Part shown: positions 1 through 46,637 of the stretch, piece by piece
Layout: each line of letters starts with the position of its first letter
How positions within the stretch are numbered: position 1 is the stretch's first letter
From: Streptosporangiales bacterium
GTDB taxonomy: Bacteria > Actinomycetota > Actinomycetes > Streptosporangiales > WHST01
Assembly (NCBI GenBank): GCA_009379825.1
Contig: WHTA01000045.1
Coordinates: 1 to 46,637, forward strand
Length of the DNA stretch: 46,637 bases
Direction: 5' to 3'
Program-made: the position numbers and the translations under genes
The notes under the pieces: model-generated
Database searches by the model: none
What the model saw: the letters and a program-made list of their open reading frames with translations, nothing else
What the model was told of the DNA's origin: nothing

Positions 1-1013
1 CGCATCGGCTCGCCGGGCATCTTCGGGTAGTCGGGGGGATAGGGGAGGTCGCCGAGATCCTCGTCGCGTTCGTCCCTGGCGGACCACTCGAGCAGGGTGT
101 CGAGGTCGTACGCGTGCTCGTCCAGGTCCGCGTGCAGGTGGCCGACGTCGGCGAACCGCTGCGGCATGGTGGCGATGTCGAAGTCGTCGGGAGCGACGTC
201 GCCGAGCTCCTCCCAGCGCAGCGGCGCCGAGACGCGGACCTGCGGGTTCGGCCGCACGGAGTACGCGGACGCGATCGTGCGGTCGCGGGCCATCTGGTTG
301 TAGTCGATGAAGATGCGCTCGCCGCGCTCTTCCTTCCACCAGTTGACGGTGACCTGGTCCGGCATCCGCCGGGCGAGCTCGCGGCCGAGCGCGATGAGCG
401 CGCGGCGGGCCTCCACGAACGTCCACCGCGGCTGGATCGGCACGTAGACGTGCAGGCCGCGGCCGCCGGACGTCTTCGGCCAGCCGGCCATGCCGAGCTC
501 GGCGAGCAGCCCGCGCAGCTCGCCGGCGACCCGTACGGCGTCGGCGAAGTCGGTGCCGGGCTGCGGGTCGAGGTCGATGCGGAGCTGGTCCGGGTGGTCG
601 ACGTTCGGCTTGCGCACGGGCCAGGGGTGGAAGGTCAGCGTGCCGAGGTTGGCGGCCCAGGCGACCACGGCCAGCTCGGTAGGGCAGACCTCGTCGGCGG
701 TGCGGCCGCTGGGGAAGCTGATCGTCGCCGTCTCGACGTACGGTGGCGCGCCCTTCGGCACCCGCTTCTGGTAGAACGCGTCGCCGCGGTTGTCCTGCCG
801 GGTGGACAGCTTCGCGCCGGGGAAGACGCCGGACGGCCAGCGTTCCAACGTGGTCGGCCGGTCACGTAGTGCGGCGAGAATGCCGTCGCCGACCGCGAGG
901 AAGTAGTCGACCACGTCGCTCTTGGTGAATCCGCGGTCCGGAAAGTACACCTTGTCGGGGTTCGAGATCCGGACCTGTTGCTCGCCGACCGCGACTTCCA
1001 TTGCCTGCGCCAT
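1..1013 (-). CDS. ligD: LigD-type NHEJ DNA polymerase domain protein (partial, C-terminus beyond window start)
   Basis: This is the archaeo-eukaryotic primase-type polymerase of bacterial non-homologous end joining, which fills or extends broken DNA ends before ligation. 337 codons are visible and the frame runs off the window edge without a stop. The start at 1013 (MAQAMEVAVG) is followed by the family opening ISNPDKVYFP. The metal-binding pair is seen as RIDLDP (residues 145-150) and the nucleotide-binding motif as SGGRGLHVYVP (about 182-192). It has no ligase domain up to the edge; a separate ligase lies at 3344-4412. Ku is not in the window. The divergent neighbour is the SUFU protein at 1170. 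The polymerase family is clear; whether the protein is stand-alone cannot be seen. Confidence 0.9.
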   Translation of the reverse strand, partial: MAQAMEVAVGEQQVRISNPDKVYFPDRGFTKSDVVDYFLAVGDGILAALRDRPTTLERWPSGVFPGAKLSTRQDNRGDAFYQKRVPKGAPPYVETATISFPSGRTADEVCPTELAVVAWAANLGTLTFHPWPVRKPNVDHPDQLRIDLDPQPGTDFADAVRVAGELRGLLAELGMAGWPKTSGGRGLHVYVPIQPRWTFVEARRALIALGRELARRMPDQVTVNWWKEERGERIFIDYNQMARDRTIASAYSVRPNPQVRVSAPLRWEELGDVAPDDFDIATMPQRFADVGHLHADLDEHAYDLDTLLEWSARDERDEDLGDLPYPPDYPKMPGEPM

Positions 1014-1169
1014 GCAGCCAACGGTAGCGGCCTGACCTGTCATTTCGGCCGATTCGCCGCACCTGGTATGAGCGTGCACACCACTGACACGGAGAGGGTA
1101 GGGTTGCGCCTGCGTGGGATCGCGTTGTGCGCCTGCACGCGCGCTACGGGGCGGAAGGCAACGGAGGTC

Positions 1170-2819
1170 ATGGTCGAGGAACAGGCGGAAGTGCCTGAGA
1201 ACGAGGATGCCTCGACGGAGGTCGATCCTGCCGAGGAGGCGTGGCGCGACGCCATCGAGGGGCACTGCGACCGCTACCTCGGGCCGTGCCCGAACGTCGT
1301 GGCGGAGACCTCGTCCGACCTGGTCCGCATCGACCTCGACCCGTACCTCCCGGCACACAACAGGGACCGCACCACCCTCCTCACCGTCGGCGTGAGCACG
1401 AAGGCGACGGCCGCGCCGGACGCGATGGCGCAGTACCGCCACATCGAGCTGTTCACCTACTTGCCGTCCAACTGGTCCTACGGCACCGACGAGGCGCACT
1501 GGTGGCCGTGCCGGATGCTGAAGGACGTCGGCCGGCTCGTGCACCGGCTGGAGACCTGGTACGCGCCCGGCCAGCTGCTCGGTGGTGACCCGGACGAGAC
1601 GCTGACCGACGAGTCGCTGCTGACCGGTGTGGTGCTGCTGCCGCCGGTGTACGAGGACCCGGCGTTCGACCAGCTGGAGATCGAAGGCAGGAGCTGCCGG
1701 TTCCTCTGGGCGTTCCCGCTGACCACACCGGAGATCGAGTTCGCGCAGGACCGCGGCGTCTCCCGGCTGCTCGAGCTGATGGCCGAGCGCGACGTACAGC
1801 TGCCGCTGGACAGCCGCCGGGCCTGCATGATCACCGGCAAGAAGTACGGCGACTCGGACCCGTCGCCCAGCGCCGTGCCGGAGAGCAGCGCCCTGCACTC
1901 GTCGCACCCGTCCGTGCCACCCACCTCGGTGAGCCCGCAGCCACCGCCGGCGCCCGCGCAGCCGGCGCAGCACCAGTCGGGTCCGCCGCAGCACCAGCCC
2001 GGTCCGCCGCAGCACCAGTCGGGTCCGCGGCCGCAGCAGCCGCCGCCCGCGCAGCGCCCGTCCGCGCCGCCGCCTTCCGGGCCGTACGGCGGCCCGCCGC
2101 AACAGCCCCAGCAGCGCCCGCCGCAGTACGGGCCGCCGGGCTACGGTCCGCCACCGCAGCAGCGCCCGCCAGGACCCCAGTACGGCCCGCCACCGGGCTA
2201 CGGTCCGCCACCGCAGCAGCGCCCGCCAGGACCCCAGTACGGCCCGCCACCCGGTTACGGTCCGCCGCCGCAGCAGCGCCCGCCGCAGTACGGGCCGCCG
2301 CCGGGCGCGCCCTACGGCGGTCCGCCGCCGCAGCAGCGCCCGCCGATGCCGCAGCAGCCGCCCGGCCCGCAGCAGGGTCCGCCTGGGCAGTCGCCCGAGC
2401 TGTGGAACAAGATCATGGCCGGCGTCGAGCAGCGGCTGAACCGGCTGCTGCAGACCGACGGCTTCCTGGTGGTGGAGGAGGCCAGCAGCGGCTACTACGT
2501 CATGCTGGCGAGCAACCGGCAGCGCGGCACGCTCGTGTGCGAGGCGGTCAGCAACCAGTTCCTGCCTTCCGGGCGCAGGCTGGCACCGGACCAGGAGCAG
2601 CGGATGCGCGGTCTTGGCTGGTCGCCGCCAGGGCAGGGCGAGGCGAGCGGCACCTGGAACTACGCCCGTACGCTGCACGTGCCGATCAAGGTGCCTGGCG
2701 TGGCGCGGGTGGCCGTGGCGACGTTGCGCGACATCTACCGGTGCGACCCCCGGAAGCTCAGCTACACCGGCAACCCGACCTCGGTCGCGGACATCAACGA
2801 GCCGCTCGACCCGAGCTAG
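1170..2819 (+). CDS. SUFU-domain protein with proline-rich linker and TY-Chap-like C-terminal domain
   Basis: Predicted 549 residues in three parts. Residues about 15-215 resemble the bacterial suppressor-of-fused (SUFU) domain. Residues about 250-410 are a Pro/Gln/Gly/Tyr low-complexity linker built from repeats. Residues about 415-545 resemble the TY-Chap/YbjN-like chaperone fold (motifs VCEAVSNQFLP and LGWSPP). Such proteins are often found with polymorphic toxin or secretion systems in actinobacteria, but no toxin is next to this one. The start at 1170 (MVEEQAEVPENED) is chosen because a GGAAGG lies 11 bases upstream and because earlier in-frame codons translate to unlikely sequence; a GTG at 1191 is possible. 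The next gene begins 3 bases after the stop. The domain calls are from pattern recognition and the function is unknown. Confidence 0.8.
   Translation: MVEEQAEVPENEDASTEVDPAEEAWRDAIEGHCDRYLGPCPNVVAETSSDLVRIDLDPYLPAHNRDRTTLLTVGVSTKATAAPDAMAQYRHIELFTYLPSNWSYGTDEAHWWPCRMLKDVGRLVHRLETWYAPGQLLGGDPDETLTDESLLTGVVLLPPVYEDPAFDQLEIEGRSCRFLWAFPLTTPEIEFAQDRGVSRLLELMAERDVQLPLDSRRACMITGKKYGDSDPSPSAVPESSALHSSHPSVPPTSVSPQPPPAPAQPAQHQSGPPQHQPGPPQHQSGPRPQQPPPAQRPSAPPPSGPYGGPPQQPQQRPPQYGPPGYGPPPQQRPPGPQYGPPPGYGPPPQQRPPGPQYGPPPGYGPPPQQRPPQYGPPPGAPYGGPPPQQRPPMPQQPPGPQQGPPGQSPELWNKIMAGVEQRLNRLLQTDGFLVVEEASSGYYVMLASNRQRGTLVCEAVSNQFLPSGRRLAPDQEQRMRGLGWSPPGQGEASGTWNYARTLHVPIKVPGVARVAVATLRDIYRCDPRKLSYTGNPTSVADINEPLDPS
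2139..2300 (+). repeat. 57-bp in-frame tandem repeat in the proline-rich linker
   Basis: Two near-identical 57-base units occupy 2139-2195 and 2196-2252, and a degenerate third starts at 2253. Each encodes 19 residues of the pattern GYGPPPQQRP-PGPQYGPPP. Shorter 21-base units (QHQSGPP, QHQPGPP) lie at about 1969-2028. The period is a multiple of three, so copy-number change keeps the reading frame. Confidence 0.85.
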
Positions 2820-2822
2820 CCG

Positions 2823-3337
2823 ATGTACGTCCCCGCCGCGTTCCGCCCGGACGACGACGCGGTGCGTGCGCTGCTCGGCCACCTGGCCCGCAACAACGAG
2901 CACTGGCAGCAGGAGGTGCTCGGCGAGGCGCTGGTGATCGTGCGCGGGCCGGACGCGTACGTCACGCCGTCGTGGTACGCGAGCAAGCGGGAGCACGGCC
3001 GGGTGGTGCCGACGTGGAACTACGTCACCGCCCACGCTACGGCGAGCTCGTCGTGCACGACGACCCGGACTGGTGCGACGGCCTCGTACGGAGGCTGACC
3101 GAGCACCACGAGACGCAGCGGCCGCAGCCGTGGTCCGTGGACGACGCCCCGCCGAAGTTCGTGCACGGGCAGCTGCGCGCCATCGCCGGGGTGGGGGTGC
3201 GGATCAGCCGGATCGAGGCCAAGTTCAAGCTCAGCCAGAACCGGCCGGATGCGGATTTCGACGGCGTGGTCGCCGGGCTCGCCGACACCGGCGACGAGGC
3301 GACCGCGGAGGCGATGCGCGACCTCGGCCGTGGCTGA
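2823..3337 (+). pseudogene. PaiB-like FMN-binding protein, frameshifted near base 3037
   Basis: The 5' part (MYVPAAFRPDD ... VVPTWNYVTAHA) and the 3' part (YGELVVHDDPDW ... EAKFKLSQNRP) together match the whole PaiB/FMN-binding split-barrel family, about 171 residues. They lie in two different frames. One base is missing at about 3036-3038: the sequence reads CACGCTACGGC where CAC GCN TAC GGC is expected. The start follows the stop of the SUFU gene by 3 bases, and the stop is 6 bases from the end of the convergent ligase gene. Either this is a recent pseudogene or a base was lost in sequencing; every motif on both sides is intact, which favours a recent event or an error. Confidence 0.75.
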
Positions 3338-3343
3338 GCGCGG

Positions 3344-4412
3344 CTACTGCCGCAGCACCTCGGCCAGGTCGAAGTTCACCGGTTCCTCCAGCTGCGCGTA
3401 GGTGCACGACTGCGGGTCGCGGTCAGGGCGCCAGCGCACGAACTGCGCCGTGTGGCGGAACCTGATGCCTTCCATGTGGTCGTAGCGCACCTCGACGACG
3501 CGTTCCGGCCGCAGCGGCGTGAACGACAGGTCCTTGCCGCCGCTCCACCTGCTGCCCTCGGCGTTGCGCGGGGTGCGGCTGCCCTCCTCCTGCCGCTCCC
3601 ATGCCCACGGGTGGTCGTCGAAGGTGGTGACAAGCGGCTGCAGCTCGGTGAACAGCTCCTTGCGGCGCGCCAGCGGGAACGCGCCGATGACGCCGACGCT
3701 GGCCAGCTCGCCCTCGTCGTTGTACAGGCCCGAGCAGCAGCGAGCCGATCGCGTCCGGGCCGCTCTTGTGCACCCGGTAGCCGGCCACCACGCAGTCGGC
3801 GGTGCGCTCGTGCTTGATCTTGAACATGGTGCGCTTGTCCGGCTGGTACGTGCCGCCGAGCGGCTTGGCGATCACGCCGTCCAGGCCGGCGCCCTCGAAC
3901 TGCTCGAACCACTGCGCTGCAACGTCGAAGTCGGTCGTGGCCTTGGTCAGGTGCACGGGCGCGCCCGCCGGGGCGAGCGCCTCCACCAGGTCGGCCCGGC
4001 GCCGTTCGAACGGCTGGTCCAGGTAGCTGGTGTCGCCGAGCGCGAGCAGGTCGTACGCGACGAAGCTGGCGGGGGTCTGCTCCGCGAGCATCCGTACCCG
4101 GCTGTCCGCGGGGTGGATGCGCTGCTGTAGCGCGTCGAAGTCCAGCCGCACGCCTTCGGCGTCGGGCAGCACCAGCTCGCCGTCGACCACACAGCGCTCC
4201 GGCAGGTTCGCCTTGACGGCCTCGACGACCTCGGGGAAGTAGCGGGTCATCGGCCGTTCGTTCCTGCTGCCGACCTCCACCTCGTCACCGTCGCGGAAGA
4301 TGATGGCGCGGAACCCGTCCCACTTCGGCTCGTAGCAGTAGTCCCCGCGGGGGATCTCCTTCACCGACTTCGCCAGCATCGGCTTGATCGGTGGCATGAC
4401 CGGCAGTTTCAT
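3344..4412 (-). pseudogene. ATP-dependent DNA ligase (LigD/LigC ligase domain), frameshifted near base 3730
   Basis: This is an NHEJ-type ATP-dependent ligase that seals nicks and double-strand ends. The N-terminal nucleotidyltransferase domain has the adenylation motif EPKWDGFRA with the nucleophile Lys30, followed by VVDGELVL, FVAYDLL and GVIAKPLGG. The C-terminal OB-fold continues in another frame after SLLLG as LYNDEGELASVG and ends DLAEVLRQ at 3344. One extra C in the CCC run at 3729-3731 explains the shift; without it the product is 355 residues, normal for this type. It is the last gene of the treY-treZ-RibD-like series, starting 19 bases after the previous stop. The polymerase at 1-1013 is its likely partner. 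The shift may be a sequencing error. Confidence 0.8.
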
Positions 4413-4431
4413 GCCTCATCTTCCCTGACCA

Positions 4432-5187
4432 CTATGCCCTCGTGTAGTGCAGGTAGAGATAGTCGTCGTGCTCGAGCACGTGGGCGAGGTCGAGCGAGCG
4501 CGGCGGCTGCACCGCAGGGCCGCTCGTCACCCGGGTCTCGCCGCCCGCGACGAGCAGCGGCGCGACGGTGAGGCAGAGGTCGTCGATCCGGTCGGCGGCG
4601 GCGAACGTGCCGAGCAGCGCCGGGCCGCCCTCGCACAGCAGCCGGGAGAGGCCGCGGGCGGCGAGCGCGTCGATCAGCGCGTGTACGTCGACCTGCTGCT
4701 TGCCGGCGACGACGATGTCCGCGACCTGCTCGACCTGCTTGCGCCTGGCGTGGTCCGCGGCGGCGTGCGTGACGACGACCGTCGGCAGCTCCGCCTCGGT
4801 GAACGCGGACGCCGAGACGTCGAGGTCCAGCGACCCGGAGACGATGACCAGCCGCGGCACCGGGGTGAGGCCGGCGGCCAGCCGCCGCTGCCTGCGCTCC
4901 TGCTTCGGCCGCAGCGGACCGTACTTCTCCGCCCGCGCCGTGCCCGCGCCCACGATCACCGCGTCGGCAAGCCCGCGCAGGTGGCCGATCAGCTTCCTGT
5001 CGGTCGCGCTGCCGAGCGCCCTGGAGCCGCCGTCGAGCACTGCGGCGCCGTCCACGCTGGCGATCATGTTGGCGCGCAGCCACGGGCTCGCGGCCGGGTA
5101 CGCGTAGACCGCGTCGAGGTCCGGCTCGTCCTGGCGCCCGAGCGGTGTGGCCGGGGCGGCGGGGTACAGCATGCGCATGGTGGTCAC
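4432..5187 (-). CDS. RibD C-terminal-like pyrimidine reductase family protein
   Basis: A 251-residue stand-alone reductase domain of the RibD/HTP reductase superfamily, related to the NADPH-dependent step of riboflavin synthesis and to dihydrofolate reductase folds. Seen: NMIASVDGAAV near residue 40, DAVIVGAGTARAEKYGPLR around residue 95, and LLCEGGPALLG near residue 185, all typical of the family. It lacks the deaminase domain of full RibD. The GTG start overlaps the treZ stop as GTGA, so translational coupling is likely. Being outside a riboflavin operon, it may serve another reduction; many actinobacteria carry such orphan copies. The family is sure, the substrate unknown. Confidence 0.8.
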   Translation of the reverse strand: MTTMRMLYPAAPATPLGRQDEPDLDAVYAYPAASPWLRANMIASVDGAAVLDGGSRALGSATDRKLIGHLRGLADAVIVGAGTARAEKYGPLRPKQERRQRRLAAGLTPVPRLVIVSGSLDLDVSASAFTEAELPTVVVTHAAADHARRKQVEQVADIVVAGKQQVDVHALIDALAARGLSRLLCEGGPALLGTFAAADRIDDLCLTVAPLLVAGGETRVTSGPAVQPPRSLDLAHVLEHDDYLYLHYTRA

Positions 5188-6920
5188 TCGGCTTTGCAGA
5201 TCGCGACGGTTTCGCCCGGCAGTTCGAGACGTCCGTCGCGAAAGGCGTAGTCGTCGGTGGAGGCCAGGAGCACCTGCCCTGGCCTGGTGGGCAACGGGAG
5301 CAGCCGGGGCTGCAGGGCCAGGTTAGCGGCCACCACGACGCCGGCGCGCTCGACGACCAGCCAGCGCTCGTCGGCGGCGTACGTCACGTGGCTGTCGCCG
5401 AGCGGGCCGCTGGCCAGTGCGGGGAACTCGTTGCGGAGCGCGATCAGGCGCCGGTGCCAGTCGAGCAGGTCGCGGTGCGGCTCGCGCTCTCGTTCGGCCC
5501 AGTCGAGCACCGAGCGGCGGAACGTCGCGGGGGCCTGCGGGTCGGGCACTTCGTCGGCGCGCCAACCGAAGCTGGCGAACTCGGCGCGCCGGCCTGTACG
5601 AACGTTGTCGGCGAGCCGTTCGTCGCGGTGGTCGCTGAAGAACAGCCACGGCGTGGCGGCGCCCCATTCCTCGCCCATGAACAGCATGGGGGTGAACGGA
5701 GAGGTGAGGACGAGCGCCGCGGCGACCTGCAGCAGGCCGGGGGAGAGCAGGTGCGAGCTGCGCTCACCGCCGGCCCGGTTGCCCACCTGGTCGTGCGTCT
5801 GCAGGTAGCCGAGCAGCTGCCAGCCGGCGACGCCCACCGGCGGCCGCCCGTGCCGCCGGCCGCGCACCCGCGAGTGCTGCCCGGTGTAGACGTAGCCCTG
5901 CTCTATAGCGGTGGCCAGGTCGGGCAGGCCGCTGAAGTCGGCGTAGTACCCGTCGGTCTCCCCGGTGAGCGTCACGTGCAGCGCGTGGTGGAAGTCGTCG
6001 TTCCACTGCGCGTGGATCCCGTAACCGCCGCCGGCCGTGGGGGTGACGATGCGCGGGTCGCCGAGGTCGGACTCCGCGACGAGGAACGTGGTGCGGCCGG
6101 CGGCGACGCCGAACTCCCGCACCGCGGCGGCGAGCTCCTCGAGCAGGTGCGTCGCCGACGAGTCGCGGAACGCGTGCACGGCGTCGATGCGCAACCCGTC
6201 GACGTGGAAGTCGCGCAACCACATCAGCGCGTTCTCGACGATGTACTCGCGCACGTCGTCGCTGCCCGGGTCGTCCAGGTTCACCGCGGGTCCCCAGGGC
6301 GTGCGGTAGCTGTCGGTGAGGTACGGCCCGAAGGTAGCGAGGTACGCCCCGTCCGGCCCGAGGTGGTTGTAGACGACGTCGAGCGCCACCGCCAGGCCGC
6401 GGGCGTGGCAGGCGTCCACGAACGCCTTGAGGCCGTCCGGCCCGCCGTACGGCTCGTGCACGGCGAACGGGGCCGCGACGTCGTAGCCCCAGCCGTGCCT
6501 ACCGGGGAACGCGTGCACGGGCAGCAGCTCCACGACGTCGATGCCGAGGTCGACGAGATGGTCCAGCTTTTCCGCGGCGCCGGCGAACGTGCCCGCCGGG
6601 GTGAACGTGCCGACGTGCAGCTCGTAGACGACCCGACCGGGCAGGGCGATGCCGCGCCAGCCGGTGTCGTGCCAGCGGTAGTCGGCATGCCGGTAGTGCC
6701 GGCCGGGCACGTGTACACCGTCGGGCAGCCACACGCCGCGCGGGTCGGGCACCGGATCGCCGCCGTCGACGGCGAACCCGTAGCGGGCGCCGGCGGGTAG
6801 GTCGGGCACGTCGACCGTCCACCAGCCGGGACGGTCCGCCGGCACCATCGGGTGCCGGCCGTCGTCGAGGACGGTGTCGACGGCGGACGCGGCCGGCGCC
6901 CATACCCGGAGCTCGGTCAC
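5184..6920 (-). CDS. treZ: malto-oligosyltrehalose trehalohydrolase
   Basis: TreZ cleaves trehalose from the end of maltooligosyl-trehalose made by TreY. The 578-residue GH13 enzyme has an N-terminal CBM48-like domain (LRVWAPAA start), then the catalytic barrel with DVVYNHLG (about 181-188), GLRIDAVHAF with the nucleophile Asp246, LVAESDL with the acid/base Glu283, and LQTHDQVGN. Its length is normal for the family. The GTG start overlaps the treY stop as GTGA, and its own stop overlaps the RibD-like start in the same way, so the three genes form one operon. Together with treY and the nearby glgX it makes trehalose from glycogen. Confidence 0.95.
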   Translation of the reverse strand: MTELRVWAPAASAVDTVLDDGRHPMVPADRPGWWTVDVPDLPAGARYGFAVDGGDPVPDPRGVWLPDGVHVPGRHYRHADYRWHDTGWRGIALPGRVVYELHVGTFTPAGTFAGAAEKLDHLVDLGIDVVELLPVHAFPGRHGWGYDVAAPFAVHEPYGGPDGLKAFVDACHARGLAVALDVVYNHLGPDGAYLATFGPYLTDSYRTPWGPAVNLDDPGSDDVREYIVENALMWLRDFHVDGLRIDAVHAFRDSSATHLLEELAAAVREFGVAAGRTTFLVAESDLGDPRIVTPTAGGGYGIHAQWNDDFHHALHVTLTGETDGYYADFSGLPDLATAIEQGYVYTGQHSRVRGRRHGRPPVGVAGWQLLGYLQTHDQVGNRAGGERSSHLLSPGLLQVAAALVLTSPFTPMLFMGEEWGAATPWLFFSDHRDERLADNVRTGRRAEFASFGWRADEVPDPQAPATFRRSVLDWAEREREPHRDLLDWHRRLIALRNEFPALASGPLGDSHVTYAADERWLVVERAGVVVAANLALQPRLLPLPTRPGQVLLASTDDYAFRDGRLELPGETVAICKAE

Positions 6921-9244
6921 GCGGAGACCTCCCGCGTGAGCACGGCCACGGGGAGGTCGGTGAGCAGCTGCTCGACGCGCACGGTGCCCGCGTGCGTGGT
7001 GCCGCTGAACAGGCTAGTCCAGCTGCCGGACGGCAGCGCCACGGTGGTGTCGCGGAAGCCGCCGGCCCCGGCCAGCGTGACCGGCAGCCGGGGTACGACG
7101 GCGACGACACCGCCACGGCTGAACGCCAGCACGTGCCGCGCGGCCACCCCCTGCGCGGGCAGCGGCTGGTACCTGGTGAAGAGGTCCTGCCGGTCGCGGC
7201 GCAGCCGCAGCAGCCGGCTTGTCAGGTGCACCTTGAGCCGTTGTGGGTCGTCGGTGCGAACCGAGGGTGGCCGCTGCCCGCGGTCGGCGTCGGCGAGCAC
7301 CGCGCCGAGCGCGCCGTAGTCGACGGGACGCCTGTTGTCCGGGTCGACAAGGGCCAGGTGTATCCCCTCCGCGCCCTGGTAGACGTCCGGCACGCCGGGC
7401 ATGGTCAGCTGCACCGCCTTCTGCGCCAGCAGGTTGCTGATCCAGCCGAGGCGCAGCTCGCCGGCGAACGCATCGATGCGCGCGTCGGCGGCGAGGGCGC
7501 GAGCGTAGTGCTCGACGGCCGCCTCATAGCCGGGGTCGGGAGCGGTCCACGAGGTGGCGAGCTTCGCCTCCCGGCACGCCTTGCGCAGGTACGCCGTCAG
7601 CCGCTCCTCGTCGATCGGCGCGGCGCCGAGCCGGGTCTGCCAGGCCAGGTACCTGGTGGGCAGGTCCACGGCGGCGTCGACCGCCTGCAGCTCGTCGACC
7701 AGCGCCGCCCGCGCGGCCGGCACCTCGGTGAGCGTCGCCAGCCGGGCGCGGACGTCCTCGCCGCGCTTCGTGTCGTGCGTGGACAGCGTGGTCATGCCCG
7801 CGGCGGCCATCCGGCCGGCGTGCTCGTGGAACTCCGCGACGGGGTCGTCGCTGCGGCGCCCGGGGTCGCCACCGACCTCGCAGCTCGACACCAGCGCGTG
7901 CCAGCGGTAACCGGCGGTGTCCTCCACCCCCTTCGCGGTGAGTGCGCTGCTGAGCTGTTGGAACCGGACGACGAGCTCGGTGGTCGCCGGGTCGAGCAGC
8001 GAGGCGGTGAACTCGCCTATCGCAGCAGCGGCAGCCGGCCGCTGCTCGGCCGCGGCGCGCCGTGCCCGCTCGAGCACCTCGCAGTCGCGGGCGTCGGGCT
8101 TACGTCCCGGCTCCAGGTACGTGCGGTACACGGGCATCGCGACCAGCAGCTCGTCGAGAGCCTCGCCGAGCAGGGTGCGGTCGACCGCAGGCAGCTGCCC
8201 GGACGCCAGGGCGAGCAACCGGTCGCGCTCGGCGGTGAACAACTGCGCGAGCACCGTTCGCTTGGCTTCCCGCTCCACGTCCGGGTACGTACGGTCCTCG
8301 CCGGTGAAGCGCCGGTACACGGCGGCCAGCTCGGCCAGGCCCGCCGGGTCCTGCCAGACGGTGTCGAGCACCCGGAGCGCGTCGTAGCCGGTCGTGCCGG
8401 CGCACGGCCACTCCGCGGGCAGCGTCTCGCCGGGGGCGAGGATCTTCTCCACCACCAGCCAGGTGTCGCCGGCCGCCTCCGCCAGCCGGTCGACGTACCC
8501 GGCCGGGTCGGCGAGCCCGTCCACGTGGTCGACGCGCAGGCCCTGGATGTCGCCGCGGTGCACGAGCTCGAGCACCAGCCGGTGCGTCTGCTGGAAGACG
8601 TCGGCGTCCTCCACCCGCAGGGCGATCAGGTCGTCGATGTCGAAGAACCGCCGGTAGTTCAGCGGCTGCGCCGGGTTCGACCAGTGGGTGAGCACGTAGT
8701 GCTGTGCGTGCACGACCTCGGGCCAGCCGAGGTGCTCGGTGCCGGGCGCTACCGGGAACTCGTGCTCGTGGTACCTGAGGCGGTCGCCGTCGCGGCTCAG
8801 CTGCTGCGTACCGATGGCCTCGTCCAGACCGCAGCCGAGCACCGCGAGCACGAGCTTGCCACCGCCGGCGTCCCAGTCGATGTCGAACCAGTGCGCGGTC
8901 GCCGCGTCCCTGCCGTCGCGCAGCACCGACCACAGCGCGGCGTTGCGCGACTGCGGGACGGGGACGGCCATGTGGTTCGGCACGATGTCGACGACGCAGC
9001 CGAGCCCGTGCTCGCGCAGCGCGCTCTGCAGCACCTGCCAGCCCTCGTACCCACCCCGCTCGGCGGAGAGCAGGCCGTGGTCGACCACGTCGTACCCGTG
9101 GTTGGAGCCCGGCGTGCACTCCAGGATCGGCGAGAGGTACACGTGCGAGACGCCGAGACCGGCCAGGTAAGGCACGACCGCTGCTGCGTCCCGGAACCCG
9201 AACGTCGGGGTGAGCTGCAACCGGTACGTGGCTGTCGGCGCCAT
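6917..9244 (-). CDS. treY: malto-oligosyltrehalose synthase
   Basis: TreY isomerises the reducing-end alpha-1,4 bond of maltodextrins to the alpha,alpha-1,1 bond of trehalose. 775 residues starting MAPTATYRLQLTP. Seen: GVSHVYLSPI, GSNHGYDVVDH, DIVPNHMA, and the catalytic-region motif GLRVDHVDGLADP, all characteristic of this GH13 subfamily. The start at 9244 is chosen over 9265 because GGAAGG lies 7 bases upstream (9252-9257). The stop overlaps treZ by 4 bases. Upstream, 45 bases away on the same strand, is the end of the frameshifted MFS gene. Product and gene name are secure. Confidence 0.95.
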   Translation of the reverse strand: MAPTATYRLQLTPTFGFRDAAAVVPYLAGLGVSHVYLSPILECTPGSNHGYDVVDHGLLSAERGGYEGWQVLQSALREHGLGCVVDIVPNHMAVPVPQSRNAALWSVLRDGRDAATAHWFDIDWDAGGGKLVLAVLGCGLDEAIGTQQLSRDGDRLRYHEHEFPVAPGTEHLGWPEVVHAQHYVLTHWSNPAQPLNYRRFFDIDDLIALRVEDADVFQQTHRLVLELVHRGDIQGLRVDHVDGLADPAGYVDRLAEAAGDTWLVVEKILAPGETLPAEWPCAGTTGYDALRVLDTVWQDPAGLAELAAVYRRFTGEDRTYPDVEREAKRTVLAQLFTAERDRLLALASGQLPAVDRTLLGEALDELLVAMPVYRTYLEPGRKPDARDCEVLERARRAAAEQRPAAAAAIGEFTASLLDPATTELVVRFQQLSSALTAKGVEDTAGYRWHALVSSCEVGGDPGRRSDDPVAEFHEHAGRMAAAGMTTLSTHDTKRGEDVRARLATLTEVPAARAALVDELQAVDAAVDLPTRYLAWQTRLGAAPIDEERLTAYLRKACREAKLATSWTAPDPGYEAAVEHYARALAADARIDAFAGELRLGWISNLLAQKAVQLTMPGVPDVYQGAEGIHLALVDPDNRRPVDYGALGAVLADADRGQRPPSVRTDDPQRLKVHLTSRLLRLRRDRQDLFTRYQPLPAQGVAARHVLAFSRGGVVAVVPRLPVTLAGAGGFRDTTVALPSGSWTSLFSGTTHAGTVRVEQLLTDLPVAVLTREVSA

Positions 9245-9289
9245 CGGCTGACCTTCCAACCCCATCGGCGACGGGCGTGCGCATCCAGC

Positions 9290-10425
9290 CTAGGCCCTGT
9301 CCATGGACAGGGTGCTCAACACCAACCCGCAGGCGGTGAGGCCGGTCGCCACCAGGTAGAGGGAGCGTGGTCCGGTGCTCGAGTCGGTGACCACCCCGCC
9401 GAGCCACCCGGCGGTGGCCGCCGCGACCTGGTAGCCGGAGGCGTTGACCGCCATCGCCAGCGTCGGCGCCGCGGCGGCCGCCGCCATGACCCTGGCCTGC
9501 ATGCCGGGGACGACCGCGAAGCCCAGCGCACCGATCACCACCACGGCGACGGTGGCCGGCCCCGGTGCGACGGCAGCGACCCACGCGGCAAGCAGCACCA
9601 GCGCGAGAAGACCCAACAGTGCCGGCTGGGCGACGCGGGGGCTGTAGTCGAACAGCGAACCGCCGACCAGGTTGCCGACGGTCGCCCCGACGCCGTACGC
9701 GAGTAGCAGTGCGGGCAACCGGCCGGCCGGGTGGCCGGCGACGTCCGTCATCAGTGGTGCGAGGAAGGAGAACACCATCAGCACTCCCACGTTGCCGACC
9801 GCCGTGACCGCCAACGCCAGGAGCACGGGCGGCCGGCGCAGCACCCGCAGCTCGACGAGCGCGGAGGGCCGTCGTTCGTCCGGCTCCGGGGCGTCGATCA
9901 GCACGGCGACCAGCACGAGGCCGAGCAGACACGCCACGCCGATCGCGACGAAGGTGGCCCGCCAGCCCCAGCTGCCCCGATGGCGGTGCCGATCGGCGCG
10001 CCGACGATCATCGCGAGGTTCATGCCGAAGGCCAGCCTGGCCACCGCGGTCGCGGCGCGTTCGGGTGGCGCAGCGCGCACCGCGACGACTATCGCCTGGG
10101 CGAAGAAGGTCGACGTCACGAGGGCGGTGACCACCCGCGCCGCCAACAGCCACGCGAAGCCGGGTGCGACGGCCGAGCCGGCGTTGCCCACCACCGCGAC
10201 GCCGAGCAGCACGAGCAGCAGCCACTTGCGGTGTGCGCGGGCGGTGAGTGCGGTGAGCACCGGCCCGCCGACGATCATGCCGGCCGCGTACGCGGTGACG
10301 AGCAGTCCTGCGGCACCGACCCGTGACGTCGAGGTCGGCGGCGACCTCGGGCAGGATGCCGCTCACCACGAACTCGCGGTGGTGATGGCGAAGACACAGA
10401 ACATCAGGGTCGCCAGCCGGGTCAC
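9290..10425 (-). pseudogene. MFS drug-efflux type transporter (Cmx-like), three single-base frameshifts
   Basis: The pieces form one 12-helix major facilitator of about 378 residues: N-terminal FCVFAITTA/EFVVSGILPEVAADLDV, then GAAGLLVTAYAAGMIVGGPVL, APIGTAIG, and a C-terminal half with GVLMVFSFLAPLM and LLLAYGVGATVGNLVGG. A base is missing near 10377, one is extra at about 10320-10326, and one is missing near 9975-9978, so the frame changes three times and returns to register. The predicted GTG start is at 10425. The gene is divergent from a MerR regulator 54 bases away, a usual pairing for efflux pumps controlled by their substrate. All three indels sit in G/C runs; sequencing error is a serious alternative to decay. 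Confidence 0.75.
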
Positions 10426-10479
10426 GCCGGTACGCTAAAGCCTGACGTCGGTGTGAGGGTCAACTCGAGAGGCGGACCG

Positions 10480-10815
10480 GTGCTGGTCGGTGAGCTCGCC
10501 GTGCGTACGGGGGCGAGCGTGCGGGCGCTGCGGTACTACGAGGGGAAGGGCCTGCTGCGCCCGGGGCGCACGCCAAGCGGTTACCGGGTGTTCGCCGAGT
10601 CGGACGTGCGCGCCGTCGAGCACGTCCGCACACTGCTCGCGGCCGGGCTCGGCACCGAGCTGATCGCCGAGATCCTGTCGTGCATGAGCGGCGAGTCGCT
10701 CCTGCTTGCGGACTGCCGCGAACGCCTGGCCGCCGAACGCCGCCGGATGACCGCGGACATCGACCGGATCAGCACCGCCCGCGACCTGCTCGACGGCCTG
10801 CTCACGCGCGGCTAG
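10480..10815 (+). CDS. MerR-family transcriptional regulator
   Basis: 111 residues. The N-terminal winged-helix DNA-binding domain is clear (VGELAVRTGASVRALRYYEGKGLL, with SGYRVF wing residues), followed by a short dimerisation helix rich in Arg and Glu. A single-domain MerR of this size often senses small cationic or aromatic drugs or oxidants. The GTG at 10480 is chosen because GAGAGG lies 7 bases upstream; 10453 is the other option. It is divergent from the MFS transporter and probably controls it from the 54-base shared spacer. Its 3' end overlaps the convergent glgX stop by 4 bases. Confidence 0.85.
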   Translation: MLVGELAVRTGASVRALRYYEGKGLLRPGRTPSGYRVFAESDVRAVEHVRTLLAAGLGTELIAEILSCMSGESLLLADCRERLAAERRRMTADIDRISTARDLLDGLLTRG

Positions 10816-12920
10816 GTGCGGCGCAGCACCACGAGCGAGCGGGCCTCCACGTCCACCTGTTGTCCGGCCTTGCTGGTGGGACGGTACGTCGCGTCCGGGT
10901 TGGCGGTGTCGAACTCCACCTCCCACGACTCGCCGAACGTGGCGTCCGGCAGGGTGAAGGTGATGTCCTGGTCGTAGGCGTTGAAGAGCAGCAGGAACGA
11001 GTCGTCGGTCACCTGCTGGCCGTACGGGTCGGGCTCGACGAGCGCGTCACCGTTGAGGAACACGCTCAGCGTCTGGCTGAACCCGTTGCTCCAGTCGGTG
11101 TCGGTCATCTTCGTGCCCTCGACGGTGAACCAGCCGATGTCGTGCAGCCCGTTCGCGCCGCCGTGCAGCGGGCGTCCCTGGAAGAACCGGCGCCTGCGGA
11201 ACACCGGGTGCGCATGCCGGAACGCGACGAGCCGCGAGGCGAAGTCGAGCAGCTCACGGTCCGCGTCGCCGATGGCCCAGCTCACCCAGGAGATCTCGTT
11301 GTCCTGGGCGTAGCCGTTGTTGTTGCCGTGCTGGGTGCGGCCGATCTCGTCGCCGTGCAGCAGCATCGGGGTGCCCTGCGAGAGCAGCAGCGTGGCGAGG
11401 AAGTTGCGCTTCTGCTTCGCGCGCAGCGCGACTACGCCGGGGTCGTCGGTGGGACCCTCGACACCGCAGTTCCACGACCGGTTGTCGTCGGTGCCGTCCT
11501 TGTTGTCCTCACCGTTTTCCTCGTTGTGCTTCTCGTTGTACGACACCAGGTCTTCGAGGGTGAAGCCGTCGTGACAGGTGACGAAGTTGATGGACGCGAA
11601 CGGGCTGCGCCCGCTGGACTCGTAGAGGTCGCTCGAGCCGCAGATGCGGGACGCGAACTCCGGCACGTTGGGCGTCTGGCCGCGCCAGAAGTCGCGCACG
11701 GTGTCGCGGTAGCGGCCGTTCCACTCCGTCCAGCCGGGCGGGAAGTTGCCCACCTGGTAGCCGCCCTCGCCGACGTCCCACGGCTCCGCGATGAGCTTCA
11801 CCTGCGACACCACGGGGTCCTGCTGCACGAGGTCGAAGAACGCCGAGAGCTTGTCCACGTCGTGCAGCTCGCGGGCGAGCGCGGACGCCAGGTCGAAGCG
11901 GAACCCGTCGACGTGCATCTCGGTGACCCAGTAGCGCAGCGAGTCCATGATGAGCTGCAGCGTGTTCGGGCTACGGACGTTGAGGCTGTTGCCGGTGCCC
12001 GTGTAGTCCATGTAGTAGCGCGGGTCGTCGTCGAGCAGCCGGTAGTACGCGGCGTTGTCGAGGCCGCGGAAGCACAGGCTCGGCCCGTCGTGGTTGCCCT
12101 CGCCGGTGTGGTTGTACACCACGTCGAGGATGACCTCGATGCCCGCGGCGTGCAGCGACCGCACCATCTGCTTGAACTCCTGCACCTGCTCGCCGGCCTG
12201 GCCGGAGAACGCGTACCGGTTGTGCGGTGCGAGGTAGCCGATGGTGTCGTAGCCCCAGTAGTTCGCCCGGCCGCGCTTCTGCTGTTCCTCCGTGACGACG
12301 AACTGGTGTACGGGCATCAGCTCGACGGCCGTCACCCCGAGCTGGGTGAGGTGCTCGACCACCGCGGGGTGCGCGAGGCCCGCGTACGTGCCACGCAGCT
12401 CCTCAGGCACCTCGGGGTGCAGGACGGTGAGGCCCTTGACATGTGCCTCGTAGATCACCGACTGGTAGTACGGCGTCTTCGGGTGCCTGTCGTCGCCCCA
12501 GTCGAAGAACGGGTTGACCACCACGGAGCGCATGGTGAACGGCGCGCTGTCGTCATCGTTCGTCCGGTCCGGGTCGTCCAGCCGGTGCGCGAACACGGCC
12601 GGGTCCCACTCCACGCCGCCCTGGATCGCCTTCGCGTACGGGTCGAGCAGCAGCTTCGCCGGGTTGCAGCGCTGACCCTGCGCCGGGTCCCACGGCCCGT
12701 GCACCCGGTAGCCGTAGCGCTGACCAGGGCCGATGCCGGGCAGGTAGCCGTGCCAGGTGTAGCCGTCCACCTCGGTGAGCTCGTACTTGGTCTCGGTGCC
12801 CTCGGCGTCGAAGAGGCACAGCTCGACGCGGTCCGCGACCTCGGAGAAGATCGCGAAGTTGGTGCCAGAACCCGTGTACGTTGCGCCACGAGGATAGGGC
12901 TGACCTGGCCAAACGGTCAT
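10812..12920 (-). CDS. glgX: glycogen debranching enzyme GlgX (TreX type)
   Basis: GlgX hydrolyses alpha-1,6 branches of glycogen limit dextrins, freeing maltodextrins that TreY and TreZ convert to trehalose. The 702-residue protein opens with a CBM48 domain (YPRGATYTGSGTNFAIFSE) and has the GH13_11 motifs VYEAHVKGLT-like IYEAHVKGLT, VILDVVYNHTGEG, DGFRFDLASALAR with the nucleophile Asp, KLIAEPWD with the acid/base Glu, and FVTCHDGFTL. Normal length. It is separated from treY/treZ only by the MFS/MerR pair. No good promoter was identified in the upstream spacer. Confidence 0.95.
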   Translation of the reverse strand: MTVWPGQPYPRGATYTGSGTNFAIFSEVADRVELCLFDAEGTETKYELTEVDGYTWHGYLPGIGPGQRYGYRVHGPWDPAQGQRCNPAKLLLDPYAKAIQGGVEWDPAVFAHRLDDPDRTNDDDSAPFTMRSVVVNPFFDWGDDRHPKTPYYQSVIYEAHVKGLTVLHPEVPEELRGTYAGLAHPAVVEHLTQLGVTAVELMPVHQFVVTEEQQKRGRANYWGYDTIGYLAPHNRYAFSGQAGEQVQEFKQMVRSLHAAGIEVILDVVYNHTGEGNHDGPSLCFRGLDNAAYYRLLDDDPRYYMDYTGTGNSLNVRSPNTLQLIMDSLRYWVTEMHVDGFRFDLASALARELHDVDKLSAFFDLVQQDPVVSQVKLIAEPWDVGEGGYQVGNFPPGWTEWNGRYRDTVRDFWRGQTPNVPEFASRICGSSDLYESSGRSPFASINFVTCHDGFTLEDLVSYNEKHNEENGEDNKDGTDDNRSWNCGVEGPTDDPGVVALRAKQKRNFLATLLLSQGTPMLLHGDEIGRTQHGNNNGYAQDNEISWVSWAIGDADRELLDFASRLVAFRHAHPVFRRRRFFQGRPLHGGANGLHDIGWFTVEGTKMTDTDWSNGFSQTLSVFLNGDALVEPDPYGQQVTDDSFLLLFNAYDQDITFTLPDATFGESWEVEFDTANPDATYRPTSKAGQQVDVEARSLVVLRRT

Positions 12921-13034
12921 CAGACGGTCTCCAGAGCGAGCATGGTGAAGGGATGGACTAGGCGGTCGGCCGTGGAGCGCCGTCGGCAGTGGTCATGGGA
13001 CGAGGCTAGCCGAACGCTACCCGAGGCCAGCCGG

Positions 13035-14660
13035 TCAGTCGGCCCAGACGCGCGAGAGGATCCTCTCGTCGTCCGGTGTGCCGGGAACCGTACCGAACGT
13101 GTGCCCGCCGGTGCCGCCGAGCCGGGTAGCGCAGAACACGTCCGCGACCGCCGGGGCGCCGTGCCGTACGAGCAGGGCACCGGTCAGCACGAGCGCCGTC
13201 CGCTCGCCCAGCCGGCGCGCCCGCCGCTCCAGGTCGGTGAGGTCAGCGAGCTCGGTGAGCAGGTCGGTGACCGCGCGGTCGAGGTGCTGGTCGGCGCCCC
13301 TGGACTCGGCGAGCTCGGCCAGCACGGCGTCGACATTCTGCGGCTCCCGCAGCGCGCGCAGCAGGTCGAGCGCGTTGACGCTGCCTGAACCCTCCCAGAT
13401 GGAGTTCAGCGGGGCCTCCCGGTACAGCCTGGCCATGCCCCAGTCCTCCACGTAGCCGTTGCCGCCGAAGCACTCCAGGGCCTCGGCGATCATGCCGGGC
13501 GCCCGCTTGCACACCCAGAACTTGGCCACCGGCAGGGCGATGCGCAACAGCGCCTGCTCGTCGGCGTCGGCCGCGGCCGCGAGCCGCATCAGCAACGCCG
13601 TCGCCGCCTCGGACTCGACGGCGAGGTCGGTGAGCACGTTGCGCATCAACGGCTTGTCGATCAGCGTCGAGCCGAACGCCGTGCGCCCGTGCGCGTAGTG
13701 GGTCGCCCGCACGGCCGCCTGCCTGACGATCGCCGCCGAGCCCGCGACGCAGTCGAGCCTGGTGGCGGCGACCATCGCCATGATGGTGCGCAGGCCGCGT
13801 CCCTCCTCGCCGAGCCGGTACGCGACGGCGGCGTCGAACTCGACCTCGCTGGACGCGTTCGACCGGTTGCCGAGCTTGTCCTTCAACCGGCGGATGTGGA
13901 ACGCGTTGCGGCTGCCGTCGTCGAGCACCCGGGGGAGCACGAAGCAGGTCAGCCCGCCGGCCGCCTGCGCCAGTACGAGGAAGACGTCGCTCATCGGCGC
14001 GGAGCAGAACCACTTGTGCCCGGTGAGCGTGTAGACACCCGCGGTGTCGGTGGCCGTCGCCGCCGTGCTGTTCGACCGTACGTCCGAGCCGCCGTGTGTC
14101 TCCGTCATGCCCATGCCGGCGAGCGCACCCGCCTTGCCCGCGGCGGGGACGAGGCCGGGCTCGTACCTGCGGGAGGTGAGCAGCGGCTCCCAGGCCGCGG
14201 CCAGCTCCTTGTCCGTACGCAGCGCCGGTACGGCGGCGTGCGTCATGGAGACGGGGCAGAGGTGCCCCTGTTCGACCTGCGACCACAGGTAGAAACCCGC
14301 CGTACGCGCGACGTGCGCGCCCGGCCCCGGCGCGGACCACGGCGAGCCGGTGAGCCCCCAGCCGACGGCGCGCCCAAGCAGCTCGTGCCAGGCGGGGTGG
14401 AAGTCGACCTCGTCGACCCGCTGCCCGGCGCGGTCGTGGGTACGCAGCGCCGGCGGGTACCGGTTGGCGAGATCGCCGAGGTCGTGTGCCTCTGCGCTGC
14501 CGGCCGCCGCGCCGATCTCGTGCAGCAGCTCGTCGGCCCACTTGCCGCCGTGCCGGGTCACGCCCGCCTGCAGCGTCGGGTCGGCGGCGAAGGCGTCGTG
14601 GTCGGGCAGCGGCGCGGGGACGTTGTCCGGTGAGATTTCCGGCCTATCACGGTGTGGCAT
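13035..14660 (-). CDS. AidB-like acyl-CoA dehydrogenase
   Basis: 541 residues with the acyl-CoA dehydrogenase fold and the AidB-type layout: an N-terminal extension, then SMTHAAVPALR, GMGMTETHGGSDVRSN (FAD/substrate loop), TGHKWFCSAPMSD, the middle beta domain, and the C-terminal helices with ECFGGNGYVEDWGMARLYREAPLNSIWEGSGSV-type conservation (read in short pieces: GGNGYVED, REAPLNSIWEGS). AidB flavoproteins protect DNA during alkylation stress; related proteins act as isovaleryl-CoA-like dehydrogenases. The start at 14660 (MPHRDRPEIS) gives the normal length; no strong ribosome site is visible. Upstream and divergent is the YihY gene. The DNA-repair role is inferred from the family only. 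Confidence 0.85.
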   Translation of the reverse strand: MPHRDRPEISPDNVPAPLPDHDAFAADPTLQAGVTRHGGKWADELLHEIGAAAGSAEAHDLGDLANRYPPALRTHDRAGQRVDEVDFHPAWHELLGRAVGWGLTGSPWSAPGPGAHVARTAGFYLWSQVEQGHLCPVSMTHAAVPALRTDKELAAAWEPLLTSRRYEPGLVPAAGKAGALAGMGMTETHGGSDVRSNSTAATATDTAGVYTLTGHKWFCSAPMSDVFLVLAQAAGGLTCFVLPRVLDDGSRNAFHIRRLKDKLGNRSNASSEVEFDAAVAYRLGEEGRGLRTIMAMVAATRLDCVAGSAAIVRQAAVRATHYAHGRTAFGSTLIDKPLMRNVLTDLAVESEAATALLMRLAAAADADEQALLRIALPVAKFWVCKRAPGMIAEALECFGGNGYVEDWGMARLYREAPLNSIWEGSGSVNALDLLRALREPQNVDAVLAELAESRGADQHLDRAVTDLLTELADLTDLERRARRLGERTALVLTGALLVRHGAPAVADVFCATRLGGTGGHTFGTVPGTPDDERILSRVWAD

Positions 14661-14750
14661 GCCGGTAAGTCTGTCACCGGACGCCGTACCTTGGCCCTCT
14701 GTGTAAGCATGTACGCAGCGTGGTTGGCACCTGTGGATGGAGGCTCGTGG

Positions 14751-15743
14751 ATGGCCACCACGGCAGACCCGCGGAGGACGATGCGCGCACTCGTCGGCAG
14801 AGCACGAGTGCGGATGCGGGATGCCCGTTGGTTCGTAGCCATCCGCACCATGGCCACGATCGTCCGACGGACGGTCGTCGCGCTGTTCAGGTACCGGGTC
14901 ACCGGCCTGGCCGCGGAGGCCGCGTTCTGGGCGCTGCTGTCCCTGCCGCCGCTCGTGCTGGGGTTCATCGGCACGCTCGGCCACTTCCGCACCTGGCTGG
15001 GTCCGCAGACGTTGCAGGAGATCCGGGAGTGGCTGCTCGACAACGCCGCGATCGTGCTGACCGAACGCACCGTGGACGTGGTGGTCGCGCCGATCGTCGA
15101 CGACGTCTTCCGCGGCGGATCCGTGGACATCATCTCGCTGGGTTTCCTGATCTCGCTGTGGTCCGGCTCGCGGGCACTGAACGTCTACGTGGACGCCATC
15201 ACCATCGCGTACGGGCTCGCGGGGCACCGCGGCATAGTGAGGACCCGCGCGCTGTCGTTCTCGCTCTACCTGGTCGGGCTCGCCATCGGGCTGGTCGTAC
15301 TGCCGTTGCTCGTCGCGGGACCGACCGTGGTCAAGCATGCGATCCCGCAGACCGCGCAGTGGGTGAACGTCTTCTACTGGCCCGTCGTCGTGCTCCTCAG
15401 CGTGGTGTTCCTGACGTCGTTGTACTCGGTCAGCGTGCCCGTGCGCACCCCCTGGTGGCGTGACCTGCCGGGGTCGGGGGTGGCCATGCTCATCTGGGTG
15501 ACGGGTAGCTTCGTGCTCCGCGAGTACCTAGGCGCGTCGTTCGCCGGCTCGACCATCTACGGCTCGCTCGCCGCACCGGTGGCCGTACTCGCGTTCCTCT
15601 ACCTCACCGCGCTGGCGATCCTGATCGGTGCAACGTTGAACGCGGAGATCGACAAGCACTGGCCGACGGCCGCGACGGCGGCCGCGCGTGGCGACCGGCC
15701 GCCCGGCCGGCCGGCGGTGGACTCGAACGGGAAATTGCTGTGA
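14751..15743 (+). CDS. YihY/BrkB-family inner-membrane protein
   Basis: 330 residues with about six membrane helices, including ALLSLPPLVLGFIG near residue 65, ISLGFLISLWSGSRALN around 130-145 (the conserved W-S-S/G-R motif of the family), YLVGLAIGLVVLPLLV and VAVLAFLYLTALAILIGATLNAE near the end. This family was formerly called ribonuclease BN in error; its molecular function is unknown. The start at 14751 is chosen because GGAGG (14739-14743) lies 7 bases upstream; earlier in-frame ATGs have no ribosome site. The tail is basic and hydrophilic. It stands alone between the divergent aidB-like gene and the small ORF before rsgA. Confidence 0.85.
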   Translation: MATTADPRRTMRALVGRARVRMRDARWFVAIRTMATIVRRTVVALFRYRVTGLAAEAAFWALLSLPPLVLGFIGTLGHFRTWLGPQTLQEIREWLLDNAAIVLTERTVDVVVAPIVDDVFRGGSVDIISLGFLISLWSGSRALNVYVDAITIAYGLAGHRGIVRTRALSFSLYLVGLAIGLVVLPLLVAGPTVVKHAIPQTAQWVNVFYWPVVVLLSVVFLTSLYSVSVPVRTPWWRDLPGSGVAMLIWVTGSFVLREYLGASFAGSTIYGSLAAPVAVLAFLYLTALAILIGATLNAEIDKHWPTAATAAARGDRPPGRPAVDSNGKLL

Positions 15744-15811
15744 CAACGCCTGACGGCCGGGCTAATGTCAGCTCTGCCAGGTCGGGATACGCGCAGAGGG
15801 GGTGAGGAGCA

Positions 15812-15892
15812 ATGCCGGTCACCGCACTCCAGGCCAGTGTCCGTCGTCTCCTCGGGGTTCGCCGCGCGTCGCACATCCGCACGTCGCGCTGA
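15812..15892 (+). CDS. 26-codon small ORF, possible leader peptide upstream of rsgA
   Basis: An ATG at 15812 is preceded by GAGGAG (15804-15809) at good spacing and opens a 26-codon frame beginning MPVTALQASVRRLLG and ending in an Arg/His/Thr/Ser-rich tail with TGA at 15890-15892. The rsgA ATG follows 32 bases later. The peptide has six arginines. It may be a regulatory leader or simply a small basic protein. The evidence is the ribosome site and position only; there is no clear attenuator hairpin in the short spacer. Confidence 0.4.
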   Translation: MPVTALQASVRRLLGVRRASHIRTSR

Positions 15893-15924
15893 CCGGTCCC
15901 TGCCGAAACTCTAGGGATCTCCGC

Positions 15925-16983
15925 ATGTCCTCTCCTGCTCTCGTGTCCCTCGGCTGGGACGCCACACGCGCTCGCGCGTTCGCCGCCTTCACCGACCAGA
16001 CCCTGGTACCCGCTCGGGTCGCCCGGGTCGATCGAGGCGGCTGCGACACCCTGACCGCAGCCGGTCCGCTGCGTTGCTCGTACGGCGCGAACGTCCTGGC
16101 GGAACCACCCTGCACCGGCGACTGGGTGGCGGCACGATGCTGGCCGGACGACCGGGTGACGGTCGAGGCGATCCTGGAGCGCCGCACGCTGCTCAGCCGG
16201 CTGACGGTGACGCCCGGCCAGTCGAAGAGCCAGCCGCTGGCGTCGAACGTGGACGTGGTGTTCGTCGCGGGTGCCGTGCCCGACCCCGACCTCGGCCGGA
16301 TCGAGCGGCTGCTCGCCGTCGTCTGGGAGAGCGGCGCCCGTGCCGTGGTGCTCCTGACCAAGGCCGACCTGGCCGGTTCCGCGATCGACGTGCTGCTCGA
16401 CGACGTGCGGGAGATCGCGGGCGACGCACCCGTACACGGGGTGAGCGCGCCGACCGGGCTCGGCCTCGCCGAGCTGCGCGCCGAGCTGCCGGACGGCCAC
16501 ACGGCCGCGCTGCTCGGGGCGTCCGGCGTCGGCAAGTCCACCATCGCCAACGCGCTGGTGGGAGCCGAGCTGCTCCCGACGGCCGTGTTGCGCGCGGACG
16601 GCAAGGGACGGCACACCACGGTCACCAGGGAGCTGGTGCCGCTGCCCGGCGGCGGCGTGCTGATCGACACCCCGGGACTGCGCAGCATCGGGGTCAACGT
16701 CGCCGCAAGCACCGTCGACCGGGTCTTCGCCGACATCGAGGAGCTCGCCGCCGGCTGCAGGTACCGCGACTGCGCACACGACGCCGAGCCCGGATGTGCC
16801 GTGTGGGAGGCGATCGAGCGTGGCGAGCTGAGGGAACGGCGGCTGCTGAGCTGGCGCAAGCTGATGCGCGAGGCGCGGTACGAGCGCGAGCGGTCGCAGG
16901 CGCGGGCCCGCGCGGAGCTGCGCCGCCGGCAGAAGCGCAAGAAGCAGGACGACCAGCAGACCCGGTTACGTGCCCGCCCGTGA
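15925..16983 (+). CDS. rsgA: ribosome small subunit-dependent GTPase A
   Basis: RsgA is a circularly permuted GTPase that helps late maturation of the 30S subunit. The 352-residue protein shows an N-terminal OB-like domain, then the permuted G motifs in order: TKAD (G4, 145-148), GASGVGKS (G1, 198-205), the GRHTT switch (228-232) and DTPG (G3, 248-251). The C-terminal zinc site is Cys278, Cys283, His285 and Cys291. The tail is highly basic (RRRQKRKKQ), suited to binding rRNA. The ATG at 15925 has AGGGAT upstream; the frame is open from 15802 but that stretch is taken by the small ORF. The phosphoribosyltransferase gene follows 49 bases later. Confidence 0.93.
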   Translation: MSSPALVSLGWDATRARAFAAFTDQTLVPARVARVDRGGCDTLTAAGPLRCSYGANVLAEPPCTGDWVAARCWPDDRVTVEAILERRTLLSRLTVTPGQSKSQPLASNVDVVFVAGAVPDPDLGRIERLLAVVWESGARAVVLLTKADLAGSAIDVLLDDVREIAGDAPVHGVSAPTGLGLAELRAELPDGHTAALLGASGVGKSTIANALVGAELLPTAVLRADGKGRHTTVTRELVPLPGGGVLIDTPGLRSIGVNVAASTVDRVFADIEELAAGCRYRDCAHDAEPGCAVWEAIERGELRERRLLSWRKLMREARYERERSQARARAELRRRQKRKKQDDQQTRLRARP

Positions 16984-17032
16984 GCGTACGCGCGCCGTTG
17001 TGGGCGGGTCGGGCACGGGCCACACTAGGCAC

Positions 17033-17665
17033 GTGCGCTTCCGTGACCGCGCGGACGCGGGTTGCCAGCTCGGGGCCGCGCTCGAGCGATATCGAACCAG
17101 GCGGCCGCTCGTGGCCGGGCTGGCGCGCGGTGGCGTCGTGGTCGCCGCCGAGGTGGCGCGTGCGCTCGACGCTCCGCTGCATCTCACCGTGGTGCGCAAG
17201 CTCGGGCACCCGGCGCACCCCGAGCTCGGCCTCGGCGCCCTGGCCGAGGACGGCGTCCCCGTCTGGAACGAGCCGCTGCTCGGGCACTTCGCCATCGACG
17301 AGCAGAAGCGCTACGCGGTGCTGGCCCGCGAGCGGGACGAGATGCGGCGCCGGCGCGCGAAGTACCGGCCAGGGCTGCTGCCTGCGGACCTGACCGGCCG
17401 GACGGTCGTGCTGGTCGACGACGGCCTGGCCACCGGTGGCTCCGCCCGCGCAGCAATCGGCTTCGTGCGGCGCAGGGGAGCGGAGTGGGTTGCGCTAGCT
17501 GTGCCCGTCGGGGCGCCCGATGTGGTAGCGATGCTCCGCGACGCCGCCGATGAGGTGTTTGCGCTGGTCACGCCCGCAGACCTGGCCGCCGTGGGGCAGT
17601 GGTACGAGCATTTCGACCAATGCACCGACCGCAGTGTGCTCGATGTGTTACAAGATCACTACTGA
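17033..17665 (+). CDS. phosphoribosyltransferase-family protein
   Basis: 210 residues of type I phosphoribosyltransferase fold. The PRPP-binding motif VLVDDGLATGGS is at 126-137 and the hood/flap region contains VRKLGHPAHPELGLGA (54-69), a pattern typical of actinobacterial predicted phosphoribosyltransferases that are often fused to, or next to, hydrolases. The substrate is unknown. The GTG at 17033 is chosen since the conserved fold begins RFRDRADAG; an ATG at 16970 would overlap rsgA. Only a weak ribosome site is seen. Confidence 0.8.
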   Translation: MRFRDRADAGCQLGAALERYRTRRPLVAGLARGGVVVAAEVARALDAPLHLTVVRKLGHPAHPELGLGALAEDGVPVWNEPLLGHFAIDEQKRYAVLARERDEMRRRRAKYRPGLLPADLTGRTVVLVDDGLATGGSARAAIGFVRRRGAEWVALAVPVGAPDVVAMLRDAADEVFALVTPADLAAVGQWYEHFDQCTDRSVLDVLQDHY

Positions 17666-17699
17666 CGGAATTTATCGCCCCGAGTTCGCAACCTCGTCA

Positions 17700-17727
17700 T
17701 TGAAACGGGCGTCGTACCCCCAATAAC
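17700..17727 (+). promoter_or_regulatory. weak promoter candidate for the WhiB gene
   Basis: TTGAAA at 17700-17705, a 16-base spacer and AATAAC at 17722-17727 lie 31 bases before the GTG of the WhiB gene. The region is notably AT-richer than its surroundings. The minus-10 match is only 4 of 6. Confidence 0.3.
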
Positions 17728-17758
17728 GTCAACCTCACCTTCATCGGGGGAGACAAAC

Positions 17759-18043
17759 GTGCGAGACCTGAAGCTACTCATGTCCGCGAGTGCGCGGTGG
17801 AGCGAGTCGGCGGCATGTAGCACCGTATCCGCTGACCTGTTCTTCGACTCGGAAGGCGAGACGCGTGAGGAACGCGAAGTTCGGGAGCGTGCTGCCAAGG
17901 CGGTATGTGCGCAATGTCCGGCCTTGAACGTGTGCCTCGACTTCGCCGTCGACCGACCCGGCCTGCACGGTCTATGGGGCGGTATGAACGGTCGTGAGCG
18001 TGCGGCGGAACGCCGTCGCCGCACGCGCTCCGTCGCTGCATAG
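17759..18043 (+). CDS. WhiB-family iron-sulfur transcriptional regulator
   Basis: A 94-residue WhiB-like protein. The four cluster-binding cysteines are Cys20, Cys50, Cys53 and Cys59 (pattern C..C-x2-C-x5-C), followed by the G-L-W-G-G turn (GLWGGMNGRER, 71-81) and a basic C-terminal tail for DNA contact. WhiB proteins bind a [4Fe-4S] cluster and usually act with sigma factor region 4 to control development, redox response or drug tolerance. GTG at 17759 follows GGGGGAG; an ATG at residue 8 is the alternative start. A strong hairpin follows the gene. Which Whi/Wbl subgroup it belongs to cannot be settled here. Confidence 0.93.
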   Translation: MRDLKLLMSASARWSESAACSTVSADLFFDSEGETREEREVRERAAKAVCAQCPALNVCLDFAVDRPGLHGLWGGMNGRERAAERRRRTRSVAA

Positions 18044-18064
18044 CGGCGGAAAAGCAGCACCAGG

Positions 18065-18104
18065 GGTGCGCCGGTGCATGGATTCGGCCATGCACCGGTG
18101 CGCC
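18065..18104 (+). terminator. hairpin terminator after the WhiB gene
   Basis: Arms 18065-18081 and 18088-18104 pair over 17 positions with two G-U pairs and a 6-base loop (ATTCGG). It begins 22 bases after the WhiB stop. No T-run follows, which is usual in high-GC actinobacteria. Confidence 0.75.
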
Positions 18105-18170
18105 TACCTGTGCATCGGGTGCCATTGTGCAACGCTCTGACCCGGGATTCACCGGAACTCAGGATGCGCA

Positions 18171-19166
18171 GTGGCCGAGATCGTCTGTCCGCATTGTCAT
18201 GCGACCGTCCCTCGCGAGGCGGCCTTCTGTCCAGGTTGCCGTAGTCTGATCGGTGGCGGCAGCAGCAAGGAACAGCTGCTGGTGCCGGCCGGGCAGGCCG
18301 CCGACACTGCGGCAAAGGACGTCGTCGAAGAGGCGGTGCGCGCCTCGATCGCGGCGCCGAAGCCGGCCGCCGGGCAGCAGTCTCGCGCCGGCACCACCGA
18401 TCCGGTCGACCCCTATCCCACCGACGAGCAGCCGCGGCGTGCCTCGCCCCGCCGGCAGTCGCCGCGTCCCCGGACCGAACAGGCAGCGTCGGACGACGGC
18501 GCGGGCACCACGGCGTTGGCCCGCGTGGTGGCGTTCGTCGTCGCCGTGCCTGGCGCCGTGCAGGCGGCGGCGGTGAAGCTCGGCGCGTTGCCTGTCACCG
18601 TCCTGGTGGTGGTATTCGCCCTGCTCGGCTCCGGTGGGTTGCTCTACTCCGTGGGGGCGTTCGAGGGGCCGTCCGCGGCCGAGCCCGAGCGGGTCGGCAA
18701 GCCACAGCTGCTGGCGCCGGTGTCGCACGAGGTGACGTGCGCGGCGAAGGCCAGCGTGACCGCCGCGGGCAAGCGGGTGACGTTCGGTGCGAAGCACCTC
18801 GTCGACGGCAACCCGAAGACGGCCTGGCGGTGCGCGGGTGACGGCGGCAAGCAGCGGGTGACGCTGTCGTTCGGCAAGCCGGTGCGGGTGAGCAAGCTGG
18901 CGCTCGTGCCCGGGTGGGCCACCAAGGACCCCACCAGTCACGCCGACAGGTTCGAGGAGAACGGCGCCCCGACCGCCGTCACGTGGCGGTTCGACGAGTC
19001 CGCGCAGCGACAGCGCATCGGCACCCCGGAGCCGCGATGGGCGACGTTGCGGCTGGACCAGACCGTACGTACCACCTCGGTGACCCTGGTGATCGACGCC
19101 ATCCGCAAGGGCGAGCGACGGGCCATGGTCGCCGTCAGCGAGATCCGGGTTCACGGCTACCGCTAG
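18171..19166 (+). CDS. membrane zinc-ribbon protein with NADase-type glycan-binding (discoidin-like) domain
   Basis: 331 residues. The N-terminal zinc ribbon has Cys6, Cys9, Cys20 and Cys23; a Pro/Arg-rich linker follows; one membrane helix is at about 138-162 (LPVTVLVVVFALLG); the extracellular C-terminal domain (about 180-331) carries LVDGNPKTAWRC, LVPGWATKD and DRFEENG, which match the NADase-type glycan-binding/discoidin-like domain of actinobacteria. The zinc ribbon would face the cytoplasm and the binding domain the cell surface. GTG at 18171 with AGGAT upstream. The last 32 bases overlap the end of the convergent fic gene. The ligand is unknown; such proteins sometimes sit near serine/threonine kinases or toxin systems. 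Confidence 0.75.
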   Translation: MAEIVCPHCHATVPREAAFCPGCRSLIGGGSSKEQLLVPAGQAADTAAKDVVEEAVRASIAAPKPAAGQQSRAGTTDPVDPYPTDEQPRRASPRRQSPRPRTEQAASDDGAGTTALARVVAFVVAVPGAVQAAAVKLGALPVTVLVVVFALLGSGGLLYSVGAFEGPSAAEPERVGKPQLLAPVSHEVTCAAKASVTAAGKRVTFGAKHLVDGNPKTAWRCAGDGGKQRVTLSFGKPVRVSKLALVPGWATKDPTSHADRFEENGAPTAVTWRFDESAQRQRIGTPEPRWATLRLDQTVRTTSVTLVIDAIRKGERRAMVAVSEIRVHGYR

Positions 19167-20118
19167 CCGGCCGACGGTCAGCGCTCGTGCTCGCGTCCCC
19201 GTGCGTCCGTGTCCGCTCGCGACCGGGCACGATGCCGGCCGGTACGTTCCAGCGCCTGGCGCCCGGAGGTTGCTGGGGCGCATACTGGCCGGGCAGCGCG
19301 GCGGAGTGCCGGCTCCCCGCCGTCCGTGCGCGGTCGAGGTGCTCCTGCTCGTCCGGCCGTCCGAGGCCCGCATGGATAGCGATCCGTGAGTAGAGCTCGT
19401 CGCCGAGCGCCCGGTCGAGGGCGTCGAGGTGGCGGCGGGGAGCGGAGGCGCGGTCGTGCTCGCCGGTCGCGGCGTACTGCAGCAGGGCGCGCATGGGTTC
19501 GTAGTCGGCGCGTGCACCGGCCCAGCTCGCGACGCCGACGGCCTCTTGGCCGAGATCGTGCCGGATCCTGGCCCAGTCCAGGTGGTGGCCACCCGCCTTC
19601 GCGAGCTGCGAGACGTACAGCCGCGCCGCCCGGCCGTTCTCCTCCCGGAGCGGGTGGCAGTTGTTGATCTCCGCCCAGTAGTAGCCGGCCCGGTCCGCCC
19701 ACTGTCGCGGGTCGGTCAGCGCACGCAGCTCGCCGTCGCGGCCGAGCTGCTCGGTCAGCACGCGGAAGTGGGTCTCGATGCAGGTGTGGCGCAGGAACGG
19801 CCGTTCCCTGTCGGTTGGCTTGGCGATGTCCACGATGCGCAGGTCCCCGGCCGACGGGTACACGTCGCCGAACCGCTCGCGGTGGCAGTGCTTCAGGTAG
19901 CTCAGGTCGAAGCGCTCGGGCGGTTCTCGCTGGGCCAGGTCGGCGAACGCCACACCGCTGACCCCTCGTTCGTACGCGTTGAGCGCCTCCGGGTTGCGGA
20001 GGCCGAGCTTGTTGCGCAGTACGGGCGTACGCGGCTCGAAGTAGGTGAACCAGACCGGTCTCCGGTCGGGAATCTCACCGGCTGTCGTCGTCCGAGGATG
20101 TGTCGCGGACCAGTTCAT
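19135..20118 (-). CDS. Fic/DOC-family toxin with non-canonical active-site motif
   Basis: Fic enzymes transfer AMP from ATP to target proteins. Predicted 327 residues. FGDVYPSAGDLR (83-94) is the conserved first Fic block. The active-site loop reads HPLREENGRAAR (155-166); the family consensus is HPF-x-(D/E)-GNGR-x-x-R. The catalytic His155 and the ATP-binding Asn161-Gly162-Arg163 and Arg166 are kept, but the usual Gly of the anion hole is Glu160 and Phe is Leu157. The ATG at 20118 overlaps the antitoxin gene by 44 bases, the usual coupling of vbhA-fic type modules. The long hydrophilic tail from about residue 265 is unconserved. The altered loop may change the reaction or reduce activity. 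Confidence 0.85.
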   Translation of the reverse strand: MNWSATHPRTTTAGEIPDRRPVWFTYFEPRTPVLRNKLGLRNPEALNAYERGVSGVAFADLAQREPPERFDLSYLKHCHRERFGDVYPSAGDLRIVDIAKPTDRERPFLRHTCIETHFRVLTEQLGRDGELRALTDPRQWADRAGYYWAEINNCHPLREENGRAARLYVSQLAKAGGHHLDWARIRHDLGQEAVGVASWAGARADYEPMRALLQYAATGEHDRASAPRRHLDALDRALGDELYSRIAIHAGLGRPDEQEHLDRARTAGSRHSAALPGQYAPQQPPGARRWNVPAGIVPGRERTRTHGDASTSADRRPASGSREPGSR

Positions 20119-20274
20119 CTGTAAGCGCCTTGTGCTCCTCACGGGTGATCTCGCCGCGTAGGTAACGGAGCATGAGCGCGCGCTCCTCGGGCGTGAGTTC
20201 TTCGCCCTCGAACGCAAGGTCCGCCTCGACCTGGGCAAGCCGGTCTTCCGGCGTGCCCGCTGTGGGTCGGTCAC
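20075..20274 (-). pseudogene. VbhA-like Fic antitoxin, frame broken near base 20265
   Basis: A perfect GGAGG (20282-20286) stands 7 bases before a GTG at 20274, but the antitoxin sequence continues in another frame: TPEDRLAQVEADLAFEGEEL, then TPEERALMLRYLRGEITREEH. This matches the Antitoxin_VbhA family, in which the helix carrying (S/T)xxxE(G/N) blocks the Fic ATP site; here the block reads DLAFEG, with Asp at the Ser/Thr position. One G missing from the GGG run at 20264-20266 would restore a 66-residue protein. There is no in-frame start codon after the break. A true loss would leave the toxin without its inhibitor, so a sequencing error is quite possible. Confidence 0.7.
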
Positions 20275-20438
20275 AGTGTCACCTCCGGTCGGCCCCGTCA
20301 TCCTAGGTGTCCGCGCCACGCCGTGGGGCCGTTCGCGAGGGGCCAGGCAACGGGAGCCGAGCCGCACTAGTATTGGAAGCTACCGGATGCCGCCCTGGGG
20401 ACTGGGCACAGACGGTCACATTCGGTATAGTTGGGGAC

Positions 20439-20480
20439 AAGGCCCACCTCTTCTCTCTCGGGGCGAGAAGAGGTGGCCTT
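20439..20480 (-). terminator. long hairpin directly after the ComC-like gene
   Basis: Arms 20439-20454 and 20466-20480 pair over 15 base pairs with one bulged C (AAGGCC(C)ACCTCTTCT against AGAAGAGGTGGCCTT). The loop holds a further CTCG/CGAG pairing. It starts one base beyond the TAA of the dehydrogenase gene. There is no strong T-run. Confidence 0.75.
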
Positions 20481-20481
20481 C

Positions 20482-21507
20482 TTACGTCCAGGCGTCGTCG
20501 ACTGTGACGCCGAGACGCTCCGCCCAGCTGGCCAGCTCCGTGCGTACGTCCGCGGCGATCTCCAGCGGCCGGTCGTCGGGCACGCCTGCCGGGTCGACCT
20601 TGCCGGCACCGGGAACGCGTCCGCCGGCGCCGGTGACCGAGTCGGCGAGCGCACGCAGCCGCTCGCCGGGGTCGCCTGTGGGGGAGACCAGCTGCGGGTC
20701 GAGGGCCAGCACCAGGTGCGCCACCCCCTGCGGTTCGGCCGCGCGGCTGGGGGCGAACATGTCTACGACGTCGCCGGAGAGGCCGCCGACCAGCCCGCCG
20801 CTGAGCGCCTCGACGGCGAAGGCGAGCGCGAACCCCTTGGCGCCGCCGAGCGGCGCGAGCATGCCGTGCAGTGCAGCGGTGGCGTCGGTGGTCGGGTTGC
20901 CGTCGGCGTCGACCGCCCAGCCCTCGGGCAGCTGCTCGCCGCCGCGGGCATGCGCGGCGATCTTGCCGCGCGCGACCGCGCTCGTGGCCAGGTCGATGAT
21001 GGCGTGCGTGCCGTCGACGGGGAAGCCGAACGCGAGCGGGCTGGTCGAGAGCACCGGGCTGCTGCCCTGCCACGGCGGCATCACAGCAGGGCCGTTGGAG
21101 AAGACCACGCCGACGCGTCCCGCGCGGATCATCGGCAGCGTGTAGACGCCGAGCGCACCGCAGTGACCCGAGTTGCCGACGCTGGCCGCCGCGATGCCGT
21201 ACTGCCCGGCGCGTTCGGTGGCGAGCTCCGCCGCCTCCCAGAGCTGGGCGTGCCCGAGCCCGCCGGCGCCGTCGAGGGCGAGCAGCGGGCCGGTGTCGCG
21301 CACGGCGTGCAGCTCGGCGCCGGCGGCGTAGCCGCCCTCGAGCAGCCGAGCGAGGTAGTACGGCAGCCGCATCAGGCCGTGTGAGCCGACGCCCCAGACG
21401 TCCGCGGTCACGATCGCCTCTGCGCACCGGTTGGCTTCGGTCTCCGGCATCTTCGCGGCGCGGAGCAACGCGGTGGTGAGGGCCTTCGCAGAGCCGACGG
21501 TCGTCAC
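20482..21507 (-). CDS. comC: Ldh2/MDH2-family dehydrogenase, probable (R)-sulfolactate dehydrogenase (ComC-like)
   Basis: A 341-residue NAD(P)-dependent enzyme of the malate/L-lactate dehydrogenase 2 family, which has its own fold unrelated to Rossmann dehydrogenases. Seen: GVGSHGLMRLPYY with His43, NSGHCGALG with the likely catalytic His115, STSPLAFGFP, and GGAKGFALAFAVE. Known members oxidise or reduce 2-hydroxy acids; ComC interconverts sulfopyruvate and (R)-sulfolactate. The name is inferred from context: it shares a minus-strand series with a D-2-hydroxyacid dehydrogenase (SlcC-like) and a SuyAB-like pair, the known sulfolactate set. Ureidoglycolate or other 2-hydroxyacid use remains possible. 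The GTG start is at 21507, 106 bases after the neighbour's stop. Confidence 0.75.
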   Translation of the reverse strand: MTTVGSAKALTTALLRAAKMPETEANRCAEAIVTADVWGVGSHGLMRLPYYLARLLEGGYAAGAELHAVRDTGPLLALDGAGGLGHAQLWEAAELATERAGQYGIAAASVGNSGHCGALGVYTLPMIRAGRVGVVFSNGPAVMPPWQGSSPVLSTSPLAFGFPVDGTHAIIDLATSAVARGKIAAHARGGEQLPEGWAVDADGNPTTDATAALHGMLAPLGGAKGFALAFAVEALSGGLVGGLSGDVVDMFAPSRAAEPQGVAHLVLALDPQLVSPTGDPGERLRALADSVTGAGGRVPGAGKVDPAGVPDDRPLEIAADVRTELASWAERLGVTVDDAWT

Positions 21508-21613
21508 GAGGAGACCTTTCGCGTGAGCATCGTAGCGAGGACGGTGGCCGTGACACCTGAACGCAGCGCAGGTGAGCGAGGAGCGGAGCGCGTAAGGTCG
21601 ACGGGTTGCACTG

Positions 21614-22585
21614 TCATGCGGTCCTGTCCCTCAGGTTGCGGTGTTCGCCCACCGGGTTCGGTGCCTCACCGTCGCCGAACAGCGCGCGGAGGTTGTCGGC
21701 GAGCGTGGTCACGATCTTCTCCTGGCTCTCCGCCGTGATCCCCGCGACGTGCGGTGTCAGCACCACGTTGTCCAGCTGGTGCAGGCGGTGCTGCTCGCCG
21801 GGTGGTTCCGTGCTCCGTACGTCGAGACCGGCGCCGAGCAGCCGGTTCCCGGCGAGCGCGTCGGCGAGCGCGTCCTCGTCGACCACCTCACCGCGTCCGA
21901 CGTTGACGAGGATCGCATCCGGCTTCATGCTGCCGAGCAGCACTGCGTCGACGAGGTTCTTGGTCTGCTCGGTGGCCGGCACGTGCACGCTGAGCACGTC
22001 CGCCGCCTGCACGACCTCGTCGAGCGGGGCCATCCGGACACCGTCGACCTCGGTCGCGGTGACGTAGGGGTCGTACGCGACGACCTGCATGCCTAACCCG
22101 CGGGCGAGCGGCACCACGGCACGTGCGGTGGCGCCGAAGCCGAGCAGGCCCCAGACCCGGCCGTGGAACTCCCGGCCGGCGCGTCTGTCCCACTGGCCGC
22201 TGCGTACACCGCGGTCGAGCGGCAGCGTCTGCCGTGCCACGGCGAGGGCGAGCCCCAGGGTGTGCTCCGCGACGCTGATCGCGTTGACCCCGACAGGTGC
22301 CACCACGACGACGCCGAGCTCGTCGGCGGCGGTCAGGTCGATGTTGTCCAGGCCGACCCCGGCGCGCGCGATCACCCGCAGCGACGGGCAGGCGGTGAGC
22401 AGTGCCCGGTCGACCGTCGTGCGGTTGCGTACGACGAGCGCGCTGGAACCGTCGAGCGACTCGGTCAGCCGCTGCGGGTCCAGCCACCCGTCCTCGATGA
22501 CGTGCAACGAGAGGTCGTGGGCCAGCTCTTCGAAAGCTGCCCCCCAGACCTTCTCGACGATGCTGACAGTGGCCGGTTCAAGCAC
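21614..22585 (-). CDS. slcC: D-isomer-specific 2-hydroxyacid dehydrogenase, probable (S)-sulfolactate dehydrogenase (SlcC-like)
   Basis: 323 residues of the phosphoglycerate-dehydrogenase-like family. RAGVGLDNID (74-83), the NAD-binding turn LLGFGATA (147-154), VNVGRGEVVD with Arg231, Glu260 and LTPHVAG with His279 form the usual Arg-Glu-His catalytic set. It lacks the regulatory domains of serine-pathway SerA. SlcC of the sulfolactate pathway oxidises (S)-sulfolactate to sulfopyruvate, which ComC then reduces to the (R) form. The GTG start overlaps the stop of the SuyB-like gene by 8 bases, so the two are one transcript. The family is sure; the substrate is inferred from neighbours. Confidence 0.75.
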   Translation of the reverse strand: MLEPATVSIVEKVWGAAFEELAHDLSLHVIEDGWLDPQRLTESLDGSSALVVRNRTTVDRALLTACPSLRVIARAGVGLDNIDLTAADELGVVVVAPVGVNAISVAEHTLGLALAVARQTLPLDRGVRSGQWDRRAGREFHGRVWGLLGFGATARAVVPLARGLGMQVVAYDPYVTATEVDGVRMAPLDEVVQAADVLSVHVPATEQTKNLVDAVLLGSMKPDAILVNVGRGEVVDEDALADALAGNRLLGAGLDVRSTEPPGEQHRLHQLDNVVLTPHVAGITAESQEKIVTTLADNLRALFGDGEAPNPVGEHRNLRDRTA

Positions 22586-23738
22586 TCGGGTAGAGCTTCG
22601 TGAAGACGTACTCGCGGTGCCCGAGCGACTCGGCGGACGTGAGCCGACCGTTGATCACCCGGTCGCAGATCTCCATCAGCTGGTCGCCCGCCTCGGTGAG
22701 GTCGCACTCCCTGCGCAGCAGGCCGGAGCAGTCGACGTCGATGTGCTCGGTCATCGTCTCCGCCGTGTTCGGGTTGGCGGTGATCTTGACGACCGGCTCG
22801 ATCGGGTTACCGATGACGTTGCCCTGGCCGGTGGGGAAGAGGTGCAGTACGGCGCCCGCAGCGGCCATCAGCGTCACGCACTCCGCCGCGGCCGACGAAG
22901 TGTCCATGAAGTTGAGACCCTTACGCGTCGGTGCCACCGCTGGTTCGAGGGCGTCGACGACCGGCTTCGTGCCCGTCTTGGCGATGTTGCCCATCGCCTT
23001 CTCCTCGATGGTCGACAGGCCACCGGTGATGTTGCCCTGGGTGGGCTGTGAGCCGAGCAGGTTCGCGCCAGCACGCTCGACCATTTCGATGTACCGGTCG
23101 TAGATGTGCTGGAACTTGCCGCGCACCTCGTCGTCGACACAGCGCTCGGCGATGAAGTGCTCGCCGCCGGTGAGCTCCGTGGTCTCGCCGAACAGGACGG
23201 TGCCGCCGGCGTCCACCCAGCGGTTAACAGCCTCCGACGTCGTGGGGCAGGACCCCAGGCCGGTCGTCGGGTCAGACTCGCCGCACTTGATGGAGAGCAT
23301 CAGCTCGTGCCGCTCGACCGGCTCCCTGTGCAGCTCGGCGGCGTCCTGCATGAACTGCTGTGCCGCGCGCGACCCTTGCTTGATCACTTCCAGGTCGCCG
23401 CGGCCCTCGATGGAGATCGCGAACACCGGCTTGCCGGTCTTCGCGATGCCCTCGGCGACCTTGTTGGTCCAGTTGGGCTCGATGCCGATGACCACGGCGG
23501 CGGCCACGTTCGGGTTGCACCCGGTGCCGATGAGCGTGCGGAAGGTGAGCTCGAGGTCCTCGCCGAACTGCAGCCGCCCGTACGCGTGGGGGAGTGCGAG
23601 GGCACCCGGTACGTTGTTCGCGATGTGCTCGGCGGCCGCGTTCGACAGGTCGTCGACCGGGAGGACGACGACGTGGTTACGGATGCCGACGGAGCCGTCG
23701 GGTCGGCGGTAGCCGGTCAGGCCACGCTGGTCTGCCAT
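22578..23738 (-). CDS. suyB: UxaA-family large subunit, probable (R)-sulfolactate sulfo-lyase beta subunit
   Basis: 386 residues of the altronate/galactarate dehydratase large-domain family: GYRRPDGSVGIRNHVVVLP, PHAYGRLQFG, IGTGCNPNVAA, IKCGESDPTTGLGSCPTTSE and FPTGQGNVIGNPI. The length matches SuyB (about 390), the large subunit of the enzyme that cleaves (R)-sulfolactate to pyruvate and sulfite; E. coli altronate dehydratase is instead one chain of about 495 residues. The separate SAF-domain subunit lies just upstream and overlaps by 22 bases. The ATG at 23738 has AGGAG 6 bases upstream. A sugar-acid dehydratase is the main alternative; the flanking ComC- and SlcC-like genes favour sulfolactate. 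Confidence 0.75.
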   Translation of the reverse strand: MADQRGLTGYRRPDGSVGIRNHVVVLPVDDLSNAAAEHIANNVPGALALPHAYGRLQFGEDLELTFRTLIGTGCNPNVAAAVVIGIEPNWTNKVAEGIAKTGKPVFAISIEGRGDLEVIKQGSRAAQQFMQDAAELHREPVERHELMLSIKCGESDPTTGLGSCPTTSEAVNRWVDAGGTVLFGETTELTGGEHFIAERCVDDEVRGKFQHIYDRYIEMVERAGANLLGSQPTQGNITGGLSTIEEKAMGNIAKTGTKPVVDALEPAVAPTRKGLNFMDTSSAAAECVTLMAAAGAVLHLFPTGQGNVIGNPIEPVVKITANPNTAETMTEHIDVDCSGLLRRECDLTEAGDQLMEICDRVINGRLTSAESLGHREYVFTKLYPSA

Positions 23739-24019
23739 CTGGCGCTCCTCACGTTGTGGACGTGTACGTGCTGGCCGACGCCGACCGCCTTGGTGGCGAG
23801 GGCTACGCGCACGCCGTATTCGATGACGTCGGCACCGTCGGCGATGTCGACGAGAGCGAGCTTGTGGCCCAGCGAAACGGGTTCGAGCAACTCGACGTCG
23901 ACCTGTCCGCCGCCGGCCAGGTAGCCGCCCCGGACGAGGCCGGGCGTGAGATTGCGAACGGCGACGCCGACACTGTCGCCCTCGCGGTGGATGAGAAAGT
24001 CTGGCGCTGTATCGGGCAT
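23717..24019 (-). CDS. suyA: UxaA-family SAF-domain small subunit, probable (R)-sulfolactate sulfo-lyase alpha subunit
   Basis: A 100-residue stand-alone SAF domain: FLIHREGDSVGVAV at the start, SLGHKLALVDIADGADVIEYG in the middle (positions about 50-70, read in pieces SLGHKLAL and DVIEYG) and the His-rich end VGQHVHVHNV. This is the size of SuyA, the small subunit of sulfolactate sulfo-lyase, and also of small altronate dehydratase subunits. The ATG at 24019 is chosen because GGAGGT lies 4-5 bases upstream; the frame is open to 24049 but that part covers the promoter. First gene of the suyA-suyB-slcC(-comC) series, with a strong promoter and operator directly ahead. Confidence 0.75.
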   Translation of the reverse strand: MPDTAPDFLIHREGDSVGVAVRNLTPGLVRGGYLAGGGQVDVELLEPVSLGHKLALVDIADGADVIEYGVRVALATKAVGVGQHVHVHNVRSARWQTSVA

Positions 24020-24029
24020 CTGCACCTCC

Positions 24030-24084
24030 GAGGTCTGACCTCTTGCCAAGCTCTGACACTAGACGTCACCCCCGGGTCCGTCAA
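24030..24084 (-). promoter_or_regulatory. promoter and GntR-type operator of the suyA-like operon
   Basis: Reading the minus strand: TTGACG (24084-24079), 17-base spacer, TAGTGT (24061-24056), then the block CTTGGCAAGAGGTCAGACC down to 24032. The last part is the inverted repeat GAGGT-CAG-ACCTC (24030-24042) with core GGTC-N-GACC. The operator would lie just after the transcription start, where a bound repressor blocks the polymerase. The same arrangement occurs at 29262-29314 and 43830-43885. The promoter is read by eye; the regulator identity is inferred. Confidence 0.6.
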
Positions 24085-24204
24085 CGGGAAGTGCGTCACA
24101 CCGGCCCCGAGGCCGTCCCGCCAGGCTACGGCGCTGCGCAGCGAACCACCTGCGCCGGGGCTACGTTCGTGCGCAGGGCCGTCGGGCCAGCCGTGCGAGG
24201 GCTG

Positions 24205-24942
24205 CTAGGCCACCGCGCTCGGGCCGTCGGGGTTGGTGCGTTCCGCGGCTATTCGGTCCAGGGCGGCGCGGTGGGCGCTGCGGATGTGTACGCGGGCCGC
24301 CCGGCGGGCGCCGGCGGCGTCGCGGTCGCGGAGGGCGTCGATGATGCGGAGGTGCTGGACCTTCGACTTCTCCCGGCGGCCCGGGATGAGGAGTGTCGTC
24401 TGCATGCCGGACATGAGCATCTCGTGCAGGACGTGGCTGGTCTGGTGCAGGAACCGGTTCTCCGCGATGTCCGCGATGAGCAGGTGGAAGCCGGCGTCCA
24501 GGCGGGCGAGTCGTTCGAAGTCCTCCGGGTCGTCGTCGAAGGCTGCGTCGAGCTCGTCGAGCACCTCGGTGAGCTGGCCGATGTGCTCGGGGGCGATGTG
24601 CTCGGCCGCCCAGCCGGCCGCGGGGACCTCGAGCACCTCCCGCATGGCGAACAGCTCGTTGATGCTGATCTCCGCGCTGCCGAGGGCGGACCGCAGGGCC
24701 TGGGCAGACTTCGGCTCGGCGACGAAGACGCCCTGGCCGTGCTTGACCACGAGCCTGCCCTGGGCCTGCAGTACGCGCACCGCCTCCCGCAGCGACGGCC
24801 GGCTGGCGCCGAGCAGCTGCGCCATCTCGCGCTCGGACGGCAGCCGGTCGCCCGGTCGCAGCTGCTCGTTGGAGAGAAGCTCCTCGACCTGGGACACGAT
24901 GCGCTGCGAGATGTTCCCCGACTGGTTCACCGGTTGCCACAT
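24205..24942 (-). CDS. FadR-subfamily GntR transcriptional regulator
   Basis: 245 residues. N-terminal winged helix (LRPGDRLPSEREMAQLLGAS, then RPSLREAVRVLQAQG, residues about 29-63) and a C-terminal all-helical FCD ligand domain with the usual metal-binding His/Asp pattern (DAGFHLLIADIAENRF). FadR-type regulators usually repress catabolic operons and respond to an organic acid. It lies between the suyA operon and the importer operon on the same strand. The ATG is embedded in a perfect 12-base palindrome GCCACATGTGGC, and a GGTCCGACC lies 103 bases upstream, so it may control itself. The GGTC-N-GACC sites in this window resemble the FadR-type consensus TGGT-N2-GACCA; it is the best candidate for their owner. 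Confidence 0.9.
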   Translation of the reverse strand: MWQPVNQSGNISQRIVSQVEELLSNEQLRPGDRLPSEREMAQLLGASRPSLREAVRVLQAQGRLVVKHGQGVFVAEPKSAQALRSALGSAEISINELFAMREVLEVPAAGWAAEHIAPEHIGQLTEVLDELDAAFDDDPEDFERLARLDAGFHLLIADIAENRFLHQTSHVLHEMLMSGMQTTLLIPGRREKSKVQHLRIIDALRDRDAAGARRAARVHIRSAHRAALDRIAAERTNPDGPSAVA

Positions 24943-25044
24943 GTGGCGCTACTCCTCTCCCGGTTTCCCGTTGCCCGCAGGCAGATGGAGTCCGGGCTAC
25001 CGGTGCGGCGACTACGAGTAGAACGTGCTGGTCAGCCTAGCACT

Positions 25045-25053
25045 GGTCCGACC
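25045..25053. promoter_or_regulatory. GGTC-N-GACC operator-like site upstream of gntR
   Basis: GGTCCGACC at 25045-25053, followed on the plus strand by CCTGGTGAG, resembles the site before suyA (GGTCTGACCTCTTG). A GTGCT/AGCAC inverted repeat with 9-base spacer sits beside it at about 25024-25042. No convincing promoter was identified here, so this site is less sure than the other three. Confidence 0.4.
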
Positions 25054-25098
25054 CCTGGTGAGTTGTCCAGCCGAAGCAGCGTCGGGACGGCCCTTCGG

Positions 25099-26394
25099 TC
25101 ACTCTCCCTCGGCGACGAGTGGCGTGAGCCCCTCCTGGATCTCCGTGGCGGCCTGCTCCGGCGTCGACTTGCCGAGGATGACACTGTCGATCTGGTCACC
25201 GATCAGCCGCCTGGCCTTGTCCTGGTCGCGAGCGGGCGGGCCGACCTCGCCGGTACCGGTCTCGACGATCTCCTTGACCGACTCGACCCACTCCTTCTCG
25301 GCCGGCTTCTGGTGGAGGTCGAGGAAGCTCTTGTCCTCCCAGAGGTCGGTACGCGGCGGCGCGACGCCGTCCTTGGCCAGGGTCAGCATCATCTCAGGGG
25401 ACGTCGCCCACTCGATGAACTTCCACGCGTTGCCCTTCTTCTGTGAGAACTTCGACATGCCGAGGTTCCAGGAGAGCAGGGTCGGGTGGCTGCCACCGGG
25501 GCCGGCGGGGATCGGCATCACGCCGAGCTTGTCACCGACCTTCGACTCCGACCCGACGACGCTGTCGAGCTCGTTGCTCGAGTCGATCATGAACGCGGCC
25601 TTGCCGGACGCCATCAGGCCGGCGTTCTGCACGGGGCCGTTGTTGACCACACCCTTGGGGCCGGCGTCTGAGGCGAGCGCGACGTACTTCTCGACCGCTT
25701 CGACCGCCTTAGGGTCGTCGAACGACGGCTTGCCGCCTTCGGTCCACTCCAGTCCCAGGTTGTGCAGGACGTTGCCGAACGTGTACGCGACGGTGGGGGA
25801 GAGCCCACGGGTCGCGGTCACGTACTTCCCGCCGGACTTGTCGTGGACCGTCTTGCCGGCCGCGATGAGCTCGTCGATCGACGTCGGCACCTCGACGTCG
25901 TACTTCTTCAACAGGTCCTTGCGGTAGAAGACCACCGGGCCCTCCACGTTGACGGGGATGCCGACGAGCTGCCCGTCCAGCCGGGAGGCGTCGAGCATGC
26001 TCTTCGTGAAGCCGTCGGCTTCGTAGTCGTCGGAGGACTTCTTGAGGTCGTCGTCGAGGTCCTCGAACAGGTTGGCGGCACGCCACTTGAACCCCTCGTT
26101 GGACGGCAGCACGTTGAACACGTCGAGGTCTGAGCTCTGCGAGGACAGGCTGACGAAGGTCTTGTCCCTGGCCTGCTCCTGCGCGTACTGCTGCAGGTTG
26201 ACCTTGAGACCGGTCTCCTTCTCGAACTCGGGGACGTGCTCGCTGAGCGCTCTCGCCCAGGGTGTGTTGACGAGCACGACGTTGAGCTCCTTGGCGTCCT
26301 CCGCGGAACCGCCGGAACCGCAGGCCGTCGCCAGGAGTGCGCAGGTAGCGACGGCTGCGCCGACCGTACGCAGCGCGCGTACACGGTGGGACAT
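25099..26394 (-). CDS. ABC importer substrate-binding lipoprotein (family 1)
   Basis: 431 residues. Signal peptide with lipobox LLATAC (lipidated Cys at about residue 25), then a MalE/family-1 binding protein: NVVLVNTPWA, LDVFNVLPSNEGFKW, GIPVNVEGPVVFYRKD, and LLSWNLGMSKFS near the C-terminal lobe. Anchored outside the membrane, it would deliver a sugar-like or polyol-like ligand to the two permeases upstream. Its ATG follows the alcohol dehydrogenase stop by 5 bases, so it is the last gene of the operon. Family-1 proteins bind sugars and sugar derivatives; a sulfonated substrate is inferred from the neighbouring suy-like genes, not shown. Confidence 0.9.
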   Translation of the reverse strand: MSHRVRALRTVGAAVATCALLATACGSGGSAEDAKELNVVLVNTPWARALSEHVPEFEKETGLKVNLQQYAQEQARDKTFVSLSSQSSDLDVFNVLPSNEGFKWRAANLFEDLDDDLKKSSDDYEADGFTKSMLDASRLDGQLVGIPVNVEGPVVFYRKDLLKKYDVEVPTSIDELIAAGKTVHDKSGGKYVTATRGLSPTVAYTFGNVLHNLGLEWTEGGKPSFDDPKAVEAVEKYVALASDAGPKGVVNNGPVQNAGLMASGKAAFMIDSSNELDSVVGSESKVGDKLGVMPIPAGPGGSHPTLLSWNLGMSKFSQKKGNAWKFIEWATSPEMMLTLAKDGVAPPRTDLWEDKSFLDLHQKPAEKEWVESVKEIVETGTGEVGPPARDQDKARRLIGDQIDSVILGKSTPEQAATEIQEGLTPLVAEGE

Positions 26395-26399
26395 GGGAC

Positions 26400-27494
26400 T
26401 CACCCTCTGTCTTCGGTCAGTGGTTGATGCGTCGATGTGGCGTGTGCGTCGTCGAAGACGAGGCACACCTTCCCCGTGGTCTGGTCCGCCGCGAGGCGGT
26501 ACGCGTGGTCGGCGGCGTCGAGCGGGAGCCGGTGCTCCACGACGATCTCGGGATGCAGGCCGTGCCTCGCGAGGACGTCCGCGCAGCGCGCCATGTTGGG
26601 TACCGAGGTGACCCAGGAGCCGGCGAGCGTGACCTCCTTGTGCAGCAGCTCCGCGGAGACGTCGAAGGTGACGTCGCCGCCTTCCCCGATGAACGCGCAG
26701 CGTCCCCAGGTTCGCAGCGAGCGCAGCGCGAGCCGGCGGCCGGCCGGCGACCCGGAGGCGTCCACGGCGACGTCGCAGCACTCCTGCGGTGTCTGCGCCG
26801 GCTCGACGACCTCGTCGAAGAGACCGACCTGCTCCGCCCAGGCCCGTCGCGACTCGTGCAGCTCGGCGCCGAGCACCCGGCGGGCGCCCATGGCGCGGGC
26901 GACCATGGCCGCGGCGAGGCCGACCGGCCCGAGGCCGACGACGAGCACCTCGTCGCGGCCGTCCACCCGTACCCGGTGCAGGCCCTCGAACGCCGTGCCG
27001 AACCCGCACCCGATCAGGCTGGCGTCGACGCCGGTGAACTCCGGCGGCGCCGGGATACAGGTCACGGCATCCGCGAGGACGAACGGCGCATGGCCGCCGT
27101 CGCGCTGGTTCCCGTACGCCCGGCGGTACGGCGACTCGCAGTGGATCATGTACCCGCTGCGGCAGACGGTGCACTGGCCACAGCCGGCGACGTGGTAGAC
27201 GATGACCAGCTGGCCCTCGTCGAGCGCGCGCACACCGGACCCGACGGCTTCGACGATGCCTGCGAACTCGTGCCCGCCGATGCAGCCGGTGTACGTGCGG
27301 TCGCCGCGGTCGAGGTGGTACCGGTACGCGGTGCGCAGGTCGCTGCCGCAGATGGCGGACGCCGCCGTTCGCAGCAGCACCTGGCCGGCGTCTGGTGTCG
27401 GCACGTCGTGCCACCGAAGCGCGACCGTGGAGTCACCGGGGAACGTGGCGGCGAGCATCCGGCTGCCGTCGTCGTCAAGGAACGTGGTTGCCAT
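26400..27494 (-). CDS. zinc-dependent medium-chain alcohol dehydrogenase
   Basis: 364 residues of the MDR superfamily. Catalytic zinc site from CGSDL and GGHEFAG; structural zinc lobe GCGQCTVCRSG (four Cys); NAD-binding VVGLGPVGLAAA. It would oxidise a secondary alcohol or polyol. The ATG at 27494 is 3 bases after the upstream permease stop; an internal ATG at residue 13 (MLAATFPGDS) looks like the more usual family start but lacks a ribosome site. It lies between permease and binding-protein genes, so it likely acts on the imported compound. In the proposed route it could oxidise dihydroxypropanesulfonate or a sulfosugar derivative; this is inference. Confidence 0.9.
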   Translation of the reverse strand: MATTFLDDDGSRMLAATFPGDSTVALRWHDVPTPDAGQVLLRTAASAICGSDLRTAYRYHLDRGDRTYTGCIGGHEFAGIVEAVGSGVRALDEGQLVIVYHVAGCGQCTVCRSGYMIHCESPYRRAYGNQRDGGHAPFVLADAVTCIPAPPEFTGVDASLIGCGFGTAFEGLHRVRVDGRDEVLVVGLGPVGLAAAMVARAMGARRVLGAELHESRRAWAEQVGLFDEVVEPAQTPQECCDVAVDASGSPAGRRLALRSLRTWGRCAFIGEGGDVTFDVSAELLHKEVTLAGSWVTSVPNMARCADVLARHGLHPEIVVEHRLPLDAADHAYRLAADQTTGKVCLVFDDAHATSTHQPLTEDRG

Positions 27495-27497
27495 CGG

Positions 27498-28331
27498 TCA
27501 CTTCACCGCCCCACCGGCGAGCCCTCGTACGAGGAACCGCTGCGCGAACAGGGTCAAGAGCGTCGTCGGCGCCGCGATGATGACGGCGGCGGCCATCAGT
27601 CCGCCCCAGTCGTACTGGCCGATGCCGATGAAGTTGAAGGCGATGACCGTCATCGGCAACGTGTTCACGTTCGCCAGCGCGAGCGCGAAGAGGAAGTAGT
27701 TCCAGGAGAAGATGAACGAGATCACGCCCGCCACGGCGAGGCCGGGCTTCACCATCGGCAGCGCGATGACCCAGAAGGTCCTGCGCAGGTTACAGCCGTC
27801 GATCTCGGCGGCCTCCTGGATGGAGGTCGGGATGCCTTCGAAGAACGGCAGCAGCAGCCAGACGCACAGCGGCAGGGTGATGATGAGGTGCACGAGGATG
27901 AGCAGGATGTAGTTCAGCGGCACCGACTCGAGCGCGCCGAACTTGATCGCCACCACCCGCAGCGGGATGAGGAACAGCACCCCGGGCGCCATCCGGGCGA
28001 CCAGGGTCACGAGCGAGAGCAGGCGCAGGCCGAGACGTGCGATGCAGTACGCGGCGCACGCGCCGGCGGCGAGGCCGATCAGTGTGGCACCGCCGGAGAT
28101 CACGATGCTGTTCACCAGGTAGCGACCGAAGTCCATGTTCTGGAACAGCTTGACGTAGTTGTCGAACGTGGCAGCGGCCGTGAAGTCCGGCGGCGAGCTG
28201 GCGATCTGCCCGGAGCGGTGCAGGCTGCCCCAGAACATGAACGCGACCGGCCCGAGAAAGACCACCAGGATCACCACGTACGCGACGTACGTGCCGAGCA
28301 TGCCGAGGGTGCGGCTACGACTCGAGTTCAC
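27498..28331 (-). CDS. ABC sugar-type importer permease (MalG-like)
   Basis: 277 residues with six membrane helices and the binding-protein-dependent EAA loop EAAEIDGCNLRRTF ... LPMVKPG (about 185-208), which contacts the ATPase. The MalG-like type is recognised by the short N-terminus and the FGRYLVNSIVIS segment. The GTG start lies within the 3' end of the partner permease (17-base overlap). No ATPase is present in this operon; the UgpC/MsmX-like ATPase at 38835-39917 may serve both importers. Confidence 0.9.
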   Translation of the reverse strand: MNSSRSRTLGMLGTYVAYVVILVVFLGPVAFMFWGSLHRSGQIASSPPDFTAAATFDNYVKLFQNMDFGRYLVNSIVISGGATLIGLAAGACAAYCIARLGLRLLSLVTLVARMAPGVLFLIPLRVVAIKFGALESVPLNYILLILVHLIITLPLCVWLLLPFFEGIPTSIQEAAEIDGCNLRRTFWVIALPMVKPGLAVAGVISFIFSWNYFLFALALANVNTLPMTVIAFNFIGIGQYDWGGLMAAAVIIAAPTTLLTLFAQRFLVRGLAGGAVK

Positions 28332-29226
28332 TGCGCCTCCTCAGCCAGGTGAAGAGTCCGGCGAGCAGCAGCACGAGAGCGAACAGGGCCAGCTGCGCCG
28401 CGCTGCCCGGCGCGAGGCGGAGCTCCGCGAACGCATTGCGGTACGCGTAGATGTTCATCGTCGTCGAGGCATTGAGCGGGCCGCCCTGGGTCATGATGTA
28501 GCCGGTGTCGAAGTACCGCACCAGGTCGACCGTGCGCAGCAGCGCGACGACCGTCAGCACCGGGCGCAGCAGCGGCAGGCCGATGTGCCAGCCGGTCTGC
28601 CACCAGCGCGCGCCGTCGACCCTGGCGGCCTCGAACGGCTCGCTCGGCAGGTTCCTGATGCCCGCGTTGACGATCAGGGCGACCAGTGGCGTCCACTGCC
28701 AGATCTCGATGAGGATCAGCGACCAGACCACCTTGTCCGGATCGCCGAGCCAGTCCTGCCGCGGGATGCCGACTACCTCGAGCAGGTAGTTCAGGATGCC
28801 GAGCGACGGGTCGTAGAGCAGCAGCCAGACCAGTCCGACGACGACCGACGCCGTCAGCGACGGCACCAGGGTGAGCGTCTGCAGGATTCGGCCACCAGGG
28901 ACGTGCCGGCTGAGCACGTAGCCGATGAGGGTGCCGAGGATGAGCTGAGGGATGAGCGAGCCGACGTAGATGAGCATCGTCACCCACACCGACGACCAGA
29001 AGACGGGGTCGGTGAAGACCGTGCGGAAGGTTTCCACGGTGAGCTGGTCGAACGCGATGTCGGTGGCGTCCGGGGGAGACAGCGCGAGGCCGGTGGCGTA
29101 GAGGATCGGGAAGACCACGAGCGCCAGCGAGATGATGACCGCGGGCAGGAGCAAGGCCCAGGACTCGCGCAGCCGGCGCCGTTCTGGCGTGTTCGCGGCC
29201 GGTCCGCGCGTCGTTGCTGCGGCCAT
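28315..29226 (-). CDS. ABC sugar-type importer permease (MalF-like)
   Basis: 303 residues. A short basic N-terminus, six membrane helices beginning ALLLPAVIISLALVVFPILYA, and the EAA loop EAARVDGARWWQTGW ... LPLLRP (about 200-225). First gene of the operon permease-permease-alcohol dehydrogenase-binding protein. The start (MAAATTRGP) lies 36 bases from the operator block at 29262 and downstream of a TTGACA promoter. The MalF-like role is by position and length. Confidence 0.9.
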   Translation of the reverse strand: MAAATTRGPAANTPERRRLRESWALLLPAVIISLALVVFPILYATGLALSPPDATDIAFDQLTVETFRTVFTDPVFWSSVWVTMLIYVGSLIPQLILGTLIGYVLSRHVPGGRILQTLTLVPSLTASVVVGLVWLLLYDPSLGILNYLLEVVGIPRQDWLGDPDKVVWSLILIEIWQWTPLVALIVNAGIRNLPSEPFEAARVDGARWWQTGWHIGLPLLRPVLTVVALLRTVDLVRYFDTGYIMTQGGPLNASTTMNIYAYRNAFAELRLAPGSAAQLALFALVLLLAGLFTWLRRRSELES

Positions 29227-29261
29227 CTGGGCGAGCCCCTCAACCCCGTGCTCACGAGTAT

Positions 29262-29314
29262 GGTCAGACCTCTGTTGTCAAGGCACAATGCACGAAACTG
29301 CCTGTCGATGTCAA
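29262..29314 (-). promoter_or_regulatory. promoter and GntR-type operator of the first importer operon
   Basis: Reading the minus strand: TTGACA (29314-29309), 18-base spacer, CATTGT (29290-29285), GC, then CTTGACAACAGAGGTCTGACC to 29262 (read as CTTGACAAC plus AGAGGTCTGACC). The core GGTC-N-GACC is at 29262-29270. Directly after it comes ATACTCGTG, a stretch shared with the site at 43830. The arrangement matches those before suyA and the sugar-acid operon. Confidence 0.6.
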
Positions 29315-29391
29315 CGGTCTGAGTTCGATTACCGCCGACCAGCGATAGGGTCACGGGAGAGCAGATGCGAATCTAGCGGGACGGTGGGACC

Positions 29392-30297
29392 GTGACGGAG
29401 TCACCGAAGGCGGAGTCGCCAAAAGAACTGACGGCCGCGCTGGCCGACACCGGCTACCTGGCCGACGAGGGGCTGGCGACGGCGGCGTGGCTGGCGTACC
29501 GGTTGCGGCGGCCGTTGTTCCTCGAAGGCGACGCGGGCGTGGGCAAGACCTCGCTTGCGGAGGCGGTCGCCACCGTGCTCGGTGCGCACCTCACCAGGCT
29601 GCAGTGCTACGAGGGACTCGACGCCAGCCAGGCGCTGTACGACTGGGACTTCCCGCGCCAGCTGCTGCACGTCAGGGCGATCGAGGCCGCGGCCAGCGTC
29701 AGCGGCGAGCAGGTCGACGCTGACGAACTCGAGGCGAGCCTGTACGACCGGAAGTTCCTCATCGCGCGCCCGTTGCTGCAGGCCATCGAACGTGCCCCGA
29801 GCGTGCTGCTGGTCGACGAGGTGGACCGTGCGGACGACGAGTTCGAGGCGTTCCTGCTCGAGGTGCTTTCCGAGTCGGCCATCTCGGTGCCGGAGCTCGG
29901 CCGGATCGAGGCTGCGCACCCGCCGGTGGTGGTGCTGACCTCGAACCGCACCCGGGAGGTGCACGACGCGCTGAAGCGCAGGTGCCTGTACCACTGGGTG
30001 GAACACCCGAGCTACGAGCGCGAGGTCGCCATCCTCCGCGCCCGGCTGCCGGACGTCACCGAGCGGCTCGCGGAGCAGGTCGCGCAGGCCACCAGGCGGC
30101 TGCGGGAGCTCGAGCTGGTCAAGCCGCCCGGTGTCGCGGAGGCGATCGACTGGGCCGGTGCACTGCACGCGCTCGGCGCCAGGGAGCTGCACCCCGACCT
30201 CGCGGCCGTGACGCTCGGCGCGGTGTTGAAGTACCGCGAGGACGGCGACCGGGTGAAGGAGTACTCGCTCGGCGCCCTCATCGGCGTGCCGGAATGA
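29392..30297 (+). CDS. MoxR/CoxD-type AAA ATPase
   Basis: 301 residues of the MoxR subfamily. Walker A GDAGVGKT (46-53), Walker B LLVDEVDR (139-146), sensor-1 region VVLTSNRTREV and the arginine-rich lid. In the CO dehydrogenase system CoxD is a chaperone ATPase that helps insert the Mo-Cu or other metal centre, acting with the VWA protein CoxE. Here it is followed by a VWA gene and then the three hydroxylase subunits, so that role is likely. GTG start at 29392. Its upstream region is shared with the divergent importer operon. Confidence 0.88.
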   Translation: MTESPKAESPKELTAALADTGYLADEGLATAAWLAYRLRRPLFLEGDAGVGKTSLAEAVATVLGAHLTRLQCYEGLDASQALYDWDFPRQLLHVRAIEAAASVSGEQVDADELEASLYDRKFLIARPLLQAIERAPSVLLVDEVDRADDEFEAFLLEVLSESAISVPELGRIEAAHPPVVVLTSNRTREVHDALKRRCLYHWVEHPSYEREVAILRARLPDVTERLAEQVAQATRRLRELELVKPPGVAEAIDWAGALHALGARELHPDLAAVTLGAVLKYREDGDRVKEYSLGALIGVPE

Positions 30298-30361
30298 CCG
30301 TGCACCCCGTCGACTTCCCGCGCTTCGTTCTCGCTGCCATGCGAACGCGGGAGGTCTCCTC

Positions 30362-31474
30362 GTGACCGAGAGCGGCCTGCGCGACGCCACCGAGGTGCTC
30401 CTCGGCTTCGCCCGGCTGCTGCGCCACGCGGGTGTGGACGCGTCGCCGGAACGCGTGCAGACGTTCCTCGAGGCCACCGACGAGGTCGACGTCACGGTGC
30501 CGCAGGAGGTCTACTGGGCCGGCCGGTTGACGCTCTGCGGTGAGCCGGACGACCTGCCCACGTACGACCGGGCGTTCGCCGCGTACTTCGGTGAGGACCC
30601 GCCTGAGCACGCCGGCCGCACCCGGCCGAGTACCCCGCGCACCACGTACCTGCTGCAGGCCGACGGCGAGCAGGCCGAGGGTGAGGAGACCGGCAGCGAG
30701 CAGGTCACCACGGCGAGCAGCACCGAGGTGCTCAGGCACCGCGACGTGACCCAGCTGTCCGCCGCGGAGCGGGCCGAGCTGCGCCGGCTGCTCACACTGG
30801 TCTGGCCGATCGCGCCCACCCGCGTCTCGCGGCGGCTGCGGCGCGCGCACCGCGGGCAGGTGGACGTGGCGCGGACGGTGCGCCGGATGCTGCGCACCGG
30901 CGGCGAGGTGGCCGTGCTCGCGCACCGCACGCAGGGGCGCAAGCCGCGGCGGCTGGTGCTGCTCGTCGACGTGTCCGGTTCGATGCGGCCGTACGCGGAT
31001 GCGCTGCTGCGGTTCGCGCACGCTGCGGTGCGGCGGCGGCCGGCGAGCACCGAGGTGTTCACCGTCGGCACCAGGCTGACCAGGGTGAGCCACGAGCTGC
31101 AGCTGCGCGACCCGGACCAGGCGCTCGCCGCCAGCGCCGAGGCGATCCCCGACTGGAGTGGCGGCACCAGGCTCGGCGAGGCGCTGAAGGCGTTCCTCGA
31201 CCGGTGGGGGCAGCGCGGCACCGCGCGGCAGGCCATCGTCGTAGTGTTCAGCGACGGCTGGGAGCGCGGCGACGCCACGTTGCTCGGCGAGCAGATGGGC
31301 CGGCTGTCCAGGCTCGCGCGTCGGGTGATCTGGGTGAACCCGCACAAGGGCCGCGTCGGGTTCGCACCGTTGACGGCGGGCATGGTGGCGGCGCTGCCGC
31401 ACGTGGACGAGTTCGTCGCAGGGCACAGCCTCGCTGCGCTCGAGGAGCTGGTCGAGGCGATCCGGCAGCGCTGA
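30362..31474 (+). CDS. VWA-domain protein, CoxE-type
   Basis: 370 residues. The N-terminal half is family-specific and rich in acidic residues (about 75-120), the C-terminal half is a von Willebrand A fold with the metal-ion site DVSGSM (203-208), the second MIDAS segment WSGGTRLGEAL and VVVFSDGWERGD. CoxE-type proteins work with the MoxR-like CoxD in maturing the active site of molybdenum hydroxylases. GTG at 30362 follows GGGAGG. The gene lies 64 bases after the MoxR gene and 108 bases before coxS; the second gap holds an AT-rich inverted repeat. Confidence 0.88.
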   Translation: MTESGLRDATEVLLGFARLLRHAGVDASPERVQTFLEATDEVDVTVPQEVYWAGRLTLCGEPDDLPTYDRAFAAYFGEDPPEHAGRTRPSTPRTTYLLQADGEQAEGEETGSEQVTTASSTEVLRHRDVTQLSAAERAELRRLLTLVWPIAPTRVSRRLRRAHRGQVDVARTVRRMLRTGGEVAVLAHRTQGRKPRRLVLLVDVSGSMRPYADALLRFAHAAVRRRPASTEVFTVGTRLTRVSHELQLRDPDQALAASAEAIPDWSGGTRLGEALKAFLDRWGQRGTARQAIVVVFSDGWERGDATLLGEQMGRLSRLARRVIWVNPHKGRVGFAPLTAGMVAALPHVDEFVAGHSLAALEELVEAIRQR

Positions 31475-31486
31475 CGCGGTCGCCGA

Positions 31487-31507
31487 ATTTCGATGACCAT
31501 CTGAAAT
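31487..31507. promoter_or_regulatory. AT-rich inverted repeat between the VWA gene and coxS
   Basis: ATTTCGAT (31487-31494) and ATCTGAAAT (31499-31507) are inverted copies with one bulged base and a GACC spacer. It is strikingly AT-rich for this DNA. It starts 12 bases after the VWA stop and lies 75 bases before coxS, so it may be an operator or a weak terminator separating coxS-L-M from the genes before. Confidence 0.35.
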
Positions 31508-31582
31508 CTCCACCCTTGCATTTGCGGCCGTACGGGTCTTGACTCGGTGGTGATCAATGTGACCCACCGCACAGGAGGGGTT

Positions 31583-32092
31583 ATGACCCGCATCAGCGTC
31601 ACTGTCGACGGGGTTCGGTACGACGACGACGTCGAACCTCGAACGCTCTTGGTCCATCACCTACGCGAGCAGCTGGGCAAGGTCGGCACCGTGGTCGGCT
31701 GCGACACCAGCAACTGCGGCGCCTGTACCGTGCTGCTCGACGGCAAGGGTGTGAAGAGCTGTTCCGTGCTGGCCGTCCAAGCAGACGGCCGTGTGGTCAC
31801 AACCGTCGAGGGCCTGGCGCCGACCGGCACCGACGGCGAGCTGCACCCGATGCAGCGGGCGTTCCACGAGAAGCACGCGCTCCAGTGCGGGTTCTGTACG
31901 CCAGGGATGATGATGGCCGCGTGCGACCTGCTCGCCGAGAACCCGGATCCCAGCGAGACGGAGATCAGGGAGGGTCTGGAAGGCAACCTCTGCCGGTGCA
32001 CCGGATACCAGAACATCGTCAAAGCGGTGGAGTCGGCGGCCGCCGAGCTGCGCGGCCAGCGTGCCGGCTCGACGGAGGAGGTGCCGTCATGA
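31583..32092 (+). CDS. coxS: CoxS-like [2Fe-2S] subunit of molybdenum hydroxylase
   Basis: 169 residues. Two [2Fe-2S] clusters pass electrons from the molybdenum site to FAD: the plant-ferredoxin-type cluster at Cys40, Cys45, Cys48 and Cys60, and the second at Cys102, Cys105, Cys137 and Cys139 (CGFCTPG and CRCTGYQ). The start at 31583 ([10 protein letters not shown]) is set by AGGAGG 6 bases upstream; the open frame begins earlier at 31547. It is the first gene of the coxS-L-M set and its TGA overlaps the coxL ATG as ATGA. The name marks the family; CO as the substrate is doubtful (see the large subunit). Confidence 0.9.
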
Positions 32093-34476
32093 CAGCGGTG
32101 TCAGAGCGTCCGTCCGGTGAGGTCGGTGCCGCGAGGCTACGTAAGGAAGACGCGCGGCTGGTCACCGGCCAGACCCAGTGGACGGACAACATCGCGCTGC
32201 CGGGCATGCTGCACATGGCGATCCTGCGCAGCCCGATGGCACGTGCGCGCATCACCCGCGTCGACACGACCGCGGCCAGCCAGCAGCCCGGTGTGGTGGC
32301 CGCGCTCTCCGGCCAGGACCTCGCCGGCGAGCAGGGCAGCCTGCCGTGCGCGTGGCCGGTCACCCCGGACATGGTGCACCCGGACCACCCGGCACTCGCG
32401 GTCGACGAGGTGCGGTTCGCCGGCGAGGCGGTCGCCGTCGTCGTCGCACGCGACCGGGCGAGCGCCGTGGACGCGCTCGAAGCGATCGAGATCGACTACG
32501 ACCCGCTGCCGGCCGTGATGGACATGGACGCCGCACTGGCCGACGGCAGCGACCTCGTGCACGGGAGCGCGGGGACGAACAAGTCGTTCACCTGGGTGCT
32601 CGACTCCGGTGAGGCGGGCACCGGCGGCGCGGTGGACAAGGCGCTCGCAGACGCCGAGGTCACCGTCAGCAGGCGCTACATCCAGCAGCGGCTGATCCCC
32701 GCGTTCATGGAGCCCCGCAGCGTCGTGGTGGACCCGACGGGCGGGCAGTTCACCATGTGGTCGGCGACCCAGATCCCGCACATCCTGCGGTTGATGCTCT
32801 CGCTGGTCACCGGCACGCCGGAACACAAGCTGCGGGTCGTCGCCCCGGACGTCGGCGGTGGGTTCGGCGGCAAGCTCCAGGTGACGCCAGAGGAGGTCAT
32901 CGCCCTGCTCGCCGCGCGCCGGGTAGGCAAGCCGCTGAAGTACACGGAGACCAGGAGCGAGAGCCTGTCCGCCGCACACCACGGCAGGGACCAGATCCAG
33001 CAGCTCGACCTCTCCGCCCGCCGCGACGGCACGATCACCGGCTTCAAGGTGAACCTGATCGCGAACATGGGTGCGTACCTCGGCCTGGTGACGCCCGGCG
33101 TACCGATCCTCGGCGCGTTCATGTTCAACGCGATCTACAAGATCCCCGCGTACCGGTTCGAGTGCACCGGCGTGTTCACGAACACCGCGTGGACGGACGC
33201 GTACCGCGGCGCCGGCCGGCCGGAGGCGACGTTCGCCGTCGAGCGGATGATGGACGAGCTCGCCGCCGAGCTCGGCATGGACCCGATGGAGGTACGCAGG
33301 AAGAACTGGATCTCGCACGAGGAGTTCCCGTTCACCACGGTTGCCGGTCTCACCTACGACTCAGGCAACTACGAGGCGGCCACCGACAAGGCCATGCAGC
33401 TGTTCGGCTACGACGACCTGCGCAGGGAGCAGGACCAGCGCAGGGAGAACAACGACCCGGTGCAGCTCGGCATCGGCATCTCCACGTACACGGAGATGTG
33501 CGGCCTCGCGCCGTCGCGGGTACTCGGCAGCCTGTCGTACGGCGCCGGCGGCTGGGAGCACGCGAGCATCCGGATGCTGCCGTCCGGCAAGGTGGAAGTG
33601 GTCACCGGCTCGTCGCCGCACGGGCAGGGCCACGACACCGCGTGGAGCCAGATCGTCTCCGACCAGCTCGGGGTGCCGTTCGACGACGTCGAGGTGCTGC
33701 ACGGCGACACCCGTACCGCGGTCAAGGGCATGGACACCTACGGCTCCAGGTCGCTGACCGTCGGCGGGGTCGCGGTGGTCAATGCCTGCGGGAAGGTCGT
33801 CGAGAAGGCCAAGAAGGTCGCCGCACACATGCTCGAGTGCAGCGTGGACGACGTCGAGTTCGGCGAGGGCTCGTTCCGGGTGAAGGGGAGCCCAGGCACC
33901 GAGAAGACCATCCAGGAGATCGCGCTCGCGACGTTCGCCGCGCACGACCTGCCGGACGGCATGGAGGCGAGCCTGGACTCCGACGCCACGTACGACCCGG
34001 AGAACTTCTCCTACCCGCACGGCACGCACCTGTGCGCGACCGAGGTGGACACCGAGACCGGTGAGGTGAAGATCAGGTCGTACGTCTGCGTGGACGACGT
34101 GGGCAAGGTCGTGAACCCGTTGATCGTGGACGGCCAGGTGCACGGCGGGCTCGCCCAGGGCATCGCGCAGGCCCTGTTCGAGGAGGCCATCTACGACGCG
34201 GACGGCAACCTGCAGACCGGCACGTTCGTCGACTACACGCCGCCGAGCGCGGCCGACCTGCCGTCGTTCGTGACCGAGCGGACGGAGACGCCGGCGACCA
34301 CGAACCCGCTGGGCGTGAAGGGGGTCGGCGAGGCCGGCACCATCGCGTCCACGCCCGCGGTGGTGAACGCGGTCGTCGACGCGCTGCGGCCGATGGGCAT
34401 CAACGACGTGCGGATGCCGTGCTCGCCGGAACGGGTGTGGCGCGCGATCCAGGACGCGAAGGGTGGTGCGGCATGA
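32089..34476 (+). CDS. coxL: CoxL-like molybdopterin large subunit, form II (AYRGAGR)
   Basis: 795 residues of the xanthine oxidase/CO dehydrogenase large-subunit family, binding molybdopterin-cytosine dinucleotide. GGGFGGK near residue 263 and the active-site loop AYRGAGR with Tyr372 mark it as form II; true aerobic CO dehydrogenases (form I) carry AYxCSFR with a Cu-binding cysteine, which is absent. The catalytic base is Glu748 in GVGEAG. The C-terminus GGAA overlaps coxM by ATGA. Form II enzymes are widespread and most have unknown substrates (aldehydes, N-heterocycles or other hydroxylations), so the CO dehydrogenase name should be avoided. Confidence 0.92.
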
Positions 34477-35321
34477 TTCCCGCGACGTTCGACTACGTGC
34501 GCCCGTCCTCGGTGGACGAGGCCGTGTCGGCTCTGCGCGACGCCGGGGAGGACGCGAAGGTCCTCGGCGGCGGGCAGAGCCTGGTGCCGGTGCTGCGGTT
34601 CCGGCTGGCGGCGCCCACCGCGTTGATCGACCTCAACGGGGTCGAGGAGCTGCGCGGCGTGCGCGACGACGGCGACGCTCTCGTCATCGGCGCGATGACC
34701 ACGCACCACGACATGGTCGCCGACGGGCTCGTCCAGGAGCACGCGCCGCTGCTTGCGGCCGCGGCGGAGACCGTGGGGGACCGGCAGGTGCGCAACCTCG
34801 GCACCCTCGGCGGCTCGCTGGCGCACGCGGACCCTGCCGGTGACCTGCCGGCGGTCGCCCTCGCGCTGGACGCCGAGATGACCGTCGCCGGCCCCAGCGG
34901 CCGGCGTACGGTGCCGGCGAGCGAGTTCTTCGTCGACTACCTCACCACGGTGCTCGAGCCGGACGAAGTGCTCACGGCCGTGCGGGTACCGAAGCTGCCC
35001 GGCTGGGGCGTGCGGTACGAGAAGTTCCACCGCACGGCGCAGGCATGGGCCATCGTGGGGGTCGCGGCCGCGGTGCGGCGCAGCAACGGGTCGGTCGCCG
35101 AGGCCAAGGTGGCGCTGACGAACATGGGCTCGGTGCCGGTGCGGTGCACGGCCGTCGAGGAGGCACTCGCAGGTTCATCGGCCGTCGGTCTCGGCGACGC
35201 CGCCGACCTGGCCAGCGAGGGGACCAGCCCGAGTGCCGACCTGAACGCGTCGGTGGAGTACCGACAGCACCTGGCTCGGGTGCTCACGAGGAGGGCGGTG
35301 CAGGCCGCGGCAGGGATGTGA
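34473..35321 (+). CDS. coxM: CoxM-like FAD subunit of molybdenum hydroxylase
   Basis: 282 residues. The two FAD-binding segments are clear: GGGQSLVPVLRFRL (32-45) and RNLGTLGGSLAHADPAGDLP (about 109-128). It receives electrons from the [2Fe-2S] subunit. ATG at 34473 overlaps the coxL stop (ATGA), so the subunits are made in step. 122 bases separate it from the CoxG-like gene; that gap holds a weak promoter candidate. Confidence 0.9.
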   Translation: MIPATFDYVRPSSVDEAVSALRDAGEDAKVLGGGQSLVPVLRFRLAAPTALIDLNGVEELRGVRDDGDALVIGAMTTHHDMVADGLVQEHAPLLAAAAETVGDRQVRNLGTLGGSLAHADPAGDLPAVALALDAEMTVAGPSGRRTVPASEFFVDYLTTVLEPDEVLTAVRVPKLPGWGVRYEKFHRTAQAWAIVGVAAAVRRSNGSVAEAKVALTNMGSVPVRCTAVEEALAGSSAVGLGDAADLASEGTSPSADLNASVEYRQHLARVLTRRAVQAAAGM

Positions 35322-35344
35322 TGGCCTTCACCTGCCGCCACGGT

Positions 35345-35372
35345 TTGACCTGGTAGGTTCGCGGGGTATCCG
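35345..35372 (+). promoter_or_regulatory. weak promoter candidate before the CoxG-like gene
   Basis: TTGACC (35345-35350), 16-base spacer and TATCCG (35367-35372) lie in the 122-base gap after coxM. The minus-10 match is poor, so read-through from coxM is equally likely. Confidence 0.25.
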
Positions 35373-35443
35373 TGGCGCTAGACATCGGGATCGGTGCCCG
35401 ACGCCTACCGTCGGGCACCAGATCTTCTGGAGGGTGGAAGTCG

Positions 35444-36136
35444 ATGGAGCTCGAACACGAGTTCGCGGTGCCCGTTTCCGTGGCCGAGGCGTGGCAGGTC
35501 CTGCTCGATGTCGAGCGGATCGGACCGTGCATGCCGGGTGCCACCGTGCTCGACGTCCGCGGTGACGAGTTCACCGGCACCGTGAAGGTCAAGGTCGGCC
35601 CGATCTCCATGACGTACGCGGGCGAGGCGCGCTTCGCGGAGAAGGACGAGGCCGCGCGCCGGGTCGTGATCGAGGCGGCGGGCAAGGAGAACCGCGGTTC
35701 CGGCACGGCGAAGGCGTCCGTCACGGCGACGCTCGAACCGGCCGACGGCGGCTCGAGCACCGCGGTGAAGGTGCTCACCGACCTCACCGTCACCGGGCGG
35801 CCGGCGCAGTTCGGCCGCGGCATGCTGCAGGACGTCGGCGGCAAGCTGATCGGCCAGTTCGCCGACAACCTCGCGGCGGAGCTGCAGGAGGACGACAAGG
35901 CCGGCGCCGCTGCGCCGGCGGCCACCTCCGGGGAGTCCGAGCCCTCGCCGGCGAGCACCCCGCAGGCGATGTACGACGAGGCCGGCCAGCGGCCGTCCGC
36001 CGAGGCGCTCGACCTGCTCGAGGTGACCGGCCTGTCCGGCGCCATGTCGCGGTACCGGGTGCCGCTGCTCGCCGGCGGTGCCGCCGTCGGCGCGGCGCTG
36101 GTGTGGTTCCTCGTCCGGCGCAAGCGCAGCCGGTAG
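35444..36136 (+). CDS. coxG: CoxG-type SRPBCC protein with C-terminal membrane anchor
   Basis: 230 residues. Residues 1-150 are a SRPBCC/CoxG fold (HEFAVPVSVAEAWQVLLD, CMPGATVLDV, GRGMLQDVGGKLIGQFADNLA, read in short blocks). A Pro/Ala/Glu-rich linker follows and one helix at about 205-225 (LLAGGAAVGAALVWFLV) ends in RRKRSR, a cytoplasmic anchor. CoxG is known to recruit CO dehydrogenase to the membrane so electrons can enter the respiratory chain; here it would do the same for the form II enzyme. ATG at 35444 is fixed by GGAGGG upstream. Last gene of the cox set. Confidence 0.85.
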   Translation: MELEHEFAVPVSVAEAWQVLLDVERIGPCMPGATVLDVRGDEFTGTVKVKVGPISMTYAGEARFAEKDEAARRVVIEAAGKENRGSGTAKASVTATLEPADGGSSTAVKVLTDLTVTGRPAQFGRGMLQDVGGKLIGQFADNLAAELQEDDKAGAAAPAATSGESEPSPASTPQAMYDEAGQRPSAEALDLLEVTGLSGAMSRYRVPLLAGGAAVGAALVWFLVRRKRSR

Positions 36137-36286
36137 CCGGGCCGCGGCCGGGCTCGATCACGGCGGCGACACTGAAGCGACCGTGACCAAGCCCGCACCA
36201 TCAGGAGGGCTGACGTCTCGTTGTCGATCTTCGGGAAGTCGTCGTCGGCGATGTCGGGCGATGCGCACGACTCCCGAGGTGGGTGG

Positions 36287-36690
36287 TCAGTCCAGCGTTA
36301 CGATCAGCAGCGCGACGACCATGAGGATCGCCAGCAGGATGGCGAGGCCGACGCTGACGAAGCCGGTGGCGATGGCGGCTCTCGCCCGCTTCCGCGCGCT
36401 GATGCCGAGGCCGGCGGCCGTCGCGCCGATGGCGAAGCTGAGGAACGCGCCTGCCGAGGTGATCATCCCGCCGCGCAGCACGAGACCGACCAGGGCGGCC
36501 AGCACACCGCCGATGCCGAGCAGCAGCCCGGTCAACGCGAGACCCTGCCGGAGTCGACGGCACCCGGGCCCGGCGGCATCGGCGGTGGCCCGTACGCCGC
36601 CGGCGGCTGTTGCTGCGGTGGTGGCGGCGGAGTGTACTGCCCCTGCGGATAGCCGGGGCCGCTGTGCTGGGGTGGGAACCCGCTGGACAA
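36287..36690 (-). pseudogene. proline-rich small membrane protein (DUF4190-like), frameshifted near base 36565
   Basis: The first part, from a TTG at 36690 with GGGAG upstream, reads SSGFPPQHSGPGYPQG and a run of PPPPPQQQPP. The second part, in another frame, reads QGLALTGLLLGIGG, then two further hydrophobic helices ending VVALLIVTLD at 36287. A Pro-rich cytoplasmic tail followed by two or three helices with a GLALxGLxLG opening is typical of DUF4190 proteins. One base missing in about 36553-36575 (CCCGGGCCCGG) explains the break; the length is one short of a multiple of three. The rest of the gene is intact. Function unknown. Confidence 0.55.
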
Positions 36691-36766
36691 CCTGTGTCTC
36701 CCGTCGTGACGCGTGCCAGGGTGCCTGCCCGGGCAGGTCTCCCGGACGGCGTCCGACCTCAGCGTC

Positions 36767-37945
36767 TCACCACTCGGCGTAGCGGCCGTCCGCGGTGCGC
36801 CAGTTCGGGTCCGGCAGCTGCCACGCCCCGCCGCGGTCCCGCACGACCTGCTCGTCGACGTCGATGCCGAGCCCAGGCCCGCTCGGCGGGCGCAGCTGCC
36901 CGCCCTGCGGGGTGAGCGGCGCCGGGTCGACGAGGTAGTCGTGCATCTCCGCCGGCGGCAGGCCGGCATAACCGCGGTTGTAGTGCAGGCCGAGGCTCTG
37001 CTCCTGGATGACCACGTTGCCGGCGCAGAGGTCCACCTGCAGCGACGCGGCGAGCGACACCGGCCCGTTCGGGCAGTGCGGCGCGACGGCCACGTCGTAC
37101 GCCTCCGCGAGCCGGCAGATCTTCTCCAGCTCGAACAGCCCGGTGAACGAGACGTCCGGCTGCACCACGTCGACCACCCGGTGCTCGAGCAGGCGGGCGA
37201 ACTCGGCGCGCGACGTGAGCCGCTCGCCGGTGGCGATCGGCGTGCGACGCGCCACCCGCGCGACCTCGGCGAGCGTGTCCTCGTGCCCGGGCGCGAGCGG
37301 CTCCTCCACCCACATCAGGTCGAACTGGTCGAGCTCGGCCAGCAACGCCCTGGCCATCGCGCGGTGGGCGCGGCCGTGGAAGTCCACCGCCACCCGCAGC
37401 GTCGAGCCGAACGCATCGCGCAGCGCGGCGACCCGTGCCACCACCGCGTCGACCTTGGCGTGGTCGTCGAGGTAGTCGAGCTCGGCGGTGGCGTTCATCT
37501 TCACCGCGCCGAACCCCTGCTCGACACGCGCCTTCGCCTGGTCGACGACGTCGTCCGGCCGGTCGCCGCCGATCCACGCGTACAGCGGCACCGTGTCGCG
37601 TACCAGGCCGCCGAGGAACTCGTGTACGGGCAGCCCGCAGGCGCGGCCCTTGACGTCCCACAGCGCCTGCTCGATCGCCGCGCTCGCGGTTGCGAGCACC
37701 GGGCCGTCGCGGAAGAAGCCGTCGCGCCGCATCCGCTGCCACAGGTCCTCGACCCTGGCGGCGGGCTCGCCGACCAGGTTGGCGGCGAGGTCCGCGACGG
37801 CTCCGACGACGGCGTTCGCGCGTTTCGGCACGATCGCCTCACCCCAGCCGTCGACGCCGTCGTCGGTGGCGACCCGTACGAGGATCCAGCGCGGCGGCAC
37901 CCGGAACGACTCGATCGCGGCGATACGCATGCCGGAGAGGTCCAT
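36767..37945 (-). CDS. dgoD: enolase-superfamily sugar-acid dehydratase (galactonate dehydratase DgoD-like)
   Basis: 392 residues of the mandelate racemase/D-galactonate dehydratase group, which removes water from a sugar acid to give a 2-keto-3-deoxy acid. Mg ligands are Asp188 (VAVDFHGRAH), Glu214 (WVEEP) and Glu241 (TGERL); the catalytic histidines typical of DgoD are His190 and His290 (APHCPNGP). IQEQSLGLHYN near the C-terminus is also a DgoD mark. It is the last gene of the seven-gene operon, 5 bases after the DapA-like gene, whose enzyme would cleave its product. The true substrate may be galactonate, gluconate or a related (even sulfonated) acid. Confidence 0.85.
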   Translation of the reverse strand: MDLSGMRIAAIESFRVPPRWILVRVATDDGVDGWGEAIVPKRANAVVGAVADLAANLVGEPAARVEDLWQRMRRDGFFRDGPVLATASAAIEQALWDVKGRACGLPVHEFLGGLVRDTVPLYAWIGGDRPDDVVDQAKARVEQGFGAVKMNATAELDYLDDHAKVDAVVARVAALRDAFGSTLRVAVDFHGRAHRAMARALLAELDQFDLMWVEEPLAPGHEDTLAEVARVARRTPIATGERLTSRAEFARLLEHRVVDVVQPDVSFTGLFELEKICRLAEAYDVAVAPHCPNGPVSLAASLQVDLCAGNVVIQEQSLGLHYNRGYAGLPPAEMHDYLVDPAPLTPQGGQLRPPSGPGLGIDVDEQVVRDRGGAWQLPDPNWRTADGRYAEW

Positions 37946-37950
37946 CGCGG

Positions 37951-38838
37951 TCAGGAGACGCCGGCGGCGGTCAGTTCCCGGACGAGCTCCTCGCGCAGCA
38001 CGGCGGGCAGCGGTGCGGCGGGTGCCGCGAGGTACGGCTGGATCACGTCGAGGTGGGCGAGTGCCGCCTTCCACGCCGCCGGCAGGTTACCGACCCGGCA
38101 GATATGGATGACCCGCCTGAGGTCGCGTTCGAGCTGGCTGGCCTTCTCGATGTCGCCGTCCTGCACGGCGCGGTAGATGCCGGCGGGCAGCTGCGGCACC
38201 AGGTTCGCACTGGCGGCGATGGTGCCGACGCCGCCGGCGAGCAGGCAGGCGATGAAGAACGTGTCCGAGCCGGTGATGACGGAGAAGTCGCTGTTCTCGG
38301 TCCTGCCGGCGAGCTCCTGGAAGTACTCGATGTCGCGACTGGAGTCCTTTATGCCGACGATGTTCGGGTGCTCGGCGAGCTCGGCCACGACGGTCGGCGC
38401 GAACTTGACCTTGGTGAACACCGGGATGTTGTAGAGCACGAGCGGCAGGGCCGCGCGGTCGGCCAGGTCGAGGTACAGCCGGCGGGCCTCCTCGTCGGAG
38501 AGCGGGTAGTAGTACGGCGGCGCGACGAGGGCACCGGACGCGCCCTGGTCGGCCTGCTGCGCGAGCTCCTCGGCACCTTCGGCGATCGAGGTGAGCGGCA
38601 GGCCGGGGATCACCGGCGTCGTCTCGGGCACGAGCTTCCGTACCAGACGGGTCATCTCCAGCCGCTGTGCACGCGACAGCCTGGCACCTTCGCCGGTCGA
38701 GCCGGTGGGACTGATCCCCGTGACACCACCGTCGAGCACCCGGCGCAGCAGCCGGTCGAGGGCCGCCTCGTCGATGTTCGCGTTCTCGTCCAGCGGGGTC
38801 AGGAGGGCGACGGTAGCGCCGTCTAGTGTGCAGCTCAT
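37951..38838 (-). CDS. DapA-family class I aldolase (2-keto-3-deoxy-sugar-acid aldolase type)
   Basis: 295 residues of the dihydrodipicolinate synthase/N-acetylneuraminate lyase family. GSTGEG (46-51) binds the keto acid, Tyr136 (LYNIP) relays protons and Lys164 (GIKDSS) forms the Schiff base with pyruvate. In a sugar-acid operon such enzymes split 2-keto-3-deoxy acids into pyruvate and an aldehyde; lysine synthesis is unlikely here. Its ATG overlaps the ATPase stop as ATGA. With the DgoD-like enzyme and the SDR it gives a non-phosphorylative Entner-Doudoroff-type set. Dehydratase activity on 2-keto-3-deoxy acids is an alternative for this family. Confidence 0.88.
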   Translation of the reverse strand: MSCTLDGATVALLTPLDENANIDEAALDRLLRRVLDGGVTGISPTGSTGEGARLSRAQRLEMTRLVRKLVPETTPVIPGLPLTSIAEGAEELAQQADQGASGALVAPPYYYPLSDEEARRLYLDLADRAALPLVLYNIPVFTKVKFAPTVVAELAEHPNIVGIKDSSRDIEYFQELAGRTENSDFSVITGSDTFFIACLLAGGVGTIAASANLVPQLPAGIYRAVQDGDIEKASQLERDLRRVIHICRVGNLPAAWKAALAHLDVIQPYLAAPAAPLPAVLREELVRELTAAGVS

Positions 38839-39917
38839 CGGTAGGCGATCCCTGTGTCGACGTCGAAGACATGGAAGCGGCCGGCGGGAACGGTGAACGT
38901 CACCGTCGCCTCCGGTTCGACCTTATCCTCACGTGGCAACCTGGCGGTGACGAGCTGACCGGCGACGTCGACCACCACGTGCTGCTCCGAGCCGAGCGGC
39001 TCCACGATGCTGACCCTGCCGGTGACCGTCGAGCCGTCCGGCTGGTCGCGGTCGAGCCGCAGGTGCTCCGGCCTGATCCCGGCGACGAACGAGCTCGTGT
39101 CCGCGGGCAGCGCTGCGGCCTGCTCGTCGGTCAGCGCAAGCGACACCTGGTCGCTGCGGAGAGCGGACGCCTGCGGGTCGCGTTCGACCTCGAGGAACCC
39201 CATCGCGGGAGTGCCGATGAAGCCAGCGACGAAGCGGTTGACAGGCCGGTCGTACAACTCGTCCGGGGTGCCGACCTGCTGGATCTCGCCGTGGTTCATC
39301 ACGGCGATCCGGTCGCCCATCGTCATGGCCTCGATCTGGTCGTGGGTGACGTAGACGGCGGTCGCGGTGACGGCGCGGTGCACGCTGAGGATCTCCGCGC
39401 GCATCTGCACTCGCAGGTGCGCGTCCAGGTTGGACAACGGCTCGTCGAGCAGGAAGACGGCCGGGTCGCGGACGATCGCACGGCCCAGCGCGACGCGTTG
39501 CCGCTGACCACCGGAGAGCTGTTTCGGCTTGCGGTCGAGCAGCGCGTCGATGCCGAGCAGCTTCGCCGTCGCCCGCACCTTCTCCTCGATGGCCTCCCGG
39601 GTGAGCTTGCGCCTGCGCAGGCCGAACGCCATGTTGCCGTAGACGGACATGTGCGGGTAGAGCCCGTAGTTCTGGAACACCATGGCGATGTCGCGGTCGC
39701 CGACGTCCAGGTCGTCGACCTGCGACTCGCCGAACCAGGTCTCGCCTGCGGTGGCCTCCTCCAGACCGGCGATGATGCGCAGCAGCGTGGTCTTGCCTGA
39801 GCCGGACGGCCCGACGAGCACGAGGAACTCGTGGTCGTCGATCTCCAGGTCACACCGCGCCAACGCGGTGACCTCACCGAATCGCTTCTCTACTCCGCGC
39901 AGCGAGATGGGCGCCAT
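38835..39917 (-). CDS. UgpC/MsmX-type ABC importer ATPase
   Basis: 360 residues. Walker A GPSGSGKT (36-43), Q-loop FQNYGLYPHM, signature LSGGQRQR (134-141), Walker B VFLLDEP (154-160), and the C-terminal OB/TOBE domain (about 240-360) of the MalK/UgpC type. It powers the permeases at 40747-42503, and because the importer at 25099-29226 has no ATPase it could serve that one too, as MsmX-like ATPases do elsewhere. The stop overlaps the DapA-like ATG. The SDR gene ends 2 bases before its start. Confidence 0.92.
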   Translation of the reverse strand: MAPISLRGVEKRFGEVTALARCDLEIDDHEFLVLVGPSGSGKTTLLRIIAGLEEATAGETWFGESQVDDLDVGDRDIAMVFQNYGLYPHMSVYGNMAFGLRRRKLTREAIEEKVRATAKLLGIDALLDRKPKQLSGGQRQRVALGRAIVRDPAVFLLDEPLSNLDAHLRVQMRAEILSVHRAVTATAVYVTHDQIEAMTMGDRIAVMNHGEIQQVGTPDELYDRPVNRFVAGFIGTPAMGFLEVERDPQASALRSDQVSLALTDEQAAALPADTSSFVAGIRPEHLRLDRDQPDGSTVTGRVSIVEPLGSEQHVVVDVAGQLVTARLPREDKVEPEATVTFTVPAGRFHVFDVDTGIAYR

Positions 39918-39919
39918 CG

Positions 39920-40750
39920 TCAGTCCTTGCCGTGAGGTGCCGGTTGCCTGTCGGCCAGCAGTGGGTCGGGTTGCCGGCTCAGCCGGCGGCCGCCGTCGAC
40001 CTCCCAGAGGGCGCCGGTGACGTACGCGGCGTCGTCGGAGGCGAGGTACGCGACGACGCCCGCGACCTCGTCCGGGGTGCCGAGCCGGCCGACGAGGTTC
40101 GGTGCCGGCGCCGACGCGGCGGCCGAGGTGGCGGCCGTGTGGGCGAACTCCTCGGTGAGGCCGGGGGAGCCGATCATGCCGGGCACGACCGCGTTCACCC
40201 TGATACCGGTGTGCGCGAGCTCGACGGCCAGCGCCCGGGTGAGCGCGGCGATCCCGCCCTTGCTCGCGACGTACGCGATGTGGGCGGGCAGCGGCAGCTC
40301 CGCCTGCAGGCTCGCGAGGTTGACGATCACCCCTGCGCCCCTGCGCCCCATGTCGAGCGCGGCGTCCTTGCTGAGGAACGCGGTCGCCGTGAGGTTGGTG
40401 TCGATGACCGTCGCCCAGTCGTCCTCGTCCAGCGCGGCGAGCTCCAGCCGGGCACCGAGCGCCGCGGCGTTGTTCACCAGGACGTCCACGCGACCGAGCG
40501 CCGCCGCGACGTCCGGTACGAGACCGGCACGTGCAGCTCGGTCGGCCAGGTCGACCGTACGTACCTGCGCCTCGGTGCCGTACGCGGCCAGCTCGGCGGC
40601 GACGGTCGCTGCACTATCGGCGTCCCTGTCCACGACGACGACGGTCGCCCCGTCCGCGGCCAGCTGGTGCGCGATGGCACGGCCGATGCCGGCGGCGGCG
40701 CCGGTGACCACGGCGACCCGGTCGTGGAACCTCGGTGTGGGCGTGCTCAT
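39920..40750 (-). CDS. short-chain dehydrogenase/reductase (possible sugar dehydrogenase)
   Basis: 276 residues, classical SDR. NAD-binding TGAAAGIG (16-23), NNAAALGA (92-99) and the catalytic Ser146, Tyr159 and Lys163 (AYVASKGG). An unusual hydrophilic tail of about 25 residues follows the fold. In this operon it would oxidise the imported sugar at C1 before dehydration by the DgoD-like enzyme; no lactonase is present in the window, so either one lies elsewhere or the lactone opens by itself. ATGA overlap with the permease ahead. It could instead be a polyol 2-dehydrogenase. Confidence 0.88.
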   Translation of the reverse strand: MSTPTPRFHDRVAVVTGAAAGIGRAIAHQLAADGATVVVVDRDADSAATVAAELAAYGTEAQVRTVDLADRAARAGLVPDVAAALGRVDVLVNNAAALGARLELAALDEDDWATVIDTNLTATAFLSKDAALDMGRRGAGVIVNLASLQAELPLPAHIAYVASKGGIAALTRALAVELAHTGIRVNAVVPGMIGSPGLTEEFAHTAATSAAASAPAPNLVGRLGTPDEVAGVVAYLASDDAAYVTGALWEVDGGRRLSRQPDPLLADRQPAPHGKD

Positions 40751-41592
40751 GTGCCTGCCAGTGCTCCTGCCGTCATGCCCCGCACCATGGACCGCTGTAC
40801 GGCGAAGAACGCGATGATCAGCGGGATGCTGGTGATGCAGGCCGCCGCCATCATGCCGCCCCAGTCGGTCTTGAACTGCCCGGTGAAGCTCTGCAGCAAG
40901 CCCGGCGGCAGGGTGAGCTTGGTGTTCGTGCTCATCAGCGTCAGCGGGTAGAGCAGGTTGTTCCAGGCGTTCATGAAGACGAAGACCATCGTGCTGACCA
41001 GTCCGGGAATCGTCATGGGCACGACGACGCGGACGAGGATGCCGAACCGCGAGTAACCGTCGACCTTTGCAGCCTCCTCGATCTCCGTCGGGATCGCGTC
41101 GATGAAGCCCTTCATCATCCAGGCGGCGAAGGGGAGCGTGAACGAGGTGTAGCCGAGGATCAGGCCGAGGAACGTGTTGAGCAGGTGCAGCTTCAGCAGC
41201 AGCAGGTAGAGCGGGCCGATCAGCACCACGAGCGGCAGCATCTGCGTCGCGAGGACGAGCACGCTCACCGCGCCGCGCAGCCGGTACCGACCGCGGGAGA
41301 AGCTGTAGCCGGCCAGCGTGGCGATCGCGACCGACGCGACGGCCGCGATGAGCGACGTGACGATGCTGTTGACCAGGAAGTTGCTGAACGGCAGGGTGCC
41401 GCCGAACAGCTTCTCGTAGTTGGCGAGCCCGAACTCGTGCGGCCACAGCGTGGGGTTCTGCGCGGTGGCTTCCTGCGGGCTCTTGAACGACGTGGAGAGC
41501 ATCCAGTAGACGGGCGCCAGCGTGATCACCAGGGCGATGGCGATGATGACGCCTGCGGGTGTCCGCCGTAGCAACCTGTTCGCAGTCTTCAT
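40747..41592 (-). CDS. ABC sugar-type importer permease (MalG-like)
   Basis: 281 residues with six membrane helices (first IIAIALVITLAPVYWMLS), FSNFLVNSIVTS, and the EAA loop EEAAKVDGYSRFG ... VPMTIPG at about 190-215. It pairs with the MalF-like permease whose stop it overlaps as ATGA; its own stop overlaps the SDR start in the same way. The ligand is unknown but sugar-like by family. Confidence 0.92.
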   Translation of the reverse strand: MKTANRLLRRTPAGVIIAIALVITLAPVYWMLSTSFKSPQEATAQNPTLWPHEFGLANYEKLFGGTLPFSNFLVNSIVTSLIAAVASVAIATLAGYSFSRGRYRLRGAVSVLVLATQMLPLVVLIGPLYLLLLKLHLLNTFLGLILGYTSFTLPFAAWMMKGFIDAIPTEIEEAAKVDGYSRFGILVRVVVPMTIPGLVSTMVFVFMNAWNNLLYPLTLMSTNTKLTLPPGLLQSFTGQFKTDWGGMMAAACITSIPLIIAFFAVQRSMVRGMTAGALAGT

Positions 41593-42503
41593 GCGCGGTC
41601 CCCTCGCAAGGTGCGGACGAACAGGCCGGCGAGGAACAACAGCAGGACGAGCCAGATCACGCCGATCGCGGAGGCGTAGCCGAGGTCGTAGGTGGTGAAC
41701 GCGAGCCGGTAGACGTAGATGAGCAGGGTGGTGGTGCTGTACGCAGGTCCGCCCTCGGTCATCGACCAGATCAACGGGAAGTTGTTGAAGTTCTGGATGG
41801 TCATGATGAGCGCGCCGACCAGAGCGGCCCCACGCAGGTAGGACAGCTTGATCTGCACGATCATCGACCACACGCTGGCCCGGTCGATGCGGGCCGCCTC
41901 GATGACCTCGGTCGGCACCGAGCCGAGTGCGGCGGTGAAGATCAGCAGGAAGAACGGTGCCTGCGACCAGATGTTCGCCGCGGTGACCGAGGCGAGCGCC
42001 CACTCGGGCGCCGTCAGCCACGGTACGGCGTCGGCGACGCCGACCCTGGCGAGCAGCGCGTTCAGGATGCCGCTGTCCTGGTCGAAGACGTAGCGGAACA
42101 GGAACGACACCACGATCACGGGGATCGCCCACGGCGTGAGCAACACACCGCGCAACCAGCGCCAGGCACCGCCGAGGTTCTCCGTGGCCAACGCCATGAC
42201 GAGCCCGAGCATTCCGCCGCCGACGACCGAGCCGCCGGTGAAGATGACGGTGTTCTTCAGCGACTCCCAGAAGACCGGGTCGGTGGCCAGCTTGCTGTAG
42301 TTCTCGATGCCGTTGAACTCGGCGCCGGCCTCACCGGCGAGCAGGTTGTAGTCGAAGAACGAGACCCGGATCGCCTCGATGATCGGGTAGGCGATGACCA
42401 CCGCGAGGATGACGATGGTCGGTATCGCCATCCAGTCCAGCCAGCGGCGCAGGCGGCGCCCGACTCCCGCTGGCCGGCGACGTACCGCGGTGCTCGCCGT
42501 CAT
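41589..42503 (-). CDS. ABC sugar-type importer permease (MalF-like)
   Basis: 304 residues. Basic N-terminus, six helices beginning MAIPTIVILAVVIAYPIIEA, and the coupling loop EVIEAARIDRASVWS (about 203-217), in which the usual Gly of EAA-x3-G is replaced by Arg-Ala. TEGGPAYSTTTLLIYVYR near the C-terminus is typical of MalF-type permeases. ATG at 42503 overlaps the binding-protein stop. Confidence 0.92.
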   Translation of the reverse strand: MTASTAVRRRPAGVGRRLRRWLDWMAIPTIVILAVVIAYPIIEAIRVSFFDYNLLAGEAGAEFNGIENYSKLATDPVFWESLKNTVIFTGGSVVGGGMLGLVMALATENLGGAWRWLRGVLLTPWAIPVIVVSFLFRYVFDQDSGILNALLARVGVADAVPWLTAPEWALASVTAANIWSQAPFFLLIFTAALGSVPTEVIEAARIDRASVWSMIVQIKLSYLRGAALVGALIMTIQNFNNFPLIWSMTEGGPAYSTTTLLIYVYRLAFTTYDLGYASAIGVIWLVLLLFLAGLFVRTLRGDRA

Positions 42504-43792
42504 CGAAGCGCGGACTCCACTTGCTTCTGCATCGACCCGGTGATGTCAGCGATCGGCTTGTCGGTCGTCATGGCGCTCTGCACGCCGGCCATCACCGGCG
42601 AGTACGCCTTGCCGTAACCGGGACCCCAGGCGGGCCTGCTCACCGTCGGGACGAGGTCGTCGCGGAACGCGTCGAATACGGGCGTGTCGGAGAGCTTCGC
42701 GGCGGCGCCACCGGGCTCCGCCACGGCCGGCACCGAGGAGCCCGTGGTCATGATGTACTTCATGCCCTCCTGCGAGGTGGACAGGTACTCCACGAACTTC
42801 CAGGCGGCTTCCTTGTTCTCGCTCGACTTCAGGACGGCGAGCTGGTGGTCGGTCGGCGCGGAGTACGCCTCACCCGCCGGGCCCTCAGGCAGCGTCGTCA
42901 CACCCCAGGTCTTGTAGAACTCCTCGCTGCTCATCTTGGCGGTCTGCTCGACGACCGTCTGCAGGTAAGGGCCGTCCCACATGAAGGCGAGCTTGTTCTC
43001 GGCGGCGATCGGGCGGAAGTCGCCGATCTTCTTGTTGAGCTGCGTGTACTTGTTCTGCCCGACCGTGCGCATGAACTCGAGGTACTGCTCCATCCCGTCC
43101 GAGGACGCGGTGGCCTTCTTGTCGGTGAACGGCTCGCCGCCGAAGGTCTTCATGAACGACCAGCACGAGTCGAGGCCGAAGGACCGGTTCGTCGCGTCCA
43201 TACCGATGGGGGTCACGCCAGGCAGCTTCTGCTTGACCGTCTTCATCGCGTCGAGCAGGTCGTCCATGGTGGCCGGCGGCTTGTTCGGGTCGAGGCCGGC
43301 CTGCTTCATGAGCTTCTTGTTGTACCAGAACCCGAACGGGGTGACCGTCCACGGCGCGGCGACCTGTTCGCCGCCGATCTGGCCCAGCTTCAACTCGGCC
43401 GGGATGATGGACTTGCGGTACTCGTCGCTCATGTGCTCGTCGAGCGGTTCGAGCAGGTTCGCCTCGGAGAGGCTGAAGAGGTCGTTGCCCGCGATCTGGG
43501 TGACGTCCGGTGCGTTCCCCGAGCGTGCTTCGAGCAGCACTTTGTGAGCTATGTCGGTGAAGGAGATCGCTTCCATCTTCACCTTGACGTCCGGGTTGTC
43601 CTTCTCGAACTTCTCCACCAGATCCTTGATGCCTGCCTGGGTCGCGTCCTCCGCGTAGGCCCAGTTGGCGAACGTGATGGTGGTCTTGCCGCCGGACTCG
43701 CCCGAACCGCCGCACGCGGCGGTCGACAGGACGAGCACGAGTCCGAGTGCGGCAGTGAGAGTGCGGAATCGCCGATGGCTGGTCGTTGGCAT
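42500..43792 (-). CDS. ABC importer substrate-binding lipoprotein (family 1)
   Basis: 430 residues. Signal peptide with lipobox LSTAAC (Cys at about 27), then a family-1 binding protein: ITFANWAYAEDA, APDVTQIAGNDLFSL, APWTVTPFGFWYNKKLM and FMWDGPYLQTVVE. First gene of the seven-gene operon. The start at 43792 has GGGGAG upstream and shares ATGTGGCGCT (plus strand) with the gntR start at the same offset. Sequence similarity to the other binding protein (25099-26394) looks low, so the two importers probably differ in ligand. Confidence 0.92.
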   Translation of the reverse strand: MPTTSHRRFRTLTAALGLVLVLSTAACGGSGESGGKTTITFANWAYAEDATQAGIKDLVEKFEKDNPDVKVKMEAISFTDIAHKVLLEARSGNAPDVTQIAGNDLFSLSEANLLEPLDEHMSDEYRKSIIPAELKLGQIGGEQVAAPWTVTPFGFWYNKKLMKQAGLDPNKPPATMDDLLDAMKTVKQKLPGVTPIGMDATNRSFGLDSCWSFMKTFGGEPFTDKKATASSDGMEQYLEFMRTVGQNKYTQLNKKIGDFRPIAAENKLAFMWDGPYLQTVVEQTAKMSSEEFYKTWGVTTLPEGPAGEAYSAPTDHQLAVLKSSENKEAAWKFVEYLSTSQEGMKYIMTTGSSVPAVAEPGGAAAKLSDTPVFDAFRDDLVPTVSRPAWGPGYGKAYSPVMAGVQSAMTTDKPIADITGSMQKQVESALR

Positions 43793-43829
43793 GTGGCGCT
43801 CCCCGACACGGGCTGTAGCACGAGTAAGT

Positions 43830-43885
43830 GGTCAGTGACCTGACCTCTGCCCAAGGATCATGCCTGCGGTGTCTAGGGGTGTCAA
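43830..43885 (-). promoter_or_regulatory. promoter and GntR-type operator of the sugar-acid operon
   Basis: Reading the minus strand: TTGACA (43885-43880), 17-base spacer, CATGAT (43862-43857), C, then CTTGGGCAGAGGTCAGG, then TCACTGACC to 43830. It holds GGTC-AGT-GACC (43830-43840) and an extra half-site. The stretch TGACCTCT(G)CCCAAG matches the suyA site at 13 of 15 positions. After it comes TTACTCGTG, as at the importer operon. Confidence 0.6.
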
Positions 43886-43898
43886 CAGCGAACATGAC

Positions 43899-43933
43899 GA
43901 AGCGCCCGCCGGCTTGTTTTCGGCAGGCGCTTC
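43899..43933 (-). terminator. hairpin terminator after the thioredoxin gene
   Basis: GAAGCGCC-C-GCCG (43899-43911) pairs with CGGC-A-GGCGCTTC (43921-43933) with one mismatch. It begins 14 bases past the thioredoxin stop and also separates it from the following promoter. The loop contains TTTT. Confidence 0.75.
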
Positions 43934-43947
43934 GAGGGGAAGCTGGG

Positions 43948-44310
43948 TCAGCTGGCTTGCTTGGCCACCTCGTCGTGGACCTGTTGCATGTCGAGGTCGC
44001 GCGTCTTCTGGATGAGCTCCTCCAGGCTCTGCTCCGGCAGCGCTCCCGGCCTCGCGTACACGATGACTCCGTCGCGGATGATCATCAGGGTCGGGATGGA
44101 GCGGATGTCGTGCGCCTGGGCGAGCGCGATCTCGGCATCGGTGTCGACCTTGCCGAACGTGATGTCCGGGTGTCGTTCTGACGCCCGCTCGAACACCGGC
44201 CCGAAGGCGCGGCACGGACCGCACCAGGCGGCCCAGAAGTCGACGAGCACGATCTCGTTGTCGTCGACGACATCGCTGAAGTTGGCTTCGGTCAGCTCGG
44301 TCGTTGCCAC
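43948..44310 (-). CDS. trxA: thioredoxin
   Basis: A 120-residue thioredoxin with the redox site WCGPC (Cys30, Cys33) in VDFWAAWCGPCRAFGP, the cis-Pro segment SIPTLMII and a longer acidic/Gln-rich C-terminal helix. It reduces disulfides in the cytoplasm. The GTG at 44310 is set by AGAAGGA just upstream and by where the family begins (TTELTEANFSD); the frame is open to 44550 but that part overlaps the hairpin region. A thioredoxin reductase is not in the window. Confidence 0.93.
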   Translation of the reverse strand: MATTELTEANFSDVVDDNEIVLVDFWAAWCGPCRAFGPVFERASERHPDITFGKVDTDAEIALAQAHDIRSIPTLMIIRDGVIVYARPGALPEQSLEELIQKTRDLDMQQVHDEVAKQAS

Positions 44311-44435
44311 CTCAAGTCCTTCTCTCGGTTCTCGTAGTCCCCGTTGCTCTATCTGGAACGTCGCCTCGGAGCGCGAAATTCCACCGACAGCGGGGAGGGG
44401 AGAGGCTTGGGACGAAGGTCCTCGGGCAGAAGAAA

Positions 44436-44473
44436 CCTCCCGCCGAGTCCCGGGGGGTTGACTCGGCGGGAGG
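44436..44473 (-). terminator. intrinsic terminator-like hairpin with C-rich loop
   Basis: A perfect 14-bp stem joins 44436-44449 and 44460-44473 (CCTCCCGCCGAGTC with its complement). On the minus strand the loop has six C in a row and the stem is followed by TTTCTTCT, a true T-rich tail, rare here. It would end a minus-strand transcript coming from the tRNA side, 126 bases before the thioredoxin start, or act as an attenuator of trxA. Confidence 0.75.
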
Positions 44474-44816
44474 CCACGAGCCGGCGCGGTACCGCAGCCT
44501 GCGCTCGCCATGAAGAACGACCGAGTACGGCAGAGGTAACGCAGCCCCACGACTTTCTCTCCCCAACCAGACGCCCGGTCGACGAGAGGCGCCCTGCCGG
44601 GCGTAGGGCGGTATGCGGCACCGGAGCCGTGTCGTGTCGTCGCAGGTCAACGGCAGGGCGGCCGGTGACGGGCAAGACCCGTGCGCTGCATCGGGCCGGC
44701 CGCCAGGCCACGCCCGACCCGGCACAAGGGGGACGTAGTACCGAGTGTGGCGCTCGTCACCCCCGGTGTACCCAGGCCCAGCCCAGCCGCCCACCCGCCG
44801 GGGTCTTGGTGCGGCC

Positions 44817-44936
44817 GCCGAGCGAAGCGAAGGCACCCAAAGCTTCGGTGCCACGATGCGCTGTCCCCGCGCAGCCGGTGGCGAGCGAAGCGAAGCCAAG
44901 GACTCCAGGTACGTGCCGAGCGAAGCGAAGGCACCC
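44817..44936. repeat. three copies of a GAGCGAAGCGAAG repeat
   Basis: A 22-base sequence is identical at 44817-44838 and 44915-44936, and its 13-base centre GAGCGAAGCGAAG recurs at 44883-44895. The first copy runs into a GGCACC/GGTGCC inverted repeat (44832-44852). Such GCGAAG repeats are seen in intergenic DNA of some actinobacteria; no function is known to me. Confidence 0.7.
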
Positions 44937-44978
44937 CCAGGGGAAGTCGGTTCCACCAGGTCCAGGGAACGTGGGGGT

Positions 44979-44997
44979 CCGGGGGCTCGGCCCCCGG
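44979..44997 (-). terminator. GC-rich hairpin downstream of tRNA-Val
   Basis: CCGGGGGC (44979-44986) and GCCCCCGG (44990-44997) form a perfect 8-bp stem with a TCG loop, 62 bases past the tRNA 3' end. It may end or process the tRNA transcript. No T-run follows. Confidence 0.5.
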
Positions 44998-45058
44998 GAA
45001 GATACTCCGGCTCACCGCGAAATCGAGCAACGCGAGATGAGTAGGGGAGGCCAGCGCG

Positions 45059-45130
45059 TGGGCGATGCTGGGATCGAACCAGCGACCTCCTCGGTGTGAA
45101 CGAGGCGCTCTTCCACTGAGCCAATCGCCC
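45059..45130 (-). tRNA. tRNA-Val (anticodon CAC)
   Basis: 72 bases fold as a full cloverleaf on the minus strand: acceptor GGGCGAT/ATCGCCC, D arm GCTC/GAGC, anticodon arm CCTCG/CGAGG with loop TTCACAC (anticodon CAC), T arm GCTGG/CCAGC with loop TTCGATC, and discriminator A at 45059. The CCA end is not encoded. Confidence 0.95.
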
Positions 45131-45167
45131 GCTGAGTGCTAACTGTAGCCAGGGGGTGCGGAGGTGG

Positions 45168-45755
45168 TCATACCGGGTGCCAGAGGTTGGGGAGCAGGGA
45201 CGCGACCCAGGGCAGCTTGTCCGCGATGTCCGCGTTCCAGGGCAGGGTGAGCCCGAAGAGGGTGACGTAGCCAGTGCAGACGGCGATGACGGCGACACCT
45301 GCGAGGACGGTGAGGATCTGGTTGCGGCGGCGCACCTTCGGGTGCATCGCCTTGTCCTTGGCCGCCTTCGCGGCGCGCTGGGCGCGGCGCAGGACGTGGC
45401 GGGCCCAGACGAACTCGCTGGCGAGGATCGCGAAGCCGAGGACGATGCCGAGCCAGCCGGGGCCCGGCGTGAGGAGCATGACCAGCCCGGTGAGGACGAC
45501 GGCGACTCCGACGGTGAAGACGGTGACGCGCCAGGTCGTGTTGAGCACCTTGTTGCGGCGGATGCGCGCGCGGAGCCGTTCGGCGGCTGCGCCAATGCGG
45601 CGGCGCAGCGGTCGATCGGCCACGTCGTCGTCGGCGGCGTCGTCGACCTGGGCGTCCTCGATGGACGGTTCCGTGCGTTGGCTGCCCATGTCCGTTGGAA
45701 CGACCGGTGAGTCGTCAGGGTTTCGTTCGCGCATGCGCTGCTGGGCCGAGGTCAA
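45168..45755 (-). CDS. PGPGW-motif transmembrane protein (TIGR02611-like)
   Basis: 195 residues. The N-terminal 50 residues are acidic and disordered, then VFTVGVAVVLTGLVMLLTPGPGWLG holds the first helix and the PGPGW motif (about 95-100), a second helix runs through IVLGFAILASEFVW, a basic stretch (RRAQRAAKAAKDK) follows, and a third helix is ILTVLAGVAVIAVCTGYV. A putative actinobacterial membrane protein of unknown function. A TTG at 45755 overlaps the upstream stop as TTGA; the ATG at 45734 is the alternative start, without a visible ribosome site. Confidence 0.75.
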   Translation of the reverse strand: MTSAQQRMRERNPDDSPVVPTDMGSQRTEPSIEDAQVDDAADDDVADRPLRRRIGAAAERLRARIRRNKVLNTTWRVTVFTVGVAVVLTGLVMLLTPGPGWLGIVLGFAILASEFVWARHVLRRAQRAAKAAKDKAMHPKVRRRNQILTVLAGVAVIAVCTGYVTLFGLTLPWNADIADKLPWVASLLPNLWHPV

Positions 45756-46576
45756 GGGTCGGCCTGCTCAGCGGCGTGTGCCTGGAACACTTCCATAGCC
45801 TTCTGGGTCACCGGTCCTGGTGCCGCCACGAGCACGTTGCCGTCCACGGCCCGGATCGGTTGGACGTCCCTGGTGGTGCCGCTGAGGAACGCCTCGTCCG
45901 CGTCCGTGAGCGAGCTGAGCGGCACGTCCTTCTCGGTGGCGCCGACCCACTCGACGACCAGGGCGCGGGTGACGCCGGCCAGCGGGCCGGCGGCGAGCGG
46001 GGGAGTGATCAGCTCGCCGTCGATGACCACGAAGACGTTGCTGCCCGTGCCTTCGCAGAGGTTGCCGGCGAGGTTGCCGAAGATGGCCTCGGCGCCGCCG
46101 CGTTCCTTGGCGTACGCGAGGGCCAGCACGTTCTCCGCGTACGACGTGCTCTTGACGCCGGCGAGTGCGCCGCGCTCGTTGCGTGGCCACGGCACGGTGA
46201 CCACGTCGACGGTGGGCGTCGGGAGCGGCTGCGGGGCGAGTGCGACGAGCAGCGTCGGGCCGTCGTCGCCGCGCTCCGAGCCCAGCGGTGCGACTCCGCC
46301 GGTGTAGGTCACCCGGAGCCGGCCGAGCTCGGCCACCGGGTTGGCTTCGACGACGGCTTCGCAGGCCCGGCGGGTCAGGTCGAGGTCGGGTTCTGGCAGC
46401 CCGATGGCGGCGGCCGACCTGGCCAGCCGCTGCAGGTGCCTGGTCAGCGCGAACGAACCGCTGCCGGTCACTTTGACCGTCTCGAAGACCCCGTCACCCA
46501 CGGTCAGCCCGTGGTCGAAGGCGGACAGCTGCGCGTCCGCGGCGTCGACGAGCCCTGTGTTGACCCAGACCTGCAC
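45752..46576 (-). CDS. pabC: aminodeoxychorismate lyase (class IV PLP enzyme)
   Basis: 274 residues of the branched-chain aminotransferase/4-amino-4-deoxychorismate lyase fold. DHGLTVGDGVFET (21-33) is the family start, Lys142 (GVKSTSYAEN) binds PLP, and EGTGSNVFVV is the phosphate-side motif. PabC releases pyruvate from aminodeoxychorismate to give p-aminobenzoate for folate. GTG at 46576 has GGGGAGG upstream. The next gene overlaps by 4 bases. A D-amino-acid aminotransferase is the alternative within the family; a pabB partner, if adjacent, lies beyond the window end. Confidence 0.82.
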   Translation of the reverse strand: MQVWVNTGLVDAADAQLSAFDHGLTVGDGVFETVKVTGSGSFALTRHLQRLARSAAAIGLPEPDLDLTRRACEAVVEANPVAELGRLRVTYTGGVAPLGSERGDDGPTLLVALAPQPLPTPTVDVVTVPWPRNERGALAGVKSTSYAENVLALAYAKERGGAEAIFGNLAGNLCEGTGSNVFVVIDGELITPPLAAGPLAGVTRALVVEWVGATEKDVPLSSLTDADEAFLSGTTRDVQPIRAVDGNVLVAAPGPVTQKAMEVFQAHAAEQADP

Positions 46577-46637
46577 GAGACCTCCCCTTTGAACGGCCGG
46601 TACGGGACAGCCTAAACGGTCGGCCGGCCGCGGTGAG

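Follow-up and report, generated by a model that had tools for sequence, protein, structure and literature searches.

The intergenic interval 44311-45058 of the DNA analyzed here (a stretch of 46,637 nucleotides, referred to as the window) carries a copy of a conserved RNA element directly behind a tRNA-Val gene. From its position, orientation, structure, covariation, U-richness and placement at the end of tRNA arrays, we consider it probable (about 0.72) that this element is a conserved bipartite, U-tailed intrinsic terminator of tRNA, tmRNA and SRP RNA genes. As part of the same explanation, the interval would hold the 3' end of the tRNA-Val unit and, beyond it, the boundary on the upstream side of trxA. 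The features discussed below are as follows.

43948-44310, minus strand: trxA, encoding a thioredoxin (PF00085, Pfam match), GTG start
44357-44382, minus strand: GGAAT-N18-GTT, a putative sigma-R/H-type promoter motif before trxA (motif search)
44436-44473, minus strand: perfect 14-bp hairpin with loop AACCCCCCGG and a T-rich tail (inverted-repeat search; folding)
44817-44936, minus strand: 22-nt repeat, present three times, with a GCCTTCGCTTCGCTCGGC core
44950-44978, minus strand: ACCCCCACGTTCCC...GTGGAAC extension, common to the copies of this genus (alignment A1)
44972-45050, minus strand: copy of the conserved stable-RNA trailer element (covariance model R1, 74.1 bits)
44979-44997, minus strand: second, near-invariant GC hairpin of the element, CCGGGGGCCGAGCCCCCGG
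44998-45004, minus strand: U-rich spacer, TATCTTC (sequence; family-wide T content)
45017-45021, minus strand: 3' side of the conserved internal loop, TTCGC (sequence; loop-type pairing)
45022-45038, minus strand: inner hairpin (fold prediction; parsing of copies)
45039-45043, minus strand: 5' side of the conserved internal loop, TACTC here and TGYTC in most copies (sequence; loop-type pairing)
45058-45130, minus strand: tRNA-Val (anticodon CAC), the stable RNA gene preceding the element (ARAGORN; Rfam RF00005, 68.1 bits)

The interval is gene free and contains two conserved zones

The interval is bordered by trxA and tRNA-Val(CAC), both of which lie on the minus strand. Third-position GC of its open reading frames was 0.67 to 0.77, compared with 0.90 to 0.92 in four neighboring genes, and a Pfam search of these frames matched no family. 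Since the frames show neither a third-position GC excess nor a Pfam match, protein-coding content was ruled out and the interval is regarded as gene free, which bears out the view taken in the first-pass annotation of this DNA.

When the whole interval was used to query 41 genomes, two matching zones emerged. The first comprises approximately 170 nt directly 3' of tRNA-Val and has many further copies, both elsewhere in the genome and in congeners; most of these recurrences are directly behind tRNA genes, and others are behind SRP RNA (Rfam RF00169). The second is the region of the 44436-44473 hairpin, which had a single match, in the congener G001, where it also adjoins trxA. Between approximately 44520 and 44890 there was no match in the 41 genomes, and the folding of this part was not unusual when its z scores were compared with those of control windows. 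A nested stem had previously been described at 44657-44704. The inverted repeat exists (44652-44665 and 44696-44709, 86% complementary), but it folds no better than chance: the folding windows that contain it had z scores of -0.5 to -1.7 (control mean, -0.09; standard deviation, 1.09). On the basis of the 41-genome interval search and of folding within the control scatter, it was rejected as a conserved structure.

A covariance search of the interval in related genomes, the check that had been suggested earlier, did find conserved structure, at 44972-45050. An Rfam 15 scan of the window gave the tRNA as the sole match at the gathering score, and the element matches no Rfam family; in the element loci that were scanned, Rfam matches were limited to RNA genes, one riboswitch, 6C and one CRISPR repeat. 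Our literature searches found no description of the element, and when we call it not in print, we mean that and nothing more.

The element is a covarying structure with a fixed internal loop

Twenty-one training copies were aligned without structural guidance (alignment A2), and the covariance model R1 was built from them. The layout consists of an outer stem, a conserved internal loop (UGYUC/UUCSC) and an inner stem that covaries freely; a U-rich spacer then leads to a GC hairpin that is nearly invariant. Among the training copies (n = 21), 90.2% of the cells pair in the two-helix structure, and there are 43 double-change cells, compared with 13.9 after shuffling and at most 11 when the pairing partners were slid. 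As an independent test, 46 further copies from outside the training set were aligned by MAFFT (A4). Here 88.3% of the cells were paired, with 94 double-change cells compared with 28.5 (shuffled) and at most 30 (slid).

Nearly every pair of the inner stem varies, and the internal loop is fixed. In the 46 independent copies, T at column 8 is present in all 46, and G at column 9, T at column 11 and C at column 12 are each present in 45. The two halves of the loop occur in matched types, namely, TGCTC with TTCGC (21 times), TGTTC with TTCCC (11 times) and TGGTC with TTCC plus one letter (5 times); these counts are for the 56 of 67 copies that have a parsable perfect stem, the window copy being among the 11 that were left unparsed. 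The second hairpin, in which a CGA loop separates a G run from a C run, is almost unchanged across copies. On the sense strand, the spacer between the hairpins contains 45.3% T and 6.4% A, compared with a background of 14.7% T in the same loci (70 of the 77 copies directly behind an RNA gene were parsable), which corresponds to a mean of 5.9 T in 13 nt.

In the window copy, two of the seven expected inner-stem pairs are mismatched, and folding favors an alternative CUCAU/GUGAG pairing, so this copy may be somewhat degraded. Its second hairpin is intact, and its U-tract is short. This second hairpin is the GC hairpin at 44979-44997 that had been noted before, which was therefore confirmed; the element behind the tRNA as a unit had been overlooked, as had the trxA promoter motif. 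The 22-nt GAAGCGA repeat was considered as the main feature of the interval and rejected because its GCCTTCGCTTCGCTCGGC core occurs only eight times in the genome at one mismatch or fewer; several of these occurrences adjoin other copies of the element.

The element is mostly located at the 3' ends of stable RNA genes

R1 was searched against the 41 genomes (that of the window and its relatives) at E <= 0.01, and all 121 matches were classed. Seventy-seven immediately follow an intact stable RNA gene, at -7 to 18 nt (66 tRNA, 9 tmRNA and 2 SRP RNA genes), 16 are tandem copies (one of which, in G029, follows a copy sitting at a contig end), 6 are behind a 3' tRNA remnant, 3 are at contig ends and 19 are elsewhere. 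This last group includes a match at the end of a WhiB-like gene (by eye), matches behind GC hairpins, one that is 202 nt behind a tRNA and several weak matches in G038 that share little with the element beyond the second hairpin. The location behind RNA genes was not built into the search, since R1 by design holds no RNA gene sequence; two training copies extend 2 to 3 nt into the tRNA, and most training copies came from behind RNA genes.

Eighteen of the 97 element-bearing units end a tRNA array. A co-directional tRNA or tmRNA gene was present within 200 nt downstream in 1 of the 57 units for which at least 300 nt of downstream sequence was available. In the genome of the window, at the cut-off used, the element directly follows 6 of 43 tRNA genes, and the tmRNA and SRP RNA also bear it. 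The SRP RNA and tRNA-Leu(CAG) copies are found at corresponding genes in different species.

Some individual loci deserve mention. At L266 (1287-1580), a c-di-AMP riboswitch aptamer (RF00379) is followed after 34 nt by a copy that is possibly the expression platform of this riboswitch; a terminator would be in place behind an aptamer, and this copy thus supports the terminator reading. At six loci (L264, L291, L316, L317, L320 and L336), the element follows a 3' tRNA half rather than a whole gene, and these apparently represent the displaced far end of an integration site, where the original terminator was left behind. Approximately 10 of the 33 tRNA downstream regions examined in G000 contain a convergent ORF that ends like a tyrosine recombinase (LRHT...GH...Y, by eye; L031, L032, L036, L040, L041, L042, L047, L057, L162 and L167), and many of its tRNA genes therefore appear to harbor integrated elements. 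At three congener loci, L030 (G000:C2), L293 (G001:C6) and L294 (G002:C25), a GC hairpin with a CCCCCGAGC-type loop immediately precedes the element copy, and these loci may share a single conserved small RNA or gene end. In G038 (L305, L307, L308, L309 and L310), TTTGTGGGGGGGCGACCCCCCAC-type hairpins, which resemble the second half of the element only, are also found away from RNA genes, and at G000:C73:24938-25135 and C52:41252-41380 (L025) the second-hairpin part is repeated head to tail in units of approximately 42 bp.

The element is shared across genera of the order

At E <= 0.01, R1 matched 24 of the 41 genomes and 12 of the 19 genera. The filters of the larger searches lose weak matches, so the counts that they gave are lower bounds: at least 158 of 297 genomes (37 of 62 genera) in the order sample (E <= 1e-4), and at least 35 of 296 genomes (10 of 115 genera) in the class sample, of which 25 are outside the order (10 carriers belong to the same order, 24 to family f19 and 1 to family f48). 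In the phylum sample, searched under the same constraint at E <= 1e-5, the genome of the window alone was recovered (1 of 296). Five f19 genomes of genus g123 were searched more fully and contained 26 to 49 matches each (E <= 0.01). Forty loci were fetched from these families outside the order; the element is directly behind tRNA or tmRNA in 22, behind a tRNA-like 3' remnant in 5, within 300 nt in 2 and elsewhere in 11, 2 of which appear remnant-like by eye. The plasmid and phage records that we searched contained no copies of the element.

The 44436-44473 hairpin lies upstream of a trxA promoter motif

The arms of the inverted repeat at 44436-44449 and 44460-44473 match exactly and enclose a 10-nt loop, AACCCCCCGG. 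The tail on the minus strand is TTTCTTCT. The earlier description of a perfect 14-bp hairpin with a C6 loop and a T-rich tail is therefore accurate, the C6 being contained within the 10-nt loop, and a perfect 14-bp hairpin followed by TTTCTTCT is what is expected of a terminator. The 100-nt folding window that includes this hairpin had a z score of -3.4 (control mean, -0.09; standard deviation, 1.09). Our terminator scan, which was restricted to loops of 3 to 8 nt, did not list it.

Comparison of the window with G001 revealed that all 10 loop letters and the inner stem are identical and that the outer stem differs with its pairs kept (CCTCCC/GGGAGG versus CTGCCC/GGGCAG); the tail in the congener is only TTCGTTCC. 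The upstream genes also differ, being tRNA-Val in the window and a transporter-like ORF in G001 (by eye), and the hairpin therefore goes with trxA. Its core (two mismatches or fewer) has a single occurrence in G000 and another in G001, and the 39 other genomes lack it. As a wider trxA feature the hairpin was rejected, since it is present at only two of 30 trxA loci, the window's own and that of G001.

The motif GGAAT-N18-GTT, which we take to be the sigma-R/sigma-H consensus, was found 55 to 89 nt before the trxA start at 17 of 30 trxA loci, compared with 2 of 30 on the opposite strand. Thioredoxin genes belong to the sigma-R/sigma-H regulon, and we infer that a factor of this type would recognize the trxA promoter. 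In the window, the motif is downstream of the hairpin. A transcript initiated from it would exclude the hairpin, which speaks against attenuation of trxA, and the trxA leader with attenuation envisaged in the first-pass annotation is for this reason not favored. The hairpin is more likely to be a stop that insulates the trxA promoter than an attenuator of trxA.

The 6C RNAs of Rfam (RF01066) are C-rich loop hairpins of actinobacteria. The 44436-44473 hairpin resembles them in having C6 in its loop, but its score is below the cut-off (24.3 bits versus 47), and this assignment was rejected. An Rfam scan of the congener hairpin locus gave other weak matches only, all of which were below the cut-off. 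A peptide leader running through the hairpin was also considered and dropped because the frame differs across the hairpin in the two genomes (by eye).

Intrinsic termination as the proposed function

Covariation indicates that the GC-rich hairpin of the element has been kept by selection (with two mismatches in the window copy), a U-rich tract stands behind the hairpin, as measured over the 70 parsable copies of 77, and the element is placed in sense orientation at the 3' end of transcription units. Intrinsic termination would be the most economical mechanism to account for this. The outer and inner hairpin would fold behind RNA polymerase as it leaves the tRNA, and the polymerase would halt in the U-rich spacer, just ahead of the G-run hairpin. 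The second hairpin may act as a back-up or brake that catches read-through or slows the polymerase, after which tRNA 3' processing would remove the trailer. Farther downstream, the 44436-44473 hairpin would provide a second stop and shield the sigma-R/H-type trxA promoter. We infer termination itself, as well as the roles of the second hairpin and the internal loop, from these patterns.

Several observations argue against a terminator. The second hairpin and the genus-specific stretch are conserved past the presumed stop, and a simple terminator needs neither; nor does an intrinsic terminator need the conserved letters of the internal loop. Only 6 of the 43 tRNA genes in the genome of the window are directly followed by the element, 19 of the 121 matches are not behind a stable RNA gene, and the window copy combines two mismatched inner pairs with a short U-tract. 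The fixed internal loop and the second hairpin are unexplained by a plain terminator, and a processing function or a signal read by a protein might account for them. The element might be a dedicated stable-RNA signal whose internal loop and G-run/CGA/C-run hairpin are recognized by a protein or the polymerase, coupling termination with 3' maturation; we put this forward tentatively and at rather low odds. If it were true, the termination and 3' maturation of tRNA, tmRNA and SRP RNA would be coupled via one RNA motif in these actinobacteria.

It is unlikely that the element serves chiefly as a signal for RNA processing or as the source of a stable trailer RNA, which would be transcribed whole and then cut off, its conserved loop and C-rich parts acting as a binding site or sponge. 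Such a role would suit the conserved internal-loop letters, the near-invariant second hairpin downstream of the U-rich spacer and the extra conserved stretch in this genus, but the spacer itself, the tandem copies, the end-of-array placement and the copies behind protein genes fit a terminator directly. We find it harder still to credit a dispersed palindromic, REP-like repeat that has copied itself behind stable hairpins and RNA genes. Genomes do contain several copies (up to 49 matches in one), some in tandem and some behind GC hairpins and coding genes. However, full covariation accompanied the divergence of the stems around a retained loop, the SRP RNA and tRNA-Leu(CAG) copies recur at corresponding genes in different species, and the copies lie in one orientation right behind RNA 3' ends, with no plasmid or phage match. 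The least probable explanation, and a very improbable one, is that of the first-pass annotation, i.e., either a minus-strand RNA covering the stretch between tRNA-Val and the 44436-44473 terminator or attenuation within a trxA leader: the hairpin is real, T tailed and conserved upstream of the congener trxA, but the conserved element already provides a terminator behind the tRNA, the region from approximately 44520 to 44890 has neither a match in the 41 genomes nor unusual folding, and the trxA promoter motif is downstream of the hairpin. A conserved, structured region does follow tRNA-Val, but it is at 44972-45050 and looks like the tRNA's own terminator, so an RNA running from the tRNA to 44474 is unnecessary.

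Strong U-tracts are scarce in GC-rich actinobacteria, which bears on how these organisms stop transcription. A recognizable terminator family common to tRNA, tmRNA and SRP RNA genes would make the termination and 3' processing of stable RNAs accessible to sequence searches. Its members would be a ready collection of natural variants for testing and might supply compact terminators for use in strain engineering, and the element would improve the annotation of RNA gene ends and of the attachment sites of integrated elements.

Comparison with known systems

In the Streptomyces Term-seq atlas, terminators are reported to carry only 3 to 4 U within their first 10 nt, and their hairpins covary (PMC12207403); by this measure, a mean of 5.9 T in a 13-nt spacer is not weak for such genomes. 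Like the intrinsic terminators of GC-rich actinobacteria covered in the excerpts of two reports (PMC12207403, PMC8269248), the element has a strong GC hairpin and a modest U-rich tract and is found at the 3' ends of units. Unlike the Streptomyces terminators, it is one family with a conserved internal loop and a fixed second hairpin, and it prefers stable RNA genes across genera; the same excerpts describe no such family (PMC12207403, PMC8269248). The use of two neighboring hairpins as one termination unit is shared with the clustered-hairpin terminators, a class defined by the number and spacing of hairpins, whereas the element is defined by its sequence and structure behind RNA genes (PMC8355165).

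In the archaeon Methanopyrus, about half of the tRNA genes are likewise followed, at a fixed distance, by a conserved inverted motif, which its authors propose to be a tRNA maturation signal. This palindrome differs from the element in being short and simple, and its authors did not find it elsewhere. Stable trailer RNAs are exemplified by the 3'ETS trailers, such as the leuZ 3'ETS of Escherichia coli. The E. coli rrn operons have dual terminators with an sRNA between them (PMC8144298). As a terminal structure of stable RNA operons that might also give rise to regulatory by-products, the element resembles both the rrn dual terminators and the 3'ETS; for the element, such by-products are hypothetical. 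Among the sources cited here, the nearest printed parallels to the element are the Methanopyrus palindrome, the clustered-hairpin terminators (PMC8355165) and the rrn dual terminators (PMC8144298).
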